The notes: generated by a model from the sequence alone, not told the origin. A stretch of DNA of 64,000 nt from Clostridia bacterium (GCA_035628995.1 DASPIR010000027.1:1-64000), one strand, 5' to 3'. Shown: positions 1 to 64,000, counted from the stretch's first letter. Numbers and translations: made by a program.

Positions 1-307
1 CTTATCAGTTATGGAGAATATCCTTCAAGCACAACCGGAAATCAATGCAGTTTTCGCTCATAATGACGAAATGGCATTAGGCGCATTACAAGCTATAAAG
101 GCTTCAGGAAAGACAATAATGGTAGTTGGCTTTGACGCAACTGATGATGCTGTAAAAGCTGTAGAAGCCGGCGAAATGGCTGCTACTGTAGCTCAACAGC
201 CTGCAAAGATTGGCTCCCTGGGCGTAGAGAATGCAGTAAAGGTTATCAAGGGCGAAACTATTGAGAAGGCTATTCCAGTAGATCTTCAATTAGTTACAAA
301 GAAATAA
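1..307 (+). CDS. Sugar-type ABC transporter substrate-binding protein, C-terminal part
   Basis: The reading frame is open from the left edge of the window (it continues upstream of the first ATG at 11), so this is the C-terminal third of a longer protein. The visible 101 residues match the second lobe of the periplasmic-binding-protein/LacI fold of the ribose-binding (RbsB) type: [21 protein letters not shown], then [27 protein letters not shown], a typical D-x-T and QQP ligand-side pattern. Such proteins bind a sugar outside the membrane and deliver it to an ABC permease. A strong terminator follows directly, so it is the last gene of its operon. The sugar cannot be told from this fragment. 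Confidence 0.88.
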
Positions 308-324
308 TAAAAATTAGTAATTAA

Positions 325-362
325 GAAAATGCCTTGCTCTTAAAAGCAAGGCATTTTCTCAT
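325..362 (+). terminator. Rho-independent terminator after the binding-protein gene
   Basis: A perfect 14-bp stem (GAAAATGCCTTGCT / AGCAAGGCATTTTC) with a 6-nt loop begins 17 nt after the stop codon. The T-rich 3' arm supplies the run of Us. Confidence 0.9.
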
Positions 363-391
363 TCATTTTGCCATTTATAATATGCTTGTGT

Positions 392-419
392 TTGAAGCTA
401 TAACGTGATATGCTATATT
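392..419 (+). promoter_or_regulatory. Candidate promoter of the hyd maturation operon
   Basis: TTGAAG (392-397), a 16-bp spacer and TATATT (414-419) fit a housekeeping promoter placed upstream of the leader at about 470-600. This is a pattern match only. Confidence 0.3.
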
Positions 420-469
420 ACAGTTGGTGATTGTTAATATTATATCAATGATTTTCTTGCAGCAAACCA

Positions 470-586
470 AAAATGAAAAAGTTATCGTGCTGAAGTGGTG
501 AGGGTTCGTCCCGAGCAAGAAGGCGAGAGAATAGATGAAGTTTTATGCTTGCTATCCTTGTGCCTTTTTGACACAAGGATTTTTTA
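470..586 (+). promoter_or_regulatory. Structured 5' leader with terminator-like hairpin before the hyd operon
   Basis: Between the candidate promoter and the first gene lies a purine-rich stretch with a small GGG-TTCGT-CCC hairpin (around 508-520). It is followed by a 9-bp stem ATCCTTGTG/CACAAGGAT (554-562 and 572-580) ending in six Ts. The terminator-like hairpin sits 27 nt before the first start codon, a layout typical of attenuation. I could not match the upstream part to any riboswitch class I know, so the ligand or the very existence of a switch is open. Confidence 0.45.
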
Positions 587-606
587 CGTTGAAAGGGAGG
601 GTTGAA

Positions 607-870
607 ATGGAAACAAGAATTGCTCTGATTGGCATCATTATAGAAAACAAAGAATCAGTAGAAAGATTAAATGCTATTCTCCATGAATATTCGCAGTATA
701 TTATCGGAAGAATGGGAATACCTAATGCAAAAGAAGGTGTTGCAGTGATAAGCATTGTTTTGGACGCGCCCAACGATACCATAAGTGCTCTTTCGGGGAA
801 ATTGGGTATGCTGCCGCAGGTGAGTGCCAAAACTATCTTTTCAAAGCTGCCTGTAGTTACGGAAAGGTGA
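607..870 (+). CDS. TM1266-type iron-only hydrogenase system regulator
   Basis: Small 87-residue protein of the ACT/NikR-like ferredoxin-fold family called iron-only hydrogenase system regulator (Thermotoga TM1266). Features seen are METRIALIGIIIENKESVERLN at the start, then SQYIIGRMGIP and GVAVISIVLDAPNDTISALSGKLG, the usual order of the family. I chose ATG 607 because GAAAGGGAGG lies just before it. The longer frame from 535 would translate the upstream hairpin. It is the first gene of the hydEGF operon and its stop codon overlaps the start region of hydE. The family is thought to help regulate hydrogenase assembly, but the molecular role is not established. Confidence 0.85.
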   Translation: METRIALIGIIIENKESVERLNAILHEYSQYIIGRMGIPNAKEGVAVISIVLDAPNDTISALSGKLGMLPQVSAKTIFSKLPVVTER

Positions 871-875
871 TGAAT

Positions 876-1940
876 ATGGAATACTTAGTTGATAAATTAG
901 AGGCTGAAGGTTCACTTACGAAAGAGGAGTTTGTACAGCTTTTGAGTCACACCTCTCCGGCCCTTTCTGAATATTTGTTTGAAAAATCCAGAAAAATGGC
1001 AAATAAATATTTTGGAAATCGCATATACACGAGAGGCTTGATTGAGTTTACGAATTACTGCAAAAATAATTGCTTTTACTGCGGTATACGAGCAGAGAAC
1101 CGGAAGGTGGAGCGCTATCGCCTCAGCAAGGATGAGATACTGAATTGCTGCAGGGAGGGATATGCTCTTGGTTTTCGCACCTTTGTTCTGCAGGGTGGGG
1201 AGGACAGCTTCTATAGCGACAGCGAAATGGTTGATATTATTTCGGAAATTAAGGGAAATTACCCGGATTGCGCTTTGACTTTATCAATCGGAGAAAAAAG
1301 CGCCGAATCCTATAAAGCATTTTATGACGCAGGAGCTGACAGATATCTTCTCCGCCATGAAACTGCCGATGCCGGCCATTATGGGATGCTTCACCCTAAA
1401 ATACTAAACCTGCAAAACCGCAAACAATGTCTGTGGACACTTAAAAGTATAGGCTATCAAGTGGGTACGGGTTTTATGGTAGGCTCACCCTTTCAAACTG
1501 TTGAGAACCTTGCAGAGGATTTGATGTTTATAAAAGAATTATCTCCAGAGATGATTGGCATCGGACCCTTCATCCCGCACCATGACACACCCTTTGCGGA
1601 TAAAGCGCAGGGATCCTTTGAGCTTACTCTGTTTCTTATCGGAATACTGCGTCTTATGATACCGAATGCACTTATTCCGGCAACAACAGCCCTTGGAACA
1701 ATTAATCCTCTAGGCCGCGAAAAGGGTATACTTGCAGGCGCAAATGTAGTAATGCCAAATCTTTCGCCTGTAAAGGTGCGAAAAAAATATGAACTCTATG
1801 ACAACAAAATCTGCACCGGGGAAGAAGCCGCAGAATGCAGGTTCTGCCTGCAAAATCGTATGCAGAGCATAGGATATGAACTTGTTACTGACAGAGGAGA
1901 TTTTAAACCAGCAGATAACAATCAGAAGGGGGTAATATAA
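876..1940 (+). CDS. hydE: [FeFe]-hydrogenase H-cluster radical SAM maturase HydE
   Basis: Radical SAM enzyme that acts with HydG and HydF to build the di-iron subcluster of [FeFe] hydrogenase. The SAM-cluster motif C-x3-C-x2-C is seen as CKNNCFYCGIR near residue 65. LRHETADAGHYGMLHP, GFMVGSPFQT and GIGPFIPHHDTPFA match HydE of Thermotoga, as does the length (about 355 residues). Three C-terminal cysteines (C-x7-C-x2-C, CTGEEAAECRFC) occupy the place of the second, non-essential cluster. ATG 876 is chosen because AAAGGTGA precedes it at 5 nt; ATG 870 is also possible. Its TAA is immediately followed by the hydG ATG, so translation is probably coupled. Confidence 0.95.
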   Translation: MEYLVDKLEAEGSLTKEEFVQLLSHTSPALSEYLFEKSRKMANKYFGNRIYTRGLIEFTNYCKNNCFYCGIRAENRKVERYRLSKDEILNCCREGYALGFRTFVLQGGEDSFYSDSEMVDIISEIKGNYPDCALTLSIGEKSAESYKAFYDAGADRYLLRHETADAGHYGMLHPKILNLQNRKQCLWTLKSIGYQVGTGFMVGSPFQTVENLAEDLMFIKELSPEMIGIGPFIPHHDTPFADKAQGSFELTLFLIGILRLMIPNALIPATTALGTINPLGREKGILAGANVVMPNLSPVKVRKKYELYDNKICTGEEAAECRFCLQNRMQSIGYELVTDRGDFKPADNNQKGVI

Positions 1941-3359
1941 ATGTATGATGTAAAATCCAAAAAAGCGGAAGATTTTATAAATGACGAAGAAATACTGGAT
2001 ACAATTGAGTATGCAGAAAAAAATAAAAACAATCGCGAACTGATAGAAAGCATTATAGAAAAGGCAAAAAAATTAAAGGGAGTTTCTCATCGCGAGGCCG
2101 CCGTTCTTTTAGAATGCGAGATTCAAGATGTAAATGAAAAGCTGTATAAGCTTGCCAGAGAAATAAAGCAGAAATTTTATGGGAATAGAATTGTTATGTT
2201 TGCACCGCTTTATCTTTCCAATTATTGCGTAAACGGCTGTGTTTACTGTCCATATCATTATCAAAACAAGCATATTTATCGCAAAAAGCTCACACAGGAG
2301 GAAATACGAAACGAAGCTATTGCGCTGCAGGACATGGGCCACAAGCGTTTAGCTCTTGAAGCAGGGGAAGACCCCGTAAACAATCCGATTGAATATATAC
2401 TGGAAAGCATTAAGACAATATATTCAATCAAACACAAAAACGGCGAAATCAGACGCGTAAATGTGAACATTGCGGCAACAACCGTTGAAAATTACCACAA
2501 ACTGAAGGAAGCAGGAATAGGCACATATATTTTGTTTCAGGAAACATACAATAAAAAGAATTATGAGGAGCTGCACCCGAAAGGACCGAAGCATGATTAC
2601 TCTTATCATACAGAGGCAATGGACCGTGCCATGGAGGGCGGCATTGATGATGTAGGCATCGGCGTGCTGTTTGGGCTGAATATGTACAGATATGACTTTA
2701 TAGGCATGCTTATGCATGCTGAGCATTTGGAGGCCGCAATGGGAGTCGGCCCACACACGATCAGTGTTCCGCGCATTCGTCCTGCCGACGATATTGATCC
2801 GGCAAATTTCTCTAACGCCATTTCTGATTCCATGTTTGAGAAGATAGTTGCCGTGCTCCGTATTGCTGTGCCATATACAGGCATGATCGTATCAACACGT
2901 GAATCCCAAAAGACCCGTGAGCGTGTTTTACAGCTTGGGATTTCTCAAATAAGCGGCGGCTCAAAAACCAGTGTCGGTGGATATTCCGAGCCGGAGCCGG
3001 AGGAGGAAAACTCCGCACAGTTTGAAGTTGACGACACACGTACCCTTGATCAAGTAGTAAACTGGCTCCTGGAGCTTGGATATATACCCAGCTTTTGCAC
3101 TGCCTGCTACCGTGAGGGCAGAACCGGAGACCGCTTTATGTCACTTGTTAAATCAGGGCAGATTGCGAACTGCTGCCAGCCCAATGCTTTAATTACTCTT
3201 AAGGAGTACCTGGAGGATTATGCTTCACCCGATACAAAGGGAAAGGGCGAAAAGCTGATCCAGGAGGAGCTTAACCATATTCCGAATGAAAAGGTAAAAG
3301 CTGCCGCAGTTAAGTATCTCTATGAGGTCGGCAGCGGAAAACGGGATTTTAGATTCTAA
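1941..3359 (+). CDS. hydG: [FeFe]-hydrogenase maturase HydG (tyrosine lyase)
   Basis: Radical SAM tyrosine lyase that cleaves tyrosine to p-cresol and dehydroglycine, supplying the CO and cyanide ligands of the H-cluster. The 472-residue length is normal for HydG. The N-terminal motif CVNGCVYCPYH carries the C-x3-C-x2-C SAM cluster. The C-terminal part CTACYREGRTGDRFM ... GQIANCCQPNA provides the C-x2-C-xn-C site of the second cluster, where the dangler iron and cysteine sit. The HydG/ThiH-type segment GGSKTSVGGYSEPEP is present. It is the third gene of the operon; GGGGG precedes ATG 1941 at 7 nt. Confidence 0.96.
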   Translation: MYDVKSKKAEDFINDEEILDTIEYAEKNKNNRELIESIIEKAKKLKGVSHREAAVLLECEIQDVNEKLYKLAREIKQKFYGNRIVMFAPLYLSNYCVNGCVYCPYHYQNKHIYRKKLTQEEIRNEAIALQDMGHKRLALEAGEDPVNNPIEYILESIKTIYSIKHKNGEIRRVNVNIAATTVENYHKLKEAGIGTYILFQETYNKKNYEELHPKGPKHDYSYHTEAMDRAMEGGIDDVGIGVLFGLNMYRYDFIGMLMHAEHLEAAMGVGPHTISVPRIRPADDIDPANFSNAISDSMFEKIVAVLRIAVPYTGMIVSTRESQKTRERVLQLGISQISGGSKTSVGGYSEPEPEEENSAQFEVDDTRTLDQVVNWLLELGYIPSFCTACYREGRTGDRFMSLVKSGQIANCCQPNALITLKEYLEDYASPDTKGKGEKLIQEELNHIPNEKVKAAAVKYLYEVGSGKRDFRF

Positions 3360-3384
3360 TCCACATGAAGAAGGAGAATTCATT

Positions 3385-4578
3385 ATGAGTTTACAGGATA
3401 CTCCCCGCTCGAACCGACTCCATATAGGCATTTTCGGGAAGCGAAACAGCGGGAAATCATCATTGATAAACGCACTGACAAATCAAAATATCGCTATCGT
3501 ATCGGATATTGCCGGTACGACTACCGACCCTGTTTATAAATCAATGGAAATACATGGTGTAGGACCATGTGTGTTTGTTGATACGGCAGGCTTTGATGAC
3601 ATTGGTGAGATAGGCAGGCTGCGCGTTTCTCAGACCAAAAAGGCGATGGAGAAGACAGATATTGCCATAATGATGTTTAGTGAGGATATTACAAAAGATG
3701 AAATCGAATGGGTGGAAGAATTAAAAAGAAAACATATTCCAGTCATTTCCGTGATCAATAAAATCGATATTATTCACAATGCCGAGGCTTTACGTAAGTC
3801 GGTAGAAGAAAAATGCAAAATACCGGCTATATTGGTCAGTGCCCTCACAAAGGAAGGCGTCGATAAAATCCGAAAAGAAATTATCCGTGCGCTTCCTGCG
3901 GATTATGAAAACGAAAGCATCGTGTCAAATCTGGCAAAGTCTGATGACGTTGTTCTTCTTGTCATGCCTCAGGATATCCAAGCACCTAAGGGAAGACTTA
4001 TCCTGCCGCAAGTGCAGATTATAAGAGAGCTGCTTGATAAAAAATGTATCGTAATAAGCGTGACAACAGATAAGCTTGAGGCCGCGTTAGACAGCCTGAA
4101 GCATCCGCCAAAGTTGATTATTACCGATTCACAGGTATTCAAAGCAGTTTATGAAAAAAAGCCTGCAGAAAGCATGCTCACATCATTTTCCGTATTGATG
4201 GCGGGTTATAAAGGGGACTTGGATTATTTTGTCCAAAGCGCTTATGCTATCGAGCAGCTGACAGAAAGGTCTAAGGTATTGATTGCCGAAGCCTGCACCC
4301 ATGCGCCATTGACAGAAGATATCGGGAGAGAAAAAATTCCCCGCTTTCTGCGTGAAAGAATCGGCGAGGGCCTGAGGATAGATATAGTCAGCGGTACGGA
4401 TTTTCCGGAGGATGTTTCCGGCTACGATCTTATCATACATTGCGGGGGGTGCATGTTTAACAGGAAATATGTACTGTCGCGTATTGAAAAAGCCCGAGCA
4501 GCTCATGTTCCAATGTCAAATTACGGTGTTGTAATTGCCTATTTATCCGGGATTTTGGGGAACATAGATTTGCCTTGA
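3385..4578 (+). CDS. hydF: [FeFe]-hydrogenase maturation GTPase HydF
   Basis: Scaffold GTPase that carries the 2Fe precursor made by HydE and HydG and passes it to apo-hydrogenase. The N-terminal GTPase domain has the P-loop GKRNSGKSS, the switch residues AGTTTDP, DTAGF and the base-recognition motif NKID. The C-terminal cluster-binding domain shows the HydF signature C-x-H ... H-C-x2-C as CTH (near residue 303) and HCGGC (near 352). The 398-residue protein starts at ATG 3385 after GAAGAAGGAGAA. A longer frame from 3322 overlaps hydG and lacks a good ribosome site. The structural hydrogenase itself is not in this window. Confidence 0.96.
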   Translation: MSLQDTPRSNRLHIGIFGKRNSGKSSLINALTNQNIAIVSDIAGTTTDPVYKSMEIHGVGPCVFVDTAGFDDIGEIGRLRVSQTKKAMEKTDIAIMMFSEDITKDEIEWVEELKRKHIPVISVINKIDIIHNAEALRKSVEEKCKIPAILVSALTKEGVDKIRKEIIRALPADYENESIVSNLAKSDDVVLLVMPQDIQAPKGRLILPQVQIIRELLDKKCIVISVTTDKLEAALDSLKHPPKLIITDSQVFKAVYEKKPAESMLTSFSVLMAGYKGDLDYFVQSAYAIEQLTERSKVLIAEACTHAPLTEDIGREKIPRFLRERIGEGLRIDIVSGTDFPEDVSGYDLIIHCGGCMFNRKYVLSRIEKARAAHVPMSNYGVVIAYLSGILGNIDLP

Positions 4579-4600
4579 AATTATCGGGGAGAAAGAATAA

Positions 4601-4786
4601 CTCTCAGGAGAGATTGTAGTACCGGAGTTTCAAGGCAAAGGAATAGGGAAACAACTGGTTACATTACTTATGGAGAAGTTTAAACATACTACTATTTATC
4701 TAACATATACAGAAGAAAAAGACACTTTTTATGAAAAATTCGGATTTCAAAAAATAGATAATGCGATGCGTATGTTAAAACACTAG
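4601..4786 (+). pseudogene. GNAT acetyltransferase remnant (C-terminal fragment)
   Basis: An open stretch after a stop at 4598-4600 reads VVPEFQGKGIGKQLV, then YTEEKDTFYEKFGFQKID and ends at TAG 4784. The Q-x-x-G-x-G motif is the acetyl-CoA pyrophosphate loop of GNAT acetyltransferases and FYEKFGF is the usual C-terminal strand. No start codon or N-terminal half is found: the DNA before it is the end of hydF. I read it as a decayed gene end brought in by recombination. The substrate is unknown. Confidence 0.7.
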
Positions 4787-4934
4787 CTAAGCCCCACAAT
4801 CGCCCAACAACATAATTATTGTAAATACCCTGTTGCTAGGGCATGTGTATTGATTAAACCAAAAATTGGATAAAATAACTATATTCGTTTGCTTCTAACA
4901 TATGCTATAATAATCCAAAAGGGGAGTGAAGGCC

Positions 4935-5282
4935 TTGGCAGATAAAATGTTTGAGTTAATGGAAAAGATGTATATAGAATTCAAGGATTTTAAGGGAGAT
5001 ATAACAGCAAAGGTCGTAAGCCTGGATGCAAAGATTGGAGGCTTAGATGCGAAGGTCGGAAGCCTGGATACAAAGGTCGGAAGCCTGGATACAAATGTTG
5101 GAAATATACGCAAAGATGTGTTGCGTATTGAAAATAAGCTTGATACCAACTCTAAAGCATTGTTTGACGGATATAGTCAGACTTATGAAAAACTTACTGT
5201 GCTTGAAAAAAAGGTTGATGATATTAGCTCTAAGGTTGAAAAGCAAGATGTAGAAATCAGAGTAATAAAGGGTGCAAAATAA
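4935..5282 (+). CDS. Small coiled-coil protein with heptad repeats, function unknown
   Basis: A 115-residue protein made almost wholly of predicted coiled coil. Residues about 25-53 are four near-identical heptad units of the form K[IV]G[GS]LD[AT], encoded by 21-bp tandem repeats. A second helical part, KLTVLEKKVDDISSKVEK, follows. There is no signal peptide and no recognised domain. GGGGAGTG precedes TTG 4935 at about 6 nt. GTG 4926 lies inside the ribosome site, and ATG 4947 is an alternative start. A terminator follows, so it is a single-gene unit. Similar Clostridia and phage proteins exist without known function. Confidence 0.7.
   Translation: MADKMFELMEKMYIEFKDFKGDITAKVVSLDAKIGGLDAKVGSLDTKVGSLDTNVGNIRKDVLRIENKLDTNSKALFDGYSQTYEKLTVLEKKVDDISSKVEKQDVEIRVIKGAK
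5010..5093 (+). repeat. Four tandem 21-bp repeats inside the coiled-coil gene
   Basis: Units at 5010-5030, 5031-5051, 5052-5072 and 5073-5093. The third and fourth are identical; the others differ at a few positions. Each unit encodes one heptad, so copy number can change without breaking the frame. Confidence 0.85.
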
Positions 5283-5289
5283 TTGATAC

Positions 5290-5323
5290 AAAAACCTTCC
5301 CGTCGTTGACAGGAAGGTTTTTC
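5290..5323 (+). terminator. Rho-independent terminator after the coiled-coil gene
   Basis: An 11-bp stem AAAAACCTTCC/GGAAGGTTTTT with an 11-nt loop; the 3' arm ends in five Ts. Confidence 0.85.
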
Positions 5324-5402
5324 AATATGGGTAAAAATGTCTAGTTTTCACGCATATTATTTTTACATAGGTAATACCAACACATATTAAGATTCTACCC
5401 CA

Positions 5403-5627
5403 GCCCCAGATATACTCCAGAGAATTAGTGGAATTGCTTTTTTCGAGTTTTATACCAAAATCGCATATATAGAAGCGGGTCTTAAAGTGACAAGGAAAAC
5501 TGCTTCTGGGTACTTAGTTGAGTTTGAAAAGAGCGAATTTTTGGAGTCGTAGAAAATTGGAAGAGAGAAGATTTATACTAATAAACGTCTTTATGAAGTT
5601 GTAAAGGAAGCGGGTATGGAGAAGTAG
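5403..5627 (+). pseudogene. Fic-family protein remnant (C-terminal winged-helix part)
   Basis: Translation gives YTKIAYIEAGLKVTRKTAS, then GYLVEFEKSEFLES, an in-frame TAG, and KIGREKIYTNKRLYEVVKEA before the final stop at 5625. This matches the C-terminal helix-turn-helix tail of bacterial Fic (AMP-transferase) proteins, where the usual text is SRQTASKYL ... LESEKIGKEKIYINKRLYE. The Fic catalytic motif is absent upstream and there is no start codon. The gene is therefore a degraded fragment with one nonsense codon. Confidence 0.65.
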
Positions 5628-5639
5628 GAGGGCTGAGTT

Positions 5640-6220
5640 GGGTTAGGTGGAATATGCTGATAAGTTTGGTGACTTATATATTGTATCTCTGTTGCTTTAA
5701 AAAGTTAACATACATAAGATTTATTACAGTAAACCGTATCATAATTAAGTGCGGAAGTGCACAGAGGTAAGTTATACCAAAGCTTATAGATAGTTTACGT
5801 ATTCATTTCTATTTGAAGTTATAAAGAAAGTAAGTTGACAAGTTGACAGACTGCACATAATCTCCATAATCTCATGAGTCGTAATCCAAATAAACATGGA
5901 ATATGAAATGAATATATTTATTTTGTAGTTATTGAAGGATATACTAATTCCATGTCAAATTATAACATTATTGGATGAGAAAATGTCTTATTATGTGAAT
6001 TCCATCATGAGGATTTAAACAGGCTCTTGTACAGCAGTTAACCATAACGGATATAGAGATAGTCTGGAGTTATATCATGTAATATATTTAGATGATTTTC
6101 GAGCCTCGATGGTACTAAAAGGGTGATTTAATAAGATTGAATTGAATGATGTCATGGTTAATTGATATATATAAATGATAGAAACATTACATATTGTAAT
6201 AGAGCACTAAATAAACAAGA
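5640..6220. other. AT-rich stretch without recognisable gene
   Basis: About 580 bases of AT-rich DNA with stops in all frames lie between the Fic remnant and the ParB/SNF2 cassette. I see no RNA gene, clear terminator or repeat. It probably contains decayed sequence and the promoter of the following cassette, but no promoter stands out. Confidence 0.5.
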
Positions 6221-6232
6221 GGAGATTTGATA

Positions 6233-7240
6233 ATGAAATCTGAATATCGTGAGATTCGTGTAAGTGAGATCATGTTAGATTATGAAAATCCTAGGATTGC
6301 GAAATATTTAGAAATATATGGTGAGGGTCAAATATCGAGTGAAACTATTTCAATGGCGTTAGGAGCGGGAACTGATGAAAAATCCGGACCATCATATAGC
6401 AGCTTAAAGGAATCAATAAAGGCAAATCAAGGGATTATACACCCAATCATTGTCAATGAGTTAGATAACGGCAAACTGGTAGTTATTGAAGGAAATACAA
6501 GGGTTCAAATATATAAAGAGTTTTATCAGGCTGGTGTTCCAGGTGAATGGGAGACTATTAGTTCAATAGTTTATAAAGATTTAGCAGATGAAGAAATCCA
6601 TGCTATTAGGCTTCAGTCGCATCTGGTTGGACCGAGAGATTGGGATCCATATTCAAAAGCTAAGTACTTAAATTACCTGAGTAATAAAGAAAAGCTTCCA
6701 ATTCTACAAATTATATCGTTTTGTGGAGGAAAATCAGCAGAAGTTAAAAAAATGATAGATGCGTATTACGATATAGAAAATTATTATCGTTCTAACTTAG
6801 ATGACGATAGTGAATTTGACCAGAGAGAATTTTCTAAATTTATGGAGCTTCAAAATAGAGGTATAAAAGACGCAATAGTTATACATAAATATGACCGAAA
6901 CGATTTTGCAAAATGGGTAATAGATGGTAATATTGATACGGCGCAAAATGTCAGAAAGATTCCTGTTATATTAAAAAGCAAAGAAGCAACGAAGGTATTT
7001 CTTGAGGAAAATATTTCTGAAGCAATGAAAGTCTTGGCAATTGAAGAATTTGACGCAGGACCGATAAAAGATGTTTCGTATGGAATTTTAGCATCTGAAT
7101 TAACTAAAAAGCTAAGAAATATTAAATACGCAGAGATAAGAAGCCTTAGGTTTGATCCGGATTATGATGACAAAAAAGCAATATTATTTGATTTATTAGA
7201 TGAATTGATGGCGGTAGCTGAGGAGATAAAAGAGGAATAG
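6233..7240 (+). CDS. ParB/Srx-fold protein (cassette gene 1)
   Basis: The 335-residue protein begins with a ParB N-terminal-like domain. EIRVSEIMLDYENPRIA opens the fold, IKANQGIIHPIIVNEL is the box I-like part, and VIEGNTRVQIYKEF (near residue 85) is the E-G-N-x-R nucleotide-site motif. DWDPYSKAKYLNYLS follows, and the C-terminal half is helical without an assignable domain. Such domains bind or hydrolyse CTP/ATP, or act as nucleases in a few plasmid and phage proteins. A partner ParA is absent, so chromosome segregation is unlikely. It is paralogous to the fourth gene (9144-10133). AGAGGAGAT precedes ATG 6233. The stop is 4 nt from the next start. Confidence 0.75.
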   Translation: MKSEYREIRVSEIMLDYENPRIAKYLEIYGEGQISSETISMALGAGTDEKSGPSYSSLKESIKANQGIIHPIIVNELDNGKLVVIEGNTRVQIYKEFYQAGVPGEWETISSIVYKDLADEEIHAIRLQSHLVGPRDWDPYSKAKYLNYLSNKEKLPILQIISFCGGKSAEVKKMIDAYYDIENYYRSNLDDDSEFDQREFSKFMELQNRGIKDAIVIHKYDRNDFAKWVIDGNIDTAQNVRKIPVILKSKEATKVFLEENISEAMKVLAIEEFDAGPIKDVSYGILASELTKKLRNIKYAEIRSLRFDPDYDDKKAILFDLLDELMAVAEEIKEE

Positions 7241-7244
7241 AAAA

Positions 7245-7658
7245 ATGGGAGAGTCTATACAGCACATTAAAATGATACATAATATTATGCACATAGTTTC
7301 GGAGATCGTACCAGAAAAGTTTAGAGGTTTTATTTTACTGGACATTTCTGAAAGCCAAGAAAAACCTCCGAAAACGGCTGAAGGTTACCGGCCAGATCTA
7401 TATTATTGCCATAATGACATAATGGTAATAGGTGAAGCAAAAACTTCTTTTGATTTTGAAAGGAAGCATAGCAAACAACAGTATTTATCTTATATGAAAG
7501 CATGTTCCATGTTTGAAGGGACGGCGTATTTAATTATTGCTGTGCCATGGACTGAATGTAGATCGGCTAAAAATATGTTGAGGCGGATGAAATCAAATAA
7601 TGAATTTGATTTGAATATTAAAGTGATTGATGATGTGGGGCAGGTGGGACTGGTATGA
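7245..7658 (+). CDS. Putative PD-(D/E)XK-type nuclease-like protein (cassette gene 2)
   Basis: The 137-residue protein has a restriction-endonuclease-like core. GYRPDLYYCHNDIMVIGEAK (around residues 46-65) gives P-D, a 12-residue spacer and E-x-K in strand context, and HSKQQYLSYM with its glutamine follows, as in several PD-(D/E)XK families. YLIIAVPW is the next strand. No DNA-binding domain is visible, so it may work with its neighbours. Its stop overlaps the SNF2 start (ATGA at 7655-7658), so translation is likely coupled. Nuclease activity is inferred from motif spacing alone. Confidence 0.55.
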   Translation: MGESIQHIKMIHNIMHIVSEIVPEKFRGFILLDISESQEKPPKTAEGYRPDLYYCHNDIMVIGEAKTSFDFERKHSKQQYLSYMKACSMFEGTAYLIIAVPWTECRSAKNMLRRMKSNNEFDLNIKVIDDVGQVGLV

Positions 7659-9142
7659 GAAAAGTTAAGTTGAAAAACGAGCCTATTCTTATTGCAAAGC
7701 TTAGTGCATTTCCATATCAAAAAGATGCTTTTGATGCAGTTAAAGATTTACCATATTCAGCAATTTTTCATGAGCAAGGTTTAGGTAAAACCAAAATAGC
7801 TATTGATTTACTATTATATTGGTTAGAATATAAAGATGTGGATACAGTGCTAATAGTGACAAAAAAGCAACTGATACAGAATTGGAAAACCGAATTTATG
7901 TCTCACACATACATTAAGCCTGCCGTTTTAACTAATAATAGGGCAGAAAACTTTTATGTGTTTAATGGACCAGCTAGAGTTGTTATTACGAATTTCGAGA
8001 CAATACCTGCCGAAAAAGTAAGATTTCATCTGTATCTCAAATCGAGAAATGTTGCCATAATAATTGACGAGTCAGCTAAACTAAAAAATCCAAAATCTAA
8101 ATTATCAAAGGACTTTTTTGAACTCTCATCTAAATTTGTGATTAAAACAATAATGACGGGAACTCCTGTTGCTAATAGACCATATGATATATGGTCCCAG
8201 ATCTTTTTTTTGGATAGCGGTGAAAGTTTGGGAACTGATTTTAAGTCGTTCAAAAACATAACTGATTTATCAAATAAGCTTTATGAAGATGATGATAAAA
8301 AAGAAATATTTGAGGATGCCGTTTCGGATATTTATAGGAAGATTAATAAGTTTTCAGTGAGAGAAACCAAAGACAGCGGAATAATCAATTTGCCAGATAA
8401 ACAGTATATGAATGTCTGGGCAAAGTTTGAGCCACAGCAAAAAGAAATATACGATAAAATAAAAGATGAAATGGCTATTTTGGTACAAAAAGGGGACAAG
8501 TCTATATTTGACGATTCAACAGCAACACTTAAGCGCCTATTAAGATTAGTACAAGTAACATCCAATCCAAAATTAATTGATGATATGTACTTTGGAAATT
8601 CAGGTAAAGAACAAGAGTTGGAGATACTGGTAGATGGAATTATTGCTAAAGGTGAAAAATGCATTGTTTGGTCGAGCTTCATTGGAAATATTAATTATTT
8701 TACTCAGAAATATTCAAGATACAATGCGGTTAAGGTTCATGGAGGCATGACTATTATTGACAGAAATAAGTCTATTGATAGATTTAGAAAAGATGAGTAT
8801 AAAATTTTGTTTGCAACACCTCAATCTGCTAAGGAAGGATTAACATTAACAATGGCAAATCATGTAATCTTTTATGATAGAGGATTCAGTTTGGATGATT
8901 ACCTACAAGCTCAAGATAGAATACATAGAATATCACAAGTAAAAACATGTTATGTCTACAACATAATGATTAACGATAGTATTGATGTATGGGTAGATAC
9001 ACTGCTTAAGGCAAAGCAAAATTCGGCGCATCTTGCGCAAGGTGATATCAATAAGATGGAATATCAGGATGTAGCAGACTACAGTTTTGGCAGCCTTGTA
9101 AAGCAAATTCTAAATCTTAATGACGGTGATGAGGAGGTATAA
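7655..9142 (+). CDS. SNF2-family helicase-like ATPase (cassette gene 3)
   Basis: The 495-residue superfamily-2 DNA translocase has all main SNF2 motifs: motif I HEQGLGKTKIAIDLL (near residue 45), Ia VTKKQLIQNWKTEF, motif II DESAKLKNPKS (DEAH replaced by DESA), motif III MTGTPVANRPYDIWSQ, motif V SAKEGLTLTMANHVIFYD and motif VI QAQDRIHRISQ. It is compact, with no added chromo, HNH or zinc domains. ATP-driven movement on double-stranded DNA is the family activity. Overlap with the nuclease-like gene and immediate contact with the second ParB-like gene suggest one complex. Confidence 0.9.
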   Translation: MRKVKLKNEPILIAKLSAFPYQKDAFDAVKDLPYSAIFHEQGLGKTKIAIDLLLYWLEYKDVDTVLIVTKKQLIQNWKTEFMSHTYIKPAVLTNNRAENFYVFNGPARVVITNFETIPAEKVRFHLYLKSRNVAIIIDESAKLKNPKSKLSKDFFELSSKFVIKTIMTGTPVANRPYDIWSQIFFLDSGESLGTDFKSFKNITDLSNKLYEDDDKKEIFEDAVSDIYRKINKFSVRETKDSGIINLPDKQYMNVWAKFEPQQKEIYDKIKDEMAILVQKGDKSIFDDSTATLKRLLRLVQVTSNPKLIDDMYFGNSGKEQELEILVDGIIAKGEKCIVWSSFIGNINYFTQKYSRYNAVKVHGGMTIIDRNKSIDRFRKDEYKILFATPQSAKEGLTLTMANHVIFYDRGFSLDDYLQAQDRIHRISQVKTCYVYNIMINDSIDVWVDTLLKAKQNSAHLAQGDINKMEYQDVADYSFGSLVKQILNLNDGDEEV

Positions 9143-9143
9143 T

Positions 9144-10133
9144 TTGAGTAAAAAAATGACAATTGGCAAAAAAGAATTTGAAGTCGAGGAAAAGGAATTA
9201 CTACAGGTTGACCTAAAGTTCTATCCAGAGAATCCTCGTATTTATTCTGTATTAAATGTAGCAAACGGAATTCCTGAACAAGATGAAATTGAAGAGCAGT
9301 TAATGAACATGGAGCATGTCAAGCAATTGAGACTATCTATTGAGGCAAATGGCGGTCTTATAGATCCATTAATAGTGCGTGCAAAGGATAACGTAGTATT
9401 GGAGGGGAATAGTAGATTAGCTGCATACAGATTATTGGCAAAGAAGGACCCTGCTAAGTGGGGGCGTGTTAAATGCACAATACTACCTTCTGACATACCA
9501 GAGTCTAGCATCTTTACTCTATTGGGACAATATCATATTATAGGAAGAAAAGATTGGAGTCCATTTGAACAAGCTGGATATTTATATAGAAGGGTAAACG
9601 TCTATGGATCTGGATTGTCAGTAGATATTATGGCAAAAGAGTTGGGATTAGAAAAAGCAACAGCACAAAATTACTATAGGGTATATTCTTTTATGGTAGA
9701 AAAAGATGACTTGAAGGCAGGCCATTGGAGCTATTATGATGAGTACTTAAAAAATCGTGGTATTAAAAAATACAGAGAAACATATGCCAATCTGGATGAA
9801 ACAATTGTGACACAGATAAAAAATGAAGAAATTTCACAAGCAATTGATATACGAAACAAACTTGGTGTCATTGCAAAAGTATCCGGGAAAACTGCTAATA
9901 AAATTATGTCTGGAATTTGCGAAGGGAAAATCGATATTTACGAAGGGTTTGACAGGATCCAAGATACAGGGAAAACAAGTAATGCATACCAAATATTATA
10001 TAAGTTTAGAAGCAAAATTAGCGAAGATGATTTTGAGGTACAAGTGAAAAGGGAAGATCCTAAACAGATAACGTTTGAACTCAAAAAAATCAAGATGGCA
10101 GTTGATAAGATATTAAAAGAGATAAAAGAGTAG
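9144..10133 (+). CDS. Second ParB/Srx-fold protein (cassette gene 4)
   Basis: The 329-residue protein resembles the first cassette gene. The shared pattern is a xENPRIx strand (YPENPRIYSVL), SIEANGGLIDPLIVR, the nucleotide-site motif VLEGNSRLAAYRLL, and a D-W-x-P segment (GRKDWSPFEQAGYLYRRV) followed by a helical C-terminal half. Here there is also a helix-turn-helix-like part, IMAKELGLEKATAQNYYRVY. GAGGAGGT ends 5 nt before TTG 9144, which I prefer to ATG 9120 inside the SNF2 gene; ATG 9156 is an alternative. Two diverged copies around a motor protein suggest a heteromeric DNA-clamp-like role, which is inference. Confidence 0.72.
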   Translation: MSKKMTIGKKEFEVEEKELLQVDLKFYPENPRIYSVLNVANGIPEQDEIEEQLMNMEHVKQLRLSIEANGGLIDPLIVRAKDNVVLEGNSRLAAYRLLAKKDPAKWGRVKCTILPSDIPESSIFTLLGQYHIIGRKDWSPFEQAGYLYRRVNVYGSGLSVDIMAKELGLEKATAQNYYRVYSFMVEKDDLKAGHWSYYDEYLKNRGIKKYRETYANLDETIVTQIKNEEISQAIDIRNKLGVIAKVSGKTANKIMSGICEGKIDIYEGFDRIQDTGKTSNAYQILYKFRSKISEDDFEVQVKREDPKQITFELKKIKMAVDKILKEIKE

Positions 10134-10179
10134 TCGAAGTTGAATAGCCAATAGAACTTAGGGATAGTTGGAGAAAAAT

Positions 10180-11994
10180 ATGAAAATAGGTATTGTAGAT
10201 GCTGATTTAATGGATAATGGAACACGTCACCCAAATTTAGCACTCATGAAAATAGCAGGATACCATAGGGAAATAGGTGACGAAATAAGTTTAATATACG
10301 ATTCGTATGATAATACAAAAAAGTTCGATCATGTGTATATTTCTAAGGTGTTCAATTTTACATATATACCAGAGTCGGTGATGGCTGAACCTAATGTAAG
10401 TTTTGGTGGTACTGGCTTTTTTGCAGATGGAGGAACTGATCTTCCGTATGAGATAGAGCATCATATGCCATACTATGATTTGTATAAAGAATATGTAGAT
10501 TTACAAATTTCAAGAGGAAAAGATGCTCAAAGGTATTCTGACTACTTGAATTTTTCAATCGGTTTTACAACAAGAGGCTGTTTTCGCAAATGTGAATTTT
10601 GTGTAAATAAGAAGTATGATAAAGTACAAAAACATGCACATGTGTATGAATTTTTAGATGAGAGCCGATCCAAGATCTATTTATGGGATGATAATATTCT
10701 TGGATGTACTGATTGGGAGGATGTTATTAATGAATTAGTTGAAACGGATAAGCCGTTTCAGTTTAGGCAGGGACTAGATCTAAGATTAATGACAGATAGA
10801 AAAGCATATCGATTTAATCAAGTTAAATATTATGGAGATTTTATTTTCGCTTTTGATCATTTGAGTGATAAAGATAATATCATTAGTAAAGTACAATTGT
10901 GGAAAAAATATACCAACAAGCATCCCAAAATGTATGTTCTAAGTGCATTTAACTCACAAGATGAACATGATATTGAAAATGTGTTTGAGAGAATTCATAT
11001 CCTTATGAGATATGGATGCTTGCCATATATTATGCGCTATGAAGATTATGAAAACAGCAAATATAAAGGTCTTTATATACAGATTGCGAGATGGTGCAAT
11101 CAACCTCAATTCTATAAAAAAATGTCATTTAGAGAATTTTGTGAAAGGAATCAATATTATCATCCAAATCCGAATACTCTATGCTCAGCTTATCGTGCGA
11201 TGATTGAATTTGAAACAGAACATCCGGCAATTGCCAAAAAATATTTTGATCTTAAGCTGATGAACGAAAATATTTATAGAATAAATTATGGCTATGGTAG
11301 AAGATTTTACAATAAACAGGAATGTAGTCAGTGTAAGTTGAAAAAGCAGCAGTGGGATGCAGTTGTGAATGGTGAGCTAAGCGAAGAGCAGGTAATGAAT
11401 TTATACTATCTAAAAGAAATTGATTATAATTGCTTGAGATATAAAAACGCTGAGTGTGAAATAACTTCAAATAAAGTTGGAGAATATTTGGCTAAGTTCA
11501 TTATCAATTTAAGTGAAGATAATATTTGCAATATAATTTGTAATGCCACTGATATTGAGGAGTTAAGCAAAGATGTTTGTATAGTACCTCGATATTCAAA
11601 AAAGTATTATGTTGACTTGATGAATAAAATCTTTTCTGGCACTTTGTATGATTCTATTAGTATTAAGAATATTTATAGAATTGTTGGTATTGATAAACAG
11701 AAAGATCGATCCATATTAATGGAACATTTAAAGATATTAGCATTACTTGACTTTATTGTTTTGAGCAGAGACAACAAAAATGGAACAGTATCATTATCAA
11801 TGCTCGGACAGGAATTTGTGAAAATGGGAGAAAAAGATAAAGATTATATTTGGAGAAGAAATTTGTACAGATTACCTTCTGTACAACATTATATTCGTAT
11901 GGCAGATGATTATGTTACCTTTGAGAGAAAATTAATAGCCTTACATATAGCTAATATCAAAGATATTATGTCGTATTTGCATAAAAATTTTTAA
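10180..11994 (+). CDS. Radical SAM enzyme with C-terminal winged-helix-like domain (cassette gene 5)
   Basis: The 604-residue protein starts with a B12-binding-like region (MKIGIVDADLMDNGTRHPNL). The radical SAM core has C-x3-C-x2-C in TRGCFRKCEFC (near residue 132), then YLWDDNILG and FRQGLDLRLM, as in MiaB/BchE-like enzymes. A second cysteine group, ECSQC near residue 384 followed by two more cysteines in YNCLRYKNAEC (near 430), could bind a metal or auxiliary cluster. The last 130 residues look like a winged helix (MEHLKILALLDFIVLSRDNK). ATG 10180 is chosen after AGTTGGAGAA. The gene is 46 nt after the second ParB-like gene. The substrate is unknown; a DNA base modification is one possibility. 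Confidence 0.8.
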   Translation: MKIGIVDADLMDNGTRHPNLALMKIAGYHREIGDEISLIYDSYDNTKKFDHVYISKVFNFTYIPESVMAEPNVSFGGTGFFADGGTDLPYEIEHHMPYYDLYKEYVDLQISRGKDAQRYSDYLNFSIGFTTRGCFRKCEFCVNKKYDKVQKHAHVYEFLDESRSKIYLWDDNILGCTDWEDVINELVETDKPFQFRQGLDLRLMTDRKAYRFNQVKYYGDFIFAFDHLSDKDNIISKVQLWKKYTNKHPKMYVLSAFNSQDEHDIENVFERIHILMRYGCLPYIMRYEDYENSKYKGLYIQIARWCNQPQFYKKMSFREFCERNQYYHPNPNTLCSAYRAMIEFETEHPAIAKKYFDLKLMNENIYRINYGYGRRFYNKQECSQCKLKKQQWDAVVNGELSEEQVMNLYYLKEIDYNCLRYKNAECEITSNKVGEYLAKFIINLSEDNICNIICNATDIEELSKDVCIVPRYSKKYYVDLMNKIFSGTLYDSISIKNIYRIVGIDKQKDRSILMEHLKILALLDFIVLSRDNKNGTVSLSMLGQEFVKMGEKDKDYIWRRNLYRLPSVQHYIRMADDYVTFERKLIALHIANIKDIMSYLHKNF

Positions 11995-12125
11995 TCAACT
12001 TATCAGGTGCAAAACAAGTAAGACACACAGGGGGACGGTTTGAAAATAACCGTCTCTGGTGCTATTTTATAGATTGAACATTTCGTTTTTAAACCTTGAT
12101 ATTATCTCGTTGTCTGCTGGCAGCA
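11992..12125 (+). repeat. Imperfect direct repeat, copy A (mutT 3' end remnant)
   Basis: This about 130-bp stretch, starting at the stop codon of the radical SAM gene, matches 13941-14070 at roughly four of five positions. Shared words are TAATCAACTTATCAGGTG and AACCGTCTCT. Copy B is the 3' end and downstream part of the intact NUDIX gene, so copy A marks where a related gene was lost or replaced. It contains a GACGGTT/AACCGTC hairpin (12034-12054) that could end transcription of the cassette. Confidence 0.75.
12067..12120 (-). pseudogene. NUDIX (mutT-like) C-terminal remnant
   Basis: Read on the minus strand, this gives PADNEIISRFKNEMFNL and a stop, nearly the same as the end of the intact NUDIX protein (PADNEVISSIKNEILNL, 14018-14068). 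The rest of the gene is missing upstream. It differs enough from the intact copy to be a related gene rather than a fresh duplication. Confidence 0.7.
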
Positions 12126-12363
12126 AATGTAGGAAAGTCAAAACATAACTGTCTCAACAAAAATGAGGGGTGCCAGGGAAACCTCCGGTGCGGCTGGGAA
12201 ATGCCGAATAGTTTAGCAGGTGGAAACCCTGCCTGAAAAGACTCAACCAAGTCATCAGTAGCGAGTCATGAATATGTGGGAGTAATCCCATATATTAAGC
12301 GTTGACAGCCAGATAGTAGGCTTGTAAGAGGGACAAGGGGACAGGTACAATGTCCCTTCTTTG
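12126..12363. other. Structured non-coding stretch, possible group II intron-like remnant
   Basis: No gene is visible in about 240 bases. GC-rich words form several short stems, for example GCAGG(TGGAAA)CCCTGC and GTGGGA(GTAA)TCCCAT, in a style seen in domain I of bacterial group II introns. The stretch ends in GGGACA-GGTACAA-TGTCCC (about 12337-12355). No reverse transcriptase or domain V was found nearby, so any intron would be a 5' remnant. Identity is uncertain. Confidence 0.25.
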
Positions 12364-12582
12364 TCAGTCTTTTGGATAGGGCTTTATCCTGTTTGTTCTG
12401 TTCAAGAGATAATCCGTGCTTGTATTATGCAAGTCCGCCAGTTTGATTAAAATTCCGGTAGGTATATCCACATCGCCGCGTTCATAATTACTGTAAATCC
12501 TTTGGCTGCAATTGAGATACGCCGCAACCTGTGTCTGCGTTAAATCCTTGTCTTCCCGCAGATTCCGCATTCTTTCATACAT
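12364..12582 (-). CDS. XRE-family transcriptional regulator (72 aa)
   Basis: A single-domain helix-turn-helix protein. MRNLREDKDLTQTQVAAYL and SQRIYSNYERGDVDIPTG carry the two HTH helices, and ADLHNTSTDYLLNRT is the usual closing helix of Cro/CI-like repressors. GAGGTGAT precedes ATG 12582. It is divergent from the DUF6809-like gene, and two perfect dyads lie in the shared control region, so it probably represses that gene and itself. Confidence 0.85.
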   Translation of the reverse strand: MYERMRNLREDKDLTQTQVAAYLNCSQRIYSNYERGDVDIPTGILIKLADLHNTSTDYLLNRTNRIKPYPKD

Positions 12583-12610
12583 ATGAAATCACCTCAAGAT
12601 AATTATAATT

Positions 12611-12656
12611 TAGCGAATTATTCGCTATTGACTTTTAGCGGAAATATCGCTAAAAT
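12611..12656 (+). promoter_or_regulatory. Promoter with two operator palindromes for the DUF6809-like gene
   Basis: TTGACT (12628-12633), a 17-bp spacer and TAAAAT (12651-12656) form a good promoter. Palindrome 1 is TAGCGAA-TTA-TTCGCTA (12611-12627), next to the -35 box. Palindrome 2 has perfect 8-bp arms TTTTAGCG/CGCTAAAA (12633-12655) and covers spacer and -10. Both share the half-site TAGCG, so they are probable sites of the divergent XRE repressor. Confidence 0.65.
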
Positions 12657-12698
12657 TATTTTGGGATATGAAATTGAAAGTTAGAAAGAAGGTGGAAT

Positions 12699-12992
12699 AT
12701 GAAATCTATTTTGGAAGAACTGTATGCGAGTAATATATACCCCGATGAGTTGATTATATCAAAGGACCCTGAATACCGTCCATTAAGTCAAAAAATATCT
12801 GATATCCTGGAAATGTGGGAAAAGAAGCTTTCAGAAAATGATTACAATCAACTTGAAACACTGTTGGATTTGCGTTCTCAATTGAGTTCAATGGAAGCTT
12901 CGGAATCGTTTATATATGGATTTAGGCTGGGTGCATTGATCATGACTGAAGTATTGGCCGGAAAAGAAGAACTTGTACGTGGAAGAAATTAA
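12699..12992 (+). CDS. DUF6809-like small protein
   Basis: A 97-residue acidic helical protein. MKSILEELYASNIYPDE, KDPEYRPLSQKISDILEMWE and ASESFIYGFRLGALIMTEVL are hallmarks of a Firmicutes family I recall as DUF6809, common near mobile elements. AGAAGGTGG lies before ATG 12699. It stands alone behind an XRE-controlled promoter. No catalytic residues or membrane segment are visible and the function is unknown. Confidence 0.75.
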   Translation: MKSILEELYASNIYPDELIISKDPEYRPLSQKISDILEMWEKKLSENDYNQLETLLDLRSQLSSMEASESFIYGFRLGALIMTEVLAGKEELVRGRN

Positions 12993-13046
12993 AATCTGTA
13001 ATATAATGCTGATAATATAATAAAGCTAAGGAGTGATTCTGGTAAA

Positions 13047-13412
13047 TTACTTATCCTTAGCTTTATTATATTTGTGAATTAAATAATCTTTGAATTTTAT
13101 CATCTCTTCCGCAGCTTCCGGCGGAATATCGTTGTCTTGGTAGATGGTGTTGAGCTGTGAAGGGCTGGATGCTTTATTTAGTATGCTGTCGGCAGTATCT
13201 ATTATATTGGTTCTGCCAAAGAGATAATCCAAGGAAACGTTAAAATAATCCGCGATCTGAATCTTAATGTTGTCACTGGGGATTCTCTTACCGGACTCGT
13301 ATTGGGATAGTGTCGTATTTGATATATTTAATATTTTGGCGAATTCAATCTGGCTAAGACTGTTATTCCGCCGGAGATGGGCAATTCTATTACCAAATAT
13401 GTTGTCTTTCAC
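13047..13412 (-). CDS. XRE-family regulator with C-terminal helical domain
   Basis: A 121-residue repressor-like protein: HTH in residues about 6-60 (LSQIEFAKILNISNTTLSQY, ESGKRIPSDN), ADYFNVSLDYLFGRTN, then a linker and a C-terminal EAAEEMIKFKDYLIHKYNK helix. GTG 13412 is preferred because AAGAGGG ends 6 nt before it; an ATG at 13430 lies inside the upstream palindrome. It is paralogous to the regulator at 23892-24251 along its whole length, and both stand divergent from a gene with a cysteine-rich tail. Confidence 0.83.
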   Translation of the reverse strand: MKDNIFGNRIAHLRRNNSLSQIEFAKILNISNTTLSQYESGKRIPSDNIKIQIADYFNVSLDYLFGRTNIIDTADSILNKASSPSQLNTIYQDNDIPPEAAEEMIKFKDYLIHKYNKAKDK

Positions 13413-13425
13413 TATGTACCCTCTT

Positions 13426-13534
13426 TTCACACTTTGTGAATTAAATATACTATATCATATAAATGGTACTATATAAATTGATTTCACGAAATGTGAAATC
13501 TAGTATTGACATTCACAATTAGCAAAACTATACT
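13426..13534 (+). promoter_or_regulatory. Divergent control region: strong promoter with repressor palindromes
   Basis: TTGACA (13506-13511), 17 bp and TATACT (13529-13534) give a near-consensus promoter for the HTH/Cys-rich gene. Palindromes TTCACA-CTT-TGTGAA (13426-13440) and ATTTCAC-GAAAT-GTGAAAT (13481-13499) share the half-site TTCAC, and another half-site, ATTCACAATT, lies in the spacer. The first palindrome sits just upstream of the regulator start, which suggests autorepression. Confidence 0.7.
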
Positions 13535-13577
13535 AAATATATAATTTACAATAATGATAAATGTTGGGGGCGGTGCG

Positions 13578-13913
13578 GTGAAAAAAAGTATAAATGAAAT
13601 CAGAAACGAAAGGGGAATAACACAATCATATATTGCTGGAGAATTGGGGATTGCAGTATCAACCTACAATATGTATGAAAAGGGGAAAAGAAAAGTACCA
13701 GAGAAAATTGCTTCGGGGATTGCGCGGCTTCTTGAGATTGAAAGAGATGATATTTTTTTGCCCGCTACTTTTGCAGTTAGCAAAACTATTGAGCATTGTT
13801 CAAAATCTTCTTGCTTTGATAAAGGAGATATTTGCTGCAAATATTGTGAAGAAATGAAGTGCAGCTTTAAATGTGATGATTCAAAAAATAGGAAATGTGA
13901 ATATCGATATTAA
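13578..13913 (+). CDS. XRE HTH protein with cysteine-rich C-terminal tail
   Basis: The 111-residue protein combines an N-terminal HTH (INEIRNERGITQSYIAGELG, AVSTYNMYEKGKRKVPE) with a tail holding eight cysteines: HCSKSSCFDKGDICC, KYCEEMKCSFKC and a last cysteine before the end. The spacing suggests zinc or Fe-S binding. A related tail occurs in the gene at 24405-24689. GGGGGCGG precedes GTG 13578; the ATG at 13554 has no ribosome site. It is transcribed from the strong promoter next door. A metal- or redox-sensing regulator is possible, but that is inference. Confidence 0.75.
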   Translation: MKKSINEIRNERGITQSYIAGELGIAVSTYNMYEKGKRKVPEKIASGIARLLEIERDDIFLPATFAVSKTIEHCSKSSCFDKGDICCKYCEEMKCSFKCDDSKNRKCEYRY

Positions 13914-13940
13914 TCTTAGATAAGTTGACAGTCTGTCAAC

Positions 13941-14070
13941 TAATCAACTTATCAGGTGTAAAATAATTAAGACACATAGGGGGAGGGTTTGTTAAGAACC
14001 GTCTCTGAAGTGCTTTTTTACAGATTTAATATTTCGTTTTTAATACTTGATATTACTTCGTTGTCCGCCG
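13941..14070 (+). repeat. Imperfect direct repeat, copy B
   Basis: Partner of copy A at 11992-12125. It covers the last 50 bases of the intact NUDIX gene and its downstream region, including a weak GGTT/AACC hairpin near 13987-14000 that may terminate minus-strand transcription. Confidence 0.7.
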
Positions 14071-14410
14071 GGCAGAAATCAAATTTGTAAAATTGATCTG
14101 GTGATGCCCACCGAATATCATTGTGTTCTTTCTTTTGAAGAGTACCATCAACTATCTCGCAAATGTAGAAGTTTATGTGAACGGTTCGCTGAGGATAATC
14201 AAAAGTGACCTCCGAGAATAAGGAGAGCACCTTAATAATTATGCCCAATTCTTCCTGGCATTCCCTAATAAGGCACTGCTCATCTGTTTCGCCAGGTTCA
14301 ATTTTTCCTCCGGGAAACTCCCAGAGAAGCTCACAATTTTTACCTCTTGGCCTTTGGCATATAAGGACCTTGTCGCCATTTCGAATTATTGCAGCAGTCA
14401 CATCAATCAT
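14018..14410 (-). CDS. NUDIX hydrolase (MutT-like, 8-oxo-dGTP diphosphatase type)
   Basis: The 130-residue protein has the complete NUDIX box G-x5-E-x7-R-E-x2-E-E-x-G as GKIEPGETDEQCLIRECQEELG (about residues 35-56). The start IDVTAAIIRNGDKVLICQRP and the later HNDIRWASPDQFYKFDFCPAD match MutT/CTP-pyrophosphohydrolase proteins. These hydrolyse NTPs or damaged dNTPs. Its ATG overlaps the helicase stop (14407-14410), so it is the third gene of an XRE-helicase-NUDIX operon. In that setting it could act on nucleotides as part of a defence response rather than in general mutation avoidance. Confidence 0.9.
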   Translation of the reverse strand: MIDVTAAIIRNGDKVLICQRPRGKNCELLWEFPGGKIEPGETDEQCLIRECQEELGIIIKVLSLFSEVTFDYPQRTVHINFYICEIVDGTLQKKEHNDIRWASPDQFYKFDFCPADNEVISSIKNEILNL

Positions 14411-16368
14411 ATCTCTTTCACCCCCAGTTCTTTAAGATAACGATAAATCCCGTCATAAAACTCTGGCTGGCGAGTCTCATCGTTCTTATCGCCTTCTGGA
14501 ACGAAAATAACAAAACCTTGACGAGCTCGGGTGAGTAGTACACGATAAGCATTCTTGAGATAATTGCGATTTTTTACATTGTTGATATTATGCCAGGCAG
14601 AACCGGTGAAACTATAATATTCAAATTCGCAACCGTTATAGCGAAAATTTGCATCCCAGCAGATGATAGTCCAATCCAATTCCAATCCCTGAATGTCAAA
14701 CTCGGTAGCGGTATCTTCCATGAAATAGGAAGAACGCACATCGTCAAAACCGTTCAAAAACCAGTTTTTCGCATCAACCTTACTCTGGACCCAAACGCCA
14801 TATTTTTTTAGCCGTCGTGCCCCAGAACTGGCCGTAATACCATAGCGTTGCGTTCCCTTTGCCATGTTTTTCACCCACTTTTTAGCGGTTTCCAAGTCTC
14901 GGGTGATAACTATTGGATAGTCCTCTTTTAGCGTTAGATATAAAGCAGTTGTTTTTTCTTTATCGAGATCGAGTAAGCTCTTTACAAACCCAGCTACGTT
15001 TTCGCTGCGGAATGACCGTAAAGATACGGCCAGATGCAAGTCTTTAGCCACATGATAATTCATACCGGTGAGCAATTCTGGGACAGATATACCCTGAGAA
15101 TACTCACTATCGGAGATTTGGTCGGAAACATAAACATCCCATTTTGGATAATGAGCCTTTAGTGTATCGAACCACTCCAGAAGCCCAGCTTCACCTGTGT
15201 TGATTTCTTGACCGCCACCGATCAGACAGATAATTACTGCCCAATCTTCGTTACGGTCCATAATGCTGATCAGAAACTGAGGTTCGGACATATTGAAGTT
15301 TGGCTTACCCTTTTTCCTCTTCATGAAGTCAGACAGCATTTCTTTCGTCCATGCACGTTGCGCTTCATCAAATATTGCAACTTTATTAATTAGCGGGGTA
15401 TTTACAGATATTGCTTCGTCCCGGAAGTGATGTATGATCTGGATAAATTCCTTTGATTTGCGCAGTGCTTCTGTTTTGCTAATTCCAGTTCGTTGGTGTT
15501 CATCACGAGCTAGTGCTTCCTGCAATACATCAACCAATGGCCCATTCCCGGAAAGAAAAACTGAATATTCGTTTTTAGTAGCATCAGTATTTTGGCGCTC
15601 GATAGCAATGTTCAGCCCCGCTAAAGTTTTTCCTGCGCCGGGTACACCAGTGATAAAGCATATAGACTTTTTACCATGGCTTTTGCTGTAGTCAATTATT
15701 TGGTTGATCGCTTTAGTGGTGCGGGACAGATTAATTGCACTGGCATCATTGCGGGAGATATCTGCAACTGTATGATTGTGATACAGCGCCTGAGCCGCTT
15801 CGATGATTGTTGGTGTCGGCATATAAATAGAGTTTATCCAGACAATCGGATCGAGCGGGATATCTGACATCTGATGAAGTACAGCGTCAATCGCAGCCCG
15901 TATGTTGTTTTGATTACATAGCAGTACATTCGTGATACCTTCTTTCAGCATAGAAACAGTAGGCCTTTCATCTGGCGCTTCAGTTGCTACTAAGATAGGC
16001 ACCAATGTTCGCTGATGACTTTCCTTATGGAAGTCCTTTAAATCAAGGGCATAGTCTGTGACTTGGTAGATACCATCACGAAGAAAAGCATGTTCACCAA
16101 CCTTGAATTCTAACAAGAAAACAAGTCCCTGAATGATCAAAACGTTATCAATGCGGCGGCCAATTCGGGGTATAGTGTACTCAAAGATAAGATAGCCATC
16201 CTCCAGACCCATCAGAGACCGCTTAAGAATGTCAATCTCAAACTGCCATGTGTTCCGTTGCAGATCGTTCAAGTCAAACTGGTTGTTGGCCGCCAGTATT
16301 CCCAAGATTGAGTTGGGATCTTCATGTAAAAAATTTCCCACAGAATGGTCATAATACGCACGTGCCAT
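14407..16368 (-). CDS. DUF2075-type nuclease-helicase fusion
   Basis: The 653-residue protein has an N-terminal PD-(D/E)XK-like domain (RRIDNVLIIQGLVFLLEFKV, residues about 72-91, with D and E-x-K). A superfamily-1-like helicase of the DUF2075/Schlafen-group-3 type follows: Walker A FITGVPGAGKTLAGLNIA near residue 240, Walker B VAIFDEAQRAW near 330, EFDIQGLELDW and the motif-VI-like YRVLLTRARQGFVIFVP near 625. GGGGGTGTAGTA precedes ATG 16368. It lies 11 nt after an XRE gene and overlaps the NUDIX gene. Related proteins are frequent in defence islands. The exact target is unknown. Confidence 0.85.
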   Translation of the reverse strand: MARAYYDHSVGNFLHEDPNSILGILAANNQFDLNDLQRNTWQFEIDILKRSLMGLEDGYLIFEYTIPRIGRRIDNVLIIQGLVFLLEFKVGEHAFLRDGIYQVTDYALDLKDFHKESHQRTLVPILVATEAPDERPTVSMLKEGITNVLLCNQNNIRAAIDAVLHQMSDIPLDPIVWINSIYMPTPTIIEAAQALYHNHTVADISRNDASAINLSRTTKAINQIIDYSKSHGKKSICFITGVPGAGKTLAGLNIAIERQNTDATKNEYSVFLSGNGPLVDVLQEALARDEHQRTGISKTEALRKSKEFIQIIHHFRDEAISVNTPLINKVAIFDEAQRAWTKEMLSDFMKRKKGKPNFNMSEPQFLISIMDRNEDWAVIICLIGGGQEINTGEAGLLEWFDTLKAHYPKWDVYVSDQISDSEYSQGISVPELLTGMNYHVAKDLHLAVSLRSFRSENVAGFVKSLLDLDKEKTTALYLTLKEDYPIVITRDLETAKKWVKNMAKGTQRYGITASSGARRLKKYGVWVQSKVDAKNWFLNGFDDVRSSYFMEDTATEFDIQGLELDWTIICWDANFRYNGCEFEYYSFTGSAWHNINNVKNRNYLKNAYRVLLTRARQGFVIFVPEGDKNDETRQPEFYDGIYRYLKELGVKEI

Positions 16369-16379
16369 TACTACACCCC

Positions 16380-16622
16380 CTATTTGATCTCTTGCTCAAG
16401 ATTATCAAACAGAGGGGAATCAAAGAATTCGCGTAATGAAATATCCAAACCATCGCAGATTTTCTTAATTGAAACAACACCGGGGTTTTGGCTCTTATTG
16501 TTCAGCATGCTGTAAATTGTTGACGGCGAAACCCCTGCATTTATGCCTAAGGTGTTTATGGCAATTTTGCTCTGTTCACAGAGTTCAACAATTCTTTTTG
16601 CAACAGCTTCTTTTACATTCAT
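16380..16622 (-). CDS. XRE-family regulator of the nuclease-helicase operon
   Basis: An 80-residue HTH protein. AVAKRIVELCEQSKIAINTL and NAGVSPSTIYSMLNNKSQNP form the HTH, and SIKKICDGLDISLREFFDSP is the typical closing segment. ATG 16622 follows AGAGAGGGATATC; a longer frame to 16652 has no good ribosome site. As first gene of the operon it probably represses it through the TGGGATATATCG sites upstream. Confidence 0.85.
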   Translation of the reverse strand: MNVKEAVAKRIVELCEQSKIAINTLGINAGVSPSTIYSMLNNKSQNPGVVSIKKICDGLDISLREFFDSPLFDNLEQEIK

Positions 16623-16639
16623 ATGATATCCCTCTCTTT

Positions 16640-16696
16640 CGATATATCCCAAATCAAGTTTAGCAGCTTGTGGGACATATCGTGTGGGATATATCG
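16640..16696 (-). promoter_or_regulatory. Repeated operator sites upstream of the XRE-helicase-NUDIX operon
   Basis: Three copies of one 12-mer occur: CGATATATCCCA (16640-16651, inverted), TGGGACATATCG (16671-16682) and TGGGATATATCG (16685-16696). The pattern of one inverted and two direct sites before a regulator gene fits repressor binding with autoregulation. Confidence 0.6.
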
Positions 16697-16746
16697 TATA
16701 TTTGATCGTTAGATGGTAAAGTGCCTGTATGTAGAGCTTATAGTAA

Positions 16747-16906
16747 CAGGTACAAAGGTTATTAACTTACCAAGTCAAGTAAATCAAATAACCTGATACC
16801 CCTTGCACCTGACAAAAACTTACAGAACTTACAGTGCCAGGTGCGTAGGTTATTAGGTTATCAATACTACTAGAAAACATAACCTAATAACCTTTGCACC
16901 TGACAC
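16747..16906. repeat. Hairpin repeat with four alternating copies of a 17-mer
   Basis: The word CAGGTGCAAAGGTTATT, with small changes, occurs at 16747-16763 (+), about 16787-16811 (-, interrupted), 16838-16854 (+) and 16886-16902 (-). The last two belong to a 28-bp inverted repeat (16834-16861 and 16879-16906, 25 of 28 paired). The element abuts the flavodoxin pseudogene at 16911. It looks like a small non-autonomous repeat. Confidence 0.75.
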
Positions 16907-16910
16907 TTAT

Positions 16911-17126
16911 GGTCTTTACAAGAGCAGGGCCTTTGTTAGGCAGTTCGCCTCCATAGGTTATTAGGAGGGCTGCTTTTTTACCTTTAAAGCTATCTTTTAT
17001 CGAGCCTAATGCATAGCATCTATCCATAAATGCTTTCAGCTGGGTGGAAACGCTCGACCAATAGATTGGAGTTGCGTATACTACCACATCTGCCTAGCGG
17101 AAGATGGGATAGAGCTCCTGCATGTC
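16911..17126 (-). pseudogene. Flavodoxin/NADPH-dependent FMN reductase pseudogene
   Basis: Read on the minus strand, this gives MQELYPIFR, a stop, ADVVVYATPIYWSSVSTQLK, AFMDRCYALGSIKDSFKGKK and LPNKGPALVKT. It closely follows residues about 70-140 of the intact paralogue at 23313-23864. It has an in-frame TAG, no N-terminal part, and its C-terminal side is cut exactly where the hairpin repeat begins. It is therefore broken on both sides. Confidence 0.85.
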
Positions 17127-17314
17127 TCCTCGGTAAATATACCGAAGGAGCTACTAGGGTTTTAATTTTATCGATCTGGATTATTCAGCAAGACTGGAAA
17201 AGGTGTTTTCTCATCTAAGGAGCGGCTTTACGGTTGCGTTATTTCGGGTATTAGCAAATATTGGCCAGCTCATTTAAGAAACAGATGCTTTAATTTGGAG
17301 CAATATATAAAAAT
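17127..17314. other. Intergenic stretch without recognised gene
   Basis: Between the flavodoxin pseudogene and the 18-bp inverted repeat I find only short frames. A CTCCTTCGGTATATTT / AAATATACCGAAGGAG dyad near 17128-17150 may form a hairpin. No function can be supported. Confidence 0.4.
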
Positions 17315-17376
17315 ATTTTGCTTAATTGCAAGTATTAAAGAAAATATTTTGTTTAATGCTTGCAATTAAGCAAAAT
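17315..17376. repeat. Perfect 18-bp inverted repeat
   Basis: ATTTTGCTTAATTGCAAG (17315-17332) and CTTGCAATTAAGCAAAAT (17359-17376) are exact reverse complements with a 26-nt gap. They lie directly before the homologous part of a truncated ATP-binding regulator. They could be an operator for that gene or the trace of a recombination event. Confidence 0.7.
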
Positions 17377-17394
17377 TTATATTATAACTTAACA

Positions 17395-18168
17395 AAAAAA
17401 CATCAGCTTTGTATTACAGCGGTAGTTGTACCCGGTACTCAAATGGGAGAAACCGGCATTGATGGCGAACGTTTTATTGCCAATAAGCGTATTGAGGGGA
17501 TAATAAGCCAAATGCTTGACGAAGCTATGTACTTTGTGAAACGAAATATGCGTGAGAAAACAATAATTGATGAAAATGGCAAACGAAATGATAAGCCTGA
17601 ATATCCTGTAAAGGCTGTTAGAGAAGCGGTGCTTAACGCTTTAATGCATAGGGATTACAGTATTCACACAGAGGGTACCCCTGTAAGAATAATCATATAT
17701 AGCGACCGTATGGAAATCATAAATGAAGGCGGATTATATGGGAAGCTCACTATTGACAGCCTTGGGAAAATTCATACGGATACACGAAATCAAACTTTAA
17801 CCAACATACTTGAAATTCTGAAAATTGCTGAGAACAGATACTCTGGCATCCCTACCATTCGTATGGAGATGCAGGAGCATAATCTTCCTGAGCCTATTTT
17901 TGAAAATAAAAGAGGCAGCTTTATTGTTACTTTAAAGAATAGAATGGAAACACAAATTGAAAGCGGTATGGTAAGAACAGGAGATATACAATCAGATTTA
18001 TTGAAGTTTTGCATAACTCCCAAAACTCGTGAAGAAATAGCTAAATTTGTAGGTCGGACACAATACTATACTATGAAAACCCTTGTTATGCCGTTAGTAG
18101 AACAAAGTTTGCTTAAATTAACAATACCGAATAAGCCGAAAAGCAGAAATCAGAAGTATTTTTCTTAG
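17395..18168 (+). pseudogene. Truncated AlbA/AAA_4-type ATP-binding regulator (N-terminal half missing)
   Basis: The translated product matches the C-terminal half of RecG-like/AlbA transcriptional regulators. ITAVVVPGTQMGETGIDGER precedes a GHKL-like ATP-binding part with VREAVLNALMHRDYS and YSDRMEIINEGGLYG, and a winged-helix tail follows (PKTREEIAKFVGRTQYYTM). The N-terminal AlbA_2 (Schlafen-like) domain is absent. The frame stays open back to 17326, but those 23 codons come from the inverted repeat, so no proper start or ribosome site exists. It is probably a decayed gene; a shortened functional product cannot be excluded. Confidence 0.7.
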
Positions 18169-18205
18169 GAGTAACGGGAAATAATGTACCGGGTAGAATT
18201 TTTTG

Positions 18206-18259
18206 TACCAGGTCCATATTCTTATAATCACATATCTCTTCAAAGGTGGTCTTTACTAA
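18206..18259 (-). pseudogene. Short flavodoxin C-terminal fragment
   Basis: The minus strand reads LVKTTFEEICDYKNMDLV, matching residues about 138-155 of the intact flavodoxin protein (LVKTTFEEICDYKEMDLV). It continues nearly where the pseudogene at 16911 breaks off, but lies 1.3 kb away on the wrong side. This shows rearrangement or the loss of more than one paralogue. Confidence 0.75.
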
Positions 18260-18330
18260 CGTTGTAGAAGTGGGAGCGGGTTTAGTATTGAAATTCCAAG
18301 AGCAATAGGAAAGAAGCTTGTAGGATTTAA

Positions 18331-18375
18331 TAAAGGGTACAGAATATCCGCTGTTACGGTATCCTGTACCCTTTT
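18331..18375 (-). terminator. Terminator of the liv operon
   Basis: Stem AAAGGGTACAG/CTGTACCCTTT with a loop of about 20 nt, 11 nt beyond the livF stop. On the minus strand it ends in TTTATT. Confidence 0.65.
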
Positions 18376-18385
18376 TGTTGTGAGG

Positions 18386-19090
18386 TTAATTGCCCAGATA
18401 TGCCTTTTGCACTACATCGTTCATACGGAGGTTTTCCGCGGTATCTTCCAGCACGATGTTGCCGGTCTCGAGGACGTAGCCCCGGTGCGCGATCTTCAGC
18501 GCTTTGTTGGCATTCTGCTCCACAACCATTACTGTGATGCCCTGATTGTTCAGGTCCTTGATGATTTTGAAGCAAGTCTGGACCATGATTGGCATCAAGC
18601 CCATGGAGACCTCGTCAATCAGCAGCAGGCGCGGTTCCAGTACCAGAGCTCGACCGATGGCCAGCATCTGCTGTTCGCCGCCGCTCATAGTACGTGCCAA
18701 TTGGTTGCGGCGCTCTTCTAGGCGAGGGAACAGCTCATATACCTTTCGGATATTCGGCTGTACCTTCTTGGCGTCAGATAGACGGTAGCAGCCCACGCGC
18801 AGGTTTTCCTCCACAGTGAGGTTCCCGAAGACGCGTCGACCTTCCGGCACATAGCCTACGCCCATTTCAGCGCGTTTCCATGCCGGTAAGCCGAGGATAT
18901 CCTTGCCTTCCAGTAAAATCTGCCCGGACTTTGCTTCTTTGAGGCCCATGATAGTCTTGATCAAGGTGCTCTTACCGGCACCGTTGGGACCGATTACGCT
19001 GACCAACTCTCCCTTTCTGACTTCAAGACTGACCTTTTTCAAAACTTCCATCTGGCCATATGCAACTTCCAGATCTACGATTTTCAGCAT
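18386..19090 (-). CDS. livF: Branched-chain amino acid ABC transporter ATPase LivF
   Basis: ATPase subunit of the HAAT-type transporter, 234 residues as usual for LivF. Walker A is GPNGAGKSTL, the signature is MSGGEQQMLAIGRAL, Walker B is LLLIDEVSMGL, and the switch region is VVEQNANKALKIAHRGYVLE. GAGGAGGATGATG precedes the ATG, which overlaps the livG stop by 7 nt. It hydrolyses ATP at the membrane together with LivG. Confidence 0.96.
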   Translation of the reverse strand: MLKIVDLEVAYGQMEVLKKVSLEVRKGELVSVIGPNGAGKSTLIKTIMGLKEAKSGQILLEGKDILGLPAWKRAEMGVGYVPEGRRVFGNLTVEENLRVGCYRLSDAKKVQPNIRKVYELFPRLEERRNQLARTMSGGEQQMLAIGRALVLEPRLLLIDEVSMGLMPIMVQTCFKIIKDLNNQGITVMVVEQNANKALKIAHRGYVLETGNIVLEDTAENLRMNDVVQKAYLGN

Positions 19091-19845
19091 TGGTCATCAT
19101 CCTCCTCTCCTAAATACGCCTCAATCACCTTTTTGTCCTGTTGTACTTCTGCCGGTGAGCCTTCAGCGATCTTTTGCCCGTAGTTCAGGACCAGGATTCT
19201 GTCACATACCTTCATGGTGAGGGGAAGATTGTGCTCAATCAGGATTATGGTCTGGCCTTGTGCTTTCAGCTTGAGGATCAGCTCTGTGATCTCGTTGATG
19301 GCGAAATTGGAGAGACCGGCGCAGGGTTCATCCAGCATGATGAGCTGCGGGTCTGTAATCAGCACCCGGGCAATCTCCAGCCGGCGCAGATAGCCGAGGC
19401 TGACATCTCGGGCTTTTTTATTGGCGATCTCAGTGAGACCGACCAGCTCCATCACGGCTTCCGCCTTTTCCACTACTGCTTTGGTGTGGCTTTTTTTGAA
19501 AAAGGAACGTACACCGGTATATTCGTGGATTCCGGAGGCGGCGACTACGTTATCGAGTATTGTCAGGTCGTGCAAGGGTTTGCTAATCTGGAAGGTTCGC
19601 GCTATGCCCTTGCGCGCCATCTCATAAGGTGGAGAGCTCTGCACCTCCTGTCCATTCAGAATGACCTTGCCATCTGTAAGCTTGTATACGCCGCAGATGG
19701 AGTTGAAAAGGGTGGTCTTACCGGCGCCGTTAGGGCCGATAATACCGAGGGTCTCATGCTCGAAGACTGACATATTAAGGTTATCAACCGCCTTTAGGCC
19801 GCCGAAATACATTTTCAGACCTTCTACTCGCAGGATCTCACGCAT
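19084..19845 (-). CDS. livG: Branched-chain amino acid ABC transporter ATPase LivG
   Basis: ATPase subunit of 253 residues. Walker A GPNGAGKTTLFNSICGVY, the LivG-type signature SLGYLRRLEIARVL, Walker B LIMLDEPCAGLSN and switch IEHNLPLTMKVCDRILVL are all present. ATG 19845 is preferred, 5 nt after GGCGGTGA; GTG 19854 is the alternative. It overlaps the livM end by 8 nt, indicating tight translational coupling. Confidence 0.96.
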   Translation of the reverse strand: MREILRVEGLKMYFGGLKAVDNLNMSVFEHETLGIIGPNGAGKTTLFNSICGVYKLTDGKVILNGQEVQSSPPYEMARKGIARTFQISKPLHDLTILDNVVAASGIHEYTGVRSFFKKSHTKAVVEKAEAVMELVGLTEIANKKARDVSLGYLRRLEIARVLITDPQLIMLDEPCAGLSNFAINEITELILKLKAQGQTIILIEHNLPLTMKVCDRILVLNYGQKIAEGSPAEVQQDKKVIEAYLGEEDDDQC

Positions 19846-20740
19846 GTGATTCACCGCCCTTCCTTTTGAGTATTATGGTTATAAGTTGGTTATATTTGCG
19901 CAGCAGGAAGCTGTCTTCTCCGAGCAGCCCCTGTGGCTGGAAACGCATCATCAGAACAATGACACCTCCGTACAGAATCATGCGGTAATCGGCGGCAAAG
20001 CGCAGAAGCTCTGGTGCCGCGCCAAGCAGTATCGCTCCGATCAATGGGCCACGGATGGTTCCGACGCCGCCCACCACTACCATGGAGATGACACTGATGG
20101 ATATGACAAAGGCAAAATTGCTTGAGAAAATAAAGGTCATGCGGTGCGCATATATTCCGCCAGTGAGGCCGGCGATAGCCGTGCCGAGGATGAAAGTAAG
20201 GACCTTATAATGGCTGATATTGACGCCGAAGGAGAGCGCTGCGCCTTCATCGCCGCGCAGGCTGGCCAGCGCCAGACCGAACCAGGAATTGTTCATCTTA
20301 CGGATCAGCATGCATACCAGCACAATCAGGATTATCAGCAGTACCAGGAAATGGGTGGGTGTCATCTTATTTCCGAAGAAATAGGGTGTTTTGACCGCCA
20401 TACCCAGGGAACCGCCAAAGATCTCCATATTCTGAAATAAAGCTACCATGACAAAGTTTATGCCGATAGTGGTGATGGCCAGGAAGTCATCACGCAAACG
20501 GAGACTTATTACACCGAGGATGGCGCCCAGTGCTCCGGTGACAAGCATCGCCACTGGCAGCGCCAGCCAGAAATTGACACCAGCATTGGTTAAGATAGCG
20601 GCTGTATAGGCACCGATGCCAAAGAAGGCGGCATGGCCCATCATCGATTGACCGGCATAGCCGATGATGATGTTCAGGCTCAGGGCCAGCAGCGAAAATA
20701 CTGCAATGTTGACTGCAACTGTCGTTATATAATTACCCAT
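19838..20740 (-). CDS. livM: Branched-chain amino acid ABC transporter permease LivM
   Basis: A membrane protein of 300 residues with about eight to nine hydrophobic segments. The family pattern is visible in LSLNIIIGYAGQSMMGHAAF, GIGAYTAAILTNAG, LRLRDDFLAITTIGI and VVGGVGTIRGPLIGAILLG. It forms the channel with LivH. AAGGAGGGTGGTAAG precedes the ATG. Confidence 0.95.
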   Translation of the reverse strand: MGNYITTVAVNIAVFSLLALSLNIIIGYAGQSMMGHAAFFGIGAYTAAILTNAGVNFWLALPVAMLVTGALGAILGVISLRLRDDFLAITTIGINFVMVALFQNMEIFGGSLGMAVKTPYFFGNKMTPTHFLVLLIILIVLVCMLIRKMNNSWFGLALASLRGDEGAALSFGVNISHYKVLTFILGTAIAGLTGGIYAHRMTFIFSSNFAFVISISVISMVVVGGVGTIRGPLIGAILLGAAPELLRFAADYRMILYGGVIVLMMRFQPQGLLGEDSFLLRKYNQLITIILKRKGGESHA

Positions 20741-20753
20741 CTTACCACCCTCC

Positions 20754-21629
20754 TTATATTTTATTGCCCTTGCTGATCAAACCGGAGGGCTTGATAAGCA
20801 AGACCAGAATCAAGACGATGAATGCAACGGAGTCCTTGGGGATGAAAGTGAGGTCGTATGCGGAAAGCATCGTTTCTGCCAGACCAATGAACAATCCTGC
20901 GATTACTGTACCTACCGGGCTTCCCAGACCGCCAAGGACAATTATAGACAGCATCTTGTATGAGGGAACCTCGCCCAATGCCGGTGTGATCGAATTGTAA
21001 AGTATACCAACCATGATGCCGGCAGCGGCGGCAAAGCCGTATCCAAGGATGTAGCTCAGGGCCATAGCGGAGTTGGTATTAACACCCATAGCCTGTGCAA
21101 TATCGGAGTCCTCCGCCGTGGCACGCCAGGCCAGACCAAGTTTGGTCTTGTTGAGGACTAGCCATAACACGGTGAAGAGGAGCGTGGTCAGAACGATTAT
21201 CAGAATCCACGCAGGTACGACCGTCAGCTTTCCGATTTTGATTACGTCGGTGCCAAAATCAATATTATAAGCCTTCGTTCCCGGGCCTGCGATCAGACGA
21301 GCCAGGTCTCCGGAGAGTGTAAATAGTCCAACGCTGGCAACCAGTGGTACGATAGGCAGTATGCGCGGCTTGCTTAAGATCGGTGCATAAATATATCTGT
21401 GCAGCAGTACTCCAATCAGACCGGTAATCGCCATGGAGAGAAGAAAGGCCAGAACCAAGCTGCCTGTCTTGAAGTAGATGAACCAGCCAATATAAGCTCC
21501 GGCTACATATGCACCGGCATTAGCGACATCCAGGATGCGCAGGATACCGTATATAAGTGTCGCACCCATTGCGGTCAGGGCATACACGCTGCCTATCATA
21601 ATGCCGTTAAGTAATTGCTGTAAAAACAT
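20754..21629 (-). CDS. livH: Branched-chain amino acid ABC transporter permease LivH
   Basis: A permease of 291 residues with eight or so membrane segments. LNGIMIGSVYALTAMGATLI at the start and SIIVLGGLGSPVGTVIAGLF near residue 230 are typical of LivH. AGAGGTGACCCT precedes the ATG. It follows livK after a strong hairpin, so its level is probably set below that of the binding protein. Confidence 0.95.
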   Translation of the reverse strand: MFLQQLLNGIMIGSVYALTAMGATLIYGILRILDVANAGAYVAGAYIGWFIYFKTGSLVLAFLLSMAITGLIGVLLHRYIYAPILSKPRILPIVPLVASVGLFTLSGDLARLIAGPGTKAYNIDFGTDVIKIGKLTVVPAWILIIVLTTLLFTVLWLVLNKTKLGLAWRATAEDSDIAQAMGVNTNSAMALSYILGYGFAAAAGIMVGILYNSITPALGEVPSYKMLSIIVLGGLGSPVGTVIAGLFIGLAETMLSAYDLTFIPKDSVAFIVLILVLLIKPSGLISKGNKI

Positions 21630-21669
21630 AGGGTCACCTCTTTTTTTATAAGTTGAATCGATAAAGAGC

Positions 21670-21712
21670 CGGAGGCGCTGCCCATCGCACCGTGCAGTGG
21701 GCAGCGCCTCCG
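21670..21712 (-). promoter_or_regulatory. Strong hairpin between livK and livH
   Basis: A perfect 15-bp GC-rich stem, CGGAGGCGCTGCCCA/TGGGCAGCGCCTCCG, with a 13-nt loop and no T run. It lies between the binding-protein and permease genes. Such hairpins stabilise the upstream mRNA and let livK be made in excess. Confidence 0.7.
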
Positions 21713-21757
21713 GGAATCTTTGGTTATAACATGTTGCTTATGCGATGTCGCTAAGGA

Positions 21758-22966
21758 CTACTTTGCAACGGGGGTAATGATTTCCAAATCGGTGATCTCA
21801 CCGTAAGATTTGAATTTACCATCTGTAACCTGCTGAATCTGGACAGCCTTGACAGCTTCGTGCTTTTCGGTGTATTTGATCAGCTTGCCGGTGACGGTGG
21901 TAAAGTCTTTCAAACCTGCAATGGTGTCACGCATAGCGGCGGGATCATCGGTGCCAACTTGACGGATGGCTTCGAAGATTACCTGGAATGCATCATAAGC
22001 GGAAGCGCCTACCATGTCAGGTTCAAGTTTATATTCTTCTCTGTAGCGGGTGATGTATTTCTGTGTAGTTTCAGAAACGTCATCACGGTTCATGTTGGTA
22101 GTTAGGTATACACCGTTGGCATGTTCGCCTGCGGTGAGTAGGAACTGCCAGGAGTCAGCACCTTCGGTTCCGAGTATCGGAACATCCAGACCCTGCAATT
22201 TGCACTGTTTAACAATTTCTGCCGCATGGGCATAGTAGTTGGCAATATATATGAGGTCTGGCTGAACTTTCTCTTTCAGCTTGGTTATGATGGCAGTAAA
22301 TTCGTTGTCGGAAATGGCTACCTTGTCTAAAGAAACAACCTTTGCGCCGTTAGCTTCAGCATGAGCGGTGAAGGTATTAGAAAGCTCGGTGCCGAAGTCC
22401 AGGTCCACAGCGATGATGGCAATTTTCTTAGCACCCAAAGTTTTGACGGCGAATTCAGCGCCGGCCTTGCCCTGAACCTTACCCGGGAAGGACTGGGAGA
22501 AAATGAAGTCACCAGCTTTTACAACGTCAGGATGAACTGCGTAAGCTGAGACCATAACTTTACCTGCGTTTTGGATAATCGGAGCTGCAACACGGGTCGG
22601 ACCGCTGTAGCTGCCACTGACCACGGCGACAACGCCATCCTTGGTGGTAAGCTTTTCAGCGATGCTGACAGCCTGAGTGGTGTCGAGACCATCGTCGTAA
22701 TTTACCAGTTCTACCTTGCGTCCGTTGATGCCTCCGGCTTCATTAACCAGCTTGACAGCGAGCTTCGCGGAGTTTTCCGCAGAGAGACCATCAGCAGAAG
22801 CGGCAGGTGAGGTTACGGGTGCAAAGAAACCTATCTTGATCGGTTCGGTGTTGGCTGGTTTTTCCGTAGCGCCAGGCTCGGAAGTCACCGGTGTATTATT
22901 CGGTGAGCATGCAGTAAAGGCGATGATCATCGACAGTGACAGTAACAGAACTAATAATTTTTTCAT
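21758..22966 (-). CDS. livK: Branched-chain amino acid substrate-binding lipoprotein LivK
   Basis: The 402-residue lipoprotein starts with MKKLLVLLLSLSMIIAFTAC, with the lipobox cysteine at about residue 20, followed by a T/P/E-rich linker. The two-lobed type-1 binding fold is seen in IKIGFFAPVTSPAA, VVAVVSGSYSGPTRVAAPII and IVKQCKLQGLDVPILGTEGA. GGAGGGGAAAGAA precedes ATG 22966. It is the first gene of livKHMGF. The ligand is probably leucine/isoleucine/valine or a related amino acid; the sequence does not decide which. Confidence 0.93.
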   Translation of the reverse strand: MKKLLVLLLSLSMIIAFTACSPNNTPVTSEPGATEKPANTEPIKIGFFAPVTSPAASADGLSAENSAKLAVKLVNEAGGINGRKVELVNYDDGLDTTQAVSIAEKLTTKDGVVAVVSGSYSGPTRVAAPIIQNAGKVMVSAYAVHPDVVKAGDFIFSQSFPGKVQGKAGAEFAVKTLGAKKIAIIAVDLDFGTELSNTFTAHAEANGAKVVSLDKVAISDNEFTAIITKLKEKVQPDLIYIANYYAHAAEIVKQCKLQGLDVPILGTEGADSWQFLLTAGEHANGVYLTTNMNRDDVSETTQKYITRYREEYKLEPDMVGASAYDAFQVIFEAIRQVGTDDPAAMRDTIAGLKDFTTVTGKLIKYTEKHEAVKAVQIQQVTDGKFKSYGEITDLEIITPVAK

Positions 22967-23217
22967 TTCTTTCCCCTCCATTTAGACTATTATGATGCTA
23001 ATGATAAGTATTGTAGCTCAATGCAGTCAGAAAATTTCTATAAAGAAAGTATAAAGCTTTTTTGCTGGAATTACAAATGCATTTCGTCCTATTTTTCTGA
23101 ATATTGCAGATTTTACGCTAAAAAACTGCAATATTCGACATCGGAACACCTAATGATATTAAAGTCGATTGAACAATCGAATATGGTTTTCATTCTTTTA
23201 TAGAAAGGAAGTTAAAA
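22967..23217. other. Control region upstream of livK
   Basis: An AT-rich region between divergent genes. A CGATTG-AA-CAATCG dyad lies near 23165-23179. It must contain the livK promoter on the minus strand, but no clear -35/-10 pair stands out. A 60-codon open frame at 23021-23203 has no ribosome site and is not called. Confidence 0.4.
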
Positions 23218-23316
23218 ATGAGTACTAAATATGAAGTTATTTCCAAAAATGATTCTGTAAAAGCATTGGAAGTGAGTTGCTTGAAATACGCAGGGGGAAG
23301 GATCAAAGCAGCCTAA
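23218..23316 (+). CDS. Possible 32-residue peptide or truncated gene
   Basis: ATG 23218 is preceded by GAAAGGAAG at 7 nt and opens MSTKYEVISKNDSVKALEVS, ending at TAA 23316. The good ribosome site suggests that a real gene started here. The short length and its abrupt end inside the 3' end of the flavodoxin gene suggest a truncated remnant. No family can be assigned. Confidence 0.35.
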   Translation: MSTKYEVISKNDSVKALEVSCLKYAGGRIKAA

Positions 23317-23864
23317 ACCTTCAAACCCATCCCATATACATCCTTAAGAGCCTTAGCATTCTCTCCTGCTGGCATATAGTCGTCAGTACAAACGCTATAC
23401 ACATCTACCAGGTCCATTTCCTTATAATCGCAGATTTCTTCAAAGGTTGTCTTGACAAGCTCAGGGCCTTTGTTTGGCAGTTCGCCTCCATATGTCATAA
23501 GGAGGGCTGCTTTTTTGCCGGTAAAGCTATCTTTGATCGAGCCTAATGCATAGCATCTATCCATGAATGCTTTAAGCTGGGCAGAAACGCTCCACCAGTA
23601 TATTGGAGTCGCATAGATTACCATATCTGCTTGGCGGAAGAGGGGGTAGAGCTCCTGCATATCGTCCTTTATTGCACATTTGCCTATGTTAACATTGTGG
23701 CAAACTTCACATGCAGAACAGCCGTGGATGTTTTTTTCTTGCAGGAAAACCTTTGTGACTTCTGCATCCTTATTAGAATCTTTTATTCCTCTAAGATATT
23801 CATTCAACAATAAGCTGGTGTTGCCATTCTTTTTTGGGCTTCCAAGCAGCGCCAGTACTTTCAT
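23313..23864 (-). CDS. Flavodoxin-family / NADPH-dependent FMN reductase protein
   Basis: The 183-residue flavoprotein has the FMN phosphate loop at its start (LALLGSPKKNGNTSLLLNEY), a cysteine group CSACEVCHNVNIGKC (about residues 49-63) as in iron-sulfur flavoproteins and azoreductase-like proteins, and the flavin-binding ATPIYWWSVSAQLKAFMDR. It probably transfers electrons from NAD(P)H or ferredoxin to small acceptors. GGAGGTTTTAGAT precedes the ATG. Two broken relatives lie at 16911-17126 and 18206-18259. Confidence 0.88.
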   Translation of the reverse strand: MKVLALLGSPKKNGNTSLLLNEYLRGIKDSNKDAEVTKVFLQEKNIHGCSACEVCHNVNIGKCAIKDDMQELYPLFRQADMVIYATPIYWWSVSAQLKAFMDRCYALGSIKDSFTGKKAALLMTYGGELPNKGPELVKTTFEEICDYKEMDLVDVYSVCTDDYMPAGENAKALKDVYGMGLKV

Positions 23865-23891
23865 ATCTAAAACCTCCGTGTGTGATTTCTT

Positions 23892-24251
23892 TTACTTCTT
23901 CCCATACTTATGCTGTACAAATTCCTTGAATTTCTCAATCTCTTCGATAGCCTCGGGGGATAAGTCCTCATCGGTGCTATATGTGTTCTCTGGGGAGCGG
24001 ATTAAGAATTTCTCCTTGGACTTATTAAGGATCTTTTCTGCTGTTTCTCGGATATTGCTTCTGCATAATAAATAATCGATGGACACGTCAAAATAATCGG
24101 CCATTTTTATCAATGCTTCTTTATCAGGAAATCTGATATTGATCTCATATTTTGATATGGTTGAGTATGATACGTTTAACATATTCGCAAGGGCATACCT
24201 TGTTATGTCTTTCTCTTCTCTTAAATCTCTCAGTCGCTCACCAAATTCCAT
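23892..24251 (-). CDS. XRE-family regulator with C-terminal helical domain (paralogue)
   Basis: The 119-residue protein has an HTH in RLRDLREEKDITRYALANML and NVSYSTISKYEINIRFPDKE, then ADYFDVSIDYLLCRSN. Its C-terminal helix EAIEEIEKFKEFVQHKYGKK parallels the regulator at 13047-13412. AGAGGTGCA precedes the ATG. It is divergent from a cysteine-rich gene and probably binds the TGGACT sites between them. Confidence 0.85.
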   Translation of the reverse strand: MEFGERLRDLREEKDITRYALANMLNVSYSTISKYEINIRFPDKEALIKMADYFDVSIDYLLCRSNIRETAEKILNKSKEKFLIRSPENTYSTDEDLSPEAIEEIEKFKEFVQHKYGKK

Positions 24252-24330
24252 AAAAATGCACCTCTTTAGTATAATGTTAACACAATATGTCCAAATGAAA
24301 AATTCATTGGACTAAATGGAAAAATTTCTA

Positions 24331-24359
24331 TTGACTTTGGACTGTAAGTCCAGTAGTAT
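24331..24359 (+). promoter_or_regulatory. Promoter with palindromic operator in the spacer
   Basis: TTGACT (24331-24336), 17 bp and TAGTAT (24354-24359). The palindrome TGGACT-GTA-AGTCCA (24338-24352) fills the spacer, and further TGGACT or reverse copies lie near 24278, 24308 and 24370. Binding there would block RNA polymerase. Confidence 0.7.
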
Positions 24360-24404
24360 TGAATAAAGTGGACTATGCGTCTAGTAAAACTCGGAGGTGA
24401 TGAT

Positions 24405-24689
24405 ATGGGCTCGGAGTATTATAAGTGTGAAAGTGAAAAGCGAGGCCCAGAAATGACAATAGTAGAGATGCTTATTTACTCATTAAGGAAACTCGCAGAT
24501 CGGCTCTTCTTCAGTAAAAATGTGGACAAGGAGTCCGATGGACATATTGTGAAAAAGCAGCTTAGATGTGCTATTTCAAGCTGCTTTGACAAGAATAATA
24601 TATGCTGTAAGGTTTGTGATATCAAGAAATGCCGCTTTAAGTGCAATTTCATAGATAAAGAGGTATGTGATCATCAGAAGCTGGATTAG
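24405..24689 (+). CDS. Small protein with cysteine-rich C-terminal tail
   Basis: A 94-residue protein started at ATG 24405 after GGAGGTGATGAT. The N-terminal half is charged and helical (TIVEMLIYSLRKLADRLFFS) and is not an HTH. The C-terminal tail CAISSCFDKNNICCKVC, KKCRFKCNF and a last cysteine repeats the arrangement of the gene at 13578-13913. Eight cysteines suggest zinc or another metal. Function is unknown. The gene is controlled by the adjacent divergent repressor. Confidence 0.72.
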   Translation: MGSEYYKCESEKRGPEMTIVEMLIYSLRKLADRLFFSKNVDKESDGHIVKKQLRCAISSCFDKNNICCKVCDIKKCRFKCNFIDKEVCDHQKLD

Positions 24690-24793
24690 TTATGCGATTT
24701 GATCCTGTGGATATGTGGATAACTTTGAAACGAAGGAAGCGAAGAAGCAGATTATGGACTTTATGCTTATGCTGAAATAAAGAAGTATTGGAA

Positions 24794-24837
24794 TTGAGGG
24801 ATTCATTCAGGTATGAATGGATCCCTCAAGTTTTTTG
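24794..24837 (+). terminator. Rho-independent terminator
   Basis: A long stem TTGAGGGATTCATTCA / TGAATGGATCCCTCAA with one mismatch and a 4-nt loop, followed by GTTTTTT. It lies about 100 nt after the cysteine-rich gene. Confidence 0.85.
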
Positions 24838-24980
24838 CTTACTTATATGAAGGATAATGTCGAACTATGTAGAAATGTGTAATATATGCACTCTTTATAT
24901 TAATTCAAATCAAGTATTTTTTCACAGCAATATAAATACCATATAAGTAGAAAACATTGCAGGAAGAAGGTTTACAGTAT

Positions 24981-26066
24981 ATGAAGAAACATAGGATACT
25001 AGTGCTGCTGCTCATTTTGGTTTTGTGCATGGGTATTATTGCATGCAGCAGCCCGGAAGCAGCGGGGGGGTATGTAAATGCCGGAAATGGGCAGTCGCTC
25101 AAAGTGCATTTCATCGATGTGGGGCAGGCAGACGCTATACTTATACAAGGACCAAAGGGTGAGAATATAGTTATCGATGCGGGAAACAATAGCGACAGCG
25201 AAATGGTAGTAAGCTATATCAGGAAGCAAGGAGTTAAGGAGCTTAATGCAGTCATAGGCACGCACCCCCATGAGGATCACATAGGCGGTCTTGATGCTGT
25301 AATCAAGAGCTTTAATGTGGATAAGGTATATTTGCCCAAGGCAGTGCATACAACGGATACCTTCAGGGATGTACTGAAGGCGGTCAGCGACAAGGGTTTA
25401 AAGGTCACAACGGCTGTTAAGGGGGTAAGCATACCTTTATCGGGAATGACTGCTGAGTTCCTGGGCCCGGTAGGCTCAGAGTATGAAAACCTGAACAATC
25501 ATAGTGCAGTTCTTAAATTGACATACGGAGAGACCAGCTTTCTTTTCCAGGGAGATGCTGAGGTAGAAAGTGAGAAGGATATTTTAAAGAGCGATATGAG
25601 CAGCAAGCTGAAGGCGGATGTGCTGAAGGTGGGGCATCATGGAAGCTATAACGCTACAACCCCTGAATATCTTGCAAAGGTAAATCCGAAATATGCAGTT
25701 ATTATGTCAGGCAAAGGGAATGATTATGGACATCCCCACAAAGAGCCGATGGAGCTTCTAAAGAGCAAAGGTATAGAGATATACAGAACTGACGAGGAAG
25801 GGACAATTGTCGCAGAAAGTGATGGAAAAAGCATAACATTCAATGTGAAACCGGACAGCCACAACTATGGCACAGAAAAAACAAATACTCAGAAGCTTTA
25901 TACTGACTCCACAGGTAATGGACTAATAAAGGGAAACATAAACAGCAGGAGTGAGAAGATATATCACCTTCCGGGAGGCGCTTATTATGATAAGACCGTT
26001 CCCGAGAAGTGGTTTAAGACTGAGCAGGAGGCACAGGATGCCGGCTTTAGGCCATCTAGTAAATAA
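24981..26066 (+). CDS. ComEC-like metallo-beta-lactamase-fold lipoprotein
   Basis: The 361-residue protein has a lipoprotein signal (LLLILVLCMGIIAC). The MBL domain follows the pattern of the ComEC/Rec2 C-terminal domain: VHFIDVGQADAILIQGPKG, HPHEDHIGG (H-x-H-x-D-H), FLFQGDAEVESE, LKVGHHGSYNATT. The last 45 residues (SEKIYHLPGGAYYDKT, WFKTEQEAQDAGFRPS) are an Ada-like or sunset add-on domain. It is an extracellular, membrane-tethered hydrolase, possibly a nuclease or phosphodiesterase. AGGAAGAAGG precedes ATG 24981. A DUF3006 gene follows at 100 nt, a common partner of such proteins. Confidence 0.88.
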   Translation: MKKHRILVLLLILVLCMGIIACSSPEAAGGYVNAGNGQSLKVHFIDVGQADAILIQGPKGENIVIDAGNNSDSEMVVSYIRKQGVKELNAVIGTHPHEDHIGGLDAVIKSFNVDKVYLPKAVHTTDTFRDVLKAVSDKGLKVTTAVKGVSIPLSGMTAEFLGPVGSEYENLNNHSAVLKLTYGETSFLFQGDAEVESEKDILKSDMSSKLKADVLKVGHHGSYNATTPEYLAKVNPKYAVIMSGKGNDYGHPHKEPMELLKSKGIEIYRTDEEGTIVAESDGKSITFNVKPDSHNYGTEKTNTQKLYTDSTGNGLIKGNINSRSEKIYHLPGGAYYDKTVPEKWFKTEQEAQDAGFRPSSK

Positions 26067-26168
26067 TGCCCCTTCCAGGCAAAGGATTGCCTGTCAGCGA
26101 TGCGGTTTCACCGCACGATTGGACTATTATAAGGTATGCTTAATAAATCTAAGCTTGGAGGTAAAATT

Positions 26169-26372
26169 ATGCAGTGTATTGTTGACAGATTTGAAGGAGA
26201 TTACGCGGTTGTAGAGTATTATGAGCAGGTGCTGAAGCTTCCGAAAGTGTTCCTGCCTGTGGAAGCCCACGAGGGAGATGTATTGGATGTCCTTATTATG
26301 CTTGATGTTAATGAGACTAATAAGATGAAGGCAGAAATAAAAAAACTTATGGACGATGTATGGGAAAAATAA
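26169..26372 (+). CDS. DUF3006 small protein
   Basis: A 67-residue protein. MQCIVDRFEGDYAVVEYYE and LPKVFLPVEAHEGDVLDVLI match DUF3006, a small beta-rich domain usually found next to ComEC-like metallo-hydrolases, as here. TTGGAGGTAAAATT precedes ATG 26169. Its end overlaps that of the convergent hydrolase gene by 26 nt. Function is unknown. Confidence 0.85.
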   Translation: MQCIVDRFEGDYAVVEYYEQVLKLPKVFLPVEAHEGDVLDVLIMLDVNETNKMKAEIKKLMDDVWEK

Positions 26373-27285
26373 GCGGGCTGGGTTGCCTGGTCGCAATATC
26401 ACTAAGAAATTCTCCAACAAGCCTGTCATACTCATCACCGTTTTTTACTACTGATTCCGCATGTCTGGCATTGGGGGCAAGGTATAATTTCCTTATCCCT
26501 TTCTTGTTGTTGTACATATCAATACTCATTTGTGTAGGTATATATAAATCCTCACTGCCGTGTATGAAGAATATCGGGGTCTCCACATCGGCTATGTCTC
26601 TTATTGGAGATATGTCCTTGAGTATCATCCCTGTACGCAGCCTGGTAAATAATCGGGTTATCTGAAATGCAGGGAACGGGGGCAGCTTATATTCTACCTT
26701 GAATCTGTATTTAAAAAGCTCTGAAAGATCAGAGAAAGGACAATCTGCTACACAGAAGGATATTCTGGGGTCAATAGCAATATTCTGAAGTGCAATTGCA
26801 GCTCCCATGGATTCCCCGTGGACTCCCACCGTGCAGTCATTGCCGCACTTTTCAAATACCCAGTCAGTACAGCTCTTTAGGTCATACTTTTCATAATATC
26901 CGAAGGTAGTGTTCTTCCCACCGCTTTCTCCGTGGTTGCGATGATCATAAATCAGTACATTAAAGCCCCGCTTCATGAACATTTCCATATACTTCACTGA
27001 GCCATATATTGTATAGGTTATGCCATGACAGATTATAACAGTTTTCATTGAGTTGCCATTAGGGAAGTAAAATCCACGCAGCTCATAGCCATACTGAGAC
27101 CTTATCCTAACCTCTTCTTTAAGAAGCTTGTCAAAGTACTCCTCGTGCATATTTCCCTTATCGCATTCCATTTGGAGAATCTTCTCACGGGTCTTTATAC
27201 GAGGGTAAATGACAACCCCGGAAAGATAAAAGCCGGAAGCTGCAAATAAAATAAGCAATAGTGATAATGCAATGTACCAATACAT
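26347..27285 (-). CDS. Membrane-anchored alpha/beta hydrolase
   Basis: A 312-residue protein with an N-terminal membrane helix (IALSLLLILFAASGFYLSGV). Its hydrolase fold has oxyanion motif HGITYTIYGS, the nucleophile elbow GVHGESMGA (near residue 155), the acid in HGSEDLYIP and the histidine in APNARHAES. This is the YqkD/FrsA-like group of serine hydrolases; the substrate is unknown. GGGGG precedes the ATG. It is convergent with the DUF3006 gene and overlaps it slightly. Confidence 0.88.
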   Translation of the reverse strand: MYWYIALSLLLILFAASGFYLSGVVIYPRIKTREKILQMECDKGNMHEEYFDKLLKEEVRIRSQYGYELRGFYFPNGNSMKTVIICHGITYTIYGSVKYMEMFMKRGFNVLIYDHRNHGESGGKNTTFGYYEKYDLKSCTDWVFEKCGNDCTVGVHGESMGAAIALQNIAIDPRISFCVADCPFSDLSELFKYRFKVEYKLPPFPAFQITRLFTRLRTGMILKDISPIRDIADVETPIFFIHGSEDLYIPTQMSIDMYNNKKGIRKLYLAPNARHAESVVKNGDEYDRLVGEFLSDIATRQPSPLIFPIHRP

Positions 27286-27617
27286 AGTAATACCCCCTGT
27301 TTTCTAAACGATATAATTATAGCACAAGGAGGAAGTTGAAGGTTAACATATTATATTCGATGAAAGAATAAAGCATAGACAATTTTTTATAAAATACTCA
27401 TTATTATGACAAAAATTACCGATTATATAAAAATATGGCCATTTCATATAATCTATATGACAAAATTCGCGTTTTTTCTATAAAATTAATAGTGGATTAT
27501 TTTCTAAATGTGATGATTATTTGGTATGAACTTCAACCTGCGAAGATAAAAATGAGATGAATTATGTTGGATCTATGTGATATTGATATTATATAAAAAC
27601 GTAAGAGGGGGAAAAAA
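27286..27617. other. Intergenic control region before the surface protease
   Basis: 332 bases, very AT-rich, between divergent genes. The only signal I support is the candidate promoter at 27567-27595. No RNA gene or repeat is apparent. Confidence 0.5.
27567..27595 (+). promoter_or_regulatory. Candidate promoter of the M6 protease gene
   Basis: TTGGAT (27567-27572), 17 bp and TATATA (27590-27595), ending 22 nt before the start codon. The leader would be very short. Confidence 0.4.
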
Positions 27618-30600
27618 ATGAGGAAATTAATGTCTAGGTTCTCTTTTTTTATTTTACTGTTATTCTGTTGCAATCTAGTGCTCCCGGGGTATGTCACATT
27701 TGCCGGGACAAGCAGTGGAGAAGGTGCTGCGTTTAATCAGGATAAAGAAATAAGCTTCATGCCTCCGAATCCTGAAGTGTATCCGGAGTTTTATGAGAAA
27801 GACGGAGATATTTCGGATATTATGAGAGCTTCAGCGAAGTACTCAGTACCAAAGATTGAAAGAGTAGGAGGAGCGGAAAGCATACCTGTTGGGGGAGCAA
27901 TAGAAAAGGTGCTGGTAATACCAGTATACTTTTCAGATGAAGAGTTTGAACTGGGGCATGATAGCGTTTATTTTGAGAATATAATGCTTCAGATGCAGGA
28001 TTATTTTGAAGCCAACTCCCAATATAACGATGAAGAAGCAAAAGGAATGTCAATTGCAGCTACAGTAGTTGAAGCGGTATATAGCGACCAAACCATGGCG
28101 TATTATGGTGAGGATGGTTCAGATATAGATGATGCTAATGGCGATATTAGTGAGCTTGCTAGAGAGGCTGTGCAGAAGATTGATGCAACAGTTGATTTTA
28201 GGGACTATGATACCAATGGTGATGGTACAATTGATCACCTTTTTATTATCCATGCGGGAATAGGACAGGAAGAGAATTTAGATCCAGAAAACGAATTAAT
28301 ATGGTCCCATCGTTGGGCAATTGCCGGTGGCGAGGATACGGATGATGGGATAACTGCTTTTAACTACGCAATGGTGCCAGAGACAGGACAATTGGGAACC
28401 TTTGCCCACGAATTCGGCCATGATATTGGATTACCTGACTTATATGATACAAATGATTTAGATTATGGCATGACAGAGGGAGTCGGAGATTGGGACGTTA
28501 TGGGCTCCGGCTCATGGAATCACAGGGATGGAGAGGATCCGGGGACTTGCCCTGCCAATCTGTCAGCCTGGAGCAGGATGTATTTGGGTTGGGCAGAACT
28601 CCGCACCTTAACTCAGAATGAAGGCGCTACTATCTATAGTTCAGATGGAATAAGCCAGGTTCTAAAGTTCTGGACAGCGGGCGACGAATCAGGGAATGAA
28701 TATTACCTTTCAGAATATAGAATAAAACAGGGTTATGATGAGGGTCTTCCAGGGGAAGGCTTGCTGATATGGCATATTGATCAGCAGCAAGTAAATGCCA
28801 CTATTGCTGCAAATACACTAAATGCAGATGAGAACAGGCTTGGAGTAGAACTGGAGCAGGCAGACGGTGAATTGGATTTATGGACAATGAGCAATAGAGG
28901 TGATGCTGGTGACCCGTTTACGGGTTCAAGCTGGAATGCCAATTTCACAGCAGTGCCTTACAGCTTCAATTATAGCAACATAGACGGTGAATTCAGCTAT
29001 GTAGCAGTAACCAATATCCGTGGAGCATATGCAGAATATATTATTGAGCCGGACGTACCAGATAAACCGCATATTTATCTTCCGAATAATGGAAGCAACA
29101 CAAGCACAAGGCCGACATTTTCATGGAATGTATCCTCCCAGGCTGAGTACTATGTGCTTCAAATATCGGAGGATGACAGCTTTGAGTCGGATGTCATGGA
29201 ATTTGTATTAAGCACAGGGGAAGATGGACTCAATTACTTGGGTGATGCCTTCACTTTTACATTACCGGAAAGTGATGAACTGGCGAAGGATACATCCTAT
29301 AATCTGCGCATAGTCGGTGTAAATAGTTTAAACAATGAGGGAAATCTAGAATGGACAACAGAGTATAATTTCAGTACGATAGCTGATGGCATGAATATCT
29401 CAGAAGTAGGAACAGATATGCCTACTCCAAGAGAAAGACTTGCTACTGTTGGATTGGATGGTAAGATATATGCAATAGGCGGATTCAATGAAAATGGCGC
29501 CAGCAGCAAGATGGAGGTATATGACCCGGATACCGACACATGGGATACTTTGGCGGATATGCTTGGAGCAAGGGCAGATCTGGGTGCTGCAGCAGTTAAT
29601 GGGAAAATATATGCTATAGGCGGCGATATAGGAGCAGATTCAGTTAGAACAGTATATGAATATGATCCGGCTTCGGACGCGTGGGACACTAAAGCAAACA
29701 TGCTTTTGGGAGTGCGAGGCTTTGGAATAGCGGTCCTTGAAGATAAGATTTACATTGTCGGCGGAGTCGATGAGGATGGCCTATTATCGGATCAGCTGCA
29801 AATATATGATCCTTCAGCCGATGCATGGGAGTCCAGGTTCTGTGGAGAAAGTGAATTTACACCCAGGGCTTATCTGGGGGCTGCAGCAGTTAATGGCATG
29901 CTTTATGCCATAGGGGGCTGCACAGGTGAAGACAGTTTTTCAACAGACGAAGATAATACCATATATACATTAAGCATAGTGGAGGTATATAACCCGGAAG
30001 ATGATACATGGCTCCTCGCTGATGATATGCCTGAGGAACTTTCAAGCTTCGGCACTACTGTATTAGGGGATAAGATATATGTTATGGGAGGGTATTCAGA
30101 CTTTTTTCGCTTTAGCGCTATGATATTTGAGTACGACCCCATTGAAGAATATTGGATAGAAAAAACCAGCATGCAAGCAGAGCGAGCATATCTGGGTGCC
30201 GCTTCCTCCGGAGTGAAAATATATGCAGTTGGAGGATCAAGGCTTCAAGGCGGTGCATATCCATATTTTAGTACAGTGGAAACATATGAACCGGAAATGT
30301 CTCCCCCACATATAAGATTCAGTTTTGATGGTGTTAATGCAGGAAGGCTCATGGGCATTACTCCTGAAATGGAATACAGTCTTGATGGAGGGGCAAGCTA
30401 TGTTTCAGCCGTTGAGAACAATCAGCTGCTTACTGCTGCTGAAATAGCAAGCATAACAGTAGAAAATGATATCAGGATAAGAGTGAGGGCAACAGAGAGC
30501 GAACCGGCAGGAGTACGTGATATCATACCTATCAGTGTAGAAAAAGCTTTATTTAGAGTAATTGGTGATAATACTCATAATACAATAGAACGTATAGATA

Positions 30601-32012
30601 GCGAAATGGAATTCAGCACTGATGGCATAAACTGGGTTATGTATAATAATAACTTACCTGATTTAACCGGTAATATAACTATCTATGTGAGATATGCAGC
30701 CAATGACAGACTTCTTCCGGGGCCTATATCCACCTTTGTCTTCACTGCATCGCGACCTAGCAGTGGTGGAAGAGGCGGGAGCGGAGGCGGCGGAGGTGGT
30801 GGCGGTACGTCGGCTGCCACTCCGGATCCATCTGCTTTAACCATGATTGAGGCTGCAGTAATAGTGAGTAGAACAGCTGCAAATGCATATTTAAATAATG
30901 AAAAATATGAAAATGTCATTGTTGACATCCCAAAGAAAGCAACTGAGCAGTCTGCAGCGATAGATACGACTATTTTCAGCATGCTTTCGGAGAAAGGCAA
31001 GGGCTTGGTTATAAATGGTAAAAATCTTACCATGGTTTTATCATCTGACGTTCTAAGAAATGAACAGAGAAACCTGGATGGGAAGGACACATATTTTAAG
31101 CTGGTTACCGGAGTACTCAATGAGCAGCAAACCAAGGAGAAGGCAGATTTGTTGAAGCAAGCCGCCAATAACGGGCTGACTTTGACGGATAACAATATCT
31201 TTGAATTCAACGCTGCTCTTGTCACGAATGACATGCATCAGAGGGTAAGCAGCTTCAATGCACCTATTAGAATAACAATCAGCTTGAAAGACTCTAAGCT
31301 TGGTAATATTGATGCTGAAAAGCTGGGTGTATACTATTACAATGAAACAACAAAGACTTGGGATTATATAGGTGGTAAATTTGACGCTGCTGCAAAAGTA
31401 ATAAGCTTCGATACAACACATTTCAGCTCCTTTGCTGTTATGAGTTACGAGAAGACCTTTCAAGACATCGCGAAACATTGGGCACGACCCTACATAGAAA
31501 AGATGGCAGCAAAGCATATAGCACAAGGTACAAATAGTAGATTTGAACCGGAGGCAAGCATATCTAGAGCTGAGTTCACAGCATTGCTGGTACGTGCTTT
31601 AGAGCTGAAGGAAAGTAAGGAAGGTACAAAAGCTTCTTATTCAGATATTACTGAAGGAAAATGGTATGCCCCTGAAATCAATAAGGCATATAATTCGGGC
31701 ATAGCAAAGAAGGAAGATGGAGTTAACTTTAGACCGGATATAGCAATCACGAGGGAAGAAATAGTTGTAATGATTGCGAGGGGCTTACAATATAAGGGTA
31801 TAGCAGGTAAACCCAGTGAAGATCAAATCACTCAGAGGCTTAAGCAGTTCAGTGATTATGGACAGATATCGCAAAGCGCAAGAGAGCCATTTGCAATAGC
31901 AATGGAGAAAGAAATTATAAACGGCAGAATCCCTACCTTGATTTCACCAAAAGGCAGTGCAACACGTGCTGAAGCAATTGTCATGATATACAGGCTTCTA
32001 AATCTGAAATAA
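27618..32012 (+). CDS. SLH-anchored M6 metalloprotease with Kelch repeats
   Basis: A 1464-residue secreted protein. Signal peptide about 1-30. Peptidase M6 (immune inhibitor A-like) domain about 85-475, with the zinc site HEFGHD (H-E-x-x-H, near 264), a calcium-loop-like DYDTNGDGTIDH and WDVMGSGSWN. A fibronectin-like part follows near 478-590. Six Kelch-type blades (about 600-890) each carry KIYxxGG, for example KIYAIGGFNE and KIYVMGGYSD. A glycine linker lies near 1050, then a beta-rich segment, and three SLH domains from about 1280 to the end (FQDIAKHWARPYIEKMAAKH). It is anchored in the cell wall and probably cleaves surface or host/biomass proteins. AGAGGGGGAAAAAA precedes the ATG. Confidence 0.92.
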   Translation: MRKLMSRFSFFILLLFCCNLVLPGYVTFAGTSSGEGAAFNQDKEISFMPPNPEVYPEFYEKDGDISDIMRASAKYSVPKIERVGGAESIPVGGAIEKVLVIPVYFSDEEFELGHDSVYFENIMLQMQDYFEANSQYNDEEAKGMSIAATVVEAVYSDQTMAYYGEDGSDIDDANGDISELAREAVQKIDATVDFRDYDTNGDGTIDHLFIIHAGIGQEENLDPENELIWSHRWAIAGGEDTDDGITAFNYAMVPETGQLGTFAHEFGHDIGLPDLYDTNDLDYGMTEGVGDWDVMGSGSWNHRDGEDPGTCPANLSAWSRMYLGWAELRTLTQNEGATIYSSDGISQVLKFWTAGDESGNEYYLSEYRIKQGYDEGLPGEGLLIWHIDQQQVNATIAANTLNADENRLGVELEQADGELDLWTMSNRGDAGDPFTGSSWNANFTAVPYSFNYSNIDGEFSYVAVTNIRGAYAEYIIEPDVPDKPHIYLPNNGSNTSTRPTFSWNVSSQAEYYVLQISEDDSFESDVMEFVLSTGEDGLNYLGDAFTFTLPESDELAKDTSYNLRIVGVNSLNNEGNLEWTTEYNFSTIADGMNISEVGTDMPTPRERLATVGLDGKIYAIGGFNENGASSKMEVYDPDTDTWDTLADMLGARADLGAAAVNGKIYAIGGDIGADSVRTVYEYDPASDAWDTKANMLLGVRGFGIAVLEDKIYIVGGVDEDGLLSDQLQIYDPSADAWESRFCGESEFTPRAYLGAAAVNGMLYAIGGCTGEDSFSTDEDNTIYTLSIVEVYNPEDDTWLLADDMPEELSSFGTTVLGDKIYVMGGYSDFFRFSAMIFEYDPIEEYWIEKTSMQAERAYLGAASSGVKIYAVGGSRLQGGAYPYFSTVETYEPEMSPPHIRFSFDGVNAGRLMGITPEMEYSLDGGASYVSAVENNQLLTAAEIASITVENDIRIRVRATESEPAGVRDIIPISVEKALFRVIGDNTHNTIERIDSEMEFSTDGINWVMYNNNLPDLTGNITIYVRYAANDRLLPGPISTFVFTASRPSSGGRGGSGGGGGGGGTSAATPDPSALTMIEAAVIVSRTAANAYLNNEKYENVIVDIPKKATEQSAAIDTTIFSMLSEKGKGLVINGKNLTMVLSSDVLRNEQRNLDGKDTYFKLVTGVLNEQQTKEKADLLKQAANNGLTLTDNNIFEFNAALVTNDMHQRVSSFNAPIRITISLKDSKLGNIDAEKLGVYYYNETTKTWDYIGGKFDAAAKVISFDTTHFSSFAVMSYEKTFQDIAKHWARPYIEKMAAKHIAQGTNSRFEPEASISRAEFTALLVRALELKESKEGTKASYSDITEGKWYAPEINKAYNSGIAKKEDGVNFRPDIAITREEIVVMIARGLQYKGIAGKPSEDQITQRLKQFSDYGQISQSAREPFAIAMEKEIINGRIPTLISPKGSATRAEAIVMIYRLLNLK

Positions 32013-32018
32013 GATTCT

Positions 32019-32068
32019 GATAACTATGAAGGACTTTCTCCATATGGAGGGAGTCCTTCCTAGTTATC
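32019..32068 (+). terminator. Hairpin after the M6 protease gene
   Basis: Two-step stem GATAACTA/TAGTTATC and GAAGGACT/AGTCCTTC, 7 nt after the stop. There is no proper T run, so it may stabilise the mRNA rather than terminate it. Confidence 0.5.
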
Positions 32069-32251
32069 CCGGAAAAATGTTTTCTAAATTACTTATTATA
32101 GCAAAAATATATGGCAGAAACAAATTGATGAAATATTCAGAAAAGATTGTTATTTATTTATTAACAAAGATTGTAGGTTTATTATCATTGTATTATATCA
32201 AGAATGATAATAAAATCTAATTAAAGGATATATTGCGAAGGGGTGAAACGT

Positions 32252-32692
32252 ATGAGTAGTAATAACCTGTTTTTTTACAAGGGTGAGGGCAAAATAGAAG
32301 GCCAGCAGCTCGCTTTGACTAGTGAGAGAACTGTAATAATCAGAAATGAAGGTTCCGAAGTTGTTGTTGATGACATATGGAATGTTGAAATAAGCCATAT
32401 GTACGGCAATAGGGTAAAAATCAAGATAGGTCCTAAAGTTACCTACTATCCCCTGAACAAGAAAATTGCAGTTAACGACACTGAAGGTAAGATTATAATA
32501 AATATAGTTAATACTGATGAAGAGATAGCGGAATATGAGACAATGGCTGATTCCCAGATGGCCAAAGGCTTGGTAGACTATATACATGAGCATGCGCCGA
32601 ATCTTTATGCCAAGGAAAGCTTGAATCAGAAGACACTAAACCAGCTTAAGGAGATTAAGGAGCAAATGGACGACCTGGCAAATATGTATTAA
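32252..32692 (+). CDS. Conserved-looking protein of unknown function
   Basis: A 146-residue soluble protein. The first 85 residues form repeating beta strands (LFFYKGEGKIEGQQLALTSE, RVKIKIGPKVTYYPLN) reminiscent of a bacterial PH-like fold. The C-terminal part is helical (LNQLKEIKEQMDDLANMY). There is no signal peptide or membrane segment. GAAGGGGTGAAACGT precedes ATG 32252. I do not recognise the family. It lies between the surface protease and the two-component genes without obvious coupling. Confidence 0.75.
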   Translation: MSSNNLFFYKGEGKIEGQQLALTSERTVIIRNEGSEVVVDDIWNVEISHMYGNRVKIKIGPKVTYYPLNKKIAVNDTEGKIIINIVNTDEEIAEYETMADSQMAKGLVDYIHEHAPNLYAKESLNQKTLNQLKEIKEQMDDLANMY

Positions 32693-32836
32693 AATAATCG
32701 CCGATGGTTTCAATAGCATTAAGGATGATAAGAGCTTCCCGATTAAAGCGGGGGCTCTTATTTAATTTGTGGATGTTGCGCATGATGTATTGTATAATAT
32801 TTTCAAAGAATACAAGAAAATGGAAAGGAAAAAGGT

Positions 32837-34063
32837 ATGGAAAAGGGAAGAAGATTACTATACCTGTTGAAAGCAATCATACTTACCATATTGTTCTGTG
32901 CTGCGGTGTATTTCGAAAATGCGCAGCAGCAGAGGCTATTTGTGCTAGTTGCTGTGTTTGTATTATATCTTGCGGCAGGCTTTGGAAGAGGTTTTATAAA
33001 CCATGAAAGTAAACCATACTACCTATCTTTTATTATTGATATAGCTCTGGTGTATACACTGGAACACAATTCAAGACTTCTGATAAACTACTTCTTTCAC
33101 TCCTTCTATATAACCATATTGCTTGAAGCGGCGCTGACCCTGGGGCTCAGAAGAGGAATAACCATAGGGGCTGCCGCAGTACTGGCATCGCTTATAAAAT
33201 ACATATACTTGATTTACTATAAGTTTAACCTTTCAAATGTATCACAGTTGGCGTTCTTCCTGATGGTCAATGTGCTGATACTGGTTATTGCGGGTTTTGC
33301 ACAGCACAGCAAGGAAGAAAAGGAACGGAAGGATGTGCTCTATAAGGAGCTTTTGGATGCCCATAGGAAGCTGAAGCAGTATACCAATGAGGTCAACCGC
33401 CTCACTGTAGTGGAGGAAAGGAACCGCATTGCAAGGGACATACATGACACTTTGGGGCACAATATGACAGCACTTATAATGCAGCTGCAGATGGCAGAGC
33501 ATCTTCTGAAGGAGGATGCCCCCAGGGCAGAGGTACTGCTGGTGAATGCTGTTGTGACTGCGAAGGACAGTCTGGCAGGAATAAGAGAGGTTGTGGAGAC
33601 TCTGAGAGGAGTTGACACTGAGCTTTCACCTGCAGAGTCTATAAAGAAGCTGATTAGTGAGTTCGCAATAAAGACCGGGGTGGAGATTGGACTTGATATT
33701 ACAGGGGAGGCTGACATACAGGCTTCGGCGGCAAATATTGCAGTATTTCGTATAATACAAGAAGCAATGACCAATGCTGTTAGGCACGGGAAAGCGACTA
33801 GCATATCGGTGAAGCTTGATTATTACTGCGGTTCCATAGAATTTTGCGTGGCAGACAACGGTTCTGGTGCGGAAAAAGTAAATGAAGGCTATGGATTGAA
33901 GGGTATCAGGGAAAGGGTTGAAGCCTTTGGTGGGAAAGTCGAATTCGGTGCTGAGGATGGGTTTTATATAAAGGGTATCATGTATATGTGCCTCTTGGCT
34001 GAATGCAATTCTAATCCTGTAGAGGCACAACATTTAGGATATGCATTTTTAACACTTGAATGA
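32837..34063 (+). CDS. Sensor histidine kinase of the NarX/LiaS (HisKA_3) type
   Basis: The 408-residue membrane sensor starts with about six hydrophobic segments (residues 8-155). A coiled segment follows, then the HisKA_3 phosphoacceptor region ERNRIARDIHDTLGHN (histidine near residue 205) and a HATPase domain with MTNAVRHG, VADNGSGAEK and GYGLKGIRERVEAFGG. The last 30 residues after GAEDGFYIKG do not look like the usual family end (VSVxIP), which suggests a frameshift near the 3' end. The response regulator follows 40 nt later. No large external domain is present, as in envelope-stress sensors. Confidence 0.9.
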   Translation: MEKGRRLLYLLKAIILTILFCAAVYFENAQQQRLFVLVAVFVLYLAAGFGRGFINHESKPYYLSFIIDIALVYTLEHNSRLLINYFFHSFYITILLEAALTLGLRRGITIGAAAVLASLIKYIYLIYYKFNLSNVSQLAFFLMVNVLILVIAGFAQHSKEEKERKDVLYKELLDAHRKLKQYTNEVNRLTVVEERNRIARDIHDTLGHNMTALIMQLQMAEHLLKEDAPRAEVLLVNAVVTAKDSLAGIREVVETLRGVDTELSPAESIKKLISEFAIKTGVEIGLDITGEADIQASAANIAVFRIIQEAMTNAVRHGKATSISVKLDYYCGSIEFCVADNGSGAEKVNEGYGLKGIRERVEAFGGKVEFGAEDGFYIKGIMYMCLLAECNSNPVEAQHLGYAFLTLE

Positions 34064-34103
34064 TTGGAAATATGTTGTGTTAAAAAGCACTAGGAGGGAA
34101 AAA

Positions 34104-34751
34104 ATGATAAAAGTGCTGTTGGTTGATGATCAGGATATTTTGGTGGAAGGGCTCAAGATGATACTGGGGAAGGAAGAGGACATACAGATCTGCGGAACTG
34201 CCAACAATGGCAGGAAGGCCTATGAGACATGCAAATGGAACCGTCCTGATGTTGTGCTGATGGATATAAAGATGCCGGAATTAGACGGGGTAGAAGCGAC
34301 CGGGATGATAAAAAAGGACTTTCCAAGTGTCAAAGTAATTGTACTTACCACCTTCAACGATGATGAATACATATATGAGGCTATAAAGAACGGTGCCTCA
34401 GGCTACCTACTGAAGGATGCCTCGCCTGCAGAGATTGCCGGTGCTGTACGCACTGTTTATAATGGAGGCGCACTTATACAGTCTGAGGTTGCTGTTAAGG
34501 TGCTGGACAGATTCTCAGAGCTTGCCAAAGGGAACTTGGAGAGACATTCGGACCCCAGAGTGGAGCTTCTGACCGAGCGGGAGATGGAGATATGCCGCCT
34601 TATAGCTGAAGGAAAGAATAATAAAGAAATCGCAGGCGAGCTGTATTTAAGTGAAGGAACTGTAAAGAACCATATTACAAGGGTGCTTATAAAGCTGGAA
34701 CTTCGGGACAGGACGCAGCTGGCGGTATTTACAATAAAGAATGATCTATAG
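34104..34751 (+). CDS. NarL/LuxR-type response regulator
   Basis: A 215-residue regulator: receiver domain with phospho-site DVVLMDIKMPELDG (aspartate near residue 54) and switch residues in VLTTFNDDEY and GYLLKDAS, then a LuxR HTH (LTEREMEICRLIAEGKNNKE, SEGTVKNHITRVLIKL). AGGAGGGAAAAA precedes ATG 34104. It is the partner of the kinase upstream. The neighbouring lipoprotein and ABC exporter genes are its most likely targets. Confidence 0.93.
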   Translation: MIKVLLVDDQDILVEGLKMILGKEEDIQICGTANNGRKAYETCKWNRPDVVLMDIKMPELDGVEATGMIKKDFPSVKVIVLTTFNDDEYIYEAIKNGASGYLLKDASPAEIAGAVRTVYNGGALIQSEVAVKVLDRFSELAKGNLERHSDPRVELLTEREMEICRLIAEGKNNKEIAGELYLSEGTVKNHITRVLIKLELRDRTQLAVFTIKNDL

Positions 34752-34752
34752 A

Positions 34753-34953
34753 GGAACGGGTAACACGGTTTTCCTGCGGAAAAACACTGAAACCCACGAA
34801 ATACACGGCGGGATAAATATTCTGAAACATAAGTAATAATCGATAATAAGGTAAGTATCTAGATTCACTAAGTCGCTATACAGAATATAAAAGTTAACCG
34901 TGTAATTCCGTAGGAATCCGTGAAGCATCCGTGTGTTCAGTGGTTCCCGTACC
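34753..34953. repeat. MITE-like repeat, copy 1
   Basis: This about 200-bp non-coding element begins GGAACGGGTAACACGGTTTT and ends GTGGTTCCCGTACC, forming imperfect terminal inverted repeats. The outer 60 bases on each side match the element at 48556-48828. It begins just after the response regulator stop. The remaining bases to 35136 contain only the region before the lipoprotein gene. Confidence 0.8.
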
Positions 34954-35136
34954 TTTACCCGTAAGGAATACCCTGACTGTCTCGGGTCTCGAGTCTTGTA
35001 TCTCGTATCTGACGCAGTCATTATTTTTTGTGCGAAAAGTCATGGGGTAAGCTGCACAATATGTGATTTAAGACACAAGAAATGCAGTTTCTGAAAATGT
35101 AAAATGATACTGTAAGATAACTTTGGAGGGATTTAA

Positions 35137-36135
35137 ATGAAAAGGATATTGATTGTTATATTTGCACTTCTTCTTGCAGTGCCATTGGCAAGCTGCAGCT
35201 TCGACAGTCTGGGAGATTACAAGAAGGCGGTAGAAAAAACCGAGCAAATAAAAAAAGGCCAGACATCAGGAGAATTCTCAATTGTGGTGGATTTTAAAAC
35301 TGAAGGAATGACGGAAGATGAGATAAAAGAGATAAATTACTTTAAGGACATGAAAGGAAGCTTCAACGCAGCTTTAGATGAGGATGCTGGAAAGGGAATA
35401 ATCAGAAGCTACCTGAATTTCGGCGGACTGGGCTTTGATTTTGACCTATTCATGAACGGAAAAGAAGTATTCATGAAGCTGCCGATAGTAGGCAAATATA
35501 TAAGGCTTGATGAAATGCAGACTCAAATGATTGCCGAGCAGCAGGCTGACGGGGAACAGGAGTTTATTTCCAAGGAAACATTGGATGAACTTAATGCAAA
35601 ATGGCTTGGAATGCTTACAAAAGAAGACATTTTCAAGGGTAAGGACATAGTGCTCACCACTCCTGACGGTGAGGTAAAGACAACGGAATACACCATAAAG
35701 CTGAATGATGAGCAGATTAAAAAACTGGCATCGGACACAATGGATATACTTTCAAAAGATGAAAAGCTCAAAGATAACTACGAAGAGCGTATTAAAAAGA
35801 ATATAGAGCCGCTAAAGGACACATCCTTTGAAAAGCTGTTTTCCGATATGAAGGAAAACATGAAGGATTATACATCTGAAGGTTTCAGTTATACTGCTTA
35901 TGTAGATATTGACGGGTATATAGTCAATGAAATAATTGAGTTTGCACCGAAGTTTAAAGATGCTGAGATGCCGGTCAGTATGGTGAGCTACAGGCTGGAT
36001 ATAAAGAACTGGGATATTAACAAGGAACAGAAGTTTGATTTTCCCGTGCTGACAGAGGAAAACACTTTTGACATGGATCAGATGGAGCAAACCATGCCGT
36101 TCATGATGGAAGACCTGTTCAATAATAAGAATTAG
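35137..36135 (+). CDS. Secreted lipoprotein linked to an ABC-2 exporter
   Basis: A 332-residue lipoprotein with signal ILIVIFALLLAVPLASCSF (cysteine near residue 22). The mature part is rich in K, D and E with LppX/DUF6612-like alternating strands and helices. TEQIKKGQTSGEFSIVVDF and FMNGKEVFMKLPIVGKYIR are typical of such lipid- or peptide-binding lipoproteins. TTTGGAGGG precedes the ATG. Three ABC exporter genes follow with short gaps or overlap. Its exact ligand is unknown. Confidence 0.8.
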   Translation: MKRILIVIFALLLAVPLASCSFDSLGDYKKAVEKTEQIKKGQTSGEFSIVVDFKTEGMTEDEIKEINYFKDMKGSFNAALDEDAGKGIIRSYLNFGGLGFDFDLFMNGKEVFMKLPIVGKYIRLDEMQTQMIAEQQADGEQEFISKETLDELNAKWLGMLTKEDIFKGKDIVLTTPDGEVKTTEYTIKLNDEQIKKLASDTMDILSKDEKLKDNYEERIKKNIEPLKDTSFEKLFSDMKENMKDYTSEGFSYTAYVDIDGYIVNEIIEFAPKFKDAEMPVSMVSYRLDIKNWDINKEQKFDFPVLTEENTFDMDQMEQTMPFMMEDLFNNKN

Positions 36136-36147
36136 AGGGTGATGGAT

Positions 36148-37083
36148 ATGACGCTGTTAAAGGTTGAAGACTTGCATAAGGATTATGGCAGTACAAAGGC
36201 AGTGGATGGAGTCAGCTTCCATGTGGAGCAGGGGGAAGTGTTCGGATTGCTTGGCCCCAATGGAGCTGGGAAGTCTACGATTATTTCAATGGTATCCACT
36301 CTGATAGCTCCAACAAAAGGAGAGATATTTTTTGAAGGCAGGAATATTTTTGCAGAAACTAAATCGCTCAGGCAGAAGCTTGGAGTGGTGCCTCAGGATA
36401 TAGCCCTGTATCCCACCTTGTCTGGTTATGAGAATTTGAGATTCTGGGGGAGCATGTATGGCTTGAAGGGCGAAGGATTAAAGAAAAGAGTCGGTGAAGT
36501 GGCAGAAATAATAGGGCTGAACGGCCGTTTGAAGGATCGGGTGGATAAATACTCCGGAGGGATGAAGAGAAGGCTCAATATTGGGGCAGCACTCCTGCAC
36601 AAGCCTGAGCTGCTTATAATGGATGAACCCACCGTAGGCATAGACCCGCAGTCAAGGAATCATATATTGGATACAGTGCTGGAGCTTAACCGGCAGGGGA
36701 TGACAATAATCTACACCAGCCACTACATGGAAGAGGTGGAGTACCTGTGCAGCCGCATCTGCATCATGGATCAGGGAAGGATCATAGCCTCCGGAACCCA
36801 GGAGGAGCTGGTGGAGCTTATAAAAGGGGAAACACAAGTAAGCCTGAAGCTCGATAAGCTGGATAAGGATATACTTGAAAGACTTAGGTCGATAAGGGAA
36901 GTAGCCAAGGCGGAGCTGGTACTGGATGAAATAGCTATATCGGGTGAAAACGTTGATATAATACTGGCAGATATTATTGCCAGGGTAACAGAGAATGGAA
37001 GGCGCATTTCTTCTATTGACGTCAAGAAGCCAAACCTCGAAGCTGTTTTCCTTCACTTGACAGGAAAGGCTCTGAGGGATTAA
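36148..37083 (+). CDS. ABC-2 exporter ATPase
   Basis: A 311-residue ATPase of the CcmA/DrrA type. Walker A GLLGPNGAGKST, Q-loop VVPQDIALYPTL, signature YSGGMKRRLNIGAALLHK, Walker B LLIMDEPTVGIDPQ and switch IIYTSHYMEEVEYL are present, with the usual C-terminal extension. ATG 36148 follows GAGGGTGA at 6 nt. It energises the two permeases that follow. Confidence 0.95.
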   Translation: MTLLKVEDLHKDYGSTKAVDGVSFHVEQGEVFGLLGPNGAGKSTIISMVSTLIAPTKGEIFFEGRNIFAETKSLRQKLGVVPQDIALYPTLSGYENLRFWGSMYGLKGEGLKKRVGEVAEIIGLNGRLKDRVDKYSGGMKRRLNIGAALLHKPELLIMDEPTVGIDPQSRNHILDTVLELNRQGMTIIYTSHYMEEVEYLCSRICIMDQGRIIASGTQEELVELIKGETQVSLKLDKLDKDILERLRSIREVAKAELVLDEIAISGENVDIILADIIARVTENGRRISSIDVKKPNLEAVFLHLTGKALRD

Positions 37084-37094
37084 GGAGAATGGGT

Positions 37095-38480
37095 ATGAAG
37101 CTTATAAGCATTATAACAAAGGATTTAAAAACGATACTGAGTGATAAGAAGGCTTTGGCGGTAATCATATTCATGCCCCTGGTGCTTATGGTGATATTGA
37201 GTTCTGCTTTGAAAGGGAACTTCATTAGCGGAGGCGCAGGGGATATGACAAAGGTAAGCATAGCTGTTGTGAAGCAATACGACAGGGAATATGACTCCCA
37301 GAGGTTTGACAGCACCTTAAGCAATGGTTTCCTTGCTCAGGGAATGGGTGACGAGGCTGCGGAGGAGCTAAGAGCGACCAGTGACGACGTTGATCCGGAG
37401 GAAATATTTTTTGAGGATTTTCTAGGCAGTGAAGAGGTAAGCAAAATAATAGCATACAGGATAGAGGAGGAGGACAGGGCTCTTGAGCTCCTGAAAAGCG
37501 GAGAAGTTTCTGCGGCTGTTCTTCTTCCTGAGAATTTTGTATATGATATGAAGATAAATCTGCTCACACCCTTCAGGAATAAGGTGGATATCAAAGTAAT
37601 GACGCATCCGGACAGGAGCATAAGCGGTCAGGTGGTTCAGAGTGTTGTGGAGGCTTATTCTGATGCAATGACTTCGGTTGTAATAGGCAAGAATGTTCTT
37701 ATTGAGGCTGCTATGGAGCAGGACCTTGCGGGCGACGGCTTCAAGGGCATGAAGGACGCAATGGACGGAATCACCAATGTAATGAAGAGTATCAGGATAA
37801 ACATTAATGATATCTCGGTGGAAGGCAGGAAGAATATTTCCAGTTTCGATTATTATGCTGTGGCTATGCTGGCGATGTTCATACTCTTTGCCGCAAGTCA
37901 CGGCGGGAGAATGCTTCTGGAGGAAAAGGAGAACATAACCTACCAGAGGATGATAATAGCCGGCACAACGAAACTTGGAATACTGGCAGGCAAGTTCTTT
38001 ACTGTATTCTTGATTGCCTTGCTTCAGATGGGTATTATGATTGCATTCTCACATTTTGTTTTGAAGGTTCAGTGGGGCGGCACAACTCCTATTTTACTAA
38101 TAAGTCTCAGCGCCGCATTTGCAATTGCAGGGATAGGGAGCGCTCTTGCAGCAGCCACTTATAAGGCAGGAAATTATAAAATGGCCAGCATATTTGAGAC
38201 AGCGTTTATACAGACTATGGCACTACTGGGAGGCAGCTTCTTCCCAATAGACATTATGCCATCAATATTTCAGAAGCTCAGTGTTATATCAGTTAATGGG
38301 GTAGTTTTGAAAGCATATCTTAAGATCATGAGGGGATATGGGACAGCGGAGGTAATGAGTCACATTGCCATACTAGCAAGTATCGGGGTTTTGTTTGCAC
38401 TGTTATCGTTGATTATACTCAGAGAGAAGGGAGGGATTGCGGATGCTAAGTATAATCAGGTTAAGACTCTTAAGGCTTAA
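37095..38480 (+). CDS. ABC-2 exporter permease 1
   Basis: A 461-residue YhgE/NatB-like permease: one membrane helix near residue 22-42, a large external domain of about 200 residues, then five to six helices from about residue 250 (YAVAMLAMFILFAASHGGRM, GGSFFPIDIMPSIFQKLS). AAGGAG lies before ATG 37095. It overlaps the next permease gene by 38 nt. Confidence 0.9.
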   Translation: MKLISIITKDLKTILSDKKALAVIIFMPLVLMVILSSALKGNFISGGAGDMTKVSIAVVKQYDREYDSQRFDSTLSNGFLAQGMGDEAAEELRATSDDVDPEEIFFEDFLGSEEVSKIIAYRIEEEDRALELLKSGEVSAAVLLPENFVYDMKINLLTPFRNKVDIKVMTHPDRSISGQVVQSVVEAYSDAMTSVVIGKNVLIEAAMEQDLAGDGFKGMKDAMDGITNVMKSIRININDISVEGRKNISSFDYYAVAMLAMFILFAASHGGRMLLEEKENITYQRMIIAGTTKLGILAGKFFTVFLIALLQMGIMIAFSHFVLKVQWGGTTPILLISLSAAFAIAGIGSALAAATYKAGNYKMASIFETAFIQTMALLGGSFFPIDIMPSIFQKLSVISVNGVVLKAYLKIMRGYGTAEVMSHIAILASIGVLFALLSLIILREKGGIADAKYNQVKTLKA

Positions 38481-39615
38481 GGACGAGATAGTGGTATTTG
38501 TGCTGATGACTGTCATGGCCTTTGGCCTCACCGCAATATTCGGGGCCTCCTTCGATGGGTTCAGACCTACAGTGCTGATTGTAGATGAGGATAAAGGCAG
38601 CTATTCGGAGGTTTTCATAAATGAGCTAAAGGATAATAACGCTATTAACTTCGCAGCCTCAGATATGAAAAATGCAACAGCAGAAGTGGAAGAGGGCAAG
38701 GTACTTGCTGCATTGGTAATACAGAAAGGGTTTAGTGAGGATATAAAAGGCGGTGAGCGGGTATCGCTGGGAGTAATGAAGATTAAAGATGATACTTTGA
38801 TACTCACCCTTCAGAAGCTGGTATCCGGGATTGCGCAGAAAATGGCAGGGGGAACAAGGATAGCAGATATCACAGCAGATTTCATACAGGCTCAGAAGCC
38901 TGAAGTTGAGCGGCAGGCTGTGACGGCAGCTGCATACGGAGATGTGATGGACGCTTGGAAATACAAGAGGCCTATAGAGGTAACATCTTCTGTTGCTGAA
39001 ACTGGATCAAGCAGCAGTTATAACAACTTGAAGCATTCGATGATTGGCTTCTCTTTATTCTTCTCGATGTACACAATGGTGTTTGGAATAGGTACAATAT
39101 TAAATGACAGACAGTACAAGACCTGGCAGAGGATGCTCATTTCACCCGTATCCAAGGCGTCGATACTTGGGGGCAGCATGGTGGTGGCATATATCACCGG
39201 TGCCATTCAAATAGGAGTATTGATACTTGGAGGCAAATATCTGCTGGGAATAGACTGGGGAAGCAGTATACCGGGAGTCTTGATGGTAGCGGCAGCATTT
39301 GTATTCACTGTTACCGCAATGGGCTTGCTGCTGTCAGGTGTGGTAAAGACCCACGCTCAGCTTTCTGCGATAACTCCGGTGGTGCTTACCAGCACTTCAA
39401 TGCTCGGAGGCTGCATGTGGCCATTAGAGATAGTCAATTCAAAGCTGATGTTGTTTTTGGCTGAGCTTACACCTCAGAAATGGGCGGTACAGGGTATGGA
39501 AAGCATAGCTAGCAAGGGCATGGGCTTTGAAGCGGCGGTTTTACCGACACTTGTGCTTTTGGCAATGGGGATGGTTTTCTTTGCTGCAGGGGTGAAGGTC
39601 ATGAAGTTCGATTGA
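38443..39615 (+). CDS. ABC-2 exporter permease 2
   Basis: The 390-residue partner permease has the same layout as its neighbour: one N-terminal helix (VFVLMTVMAFGLTAIFGASF), an external domain with VLIVDEDKGSYSEVFINELK, then C-terminal membrane segments ending in LVLLAMGMVFFAAGVKVMKF. AGGGAGGG precedes ATG 38443 at 8 nt. Overlap with permease 1 suggests a 1:1 heterodimer. The substrate may be a lipid, peptide or antibiotic. Confidence 0.9.
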   Translation: MLSIIRLRLLRLKDEIVVFVLMTVMAFGLTAIFGASFDGFRPTVLIVDEDKGSYSEVFINELKDNNAINFAASDMKNATAEVEEGKVLAALVIQKGFSEDIKGGERVSLGVMKIKDDTLILTLQKLVSGIAQKMAGGTRIADITADFIQAQKPEVERQAVTAAAYGDVMDAWKYKRPIEVTSSVAETGSSSSYNNLKHSMIGFSLFFSMYTMVFGIGTILNDRQYKTWQRMLISPVSKASILGGSMVVAYITGAIQIGVLILGGKYLLGIDWGSSIPGVLMVAAAFVFTVTAMGLLLSGVVKTHAQLSAITPVVLTSTSMLGGCMWPLEIVNSKLMLFLAELTPQKWAVQGMESIASKGMGFEAAVLPTLVLLAMGMVFFAAGVKVMKFD

Positions 39616-39690
39616 ATTCTTTAGTAAAAAGTCAAAATATTATGGATAATATTTACAAGCAGAGTTATAATATATATATATCTATTGAGT

Positions 39691-39767
39691 GGGGGATTAA
39701 CTCAGCTGGTTAGAGTGCCATCGTCACAAGGTGGAAGTCGCAGGTTCGAGCCCCGTATCCCCCACCA
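39691..39767 (+). tRNA. tRNA-Val (anticodon CAC)
   Basis: A 77-nt cloverleaf with encoded CCA. The acceptor arms GGGGGAT/ATCCCCC pair fully, the D arm is ACTC/GAGT, and the anticodon stem CCATC/GGTGG holds loop GTCACAA with anticodon CAC at positions 34-36 (reads GUG). The T loop is TTCGAGC. The T stem GCAGG/CCCGT has one A-C mismatch. It stands alone between the ABC genes and fhs. Confidence 0.9.
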
Positions 39768-39897
39768 TTCCTATGAAATTGCAGAGCTGCCGTGAGGCTG
39801 TTCTATTTTTTTGTATTTTTAGACGTTTTTGTGACGCTGTTTGGGATAGAATAAATGTATATGAATTTAGAAAATACGCGGTGAAAGGATGATTAAT

Positions 39898-41580
39898 ATG
39901 GAGAATAAAGTACCTAGCGACATAGAAATAGCTCAGCAGGCGAAAATGAAGCCTGTATCAGAGATTGCAGAACAGTGGGGAATACAAGAGGATGAGCTGG
40001 AGCTTTACGGGAAATATAAGGCAAAAATCAACCTCAGCATTTTTGATAGACTTAAGGATAAGCCTGATGGCAAACTGATATTGGTTACGGCTATCACTCC
40101 AACTCCAGCAGGAGAAGGCAAGTCAACAACTACAGTAGGCTTAGGCCAGGCGCTTAACAAAATAGGCAAAAAAACAGTAATTGCCTTAAGAGAACCATCT
40201 TTGGGCCCGGTTTTCGGGGTGAAAGGCGGAGCTGCAGGCGGCGGCTATGCCCAGGTAGTGCCTATGGAGGATATCAATCTCCATTTTACTGGTGATATGC
40301 ATGCTATAACAACAGCTAACAACCTGCTTTCTGCAATAATAGACAATCATTTCAATAATGGAAATTCACTGAATATAGACCCAAGACAGATAGTTTGGAA
40401 AAGAGTAATGGATATGAACGACAGGGCGCTCCGTGAGGTGGTTGTAGGCCTTGGAGGCAAAGCCAACGGCTTTGTAAGACAGGATGGCTTCATGATTACT
40501 GTGGCTTCTGAAATAATGGCTATTCTCTGCCTTTCCAATGATTTGATGGATTTGAAGGAAAGACTCGGGAGAATGGTTATTGCATATAACTTTGCGGGCG
40601 GACCGGTTACATGTGCTGATTTAAAGGTTCAGGGAGCAATGGCAATGCTTATGAAGGATGCAATAAAACCTAACCTGGTGCAGACACTGGAGAATACACC
40701 AGCACTTATACACGGCGGACCTTTTGCCAATATAGCTCACGGCTGCAACAGCATAATGGCTACCAAGCTGGGACTTAAGCTTGGTGAATACCTTGTTACA
40801 GAGGCAGGCTTCGGTGCTGACCTTGGAGCAGAGAAGTTCCTGGACATCAAATGCCGCTATGGAGGATTAAAGCCTTCAGCTGTTGTAATAGTAGCAACTA
40901 TTCGTGCTCTTAAGATGCATGGCGGAGTAGTAAAGGCGGAGTTGGGCAAAGAAAATCTTGAAGCAGTGGATAAAGGCTTTGCAAACCTTGAAAAACAGGT
41001 TGAAAATATCCGCAGGTTCGGACTGCCTGCAATGATTGCTGTAAACCGTTTTGTAAGTGATACAGAGGCAGAAATTGAACTCCTTATCAAGAAGTGCAAA
41101 ATTTATGGTGTGGAAGTTTCACTGAACGAGTGTTGGGAAAAAGGCGGAGAAGGTGGAATACATATGGCTGAAACCTTGGTGAAGATGGTAGAGGCTTCAG
41201 CGCCTGATTTCAAGTACCTTTATGATGTTGAAATGCCTATAGCAGATAAGATAGATGCAATAGTAAAAGAAATCTATGGTGGAGACGGCGTAGTTTTCTC
41301 TTCTAAAGCTCAAAAGGAGATAAAGAAGCTGGTGGAAATAGGCTTGGATAAGCTGCCTATATGCATGGCAAAGACACAGTATTCACTGTCTGATGATCCA
41401 AGTCTTTTAGGTGCTCCAAAGGGCTTCAAGGTAAATGTAAAAGAGGTAAGGGTATCTGCCGGAGCAGGCTTCATAGTATGTCTGACAGGAGATATAATGA
41501 TAATGCCGGGACTTCCAAAGGTACCAGCCGCAGAAAAAATTGACATCGATGAGAATGGCGTAATCACAGGATTATTCTAA
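39898..41580 (+). CDS. fhs: Formate-tetrahydrofolate ligase
   Basis: Makes 10-formyl-THF from formate, THF and ATP in the cytoplasm. The 560-residue protein has the normal length. The P-loop is [20 protein letters not shown] (near residue 65), and [17 protein letters not shown] and [20 protein letters not shown] are conserved family parts. GAAAGGATGA precedes ATG 39898; an ATG at 39889 lies inside the ribosome site. It is followed by hutU and ftcD, so the cluster may recover energy or one-carbon units released by histidine breakdown, besides acetogenic or purine use. Confidence 0.97.
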
Positions 41581-41632
41581 ATATAATGTAAAATGCTGTG
41601 TCTTATACAGAATTTTTATGGGAGGGTTAAAA

Positions 41633-43660
41633 ATGGTCAGTAACCGCGAAATAGCACAAGCAATGATAGTCAAACTTGATAATGTGCTGCCGGAGTATCA
41701 GAAATTTGTTGAAGGAATCCGCAGGGCTCCGGACAGAGGCTTTAAGCTTACCTCTGCCCAGACCGAGACGGCGCTTAAGAATGCGCTTCGTTATATACCG
41801 GAAGAACTCCACGAGAAAGTAGCTCCTGAATTTTTGGAAGAGCTTCTGATAATGGGCAGAATATACGGATATCGTTTCAGACCTGAGGGAGACCTTAAGG
41901 CGAAGGGTATAGACGAATACAAAGGGAACTGCATTGAAGGCAAGGCATTCCAGGTAATGATAAACAACAACCTCAGCTTTGATATAGCGCTGTACCCCTA
42001 TGAACTGGTTACCTACGGGGAGACCGGATCTGTATGCCAGAATTGGATGCAGTACAGATTATTGACAAAGTACCTTGAAACAATGACAAATGAGCAGACT
42101 TTGGTTGTGGAATCAGGCCATCCGGTAGGATTATTCAGATCCAAGCCTGAGGCTCCAAGGGTAATAATAACCAATGCTCTTATGGTAGGTATGTTTGACA
42201 ACCCAAAGGATTGGGATATTGCAGAGCAGATGGGGGTAGCCAACTACGGGCAGATGACTGCCGGAGGCTGGATGTACATAGGACCGCAGGGAATAGTACA
42301 TGGCACCTTCAACACTCTCTTGAATGCAGGCAGAAAAATACTTGGGATACCTCAGGATGAGGACCTTAAAGGAAGACTGTTTATTACCTCAGGACTTGGC
42401 GGTATGAGCGGAGCTCAGCCAAAGGCAGTTGAGATTGCAAATGGAGTAGGAATAATTGCTGAAGTGGATTACTCCAGGATAAAAACAAGACTCAATCAGG
42501 GTTGGGTTAAAAAGGTATCCTCAGATCTTAAGGAAGTATTTGAAGCTGCACATGAGTATATGAAGAAGAGGGAGCCTATGTCCATTGCTTATCATGGAAA
42601 CATAGTTGATCTTCTTGAGTATGCAGTGAAAAATGATATTAAGATAGAGCTTCTATCAGATCAGACCTCCTGCCACGCAGTCTATGAAGGGGGCTACTGT
42701 CCTCAGGGAGTTTCTTTCGAGCAGAGGACACAGATGCTGAAGTCTGACAGGGAGAACTTCAAGAAGCTGGTTGACCAGTCCTTGAGAAAGCACTTCGAAA
42801 TGATAAAGGCATTGGTAGCAAAGGGGACTTACTTCTTCGACTATGGCAACGCATTCATGAAATCGGTTTATGATGCCGGAGTTAGTGAGATATCCAAGAA
42901 TGGAATAGACGAGAAGGATGGATTCATATGGCCTTCCTATGTAGAGGACATCATGGGGCCGGAGCTCTTTGACTATGGCTATGGACCCTTCAGATGGGTA
43001 TGCCTCAGTGGCAAGCATGAAGATCTGATAAAAACCGATAAGGCTGCTATGGATTGCATAGACCCCGATAGAAGAGGGCAGGATAGGGACAATTATGTAT
43101 GGATCAGGGATGCAGAAAAGAACCAGCTGGTTGTTGGCACCCAAGCAAGGATATTGTACCAGGATGCTATGGGAAGAACAAAAATAGCGCTGAAATTCAA
43201 CGAAATGGTTAGAAAGGGCGAAGTAGGGCCGATAATGCTGGGACGTGACCATCACGACGTAAGCGGCACTGACTCTCCTTTCAGGGAAACCTCAAACATA
43301 AAGGACGGCAGCAATGTAATGGCTGATATGGCTACTCAGTGCTTCGCAGGAAATGCGGCAAGGGGAATGAGCCTTATAGCACTCCATAACGGCGGCGGTG
43401 TAGGTATAGGAAAATCCATCAATGGCGGTTTTGGAATGGTTCTGGATGGCAGCGAAAGAGCTGACAACATACTGAAAACAGCTATGCCCTGGGATGTAAT
43501 GGGTGGAGTTGCTAGGCGCGCCTGGGCGAGAAATGAAAACTCAATTACTACAAGTATGGAATACAACAAAGATAATCAAAAAACAGACCATATAACCATA
43601 CCATATATTCCAAAGGAAGAGTTGGTTAAGGGCTTGGTCGAAAAGGCATTTAAAAAATAG
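41633..43660 (+). CDS. hutU: Urocanate hydratase
   Basis: Second enzyme of histidine degradation: urocanate plus water to imidazolone propionate, using bound NAD. The 675-residue protein is of the long type found in Clostridia. Motifs are NYGQMTAGGWMYIGPQGIVH, SGLGGMSGAQPKAVEIANG (NAD site) and LLSDQTSCHAVYEGGYCPQG with the conserved cysteine. GGGAGGGTTAAAA precedes ATG 41633. No hutH or hutI is in the window, so the pathway must be completed elsewhere. Confidence 0.96.
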   Translation: MVSNREIAQAMIVKLDNVLPEYQKFVEGIRRAPDRGFKLTSAQTETALKNALRYIPEELHEKVAPEFLEELLIMGRIYGYRFRPEGDLKAKGIDEYKGNCIEGKAFQVMINNNLSFDIALYPYELVTYGETGSVCQNWMQYRLLTKYLETMTNEQTLVVESGHPVGLFRSKPEAPRVIITNALMVGMFDNPKDWDIAEQMGVANYGQMTAGGWMYIGPQGIVHGTFNTLLNAGRKILGIPQDEDLKGRLFITSGLGGMSGAQPKAVEIANGVGIIAEVDYSRIKTRLNQGWVKKVSSDLKEVFEAAHEYMKKREPMSIAYHGNIVDLLEYAVKNDIKIELLSDQTSCHAVYEGGYCPQGVSFEQRTQMLKSDRENFKKLVDQSLRKHFEMIKALVAKGTYFFDYGNAFMKSVYDAGVSEISKNGIDEKDGFIWPSYVEDIMGPELFDYGYGPFRWVCLSGKHEDLIKTDKAAMDCIDPDRRGQDRDNYVWIRDAEKNQLVVGTQARILYQDAMGRTKIALKFNEMVRKGEVGPIMLGRDHHDVSGTDSPFRETSNIKDGSNVMADMATQCFAGNAARGMSLIALHNGGGVGIGKSINGGFGMVLDGSERADNILKTAMPWDVMGGVARRAWARNENSITTSMEYNKDNQKTDHITIPYIPKEELVKGLVEKAFKK

Positions 43661-43673
43661 GGGGAGACAAAAA

Positions 43674-44579
43674 ATGAGCAGTATGAGCAAACTAATTGAA
43701 TGTGTGCCGAATTTCAGCGAAGGCAGGGATTTGGACAAAATAGAGAAAATAGTAAATCCCTTCAGGGGAAAAGACGGCGTCAAGCTTTTGGACTACAAAA
43801 GGGATGCGGACCACAACAGAGTTGTTGTTACAGTTGTAGGAGAACCTCAGGCGGTTAAGAATGCGGTGCTTGAAGCCATGGGTATTGCAATTGAGCTGAT
43901 TGATTTGACAAAGCATCAGGGACAGCATCCTAGAATGGGAGCTGTAGATGTAGTGCCTTTCATACCCATAAAAAATGTGAGTATGACTGAAGCAGTTGAG
44001 CTTGCAAAGGAAGTAGCCAAGGAAGCATCAGAAAAGTACAATCTTCCGATATTCTTATATGAGAAGGCAGCCACGGACCCACAAAGAGAGAACCTGGCAA
44101 ACATCCGCAAAGGTGAATTTGAAGGTATGGCAGAAAAGATAAAGCTGCCTGAGTGGAAACCGGACTATGGTACAGCAGCGATACATCCTACAGCCGGTGC
44201 AACAGTAATCGGCGCTAGAATGCCGCTTGTAGCATTTAATGTTAACTTGAGTACAAACAGCATGGATATCGCTAATAAGATTGCAAGGAATGTAAGATTC
44301 CTAAACGGTGGCTTGAGATACTGCAAGGCAATAGGCATCGAGCTTAAGGACAGGGGAATAGTACAGATTTCCATGAATATGACAGACTATACAAAAACAG
44401 CGCTTTACAGATCCTTTGAACTCGTCAGGATAGAAGCGGCAAGATACGGTGTGAGCATAGTGGGCAGTGAGATAATAGGATTGCTGCCTATGGAAGCGCT
44501 CATTGACACAGCTGTGTACTACTTGGGCGTGGAGGACTTCTCCATGGAACAGATTCTTGAAAACAGGTTGATGGAATAA
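43674..44579 (+). CDS. ftcD: Glutamate formimidoyltransferase
   Basis: Transfers the formimino group of formiminoglutamate to THF, the last step of this histidine route. The 301-residue protein is the transferase domain only, without the fused cyclodeaminase. LIECVPNFSEGRDLDKIEKI and KHQGQHPRMGAVDVVPFIP carry the substrate-site histidine and arginine. GGGGGAGACAAAAA precedes the ATG, 13 nt after hutU. A separate cyclodeaminase (fchA) is not in view. Confidence 0.96.
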   Translation: MSSMSKLIECVPNFSEGRDLDKIEKIVNPFRGKDGVKLLDYKRDADHNRVVVTVVGEPQAVKNAVLEAMGIAIELIDLTKHQGQHPRMGAVDVVPFIPIKNVSMTEAVELAKEVAKEASEKYNLPIFLYEKAATDPQRENLANIRKGEFEGMAEKIKLPEWKPDYGTAAIHPTAGATVIGARMPLVAFNVNLSTNSMDIANKIARNVRFLNGGLRYCKAIGIELKDRGIVQISMNMTDYTKTALYRSFELVRIEAARYGVSIVGSEIIGLLPMEALIDTAVYYLGVEDFSMEQILENRLME

Positions 44580-44584
44580 TTGTA

Positions 44585-44611
44585 GGGGCGATTCACGAAT
44601 CGCCCTTTTTT
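44585..44611 (+). terminator. Terminator of the fhs-hutU-ftcD group
   Basis: Stem GGGCGATTC/GAATCGCCC with an AC loop and seven Ts. It begins 6 nt after the ftcD stop and also lies at the 3' end of the convergent editing gene. Confidence 0.9.
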
Positions 44612-45105
44612 CATATCTTTACATATTCGAACTTGTTGCCTCGCCATTTCAGGAACTTTATAAAGTCATCGTACAGTATTGAAACAGTAACTGTATTGAC
44701 ATTGGGATGAAGGCATATATGCTTTGAATTCTTGAGGGCTTCATCTATAAGAACTGTGACTTCCTTTCCTTCATCATTCAACAGTCCAAGGGGAGTGACG
44801 GAGCCAGGGGTCAAGCCCAGATATTTAGAAAGCCTTTCTGATGAAGCAAAGCTTAAGCGAGTGCTGCCTATCTGCGCTGAAAGATTCTTAAGGTCTGCTT
44901 TTTTTTCCGGGGACACAAGGACCAGATAGTGCTTATCCCCATTGTGATTCCTGACAAAGAGGTTCTTGCAGTGCCGGCCTTCCATTTTCAGTCTCATATT
45001 ATCAAGGTCTTGTATTGTATATGCGGGTATATGTTCATATCGTGTATACGGGATTTCCAATTTTTTAAATGCATCGTAAACATTCTTTTCATTTTCGGAC
45101 ATCAT
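44611..45105 (-). CDS. YbaK-type prolyl-tRNA editing protein (ProXp-ala/PrdX-like)
   Basis: The 164-residue protein resembles the editing domain associated with prolyl-tRNA synthetase. NVYDAFKKLEIPYTRYEHIP, KMEGRHCKNLFVRNHNGDKH (with the conserved lysine), LSKYLGLTPGSVTPLGLLND and LHPNVNTVTVSI are the family's landmarks. It hydrolyses mischarged Ala-tRNA(Pro) or a similar species. GGAGGATAAAGAC precedes ATG 45105; a longer frame to 45144 lacks support. Confidence 0.9.
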   Translation of the reverse strand: MMSENEKNVYDAFKKLEIPYTRYEHIPAYTIQDLDNMRLKMEGRHCKNLFVRNHNGDKHYLVLVSPEKKADLKNLSAQIGSTRLSFASSERLSKYLGLTPGSVTPLGLLNDEGKEVTVLIDEALKNSKHICLHPNVNTVTVSILYDDFIKFLKWRGNKFEYVKI

Positions 45106-45462
45106 GTCTTTATCCTCCAATACATTTCGCGAAAAACATTTCATCTTCTTAATTCAAATTTCGCGTAAATGTTTCCTTAATTTTTATTGAATTCGCACGA
45201 CACCCAATAGGAATGCCTTTGTGCGTTCAATATCGAAACGGATTACTAATAATTATCCTACCACATTATAGAAATTATACAAGCTTTAAGGAATTTATTG
45301 TACCAGATGTTTTGCATAAAACATTTTCCTTGGTTTCATAGGTTGCCTATTTCTTCCTTGAAGCAGCTTTAATGCAACCTATATATAAACTTAAACAAAA
45401 AGATATGGTAAAATGAATGTATGTCTGACGATATGAGAAATGGAATGAAAGAAGGTGGTAGG
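45106..45462. other. Intergenic control region with two dyads
   Basis: ATGTTTT-GCAT-AAAACAT (45307-45324) and ATAGGTTGC/GCAACCTAT (45338-45346 and 45374-45382) are perfect dyads upstream of the BTAD regulator. The second one overlaps the promoter listed separately. Confidence 0.55.
45358..45385 (+). promoter_or_regulatory. Candidate promoter of the BTAD regulator gene
   Basis: TTGAAG (45358-45363), 16 bp and TATATA (45380-45385). It lies within the ATAGGTTGC dyad, which could be an autoregulatory operator. Confidence 0.45.
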
Positions 45463-48400
45463 ATGAGTTCCGTACAGGTTAAGCTGCTTCAGGCTCCGCT
45501 GGTTCTAAAAGACAGTGAGCAGATTGTATTTCCCTTTAAGAAGGCTGAGGCTCTGTTTTACTATCTTGTTGTAAACAAGCAGGCTTCAAGGGATGAATTG
45601 GTGGATCTTCTCTGGGGGGAAACTGATGAGGAAACGGCCAGAAAAAACCTGCGCCACGCCATATACATGATACGAAAGGCTTTCGATGCGGAAATTATCA
45701 TATCACCCCAGAAATCAACTGTATTGCTTAACCCTGACATCGAAATAAAAACAGACCTGCAAAGCTTCCTCCAGGAGGAGGAAAGTGCTTTAGAGGCATA
45801 TGGCGGTGAGTTCCTCAAGGGCTTTCTGGTTAAGGATGGGGAGAAGTATGAAGAATGGATGTTCCAATGCAGGGATTATTATAGAGACAAGTATATAGCC
45901 GGGCTATATGAAAAGCTTAATCAATGCAGCATGAAAAGTGAGAACAGTAAGCTTGAATACTATTCAAAGCTGCTTATCAACGAGGATCCCTTGGATGAAA
46001 GACCTTACAGACTGCTCATGGAGAGCTATGGCAGCATAGGGGCTTATCATAAGGCTGAGGAGCTTTATCTCAGGCTGAAGCACACCTTGGGACAGGAGCT
46101 TGGTATAGCACCGGATAGTAAAACCGAGAAGCTGCATAAGAATAATCTGGCAAGGCGCAGTATAGAGGATAACAAGAGGGACAGCGCCAGGGGATTTTTC
46201 TTTGGACGGTCCAGGGAGCTGGACATAATAAGGGAGCAGTTTGAAAGCTTCAGTCTTCAGAAGGGAAACAAGTCAATCCTGATAGTTGGTGAGGCAGGAA
46301 TAGGTAAGACAAGGCTTAAGGAGCGCGTTTTTGAAAATGTGGATGAAAGCAGCCTATATGTAATTAACTCCAATTGCTATCAAGCTGAGGAGGATTATCC
46401 ACTTAAGCCGTGGAATCAGGTCTTTTCGACCTTAGCAGAGATAATAAAGGAAGAAAACATAGAAATACCTCAGCTATGGAAAAACATAATTGTACGTCTT
46501 TTTCCGGCCTTTGATCCTGAGGTACAGACTGCTGCCGATACCCTCATTGAGCGTACAGACAAGGTGAAATACAAGGTAGTTGAGGAAGCGGTGCTGGAGG
46601 TGCTTAAAAAGGTAAGCAGGAAAAAGAAGCTGGCAATTGTCTTCGAGGACCTGCACTGGATGGACAGCACCAGTATCAGGCTATTGAGCTTTGTGCTCAG
46701 GCGTCTGGGCGGCAGCGGGGTTATGGTGGTTGCCACCTGCCGCAACAGCTATGAAAAAAGGATAGAGCAGTTTATTGCCGCCATGGTAAAGGATGGGCTG
46801 GTGGAAAAGCTTGTGCTTTCAAGGTTCACAAGGGATGAGGTAGAAGGGTTCATTATGGAGCTTCTGCCTCAGCAGCAGCTATCCCAGGAGATGAGGAAAC
46901 GTATATACGAGGAAACAGAGGGAAATGCCTTTTTTCTTATAGAGCTCCTGAATACCGTCAAGGAGAAGGGGGTTATAGGTGAAATCTCCGGCAAAGCCCA
47001 GGACATATTGAAGAGCAGGATTATTGACATACCTGAAGAGGGGATGAAGCTTCTTAATATCACATCCATGTTCTTTGACAGGGTTGACCTGGATATGCTT
47101 CAAACCCTAAGCGGCAGGGATGAATCGGAGCTTCTGGACACACTTGAGGAGCTGCAAGGCAGATATATCATTAGAGAAGTAGAGAATGGCGAGGATATAA
47201 GCTTTGAGTTCACACACAATAAGCTTAGAGAGTTCATATACGGACTTCAGTCCACCTCCAGACGCAAAATTTTGCATAATCGTATCGGACAAGCTTTGGA
47301 GAAGCGGCTTACAGGAGGCTTCGAGGATAGGTTCTTATACCCAAAACTGATATACCATTTCTCAAATGGGGGAAACAAGCTGGCCGGGTTGAACTACCGC
47401 ATTAAAAACCTTGATATATATTCTGATTTCAGTCATGAGCTTTTCCCCGTACAATACGACGATGTAGAAGCAGGGGGACAGTCCTTTATCAAGCAGGAGG
47501 AATCTATCAAATACCTGGAGGAGCTTGAGGAGCAGCTGAAGGAAATCAAGGGACAGGACAAGAATAACCAGGAGATACTCAAGCTGGAGCTTGCTTTATA
47601 CTATGCTAAAGGCAGTTACTGCATACAGGAAGGGGAATACGGCCTGGGAGTCAAAGCAATCAAGGATATGCTGGAGCGTGCCTGCGAAAGCGGTGACTTC
47701 CGATATGTGCTGAAGGGTTGCAGGCGGATGATATATTATGGGATTCAGGTTCACAACACCGAACTGATGCAGGAGTATCTGACAAAAGGGATAGAACTTG
47801 CAGGCCAGCATAACCAAATGAAGGAAATGGGCATATTACTGCGCTTGAAGGGCTTACAAAGGCTTATGACAGAAAACTACGAAGAGGCTGAAGAAACTTT
47901 GAAGCATTCCATTGGAGTATTTGAAGCACTGAATAGGCAGGAAGACCGGTATTCATTGAATATCGCAGCTGCATATAACTATGTGGGGGAAATCCGCCGC
48001 TACAATATGAGATTCTCAGAGGCACTGAAATATTATGATAAGGCGATGGATATATGTGATGAAAAGAGAATTTTCAGGGGAATAGCAGTTTTTAGTACAA
48101 ATGCGGGCAAGGCCGCTTTTGATATGGGGGATTACCATCGTGCGAAAAGCTACTTTATGAAAGCAATAAAGGATTACAACCAGATGGATACGCTGCTGGG
48201 ACGCTCCACTGCAGAAGGCTATATGGCACTTCTGCTTATAAGGGAAACAAGATATGAAGAAGCGCTGGAGTATATGCAAAGAAGCGAGATATACTCTGAG
48301 AAGCTGAAAAGTCCTTATGAGCTGGGCTTGGTCTGCAGGGTTAAAGCGGAAATAAAGATGAAGCTGGACAGGAATCCAAAGCCCAGGAGTATCTTCGAAA

Positions 48401-48516
48401 AGCATCTTCCTCTGACGGTCAGCGAATACTGCAGTCAAGGGATTAAGCATCTGAGCGGTGTCAGGAACTGTTACGAAAGAGGAATATTAGAGGTACTAGC
48501 AAAGAATAAGGGATAA
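45463..48516 (+). CDS. Large BTAD/AAA-ATPase/TPR transcriptional regulator (SARP/MalT-like)
   Basis: A 1017-residue regulator. The N-terminal winged helix covers about 1-95 (LFYYLVVNKQASRDELVDLL, NLRHAIYMIRKAF). A BTAD domain lies at about 100-235 (FLKGFLVKDGEKYEEWMFQC, LEYYSKLLINEDPLDERPYR). The ATPase has Walker A ILIVGEAGIGKTRLKERVF near 290 and Walker B LAIVFEDLHWMDST near 405. TPR-like repeats fill the C-terminal part (YNYVGEIRRYNMRFSEALKY, YFMKAIKDYNQMDTLLGRST). GAAGGTGGTAGG precedes ATG 45463; ATG 45421 is less likely. Such proteins sense a ligand or partner and activate transcription. The target is unknown. Confidence 0.88.
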   Translation: MSSVQVKLLQAPLVLKDSEQIVFPFKKAEALFYYLVVNKQASRDELVDLLWGETDEETARKNLRHAIYMIRKAFDAEIIISPQKSTVLLNPDIEIKTDLQSFLQEEESALEAYGGEFLKGFLVKDGEKYEEWMFQCRDYYRDKYIAGLYEKLNQCSMKSENSKLEYYSKLLINEDPLDERPYRLLMESYGSIGAYHKAEELYLRLKHTLGQELGIAPDSKTEKLHKNNLARRSIEDNKRDSARGFFFGRSRELDIIREQFESFSLQKGNKSILIVGEAGIGKTRLKERVFENVDESSLYVINSNCYQAEEDYPLKPWNQVFSTLAEIIKEENIEIPQLWKNIIVRLFPAFDPEVQTAADTLIERTDKVKYKVVEEAVLEVLKKVSRKKKLAIVFEDLHWMDSTSIRLLSFVLRRLGGSGVMVVATCRNSYEKRIEQFIAAMVKDGLVEKLVLSRFTRDEVEGFIMELLPQQQLSQEMRKRIYEETEGNAFFLIELLNTVKEKGVIGEISGKAQDILKSRIIDIPEEGMKLLNITSMFFDRVDLDMLQTLSGRDESELLDTLEELQGRYIIREVENGEDISFEFTHNKLREFIYGLQSTSRRKILHNRIGQALEKRLTGGFEDRFLYPKLIYHFSNGGNKLAGLNYRIKNLDIYSDFSHELFPVQYDDVEAGGQSFIKQEESIKYLEELEEQLKEIKGQDKNNQEILKLELALYYAKGSYCIQEGEYGLGVKAIKDMLERACESGDFRYVLKGCRRMIYYGIQVHNTELMQEYLTKGIELAGQHNQMKEMGILLRLKGLQRLMTENYEEAEETLKHSIGVFEALNRQEDRYSLNIAAAYNYVGEIRRYNMRFSEALKYYDKAMDICDEKRIFRGIAVFSTNAGKAAFDMGDYHRAKSYFMKAIKDYNQMDTLLGRSTAEGYMALLLIRETRYEEALEYMQRSEIYSEKLKSPYELGLVCRVKAEIKMKLDRNPKPRSIFEKHLPLTVSEYCSQGIKHLSGVRNCYERGILEVLAKNKG

Positions 48517-48555
48517 AGATTCATATAATATAAAGACTGCGTCTTAAGCAACGGG

Positions 48556-48828
48556 GGAACGGGTACCACGGTTTTCCTTCGGAAAAACACTGAAATCCAC
48601 TAAATTACACGGCTGGGAGGATATCCATTAATGAAACCATCTACAGCCTAATATGTCATCCTGAGCAAAGCGAAGGATCTTAGACCCTCAAGCAATACTT
48701 GAAACTATAAGTCTGGGTCAACATAAAACATAAGATTCTTCACTGCGTTCAGAATGACAAATATAAAATTAACCGTGCAATTCCGTAGGAATCCGTGGAA
48801 CATCCGTGTGTTCAGTGGTACCCGTTCC
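48556..48828. repeat. MITE-like repeat, copy 2 (carrying a second repeat inside)
   Basis: The same family as 34753-34953. It starts GGAACGGGTACCACGGTTTT and ends GTGGTACCCGTTCC, so the first 14 bases at each end are exact inverted repeats. Both copies share AGTTAACCGTG-like and TTCCGTAGGAATCCGTG words near the right end. Its middle is replaced by an unrelated repeat at 48655-48758. No gene is present from 48517 to 48852. Confidence 0.85.
48655..48758. repeat. Nested inverted-repeat element (GTCATCCTGAGC type)
   Basis: It begins GTCATCCTGAGCAAAGCGAA and ends with TTCACTGCGTTCAGAATGAC, its imperfect reverse complement. This short palindromic family is seen in many bacterial genomes. Here it sits inside another repeat, so it arrived later. 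Confidence 0.75.
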
Positions 48829-48852
48829 TTCGTTCCCCTGTGTCACATTATT

Positions 48853-50988
48853 CTACAAATGAGTAATTATCGGCAGCTTCACATGGCTTGGGTATTGTCC
48901 ATTATGATATATTTTCTGCACTGCACACACCATTTCCACATCATCGGGCACATTATTTCCGGTATTGTGGTTGGGGAAGGCGAGGTTCTTTGCTCCTGAA
49001 GTTATTGTTACCCTGATTCGATGCCCCTTCTTAAATACATTTGCTGTCTTTGCCATTCGTATCTCATATTTTTCAACTGCACCTGGCTCTATAAGTTCCG
49101 GCTTCTCAAAGGACTTTCTATATCTAGCCCTTAATATTCCATCTGTAAGACGTATGGAATTCCCTTCCTCATCCACATCCTCCAGCCGTACGATCCAGTC
49201 GGTATCCCTGGCAGAGCTGGCAGCATATATTTCTGCAAATATATTGCCTGCTATTGCGACATCGCTTTCCAAAGGACTGGAGGTGTAAACCAGCACATCG
49301 TCTCTCTTGTCTACGTCCTTGTAATTTTCAGGGACGTTCATCTCGTTTTCAGAGACATCGATAAGGAAGGGGGTGGGGTCTTTAGGGTCGAATACATAGG
49401 TGTCATAAGGCTCATCCCCAGCAGTAGTCATGTCAAGTTTTCCATCCCCACTGCTGGTCTTTGAATTTCCAGAGCTATGAATGTAAGCGTTTTTATATAC
49501 TGCTTGTTCAGGCGGCCATTTTTCAGCCTTTTCCCACTGATTGGCTCCTACCATATAGTACTGCACTACGGGTTCCTTCTCCACGCCGTTATCGATATTT
49601 TTCAGGAACCTGTCAAACCAACGTAAGCACAGCACATCAAGGTCATATCTTATAGCAGTATTCCCAAAGGCAACCCCATGGATATCCCTTGTACTGTTGA
49701 ACTGATGGAACCAAGGCCCAAAGATGAGTTTCTGATTCTTCCTCTTGTTCCGCTCATTCATTTCCCATGCTGCCGTGGATCCCATGCCGTTGTCGTCATA
49801 CCAGCCGGAAATTATAATGGAGGGAACATCTATCTTGTGAGAATCTAAGGTCCAGTCAATATTCTGCCAGAATTCATCATTATTAGGATGCTGCATATGC
49901 TCATCCCAGAAGTGTATATTTCTTCCCAAAGCTCTTTGAGGAATATCCTTAATAGGGCGTATGGCAGCCACTTCAGCCCAATCATCACGCTTTAAGGCTT
50001 CCTTGTTGGAGCTTTTATCCGCCATCATAAACGCCCAGGCAAGTGAGCCGGAGGAATATATGCCACCCCTTCTCTCAATGTCTATGAAGGTAGGCCCTGA
50101 AGTAACCATAGATACCAGCGCTTTCAGATGAGGATTGCCGCTTGCTGCCGTTGCCCACTGGACATTGCCCAAGTACGAGGCGCCTGTCATGCCGACATTT
50201 CCATCAGACCAAGGCTGTTCGGCTATCCAGTTCAAGGTGTCGTTCCCATCTTCTCTATCATATTTATACGGAACCCATTCCCCGTCGGAATCATCTCTGC
50301 CACGTACATCTTGTATTACCAGAGCATAGCCTCTTCTTACGAAGCGGTGCCAGAATTCTATGCTGCTGTATCTTCCGTAGGGTGTTCTTATTAATACAGT
50401 TGGATATCTTTTGGAGTCATCAGAAGGACAAGGCAGCCATATATCTGTGGCTAAACTCGCTCCATCTCTTGTTATTACATGGAATGTACCTATATTCTTC
50501 ACATTATGGCTGTCTCTTGATATTAAAGGGTCGTCCCACTGCTTCAAAGGGGTCAGGGCTTCATATCCCGGTTTTACCAGCATATTGCAGCGGTCTCTTG
50601 CTGTCATTATGAACCCTATAATTGAGCCATTACTCTCCACAATATCCAAAGGCAGGCCGCTGCCCTGCATAGCCCATATCCAGGCTGTATCCTTCTGCCC
50701 ACGGGCTTTGCTTTCAACTTTCATATACCGGCTGTATCTTTTGCCGGAGGGAAGCAATATTTCGTCATCAGTTTCCCAGTTCACGGCTTCAGCCTCATTT
50801 AGGCATTGCAATACAGCAGGCATAAGTCTATCGTATTCATTGCTTGCTGGATCAAACACACTGTAGGTCGGCCATTCACCGGTTTCTATATCCTTTGAGC
50901 GATACTTTACGCCAGACTTGCCAAATATAAAATCGGCAGTATGGCTTCCCGATCTGTAAAAACGAAATTCCCACTCACTGTTTTTCAT
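48853..50988 (-). CDS. CocE/NonD-family (X-Pro dipeptidyl-peptidase S15 type) hydrolase
   Basis: A 711-residue protein. Residues about 160 onward form the S15 hydrolase: SLATDIWLPCPSDDSKRYPT, RGYALVIQDVRGRDDSDGEW, the nucleophile motif GMTGASYLGNVQWA (serine near 263), PSIIISGWYDDNGMGS with the acid, and GPWFHQFNSTRD with the histidine. The C-terminal jelly-roll part (ASSARDTDWIVRLEDVDEEG) is complete. The first 150 residues are an extra domain without assignment. No signal peptide is seen, so it acts in the cytoplasm on an ester or peptide. AGGAGGGATCTT precedes the ATG. Confidence 0.92.
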   Translation of the reverse strand: MKNSEWEFRFYRSGSHTADFIFGKSGVKYRSKDIETGEWPTYSVFDPASNEYDRLMPAVLQCLNEAEAVNWETDDEILLPSGKRYSRYMKVESKARGQKDTAWIWAMQGSGLPLDIVESNGSIIGFIMTARDRCNMLVKPGYEALTPLKQWDDPLISRDSHNVKNIGTFHVITRDGASLATDIWLPCPSDDSKRYPTVLIRTPYGRYSSIEFWHRFVRRGYALVIQDVRGRDDSDGEWVPYKYDREDGNDTLNWIAEQPWSDGNVGMTGASYLGNVQWATAASGNPHLKALVSMVTSGPTFIDIERRGGIYSSGSLAWAFMMADKSSNKEALKRDDWAEVAAIRPIKDIPQRALGRNIHFWDEHMQHPNNDEFWQNIDWTLDSHKIDVPSIIISGWYDDNGMGSTAAWEMNERNKRKNQKLIFGPWFHQFNSTRDIHGVAFGNTAIRYDLDVLCLRWFDRFLKNIDNGVEKEPVVQYYMVGANQWEKAEKWPPEQAVYKNAYIHSSGNSKTSSGDGKLDMTTAGDEPYDTYVFDPKDPTPFLIDVSENEMNVPENYKDVDKRDDVLVYTSSPLESDVAIAGNIFAEIYAASSARDTDWIVRLEDVDEEGNSIRLTDGILRARYRKSFEKPELIEPGAVEKYEIRMAKTANVFKKGHRIRVTITSGAKNLAFPNHNTGNNVPDDVEMVCAVQKIYHNGQYPSHVKLPIITHL

Positions 50989-51076
50989 AAGATCCCTCCT
51001 AATATTGAAAGGCTGACAGCAACAATTATCTAAGTTTTATTATATATAAACCATTCTAGAAATACTAGCAAGCATT

Positions 51077-51108
51077 AAAAGACCTTGGGGTAATTCCCAA
51101 GGCCTTTT
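51077..51108 (-). terminator. Hairpin terminator, minus direction
   Basis: Stem GACCTTGGG/CCCAAGGCC with one wobble and a 6-nt loop. The minus-strand read ends in TTTTAATG. It follows the small membrane-protein frame. Confidence 0.6.
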
Positions 51109-51112
51109 GCCT

Positions 51113-51217
51113 CTACCTGAACAGTACTTTGGCAATCAGCCGGAGGAGGTACATGAGCAGCCCCAGGAGCAGCAGAAGCAGACTGACCCACATGAAGAGG
51201 TCTTTGACACTTGTCAT
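51113..51217 (-). CDS. Possible 34-residue single-pass membrane peptide
   Basis: Minus-strand frame MTSVKDLFMWVSLLLLLLGL followed by LMYLLRLIAKVLFR: one strongly hydrophobic helix with a basic end, stopping just before a terminator. No ribosome site is visible and the frame is open further upstream, so start and reality are uncertain. Confidence 0.35.
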   Translation of the reverse strand: MTSVKDLFMWVSLLLLLLGLLMYLLRLIAKVLFR

Positions 51218-51349
51218 TATATTTGCTAATACATAATATGCAGAAAAACCAGGGGTTAGAAAGCTGTGTGCAAGTGTTTTTGCTGCAAAAAAATCTAAGA
51301 ACGTATACGTATTATTAAGCTTACAAATAATAATCAAGAGGTGATTATT

Positions 51350-51484
51350 ATGAAAAATGATAATAATAAGAAAAACGTGATAAGAAAGCACAATCCTACA
51401 CTTACGGATATAAACAGGGCAGCAGAAAGGCAGGAGTTCATAGACCCTGAAAAAGGACCTGAGAATAAAGGCAAAAAGCGCTAA
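51350..51484 (+). CDS. Small basic protein, 44 residues, unknown function
   Basis: AGAGGTGATTATT precedes ATG 51350. The peptide MKNDNNKKNVIRKHNPTLTD continues INRAAERQEFIDPEKGPENK and ends in GKKR. It is hydrophilic, with no domain. The excellent ribosome site and the hemerythrin gene 25 nt downstream support a real gene, probably co-transcribed. Confidence 0.6.
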   Translation: MKNDNNKKNVIRKHNPTLTDINRAAERQEFIDPEKGPENKGKKR

Positions 51485-51509
51485 TTATCAGTTAAAGGCG
51501 GTATGATGA

Positions 51510-52061
51510 ATGAAATCGATAGATATCCTTGTAGAAGAGCATAGGTATATAAAAATGGTGCTTAAGGAAATTAGGAGACAGTGCGTAGAAATTGTGAGGG
51601 GCGAAGATATTGATTTCCAGCTGTTTTACAACGTAATTGACTTTGTGCGGAATTTTGCAGACAAGTATCATCATAAGAAGGAGGAAGACAGACTTTTCAA
51701 CATCATGGCTGAGCAGCTGGAACTTGGGGTAGTAAGTGGCCCTATAGCGGGGATGCTTATGGAGCATGACATTGGCAGGGCTCACATTAAGGATTTGGAA
51801 AATGCTTTGAAGGAATGCCAAAAAGGCAATATGGATGCCAAGGTGGATATCATAGCGAATGCTATAGGCTACGAGCAGCTGCTTTTAAAGCATATAGACA
51901 AGGAAGATAATGCAATATACAAGCACGCAGAGAGGCGCTTGTCCAAGGAGACCCTGGAGAAGCTGGATACAGAATTTGAAGCTGTAGAAAAGGACAGCCA
52001 GAATACTGCAACAAGGAATAAGTATATTGAGTTCGCAAAGAGCTTAGGCGGCAATTCATAA
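51510..52061 (+). CDS. Hemerythrin-domain protein
   Basis: The 183-residue four-helix protein has iron ligands placed as in cation-binding hemerythrins: VEEHRYIKMVLKEI (H11), YHHKKEEDRLF, MEHDIGRAHI and LLKHIDKEDNAIYKHAE. It binds a di-iron centre and may sense or buffer oxygen or protect the anaerobe. The start lies 8 nt after AAAGGCGG-like sequence. A terminator follows. Confidence 0.92.
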   Translation: MKSIDILVEEHRYIKMVLKEIRRQCVEIVRGEDIDFQLFYNVIDFVRNFADKYHHKKEEDRLFNIMAEQLELGVVSGPIAGMLMEHDIGRAHIKDLENALKECQKGNMDAKVDIIANAIGYEQLLLKHIDKEDNAIYKHAERRLSKETLEKLDTEFEAVEKDSQNTATRNKYIEFAKSLGGNS

Positions 52062-52070
52062 GTAAAACAG

Positions 52071-52090
52071 GGCAGTTCATATGAACTGCC
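52071..52090 (+). terminator. Hairpin after the hemerythrin gene
   Basis: A perfect 10-bp palindrome GGCAGTTCAT/ATGAACTGCC with TTCTTAAT behind it. It could serve both the hemerythrin gene and the convergent YmaF-like gene. Confidence 0.65.
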
Positions 52091-52097
52091 TTCTTAA

Positions 52098-52391
52098 TCA
52101 ATAGTCAGTATATATATTAGTGTAACCGTATATTAAGTGATAATGGCCGTTGTCCAAGGTGGTTATACTCTGAAAGTAATGCACATGCCCACCTTCTACC
52201 TCAATGTCCGGGCTGGTTACTACCGAATAGTAATGCACATGGTCGTTTTCTTCGGTGGTATAGCCGGACAGATAGTGGACATGCCCGCCAAAATCAGGGT
52301 TCCTGGTTGTTGTTCCAGAAAAATCATGAAAATGTCCGGCAGCCTTGCTGGTTCTGCTTTCATAGCTGTGCGTGTGCATTTCGTCATACAT
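52098..52391 (-). CDS. YmaF-like histidine-rich repeat protein
   Basis: A 97-residue protein built of four repeats with the pattern G-H-x-H-Y/F: GHFHDFSGTTT, GHVHYLSGYTT, DHVHYYSVVTS, GHVHYFQSITT and GHYHLIYGYT at the end. This matches the YmaF family of spore-forming Firmicutes. The regular histidine pairs suggest metal binding. ATG 52391 is about 9 nt after a G-rich ribosome site; GTG 52400 is the alternative. Function is not known. Confidence 0.82.
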   Translation of the reverse strand: MYDEMHTHSYESRTSKAAGHFHDFSGTTTRNPDFGGHVHYLSGYTTEENDHVHYYSVVTSPDIEVEGGHVHYFQSITTLDNGHYHLIYGYTNIYTDY

Positions 52392-52605
52392 GCTATGCAC
52401 CCCCCCTCTTATTAATCTATGCTAAAGCAGCACTTTTGGATATTGCGGAATATAAATTTGCACAAGTCTTACAGTCAGACATTTTAAAATGCAGGCTTGC
52501 GGGATGCAGCCTGTGTTTTTTTTATTTATGGTGCTAATATTGTCTATTCATTAGTGTTGATGTATCATAAGGTTAAAATAAAATGCTGAAAACGGTGGGG
52601 TAGAT

Positions 52606-53286
52606 ATGAAGGGAAGAATACTGGTCGTTGATGATGACAGGAATATAGCGGATCTCATAAGGCTATACCTGGAAAAGGAGATGTTTGAGGTAAAGACCGA
52701 ATACTCCGGCAAAAGTGCCCTGGACGCATTCCATTCATGGACTCCGGACCTTGTCATTCTGGATATTATGCTTCCCGAGATAGACGGCTATGAGCTTTGC
52801 AGGCAGATGCGGAAGGTAAGCAGGATCCCTATTATAATGCTGACTGCAAGGGGAGAGACCTTTGACAAGGTGTTGGGCTTGGAGCTTGGAGCCGACGACT
52901 ATATGGCAAAGCCCTTTGAACCCAAGGAGCTCACGGCCAGAGTGAAAGCCGTACTCAGAAGGACAATGGGCTCAGATGAGACAGCTGAAGAGGTTGTTTA
53001 CCCTCAGCTCGTGATTAATAAAAGTGATTACAGCGTTACATACCAAGGAAAGAAAGCAGATGTACCGCCAAAGGAGCTGGAGCTGTTTTATTTCCTTGCA
53101 AGCCATCCCAACCAGGTTTTTACAAGGGAGCAATTATTGGAAAAGCTTTGGGGCTATGACTTCATGGGTGATACCAGGACAGTAGACGTTCATGTGAAAA
53201 GGCTGAGGGAGAAATTCAGTGATGAAGCAGGTCGGTGGGAGATAAAGACTGTTTGGGGCGTAGGCTACAAGTTCGAGGTGAGATGA
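52606..53286 (+). CDS. OmpR/PhoB-type response regulator
   Basis: The 226-residue protein has a receiver domain (VVDDDRNIADL, phospho-site LVILDIMLPEIDG near residue 51, IMLTARG, GADDYMAKPFEPKEL). An OmpR winged helix follows (VPPKELELFYFLASHPNQVF, DTRTVDVHVKRLREKF). GGTGGGG precedes the ATG. Its stop overlaps the kinase start. Together with the kinase and htrA it looks like an envelope-stress module. Confidence 0.95.
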   Translation: MKGRILVVDDDRNIADLIRLYLEKEMFEVKTEYSGKSALDAFHSWTPDLVILDIMLPEIDGYELCRQMRKVSRIPIIMLTARGETFDKVLGLELGADDYMAKPFEPKELTARVKAVLRRTMGSDETAEEVVYPQLVINKSDYSVTYQGKKADVPPKELELFYFLASHPNQVFTREQLLEKLWGYDFMGDTRTVDVHVKRLREKFSDEAGRWEIKTVWGVGYKFEVR

Positions 53287-54695
53287 TGAAGAACAGTATA
53301 TTGAAGAGATTGTTTATTACTTACGGAATAGCAATAATAATAGGCTTTGCAATACTTGCCTTGTCGCTTCTTAAAATATTCGATCAATATTTTATTGAGA
53401 ATAGAAAAGAACTTTTATATGATCAGGGCAGAAAGGTAGCCAAGGAAGCGGCAGAATTCCTTTATGCCGGGAACTCCAATTCCAGGAGCCTGGCAAATGA
53501 TTTGCAGGTATTGGACAAGTTCCTTAACGCACATATATGGGTGGTTAACAGCCAGGGAACAATAATAGTTTTATCAGGGTCCAACGACGAGCAGCTTTTA
53601 GGGAGAAGCTTAGAGGAAGAAGAGCTTAAAGAACTTGAAAGTGGGCAAAGCATAGAGGCACGGGGTGACTTTTACGGGATGCTTAGTGAACCTTCGCTGA
53701 CAGTGGGCTATCCTGTTTTTGTGAACAATAATTTTGCCGGTGGAGTGCTGGTTCATGCTTCCCTGCTGGAGATACAGAAGAACTTTAGGGAAATCTACAG
53801 TCTGACTTTATGGGCAATTCTGGTTTCTGTAGCTGTCGCTTATGGAATTTTGTTTTTACAAATCCGGAGAATTTCAAATCCTATAAAAGAAATAAATGAA
53901 GCAGCCAAGGTAATTGCAGGGGGGGAGTTCCAGAAGCGTCTGGATATAAATACCGGAGATGAGATAGAAGAGCTGGGGAGAAGCTTCAACAACATGGCGG
54001 AATCACTGGAAAAGATAGAAGAGAACAGGCGGAACCTCATAGCCAACATATCCCACGATCTGCGGTCACCCATGACCTCTATAAGAGGTTTTATAGAAGG
54101 CATCGTAGACGGTACCATTCCGGAGGAAAAGAGAGAGCATTACTTGAACATAGTTTTGGAAGAGAGCAAAAGATTAATCAAAATAACAAACGAGCTTTTG
54201 GAGCTTAATAATATACAGCAGGGAAAGCTTGAAATAAAAAAGGAAGCCTTCGAACTCAATGAGACAATCAGGAGGAAGCTTATATCCTATGAGAGAGGAA
54301 TAACACAAAAGCAGCTCAATGTGTCCTTCAACATGTATGAGGAGAAAAGCTTCGTATTATCTGACCAGCTGCTTATAGAGAGAGTGCTGTCCAATCTTAT
54401 GGATAATGCTGTGAAGTTCACACCAGAGAAAGGCAGCATAGAGATAAAGACCGCAGGTAAAGGGAACAGCATATGCATAGAGGTTGCTAACACTGGGGCT
54501 GAAATCAGTGCTGAGGAGCTTAACAGAGTTTGGGAAAGATTCCATAAGGGGGACGCATCCAGGGGAACATATAAAAACGGTTATGGGCTGGGACTTGCCA
54601 TTGTAAAGGAGATAATAAACCAGCTGGATGAAAAGATTTGGGTTGCAAGCGGGGAAGGCTTTATAAAATTCACATTTACTATTGAAAAAGTATAA
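53283..54695 (+). CDS. Sensor histidine kinase with HAMP domain
   Basis: A 470-residue kinase: membrane helix at about 12-30, external sensor domain of about 135 residues, second helix at about 175-195, HAMP (RRISNPIKEINEAAKVIAGG), HisKA with NISHDLRSPMTSIRGFIEGI (histidine near 257) and HATPase with LMDNAVKFTPEKG, VANTGAEIS and GLGLAIVKEI. ATG 53283 overlaps the regulator TGA (ATGA); ATG 53286 is next. It is co-translated with the regulator. Confidence 0.95.
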   Translation: MMKNSILKRLFITYGIAIIIGFAILALSLLKIFDQYFIENRKELLYDQGRKVAKEAAEFLYAGNSNSRSLANDLQVLDKFLNAHIWVVNSQGTIIVLSGSNDEQLLGRSLEEEELKELESGQSIEARGDFYGMLSEPSLTVGYPVFVNNNFAGGVLVHASLLEIQKNFREIYSLTLWAILVSVAVAYGILFLQIRRISNPIKEINEAAKVIAGGEFQKRLDINTGDEIEELGRSFNNMAESLEKIEENRRNLIANISHDLRSPMTSIRGFIEGIVDGTIPEEKREHYLNIVLEESKRLIKITNELLELNNIQQGKLEIKKEAFELNETIRRKLISYERGITQKQLNVSFNMYEEKSFVLSDQLLIERVLSNLMDNAVKFTPEKGSIEIKTAGKGNSICIEVANTGAEISAEELNRVWERFHKGDASRGTYKNGYGLGLAIVKEIINQLDEKIWVASGEGFIKFTFTIEKV

Positions 54696-54814
54696 AGTTT
54701 ACAATTCGTTCATATTTTGTTCAAATATTTGCGATATATTTAAAATATAGTTTAAATCGGTGGTTTGAAAAAAGAATATCTAATTTCAAATTTACCTTTA
54801 AGGAGGAATAGGAT

Positions 54815-56020
54815 ATGAGCGATTTTTTTAATGAAAACAATGAAATCAGCGAAATCATTGAAAGTACTGAAAACAATGAAAATAATGAGATTAATAGCTC
54901 CTTTTACAGAGAAGTTATCGAAAGAAAGCCCAAAAAGAGTCCTAGGAAGTTTATTGCACTGGTGCTTGCAGCAGGTCTTTTGATAGGAACTGTATTTGGA
55001 TTTGGCTTGGATAATTTCCTTCCCAACCCTGTTGGGGATTCAAACAGAGTATACGCATCGGGAGTAGAGAATACCCAAATTGTTTTTGACAAATCAGTAT
55101 CTCCAGTAGTACCCATATCGAAGAAGGTGTCCCCTTCAATTGTCGCAATCAGTCTGAAGACAAGAACCAGGGATTTTTTTGGCAGGGTCTATGAAGGTCA
55201 GGGAACAGGCTCGGGAATCATCATCGACAATCAGGGACATATAATTACAAACAACCATGTCGTAGAAGGTGCGCAGGATATAACTGTAATACTCCACGAC
55301 GGGAAAGAGCTTCAGGCAACTTTGGTAGGAGGCGATTCCCAGACAGACCTTGCAGTAATAAAGGTCAATCCGGCAAATTTGACTATAGCTGAGCTTGGAG
55401 ATTCTTCAAAGCTTGAAGTAGGAGAGTTGGCGGTTGCTATAGGCAGTCCGATGGGCACAGAATATGCCGGTTCAGTTACCGCAGGAATAATAAGCGGACT
55501 TAACAGAAAAGTCAGTGTTGGGGATAACTCTATAAAGCTTATTCAGACTGATGCAGCCATCAACCCCGGCAACAGCGGAGGAGCATTGGTAAACAGTGAA
55601 GGTAAGGTTATAGGAATCAATACGATAAAGTTTGCAGAGACTACAGTTGAGGGAATGGGCTTTGCAATACCAATCAACGAGGCAAAACCGATTATTCAGG
55701 AAATAATAAGCAAGAAGAAGATCGCAAGGCCATACCTGGGCATACAGGGAAGGAACATAACCAAGGAAGCAGCCGAGCAGTATGAAGTGCCTCAAGGTGT
55801 ATACGTAGAGGACGTAGTAGATTACAGTGGAGCTGAAAAGGCTGGAATAAAGCAGGGGGACATAATAACAAAGCTGGATGGCAAGAAGGTCTTGACAATA
55901 GAAGAAGTAATAGCTGTTATAAAGAAGCACAAGGTCGGAGATATTGTGCAGGTTGAACTATATGATCAGATGGATAAGTATAAAACGATTTCCGTAAAAC
56001 TTCATGAAAGCAATGAATAA
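54815..56020 (+). CDS. HtrA/DegP-like membrane-anchored serine protease
   Basis: A 401-residue protease: acidic, asparagine-rich cytoplasmic tail (about 1-40), one membrane helix (FIALVLAAGLLIGTVFGFGL), a trypsin-like domain with His in ITNNHVVEGA, Asp in GDSQTDLAVIKV and Ser in INPGNSGGALVNSEG, then one PDZ domain from about 300 (RPYLGIQGRNITKEAAEQYE). It degrades misfolded proteins outside the membrane. AAGGAGGAATAGGAT precedes the ATG. The gene lies 119 nt after the two-component genes, probably as their target. Confidence 0.94.
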   Translation: MSDFFNENNEISEIIESTENNENNEINSSFYREVIERKPKKSPRKFIALVLAAGLLIGTVFGFGLDNFLPNPVGDSNRVYASGVENTQIVFDKSVSPVVPISKKVSPSIVAISLKTRTRDFFGRVYEGQGTGSGIIIDNQGHIITNNHVVEGAQDITVILHDGKELQATLVGGDSQTDLAVIKVNPANLTIAELGDSSKLEVGELAVAIGSPMGTEYAGSVTAGIISGLNRKVSVGDNSIKLIQTDAAINPGNSGGALVNSEGKVIGINTIKFAETTVEGMGFAIPINEAKPIIQEIISKKKIARPYLGIQGRNITKEAAEQYEVPQGVYVEDVVDYSGAEKAGIKQGDIITKLDGKKVLTIEEVIAVIKKHKVGDIVQVELYDQMDKYKTISVKLHESNE

Positions 56021-56028
56021 ATTGAGAG

Positions 56029-56052
56029 AGAGACAGGAAACTGTCTCTTTTC
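56029..56052 (+). terminator. Rho-independent terminator after htrA-like gene
   Basis: Stem AGAGACAG/CTGTCTCT with a GAAA tetraloop and four Ts, 9 nt after the stop. Confidence 0.85.
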
Positions 56053-56095
56053 CAATGTATAATGAGATAGAGTAAAACTATAAGGAGATAGGAAA

Positions 56096-56965
56096 ATGAA
56101 ATATGAAGGAAGCATATATAGGCCGCCAAGTGAGGCACAGAGCTTGATAATCCAAGCCACTATCGGCTGCTCTCATAATAAGTGTACATTCTGCAGCATG
56201 TATAAGGACAAAAAATTTAGGATAAGGGACGTGGAAGAAATCCTCGCGGATATTGAGGAAGGTAAAAAATATTATAGGATTGTAAGCAGGATTTTTCTGG
56301 CTGACGGAAATGCATTGGCAATGAAAACTGAAGCTTTGAAGAGGATACTCTTAAAAATAAGTGAGGTTATGCCTGAATGTGAAAGGGTGGGAATATACAG
56401 CAGCCCTGAGGACATATTGCGGAAAACTGAGGTTGAGCTGAGAGAATTGAAAGAGCTGGGGCTTGGCATAGTTTATATGGGATTGGAATCCGGAAGTGAT
56501 GCTGTCCTAAGCAGCATTAATAAAGGTGTTACCTCATCGGAAATGATTAGAGCAGGGAAAAAGCTCATAAACTCTGGAATAGTGCTGTCCATTACTTTGA
56601 TTTCAGGAATAGGCGGAAAGAGTGGATGGCGTGAGCATGCATTGGAGTCTGCAAGAGTTATAAATGATATTAATCCGCACTATTTGGGACTTCTTACGCT
56701 TCTTGTAGAGCCGGGAACTGAGATAGAGCAGCAGATTGGAAAAGGTGAGTTTGAACTGCTGGGTCCCAAGGAGGTAATGGAGGAGACAAGGCTGCTGATT
56801 GAAAAGCTGACTTTGAGCCAATGTGTCTTTAGAAGCAACCATGCATCCAATTATTTTTCCCTGGCAGGAACGCTGCCACAGGATAAGCAAAGGCTTCTGC
56901 AAGAGATAGAACACGCGCTGAATAACGAATATGATTATAAGGATGAATACTTTAGACGGTTATAA
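56096..56965 (+). CDS. Radical SAM protein of unknown substrate
   Basis: A 289-residue Elp3/MiaB-like radical SAM core without B12 domain. The cluster motif is ATIGCSHNKCTFCSM, i.e. C-x4-C-x2-C, instead of the usual C-x3-C-x2-C. It is followed by RIFLADGNALAMK, GLGIVYMGLESGSDAVLSSI and SITLISGIGGKSGW, and LLVEPGTEIEQQI near the end. This wider spacing is normal for a clostridial subgroup I recall (GCSxNKCTFC). ATAAGGAGATAGG precedes the ATG. It overlaps the convergent exporter gene by 6 nt. Confidence 0.88.
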   Translation: MKYEGSIYRPPSEAQSLIIQATIGCSHNKCTFCSMYKDKKFRIRDVEEILADIEEGKKYYRIVSRIFLADGNALAMKTEALKRILLKISEVMPECERVGIYSSPEDILRKTEVELRELKELGLGIVYMGLESGSDAVLSSINKGVTSSEMIRAGKKLINSGIVLSITLISGIGGKSGWREHALESARVINDINPHYLGLLTLLVEPGTEIEQQIGKGEFELLGPKEVMEETRLLIEKLTLSQCVFRSNHASNYFSLAGTLPQDKQRLLQEIEHALNNEYDYKDEYFRRL

Positions 56966-57898
56966 GCTTTCCGTAGCCTGAAGCTGTATTTCCTGTTGGG
57001 GTTTGTAGCGGTTTGTACCCCAAACCCCGAGGATTATTATGATTCCGCCTGCAAGCTGATACCAGTGAAAGGCTTCATGTCTTATTAAAACTCCGGCGAT
57101 TATTGATATTACTGTGGTAAGGTTGGAGAAAACCGAGGAATTTGAAGCAGGCAGCTTCGAGAGCATATAGTTTACCATAAAGAATGCGCAAACTGAAGAC
57201 AGAGTGCCTAGATAAAGAACGGGAACCAGCGTGCTTGCTGAGCCTAAAGAGCTGATGTATTTATCCAGATTGCCGTTTATCACACCTGTTACTGCAGATA
57301 TCATATTGAATACAACTGCCCCTGTCCACATCATTACAAAGGTTATCTCGACAGGGGTAAAACTGCTGGAAAGCTTTCTGGAAAGAATATTATATACTCC
57401 TGCAGCGAGTACTGCCCCGCAGAGTGAGAGTATCCCGGCATAATGGCCTGCACTGCTGTTGCTGCCAGACATCAGTACTATAAATACAACGCCTAAGACA
57501 GAAGCCAGTATAAAAAACAGCTGTGCCCTGCCTGGTTTTTCTTTTAGGAATATTGCAGCAAAAATGGTTACTACTACAGGAATCAGAGCAATCATTATTC
57601 CTGCTTCCGATGAGGATGTAAGCTTTACACCTGTAGTTTCGAAAATAAAGTATGCAATTGGCTGGAATAAAGATAGCAGCAAAAGCTCCTTAAGGGGCTT
57701 ATTTTTATAGCTCACCTTAATAGCACCAAACAGCCAAAGCAAAGTCAAGAGTATCGCGGCCAAAGCAAAGCGGTATGCAAGAAGAAGGGTTGTGGGCAGG
57801 GTTTCCAAGGCTTGCTTTGTAAACATGAAGGACAACCCAAAAATCAATGCCATGACAAGTCCTGCAAGATAAGGTAAATAAGCTTGATATTTTTTCAT
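56960..57898 (-). CDS. EamA-type (DMT superfamily) transporter
   Basis: A 312-residue membrane protein with ten hydrophobic segments in two EamA halves: GLVMALIFGLSFMFTKQALE and FETTGVKLTSSSEAGIMIAL in the first, LGTLSSVCAFFMVNYMLSKL in the second. It exports or imports small metabolites. ATG 57898 follows GGGAAGTGA; the frame to 57913 is less likely. Confidence 0.9.
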   Translation of the reverse strand: MKKYQAYLPYLAGLVMALIFGLSFMFTKQALETLPTTLLLAYRFALAAILLTLLWLFGAIKVSYKNKPLKELLLLSLFQPIAYFIFETTGVKLTSSSEAGIMIALIPVVVTIFAAIFLKEKPGRAQLFFILASVLGVVFIVLMSGSNSSAGHYAGILSLCGAVLAAGVYNILSRKLSSSFTPVEITFVMMWTGAVVFNMISAVTGVINGNLDKYISSLGSASTLVPVLYLGTLSSVCAFFMVNYMLSKLPASNSSVFSNLTTVISIIAGVLIRHEAFHWYQLAGGIIIILGVWGTNRYKPQQEIQLQATESL

Positions 57899-58107
57899 AA
57901 TGTCACTTCCCAATTATTTATATATAGCCATTTTAACAGAAGTACCTATAGCTGTCCATGTGAGGCTTTGCAGGAATCAGGCTGCTCTTGTCGATAGATT
58001 GGAAAAACTGAAGCAATATCGGATTTTTCAGGAAGGATTTTGAAATTATTGGTAGAATATATTTATTAAGTAATACCGGGACGGAGATTGTTGAGGGGTG
58101 TGATGCT

Positions 58108-58473
58108 ATGGGGCTCTGGGGTAAGGATGTAGCAAGGACAAGATATGTGGGACAGGTTTATGTTGATCAGCTGTGCAGCATAAAAAAGGAAAGTGATGTA
58201 TTGCAGAGAATAGCTCCCAGGTGTGAAAATTGCGGCAATAATGAGTATTACGGTATTTACGAGACCTCAAGACTTTTCAGAGTATTTAATATCCCCCTGG
58301 TGCAGTGTGATACTGTTTACTACTTCAGCTGCCCGGAATGTAATTTTGGGTTTAAGCTTAGATCGGAGGAGTTCAAAACGCTTGAACAAATTGCATCGAT
58401 TAACACTAAGTATCTAGAGGGTTTAATAACAAAGTCAGAATTTGAAAGCAGTCTGAGGAGCATCCAAGAGTGA
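58108..58473 (+). CDS. Zinc-ribbon protein of unknown function
   Basis: The 121-residue protein has a zinc ribbon made by CENCGNN (near residue 39) and SCPECNFGF (near 75), separated by about 35 residues with LFRVFNIPLVQCDTVYYFSC. This resembles the small zinc-ribbon_15 group. The C-terminal part (KYLEGLITKSEFESSLRSI) is helical. GAGGGGTGTGATGCT precedes the ATG. The role is unknown. Confidence 0.78.
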   Translation: MGLWGKDVARTRYVGQVYVDQLCSIKKESDVLQRIAPRCENCGNNEYYGIYETSRLFRVFNIPLVQCDTVYYFSCPECNFGFKLRSEEFKTLEQIASINTKYLEGLITKSEFESSLRSIQE

Positions 58474-58586
58474 GGGATCATAGGCTCCTTTTATTTTTTT
58501 GCATTCGAATTTAAAATGAATATTAGAGCCGGAGATACAAATAATAAGCTTAAAGTATTTTTGTTTGTACTTTCGGAGGTGATACT

Positions 58587-58859
58587 ATGGAAATAAATAA
58601 AGCCGATTTCTTTACGGAATGGACAAATTGGAAGAACACCTTGGGCAAGGCAGTGAATCTTGGGGAATCAGTCGGCATGTCCGAAAATACCATAGAGAAT
58701 ATTGCTGTTAAAGTAGGCAATGTTCTTGCAGCAAGGGTAGATCCTGAAAACAGGGAGCAGCGTTTGCTGCAGGAACTGTGGAAAGTGGGAGATGACAGCG
58801 ACAGGAAAGTCCTGACAAAGCTAATTGTAAAAATGGTTGAAACAGATATAAAGCAGTGA
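58587..58859 (+). CDS. DUF3243 family protein
   Basis: The 90-residue helical protein matches DUF3243 (Bacillus YmfJ type). FTEWTNWKNTLGKAVNLGES, VAVKVGNVLAARVDPENREQ and ELWKVGDDSDRKVLTKLIVK are the family's conserved parts. CGGAGGTGATACT precedes the ATG. Function is unknown. A bidirectional terminator separates it from the convergent membrane protein. Confidence 0.88.
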   Translation: MEINKADFFTEWTNWKNTLGKAVNLGESVGMSENTIENIAVKVGNVLAARVDPENREQRLLQELWKVGDDSDRKVLTKLIVKMVETDIKQ

Positions 58860-58876
58860 CCTTAGAAGTCACTGCT
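58851..58876. terminator. Bidirectional terminator between convergent genes
   Basis: Stem AAGCAGTGAC/GTCACTGCTT with a loop of about 7 nt. It overlaps the last codons of both flanking genes. Confidence 0.75.
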
Positions 58877-59225
58877 TTCGCTTTCTTGAAAATTTTGCAC
58901 CTAAGCCAGCGCCTGTAACAGCTGCTCCAATTGCAGCAGCTGCATATAGAAGATTTGTAGCTATAGTTCCAGCTTCATTGACTGAGTACGCCAATGCAAA
59001 TATTATCGCCGGCAGACTGAGCCATATACCCGGCTTCCATCCATTGTCATGTCCTATAAGTCCGAAGGCTACACCCAAGATCAGATAAGCCACCACTACC
59101 ACCAGGAAAGAGAAGCCTCTTTCGTATAGAGATATGACATCTGAAAACATAAAATTGAAAACCAGAAAAAAACCTGGAAGTAATCCGGTGAGAAAAGCAA
59201 GAATGTATGTGAAGCTTTTTTTCAA
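58869..59225 (-). CDS. Small integral membrane protein, unknown function
   Basis: A 118-residue protein with four hydrophobic segments (YILAFLTGLLPGFFLVFNFM, FLVVVVAYLILGVAFGLIG, IWLSLPAIIFALAYSV, LLYAAAAIGAAVTGAGLGA) and a basic end. The start is TTG 59225, 8 nt after AAGGAG. No catalytic motif is visible. Confidence 0.75.
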   Translation of the reverse strand: MKKSFTYILAFLTGLLPGFFLVFNFMFSDVISLYERGFSFLVVVVAYLILGVAFGLIGHDNGWKPGIWLSLPAIIFALAYSVNEAGTIATNLLYAAAAIGAAVTGAGLGAKFSRKRKQ

Positions 59226-59457
59226 TATAACAACTCCTTGAAATTATTATTCTTAGTATTGTTTTACATACTAAAGATAAAATACTATATAACACACAAA
59301 AGATATATTTTATGTGATTATATTACCTTAATCATACTTCTAGTCAATACCGATTGAAAGGTATATTTTAGTGCATTGACAGCATATACAGAAAAGGCTA
59401 TAATAAAATAGCTTAATATATTAGATGTATTTGGCCATAAAAAAAGTTAATATTCTT
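59226..59457. other. Region upstream of the SRP RNA
   Basis: AT-rich DNA between divergent units. It must contain the SRP RNA promoter: TTGACA (near 59376) and TATAAT (near 59398) have a good spacing of about 17 bp, but lie some 50 bases upstream of the RNA start. Confidence 0.4.
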
Positions 59458-59727
59458 GGTCGTGCTAGACGGGGAGACTGCGGTGCCCTGTAACCTGCAA
59501 TCCGCAATAGCAGGGTTGAATTCCTTTGCTGAGGCGCTCGCCTGTAAGGTCTGCCTCAGGCAAGTGGTGACGATGATTGGGTCCTGCGCAACGGAAATTT
59601 ATGAACCCCGCCAGATCCGGAAGGAAGCAACGGTAAGTGAACCCTTTCGTGTGCCGCCGGGTTGCCTGATTGGAGCTAACTACCTGGGTAACGCTTGTAG
59701 GTGATCGTCGAGGAAAGGTGCACGGCC
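59458..59727 (+). ncRNA. ffs: Signal recognition particle RNA, large bacterial type
   Basis: About 270 nt. The ends pair: GGTCGTGC (59458) with GCACGGCC (59720-59727). The conserved helix-8 region that binds Ffh contains the bulged GGAAGGAAGCAACGGTAAG-like core (about 59620-59638) between CCGCCAGATC and the later GTGAACC. The 5' Alu-like portion marks it as the long Bacillus/Clostridium type. Placement upstream of dnaX is the usual one in Firmicutes. Confidence 0.93.
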
Positions 59728-59735
59728 ATAATTTT

Positions 59736-59767
59736 AAAAACTTGTAAAAACAAGTTTTTTTGTTTTT
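59736..59767 (+). terminator. Terminator of the SRP RNA
   Basis: Stem AAACTTG/CAAGTTT with a TAAAAA loop and a long T run, just behind the RNA. Confidence 0.85.
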
Positions 59768-59932
59768 TTGACCTTTTATTGACGTAATAATCAACTTATT
59801 AGGACTATAGTCCTAATTTATAGGAAAAATAGGTTATTTTGTAATACTTTAGTACTACATCCATGCACTTGCTGATATAATATAATAAGGTATTATGTCG
59901 AATTTTAGATATCAAAGGGGGGATGTTATTCT

Positions 59933-62599
59933 GTGCATAAAATTAATTTTAAGCTAAGAATATTATTGTACTTTTTAATAGTGTCAATAATCCCTTTCGT
60001 GGTGTCATGGACTCTTATTTATAATACCTATGATAGAAAAATGCAGCAGGATTTTAAAAATTTCAACTATATGTACATTAAAGACCAATTAAGCAAAATT
60101 GATCAGCTTTTTAAGCAGCAAGAGATTGAATTAAAGTCTATTGCACAGGCATTTAGCCACTTGGATCAACAAAAATCCGATTTATATGCTTTCCTGAGGG
60201 ATCAAAAAAGTGTAAACCAATATTATATGAACCTGAACATAATTATGCCTGATGGTGTGGTTTATACTGATGAACTGAATTCTAAAGTACCTGATATAGA
60301 CTATACAAGACTTCACAGCTATACTAATGCGAAAAAAGCGCAGGAACTGGTGTGGCTTGAGCCATATACAGACCCGATAAGCGGCAACCAATGTATAGGG
60401 TTGTCGATACCTTTGCTGGATAATAAGAATAAAGCATCTGGGGTGCTGGTCGGCAATATATCTTTAAATACTTTCAAAAATCTATTGGTAAATGCAAAAT
60501 ACATGACGAACACTGAAATGTTCTTAATTAATCCTTCGGGCTATGTAAAATTCCACAGCGGGGGTAAGTACAGCGAGACTGTGAATGTAAAGGATACAAG
60601 CTTTGTACTTTATCCTGCGGCACAAGCAATTCTAAATCTGAATGAAGGCTACAGGGAGTTCAACTATTTAGGAAAGGACTGGACCTGCAGCTTTTCAGTA
60701 ATAAATGCAAGCGGATGGAGAGTGCTTTCCATCATAGACACGAATGAGCTTCTAAGTAAATCTAGTACAATGAACCAAAACACAAACAGTATTATTTTAC
60801 TGCTCGGATTGTTATGCATATTTACAGCTTTAATTGCTTCGATTTTTCTGTCGGCTTCAATAACAACTCCTCTAATAGAATTGAGAAATGGCGTCAAATC
60901 AATTGCAGCAGGAAACCTGGACAGTAGAATTGAGGTAAACAGCAATGATGAGATCAGGGAGGTTGCCGGAGCTTTTAATGAAATGGCGAAAAACCTGAAA
61001 AATACATATACTGACCTTCTTATGAAAACTGATGAACTTTATTCCAACAATGATGAACTTCATAGTACAAATATAGAATTAGAAGCTTCTTACGGACAGC
61101 TGGAAGCAACAATGGCTCAGCTTAATGAGTCGGAAGAAAAGTACAGGACACTGATGGACAATATTTCAGATATGGTATTAGTGGTAAACCCTGAGGACAA
61201 TCTGGTTTATATAAATAGCAGCATGGAGAAGATATTGGGCTACAGCGAATCAGAGCTTATTGGGAAGCCTATAATAACCATAGTTAAGCATAAATATCCT
61301 GGATTTATGGAAATGGCAGATCCCATAAATGATTACAGGGAGTTTGAGGGAGAGTTTTTAAAGAAGGATGGAAGCTCGATAAAGGTTGAAGGCAGCACTA
61401 AGAGAGTAGTTGAGGATGAAAAGGTAATAGGCATACAGGCTATTGTAAGAGATGTAACACAAAAGAAGAAAATGGAGCTTCAGCTTAAAAAGAAATACAA
61501 CGAGCTTCAGACCTTGAACAGGATAAGCAATACCTTGGCCTCTACCATGGATTTGAATAATATGCTCATAGCAGTTGTCAACCAGGTAGCTGATATAACT
61601 GAAGCCTTGGTTTGTGCAATAAGACTTATAAGTGACAAAACTCCGTACATGCTGGAGCTGAAGGCACTCAAGGGAATAAAATCAGAAAAGTACGATAGAC
61701 GCAGTATTGATATAAGGGGGGATATAACCGAGCAGGCAATCAAGAAAAAAAGTATTATAGTACTGGATCTTCGGGAGGATAACACTCCGTACAGCTATTA
61801 CAGAGAGTTATACTTGAAAAATGACGCCAGGTACGTCGTGTTTACTCCAATTATAGTGAAGTCCGAAGTAATAGGCTTAATGAGTATTACCTTGGAGCAT
61901 AAACCCAAGGATGAATTGATTGAGCTTATAAGCTCATTGTCAAACAATATAGCTATAGCCATAGACAATGCCAGGGCTTACGAGTCTCTGAAGCATTCGT
62001 ATCTAAAAACGGTACAAAGCCTTGTGTCAGTGGTTGAAGCCAAGGATGAGTATACTGAAAGCCATTCCATAAGAGTTGCAAAATATTCTTCCTTCATTGC
62101 ATCCGAGATGGATTTTCCTAAGAGCTTTATTGAAGACATATGGGTAGCGGGAGTACTGCATGACATTGGGAAAATAGGTATAAGTGATTCGATATTGAAT
62201 AAAAACGGCATGCTTACAGAAGAAGAATACAACATCATAAAGCAGCATCCGGATATTGCTTATAAGATTGTATCCAAAATAGGTCTCAAGGACGACATTC
62301 TAATGGCAATCAAGCACCACCATGAAAGATATGACGGGAAGGGTTATCCTGATATGATAGACGGAAACGAAATATCAATTATGGCTGCTATTATAAGTGT
62401 GGCAGATGCGTTTGATGCGATTACCTCCAACCGCCCCTACAGGAAATCCAGAAGTCTCATGCAGGGTGTAAGTGAAATTGGAACATATAGAGGTACCCAA
62501 TTCAACCCGATAGTGGTACAGACTTTTGAGAAGATGTTCCTATTGAAACAGGCGATATTTGAAAAGATATATCACGATGAAGATATTGAATTTTTCTAA
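59933..62599 (+). CDS. Membrane HD-GYP phosphodiesterase with dCache, HAMP, PAS and GAF domains
   Basis: An 888-residue signalling protein. Helix 1 (about 10-30), dCache-like external sensor (about 35-280), helix 2 near 285-305, HAMP (ITTPLIELRNGVKSIAAGNL), a coiled part, PAS from about 400 (DNISDMVLVVNPEDNLVYIN), GAF from about 530, and HD-GYP from about 695. HDIGKIG and HHHERYDGKGYPD are intact, so hydrolysis of c-di-GMP or a related dinucleotide is likely. GTG 59933 is preceded by AAGGGGGGAT. It separates the SRP RNA from dnaX. A terminator follows. Confidence 0.93.
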   Translation: MHKINFKLRILLYFLIVSIIPFVVSWTLIYNTYDRKMQQDFKNFNYMYIKDQLSKIDQLFKQQEIELKSIAQAFSHLDQQKSDLYAFLRDQKSVNQYYMNLNIIMPDGVVYTDELNSKVPDIDYTRLHSYTNAKKAQELVWLEPYTDPISGNQCIGLSIPLLDNKNKASGVLVGNISLNTFKNLLVNAKYMTNTEMFLINPSGYVKFHSGGKYSETVNVKDTSFVLYPAAQAILNLNEGYREFNYLGKDWTCSFSVINASGWRVLSIIDTNELLSKSSTMNQNTNSIILLLGLLCIFTALIASIFLSASITTPLIELRNGVKSIAAGNLDSRIEVNSNDEIREVAGAFNEMAKNLKNTYTDLLMKTDELYSNNDELHSTNIELEASYGQLEATMAQLNESEEKYRTLMDNISDMVLVVNPEDNLVYINSSMEKILGYSESELIGKPIITIVKHKYPGFMEMADPINDYREFEGEFLKKDGSSIKVEGSTKRVVEDEKVIGIQAIVRDVTQKKKMELQLKKKYNELQTLNRISNTLASTMDLNNMLIAVVNQVADITEALVCAIRLISDKTPYMLELKALKGIKSEKYDRRSIDIRGDITEQAIKKKSIIVLDLREDNTPYSYYRELYLKNDARYVVFTPIIVKSEVIGLMSITLEHKPKDELIELISSLSNNIAIAIDNARAYESLKHSYLKTVQSLVSVVEAKDEYTESHSIRVAKYSSFIASEMDFPKSFIEDIWVAGVLHDIGKIGISDSILNKNGMLTEEEYNIIKQHPDIAYKIVSKIGLKDDILMAIKHHHERYDGKGYPDMIDGNEISIMAAIISVADAFDAITSNRPYRKSRSLMQGVSEIGTYRGTQFNPIVVQTFEKMFLLKQAIFEKIYHDEDIEFF

Positions 62600-62623
62600 T
62601 GCTCAGAAATGAGCATTTTTCTT
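62598..62623 (+). terminator. Rho-independent terminator after the HD-GYP gene
   Basis: Stem AATGCTCA/TGAGCATT with a GAAA loop and TTTCTTTTT; it overlaps the stop codon. Confidence 0.85.
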
Positions 62624-62722
62624 TTTATAAAAAACTTTATTAATCCTCAATTTACTATACTGCTTCATTATGCTAATATTTTAATATATCTATTGACTGA
62701 AATAAGGTACCTGGAGGTTTAT

Positions 62723-64000
62723 ATGTACACAGCTTTATATAGAAAGTGGAGGCCGCAAACGTTTGAGGATGTGCGTGGTCAGGACCAGATAACAGTTACA
62801 TTGAAGAATGAGCTTAAAAGCAGCAGAATTTCCCATGCTTATCTTTTCTGCGGGACCAGGGGGACAGGCAAGACCAGTACAGCAAAGCTTCTGGCCAAGG
62901 CTGTCAACTGCAAAGCTCCTGAGGACTTCAACCCATGCAATGCATGCGAAAGCTGCATTAGCATAAACGAGGGGAACTCCATAGATGTGTATGAGATAGA
63001 CGCTGCTTCCAACAGAGGAATAGATGACATAAGAAATTTAAGGGAAGCAATCAAATTTACACCAACTTTGGGTAAGTACAAGGTATATATAATAGATGAA
63101 GTTCACATGCTAACAAATGAAGCATTCAATGCACTTCTGAAGACCTTGGAGGAACCGCCGGAGTATGTGCTTTTCATATTGGCAACCACAGAGCCTCACA
63201 AGCTGCCAGCGACCATACTTTCCAGATGCCAAAGGTTTGATTTTAAAAGGATCAGCACCGAAAACATAGTTGAAATGCTGAGAACTGTCTGCAGTGCAGA
63301 GGGACTGGAAGCTGAGGAGGATGCTGTAAAGCTTATAGCAAGAAATTCTGATGGAGCAATGAGAGATGCTTTAAGCATCCTTGACCAATGTTCAGTTTAT
63401 GGTGATAAGACTATTACCCATGACGACGTGCTTGAGGTTTTGGGAATAGTGAACAATGAGTATTTATTCAGAATCTCCGAGGCGGTACTGAAAGAAGAAG
63501 CCAGCGGCACTATAAGGGCAGTTGATGAAATAGCGGCTGGAGGGAAGGATATCAGTCAGTTTATCAGGGATTTGCTGATACACTACAGAAATCTTCTTAT
63601 GACTAAGGTGGTATCCAAGTGCGAAGATGTAATAGATATGTCCAGGGAAGGAATTGAGCAGCTTAAGAAGCAGTCTGCGGATTATGATAAAAACAATATA
63701 ATAAGGTGCATAAGCATATTATCCGAACTCGAAAATGAAGCCAAGTGGTCAGGCAACCCGAGAATTTTGCTTGAGGTCGCACTGGTCAAAATGTGCAAGA
63801 TAGGCGGAGACAGCAGCTTGGAGGGCATGCTCACAAGGATATCCAAGTTGGAGGAGATGCTAAAGAAAGGCAGTTTCACACAGGCTGCAAAAGAAGTGTC
63901 TTATGCATTAAGTCCAGCAGCAAACCCGGATGCACCGGCTAAGAGGGAAAAGGCTGTTCCTGTAAAGGCAAAGGAAGAGGAGGCTTTGAAATCGGGCGTA
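62723..64000 (+). CDS. dnaX: DNA polymerase III subunit gamma/tau, 5' part
   Basis: Clamp-loader ATPase of the replisome, cut by the right window edge after 426 codons. MYTALYRKWRPQTFEDVRGQ opens the protein. Walker A is GTRGTGKTSTAKLLAKAVNC, the zinc site begins CNACESC, Walker B is YIIDEVHMLTNEAFNALLK, sensor 1 is ILATTEPHKLPATILSRCQR, and sensor 2 lies in GAMRDALSILDQ. CTGGAGGTTTAT precedes ATG 62723. A lysine/proline-rich linker has begun at the edge, so the tau region continues outside. Confidence 0.97.
   Translation, partial: MYTALYRKWRPQTFEDVRGQDQITVTLKNELKSSRISHAYLFCGTRGTGKTSTAKLLAKAVNCKAPEDFNPCNACESCISINEGNSIDVYEIDAASNRGIDDIRNLREAIKFTPTLGKYKVYIIDEVHMLTNEAFNALLKTLEEPPEYVLFILATTEPHKLPATILSRCQRFDFKRISTENIVEMLRTVCSAEGLEAEEDAVKLIARNSDGAMRDALSILDQCSVYGDKTITHDDVLEVLGIVNNEYLFRISEAVLKEEASGTIRAVDEIAAGGKDISQFIRDLLIHYRNLLMTKVVSKCEDVIDMSREGIEQLKKQSADYDKNNIIRCISILSELENEAKWSGNPRILLEVALVKMCKIGGDSSLEGMLTRISKLEEMLKKGSFTQAAKEVSYALSPAANPDAPAKREKAVPVKAKEEEALKSGV

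Follow-up and report, generated by a model that had tools for sequence, protein, structure and literature searches.

Five intact, tightly spaced open reading frames lie on one strand at positions 6233–11994 of the 64-kb window (the whole stretch of Clostridia DNA that was analysed), and together they have the look of an immune system, so far undescribed, that would mark and cut DNA and in which the usual DNA methyltransferase gives way to a radical SAM enzyme. Sequence comparison and structural models taken together indicate that the cassette probably defends against incoming DNA in a restriction-modification-like way, with the mark placed by the radical SAM enzyme. This enzyme, E, with its fused domain X, would mark the DNA of the host itself chemically, the likeliest modification of a base being a carbon-methyl or methylthio-type one. 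DNA lacking the mark would be attacked by the SNF2 motor C together with the PD-(D/E)XK nuclease B, and A and D would serve as ParB-like NTP switches on DNA, deciding where or when the nuclease–motor unit acts. A target-recognition domain was not identified with confidence.

Gene layout and protein features

Alternative starts are present in three of the frames (6227 or 6233 for A, 9120 or 9144 for D and 10168 or 10180 for E), and ribosome-binding sites favour ATG 6233, TTG 9144 and ATG 10180, respectively; the TTG of D lies 1 nt past the stop of C, with GAGGAGG just 5' of it. From these starts the spacings A–B, B–C, C–D and D–E are 4, −4, 1 and 46 nt, in agreement with the initial annotation, which had described five same-strand genes with gaps or overlaps of −4 to 46 nt. 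The greater A and T content claimed there is likewise evident, the GC fraction being 0.30–0.36 in the cassette versus 0.42–0.47 in the hyd genes and 0.47–0.52 in the liv genes. Remnant genes on both sides, also proposed, are plausible: to the left there are a short coiled-coil ORF (4926–5282) and ∼940 bp in which no gene is evident, and to the right a truncated HATPase_c_4 ORF (17326–18168). An empty insertion site was not demonstrated from six genomes of the genus (that of the window included), among which only G001 has another hydF relative (45% identity) and the liv binding protein has no match in the other genomes.

Table 1. Features of the five-gene cassette, in window coordinates.
Feature	Coordinates	Strand	Description
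A	6233..7240	+	ParB-like protein, N-terminal NTP-binding fold and HTH-like region, 335 aa from ATG 6233
B	7245..7658	+	Small PD-(D/E)XK nuclease, 137 aa
C	7655..9142	+	Compact SNF2 ATPase, 495 aa
D	9144..10133	+	ParB-like protein, paralogue of A, ∼329 aa (start TTG 9144)
E, radical SAM part	10180..11283	+	N-terminal Rossmann-like domain and radical SAM barrel, CxxxCxxC
E, C-terminal domain X	11284..11994	+	Four cysteines

Among the five proteins, Pfam gives a confident assignment only for C (SNF2 PF00176, 6e-30; Helicase_C, 3e-19), in accord with its earlier description as a compact SNF2 motor. The Walker A, DE box and motif VI of C are kept in 62–63 of 64 sequences and the Walker A threonine in 58 of 64. 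Neither B nor E has a significant Pfam match, and PDB sequence searches produced nothing significant for B, D or E. The active-site residues P50-D51, E64-A65 and Q79 of B are present in 52 of 52 sequences and K66 in 50 of 52; the AlphaFold model (pLDDT 95) has a PD-(D/E)XK core, with SdaI, Nt.BspD6I and other restriction-type nucleases as the nearest folds (Z 7–8). Since the structural Z scores reach only this level, the fold assignment rests on the motif and the model jointly, and the two together uphold the PD-(D/E)XK-like identity first suggested for this small protein and give it the intact active site looked for in the nuclease of a restriction-modification system.

A and D are paralogous ParB-like proteins, as had been supposed (27% identity over 332 aa), with the ParB-type motifs E-G-N-x-R and H-x-x-G-x-x-x-W in common. 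The match of A to Pfam ParB_N is weak (1e-4, 22.6 bits versus a curated cut-off of 26.3) and that of D is marginal (12.8 bits). The motifs N21-P-R, E88-G-N-T-R92 and R128-L-Q-x-H-L-V-G-x-R-x-W of A are kept in 58–60 of 61 cassettes, and the closest PDB matches of this protein are Noc, SbnI and ParB, at about 0.01; residues N38-P39-R40, E95-G96-N97, R99, H139 and W146 of D are kept in 60 of 60. Both proteins fall below the ParB threshold and no ParA family was found among the proteins scanned, so that the locus does not have the make-up of a ParABS partition system. A and D share their fold with the ParB-CTPase-fold proteins outside ParABS treated in PMC12704722, the relevant passages of which describe orphan ParB proteins with links to mobile elements and with fusions to N6/N4 methyltransferases, but do not contain the A-B-C-D cassette; the word 'radical' is absent from the whole paper.

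The identification of E as a radical SAM enzyme is borne out by a CxxxCxxC motif (C138, C142 and C145, numbering from start 10168) located on a radical SAM fold, and by a match of the first 330 residues to the phage radical SAM family phrog_9298 in PHROGs (1e-53). The motif is found in 57 of 58 cassette radical SAM proteins, the sole exception being a contig-end fragment. Up to residue 370 most blocks of the model have pLDDT values of 85–99, and the closest folds to residues 1–370 are MgmA (Z 18.3, rmsd 3.7, 287 aligned) and AprD4 (Z 17.4), followed by MiaB (Z 16.2), MtaB (Z 15.5) and then cobalamin radical SAM methylases. Model confidence is low in the region of domain X, homologues of which are encoded on their own immediately after D in L064, L065 and L120, the arrangement of Bacteroidota-type cassettes. 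The domain X profile matches those of L065 (9.5e-5) and L120 (0.0086), with the fused protein from viral contig L121 as the bridge. A BLASTP comparison of domain X with the S24-tailed protein of L120 failed, the link being recovered only through this bridging protein.

Recurrence and distribution of the cassette

A search of 84,980 species genomes with a profile of D, the most specific marker of the cassette, combined with six-frame HMM searches for the other parts, produced 56 loci. B, C and D are present in all 56 and A in 54, the remaining two loci beginning at a contig edge; A-B-C-D occur in this order in 54. A radical SAM gene is present in 51 of the 56, with 44 of type R and seven of type E (the type of the window). 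Of the remaining five, three are truncated by contig ends and two have a D12 adenine DNA methyltransferase instead. A GHKL ATPase gene is found in 34 of the 44 R-type loci and in none of the seven E-type loci, and a DndB-like gene occurs in 22 loci, all of type R and none of type E. The initial annotation had proposed that the five genes form one system; looked for elsewhere, the genes recur together in these 56 loci, which strongly supports a recurrent system inherited as a unit rather than a chance cluster.

Carriers belong to Bacillota, Bacteroidota, Elusimicrobiota, Pseudomonadota, Thermodesulfobacteriota, Acidobacteriota, Verrucomicrobiota, Planctomycetota, Chloroflexota, Nitrospirota, Poribacteria, Binatota and Saccharimonadota, giving a count of at least 13 phyla in which several carriers are metagenome-assembled genomes open to binning errors. 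One 'Desulfobacterales' assembly (L059) is probably such an error and was not counted as a further phylum because its SNF2 protein is identical to that of a Bacillota assembly (L058). The cassette is rare, with one or two per about 380–400 genomes in four samples that each include one known carrier. Among 391 sampled genomes of the class to which the window belongs, D was found in one other (59% identity), where the radical SAM gene after A-B-C-D is a different one. The nearest named relative is Clostridium paridis (L057), also a carrier. Together with DndB-like, radical SAM and GHKL genes, A-B-C-D is found on plasmids of Rhizobium, Mesorhizobium and Roseomonas (∼40–50% identity for A, C and D and 24–33% for B). 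All eight viral contigs with D contain the whole cassette including the radical SAM gene, B of contig L116 having been missed by ORF picking; these copies may represent prophages or mis-called contigs. A divergent Bradyrhizobium variant (L053, 7743–17189) has three ParB-like genes 5' of B and C as well as inverted GHKL, radical SAM and DndB-like genes.

A reading of the cassette as a module that maintains, replicates or repairs mobile elements, and not as a defence system, is very improbable: the nearest PHROGs family to C is the phage SNF2 family phrog_62 (8e-90), many copies are on plasmids or viral-collection contigs, and ParB-like proteins, SNF2 and a nuclease also make up phage replication modules, but the conserved unit lacks ParA, replicase and relaxase, copies are found on chromosomes of many phyla, and the exchange of the modification enzyme and the defence-gene neighbours fit restriction better.

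Contexts of the radical SAM gene

The two loci with a methyltransferase (L067 and L068, Saccharibacteria) have the D12 gene directly after D in convergent orientation, and they are the only ones with a true DNA methyltransferase as the linked modifying enzyme. The D12 protein matches PF02086 (9e-53) and has DPPY and FLGSG motifs. In the SNF2 tree both loci are nested among radical SAM loci; the two gene copies are 98% identical, and the exchange represents one lineage. A search for further exchanged loci, in 380 genomes from the phylum of G394 (the Saccharibacteria genome with L067) and 375 from that of G395, found the known copies and no others.

A second context is provided by viral contig L121, in which a full-length relative of E (48% identity over residues 4–605) ends 3 nt before pbeA. 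PbeA (4e-218) is followed by PbeC (1e-101), and LmuB precedes the radical SAM gene. Across 2650–11343 of this contig one run of genes encodes LmuB, the radical SAM protein with domain X, PbeA and PbeC, plus a protein of 155 aa, as a hybrid Pbe locus. The link of PbeA/PbeC to a radical SAM enzyme is that of this one contig; according to the relevant passages of PMC10853773, loci of the PbeA/PbeC type otherwise use phosphorothioation or cytosine methylases.

Enzymes of type E are also encoded on at least 321 viral contigs. A methyltransferase gene (c1) adjoins the phage gene in 16 of 51 dereplicated groups, C5-methyltransferase and AdoMet-synthetase-like neighbours occur in fewer than 16 of the 51, and some phages carry a gene of the family with no methyltransferase nearby. 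In a sampled phage cluster a ParB-N6/N4 methyltransferase, a C5-methyltransferase and an AdoMet-synthetase-like gene stand beside the radical SAM gene. A module comprising a terminase small subunit, an AdoMet-synthetase-like protein, a ParB-N6/N4 methyltransferase, the radical SAM protein and a C5-methyltransferase is seen in L165 (4020–9376) and in similar gut phage loci, and recurs in many viral contigs. Members of phrog_9298 from cassettes and phages interleave in the tree of E, indicating exchange between the two, but most of the phage members have neither domain X nor A-B-C-D, and many adjoin DNA methyltransferases and an AdoMet-synthetase-like gene.

The R-type radical SAM gene and the GHKL ATPase gene are found beside HerA as well, without A–D. 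In L212 (3625–9413), L230 (3447–9851) and L231 (3536–9866) an unknown protein of 367–409 aa, HerA (7f6d, 3e-43 for that of L230), the GHKL ATPase and the radical SAM enzyme form a four-gene set, which looks like another system sharing the radical SAM module. A search for solved relatives of the protein before HerA in L212 found none; that the gene in this position in L212 and L230 is 'NurA-like' is a guess. The methyltransferase exchange, the L121 locus, the phage neighbourhoods and the HerA loci taken together show that the radical SAM enzyme behaves as an exchangeable modification module.

The nearest folds of E are those of enzymes that act on tRNA (the methylthiotransferase MiaB), protein (the methylase MgmA) or small molecules (AprD4), so that DNA is only a putative substrate, and a protein or tRNA target is for the same reason the main rival. 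On this view the cassette would still serve defence, but the radical SAM enzyme would act as an effector or produce a signal by modifying a tRNA, a protein or a nucleotide, and the nuclease–motor unit would attack invader DNA in response to another cue. Bacterial viperins are radical SAM enzymes able to act as antiviral effectors and offer a precedent. No viperin match was found for E in PADLOC or NCBIfam, its best solved folds, perhaps among others, being MgmA, AprD4 and MiaB. A non-DNA target is nevertheless unlikely, given that a DNA methyltransferase is exchanged for the radical SAM gene at the same place, that DNA methyltransferases occur in the phage neighbourhoods and that the L121 enzyme accompanies a PbeA/PbeC pair, the loci of which rely on DNA modification.

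A type IV-like arrangement, in which A-B-C-D would attack foreign-modified DNA and the radical SAM enzyme would remove, mask or edit the modification or act as a regulator, would suit both the carriage of the same radical SAM family by phages and the ParB-fold proteins included among GmrSD-family type IV enzymes in the relevant passages of PMC12839542. Such a system needs no linked modifier, yet one is kept as a radical SAM gene in the great majority of loci and as a methyltransferase in two others, making this arrangement very unlikely.

Known systems and defence-gene neighbours

A restriction-modification-like role can be compared with several known systems. The cassette resembles Dnd and PbeABCD (CxC-DndE) in its modular coupling of a DNA-modifying enzyme, here putative, to a nuclease–motor unit, in the DndB-family gene of many relatives and in the placement of the E relative before pbeA in L121, but differs in that its motor is SNF2, its nuclease a small PD-(D/E)XK protein and its modifier a radical SAM enzyme. 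DndC (PP-loop), DndD and DndE are absent from the five proteins and the scanned neighbours (all but four small ORFs), and DndA is absent among the window proteins scanned. The expectation of the initial annotation that parts would be related to Dnd and Dpd systems holds for the 22 relatives with a DndB/DpdB-family gene (PF14072, 7.7e-8 for the one scanned) and fails for the window copy, which has none. A PADLOC scan of the window proteins identified neither PbeA (PLD-helicase) nor PbeC, which were seen only in L121. DpdA transglycosylase and queuosine genes are absent from the window families, and the likeness of C to DpdE does not go beyond both being SNF2 proteins.

Type I/III and BREX-like restriction-modification systems with SNF2 motors share with the cassette an SF2 motor, a PD-(D/E)XK nuclease, a modification enzyme and mobile islands, and in two loci the likeness extends to a DNA methyltransferase as modifier. 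The cassette differs in having no identified HsdS-type specificity subunit or PglZ, in its two ParB-type NTP switches and in a modifier that is usually not a methyltransferase. The R-type loci with a GHKL ATPase beside an SF2 helicase and a restriction-fold nuclease recall the MORC/paraMORC operons, the description of which in the relevant passages of PMC2292703 includes no radical SAM enzyme, but the GHKL gene is absent from the window copy and from all E-type loci. The match to the ZorD model of type I Zorya (NF041790) scores 64 bits, the equivalog cut-off being 1500. PADLOC 2023 produced weak models only for A and D, none for B or E and generic SNF2 similarity for C, and none of the five proteins has an equivalog match in NCBIfam. 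The statement that no named system has this gene set thus stands for PADLOC 2023, NCBIfam and the relevant passages of the open-licence full-text literature (Dnd, BREX, MORC and ParB-fold papers included), where an earlier mention is possible.

Neighbours across the 56 loci include genes for PARIS AriA, DISARM DrmA/B, AbiE, AbiL, methyltransferases, a type IV restriction endonuclease and resolvases. Because the survey has no matched background it is only suggestive, and its type II methyltransferase matches are at least partly the two Saccharibacteria genes. In the window an SLFN-g3 helicase gene (14407–16368, PADLOC candidate PDC-S41, 1e-284) lies on the opposite strand, 2.4 kb downstream of the cassette, with a NUDIX gene and several HTH genes close by, in what makes a defence island of small size in the interval from hyd to liv. 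A pair of genes for PIN_8 and a second GHKL protein (HATPase_c_3) adjoins the cassette in either orientation in L048 (14372–17893), L089, L103 and L111, and is perhaps an associated effector or a separate system. P2-like phages (L055, phage Wphi, 96–3266; L056, Pseudomonas phage D14A, 4971–7938) encode together a D-like ParB protein, a cytosine methyltransferase and a protein in which a restriction-fold-like motif, GDGGxDxxAW...QCxCS, was recognized by eye; this set is a possible ParB–nuclease–methyltransferase system.

A DNA-modification or anti-invader role, which the initial annotation had favoured in anti-phage form, is the best-supported inference from the exchanges, neighbours and domain content; the role itself is one that we infer. 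In the specific roles suggested there, the ParB pair would read the mark and SNF2 with the nuclease would act on unmarked DNA. A more specific reading, put forward tentatively, is that of an immune system that is hitherto undescribed and has been widely transferred: a radical SAM enzyme, cobalamin-type or methylthiotransferase-like, would write a self mark on DNA and ParB-fold NTP switches would gate an SNF2–nuclease unit, the same enzyme family marking phage genomes and being interchangeable with DNA methyltransferases. If this is true, a mark written by radical SAM chemistry would join the means by which bacteria distinguish self from foreign DNA, the large phage radical SAM family would be explained as genome-marking and probably anti-restriction enzymes, and paired ParB-fold switches would have a restriction-like context in at least 13 phyla.
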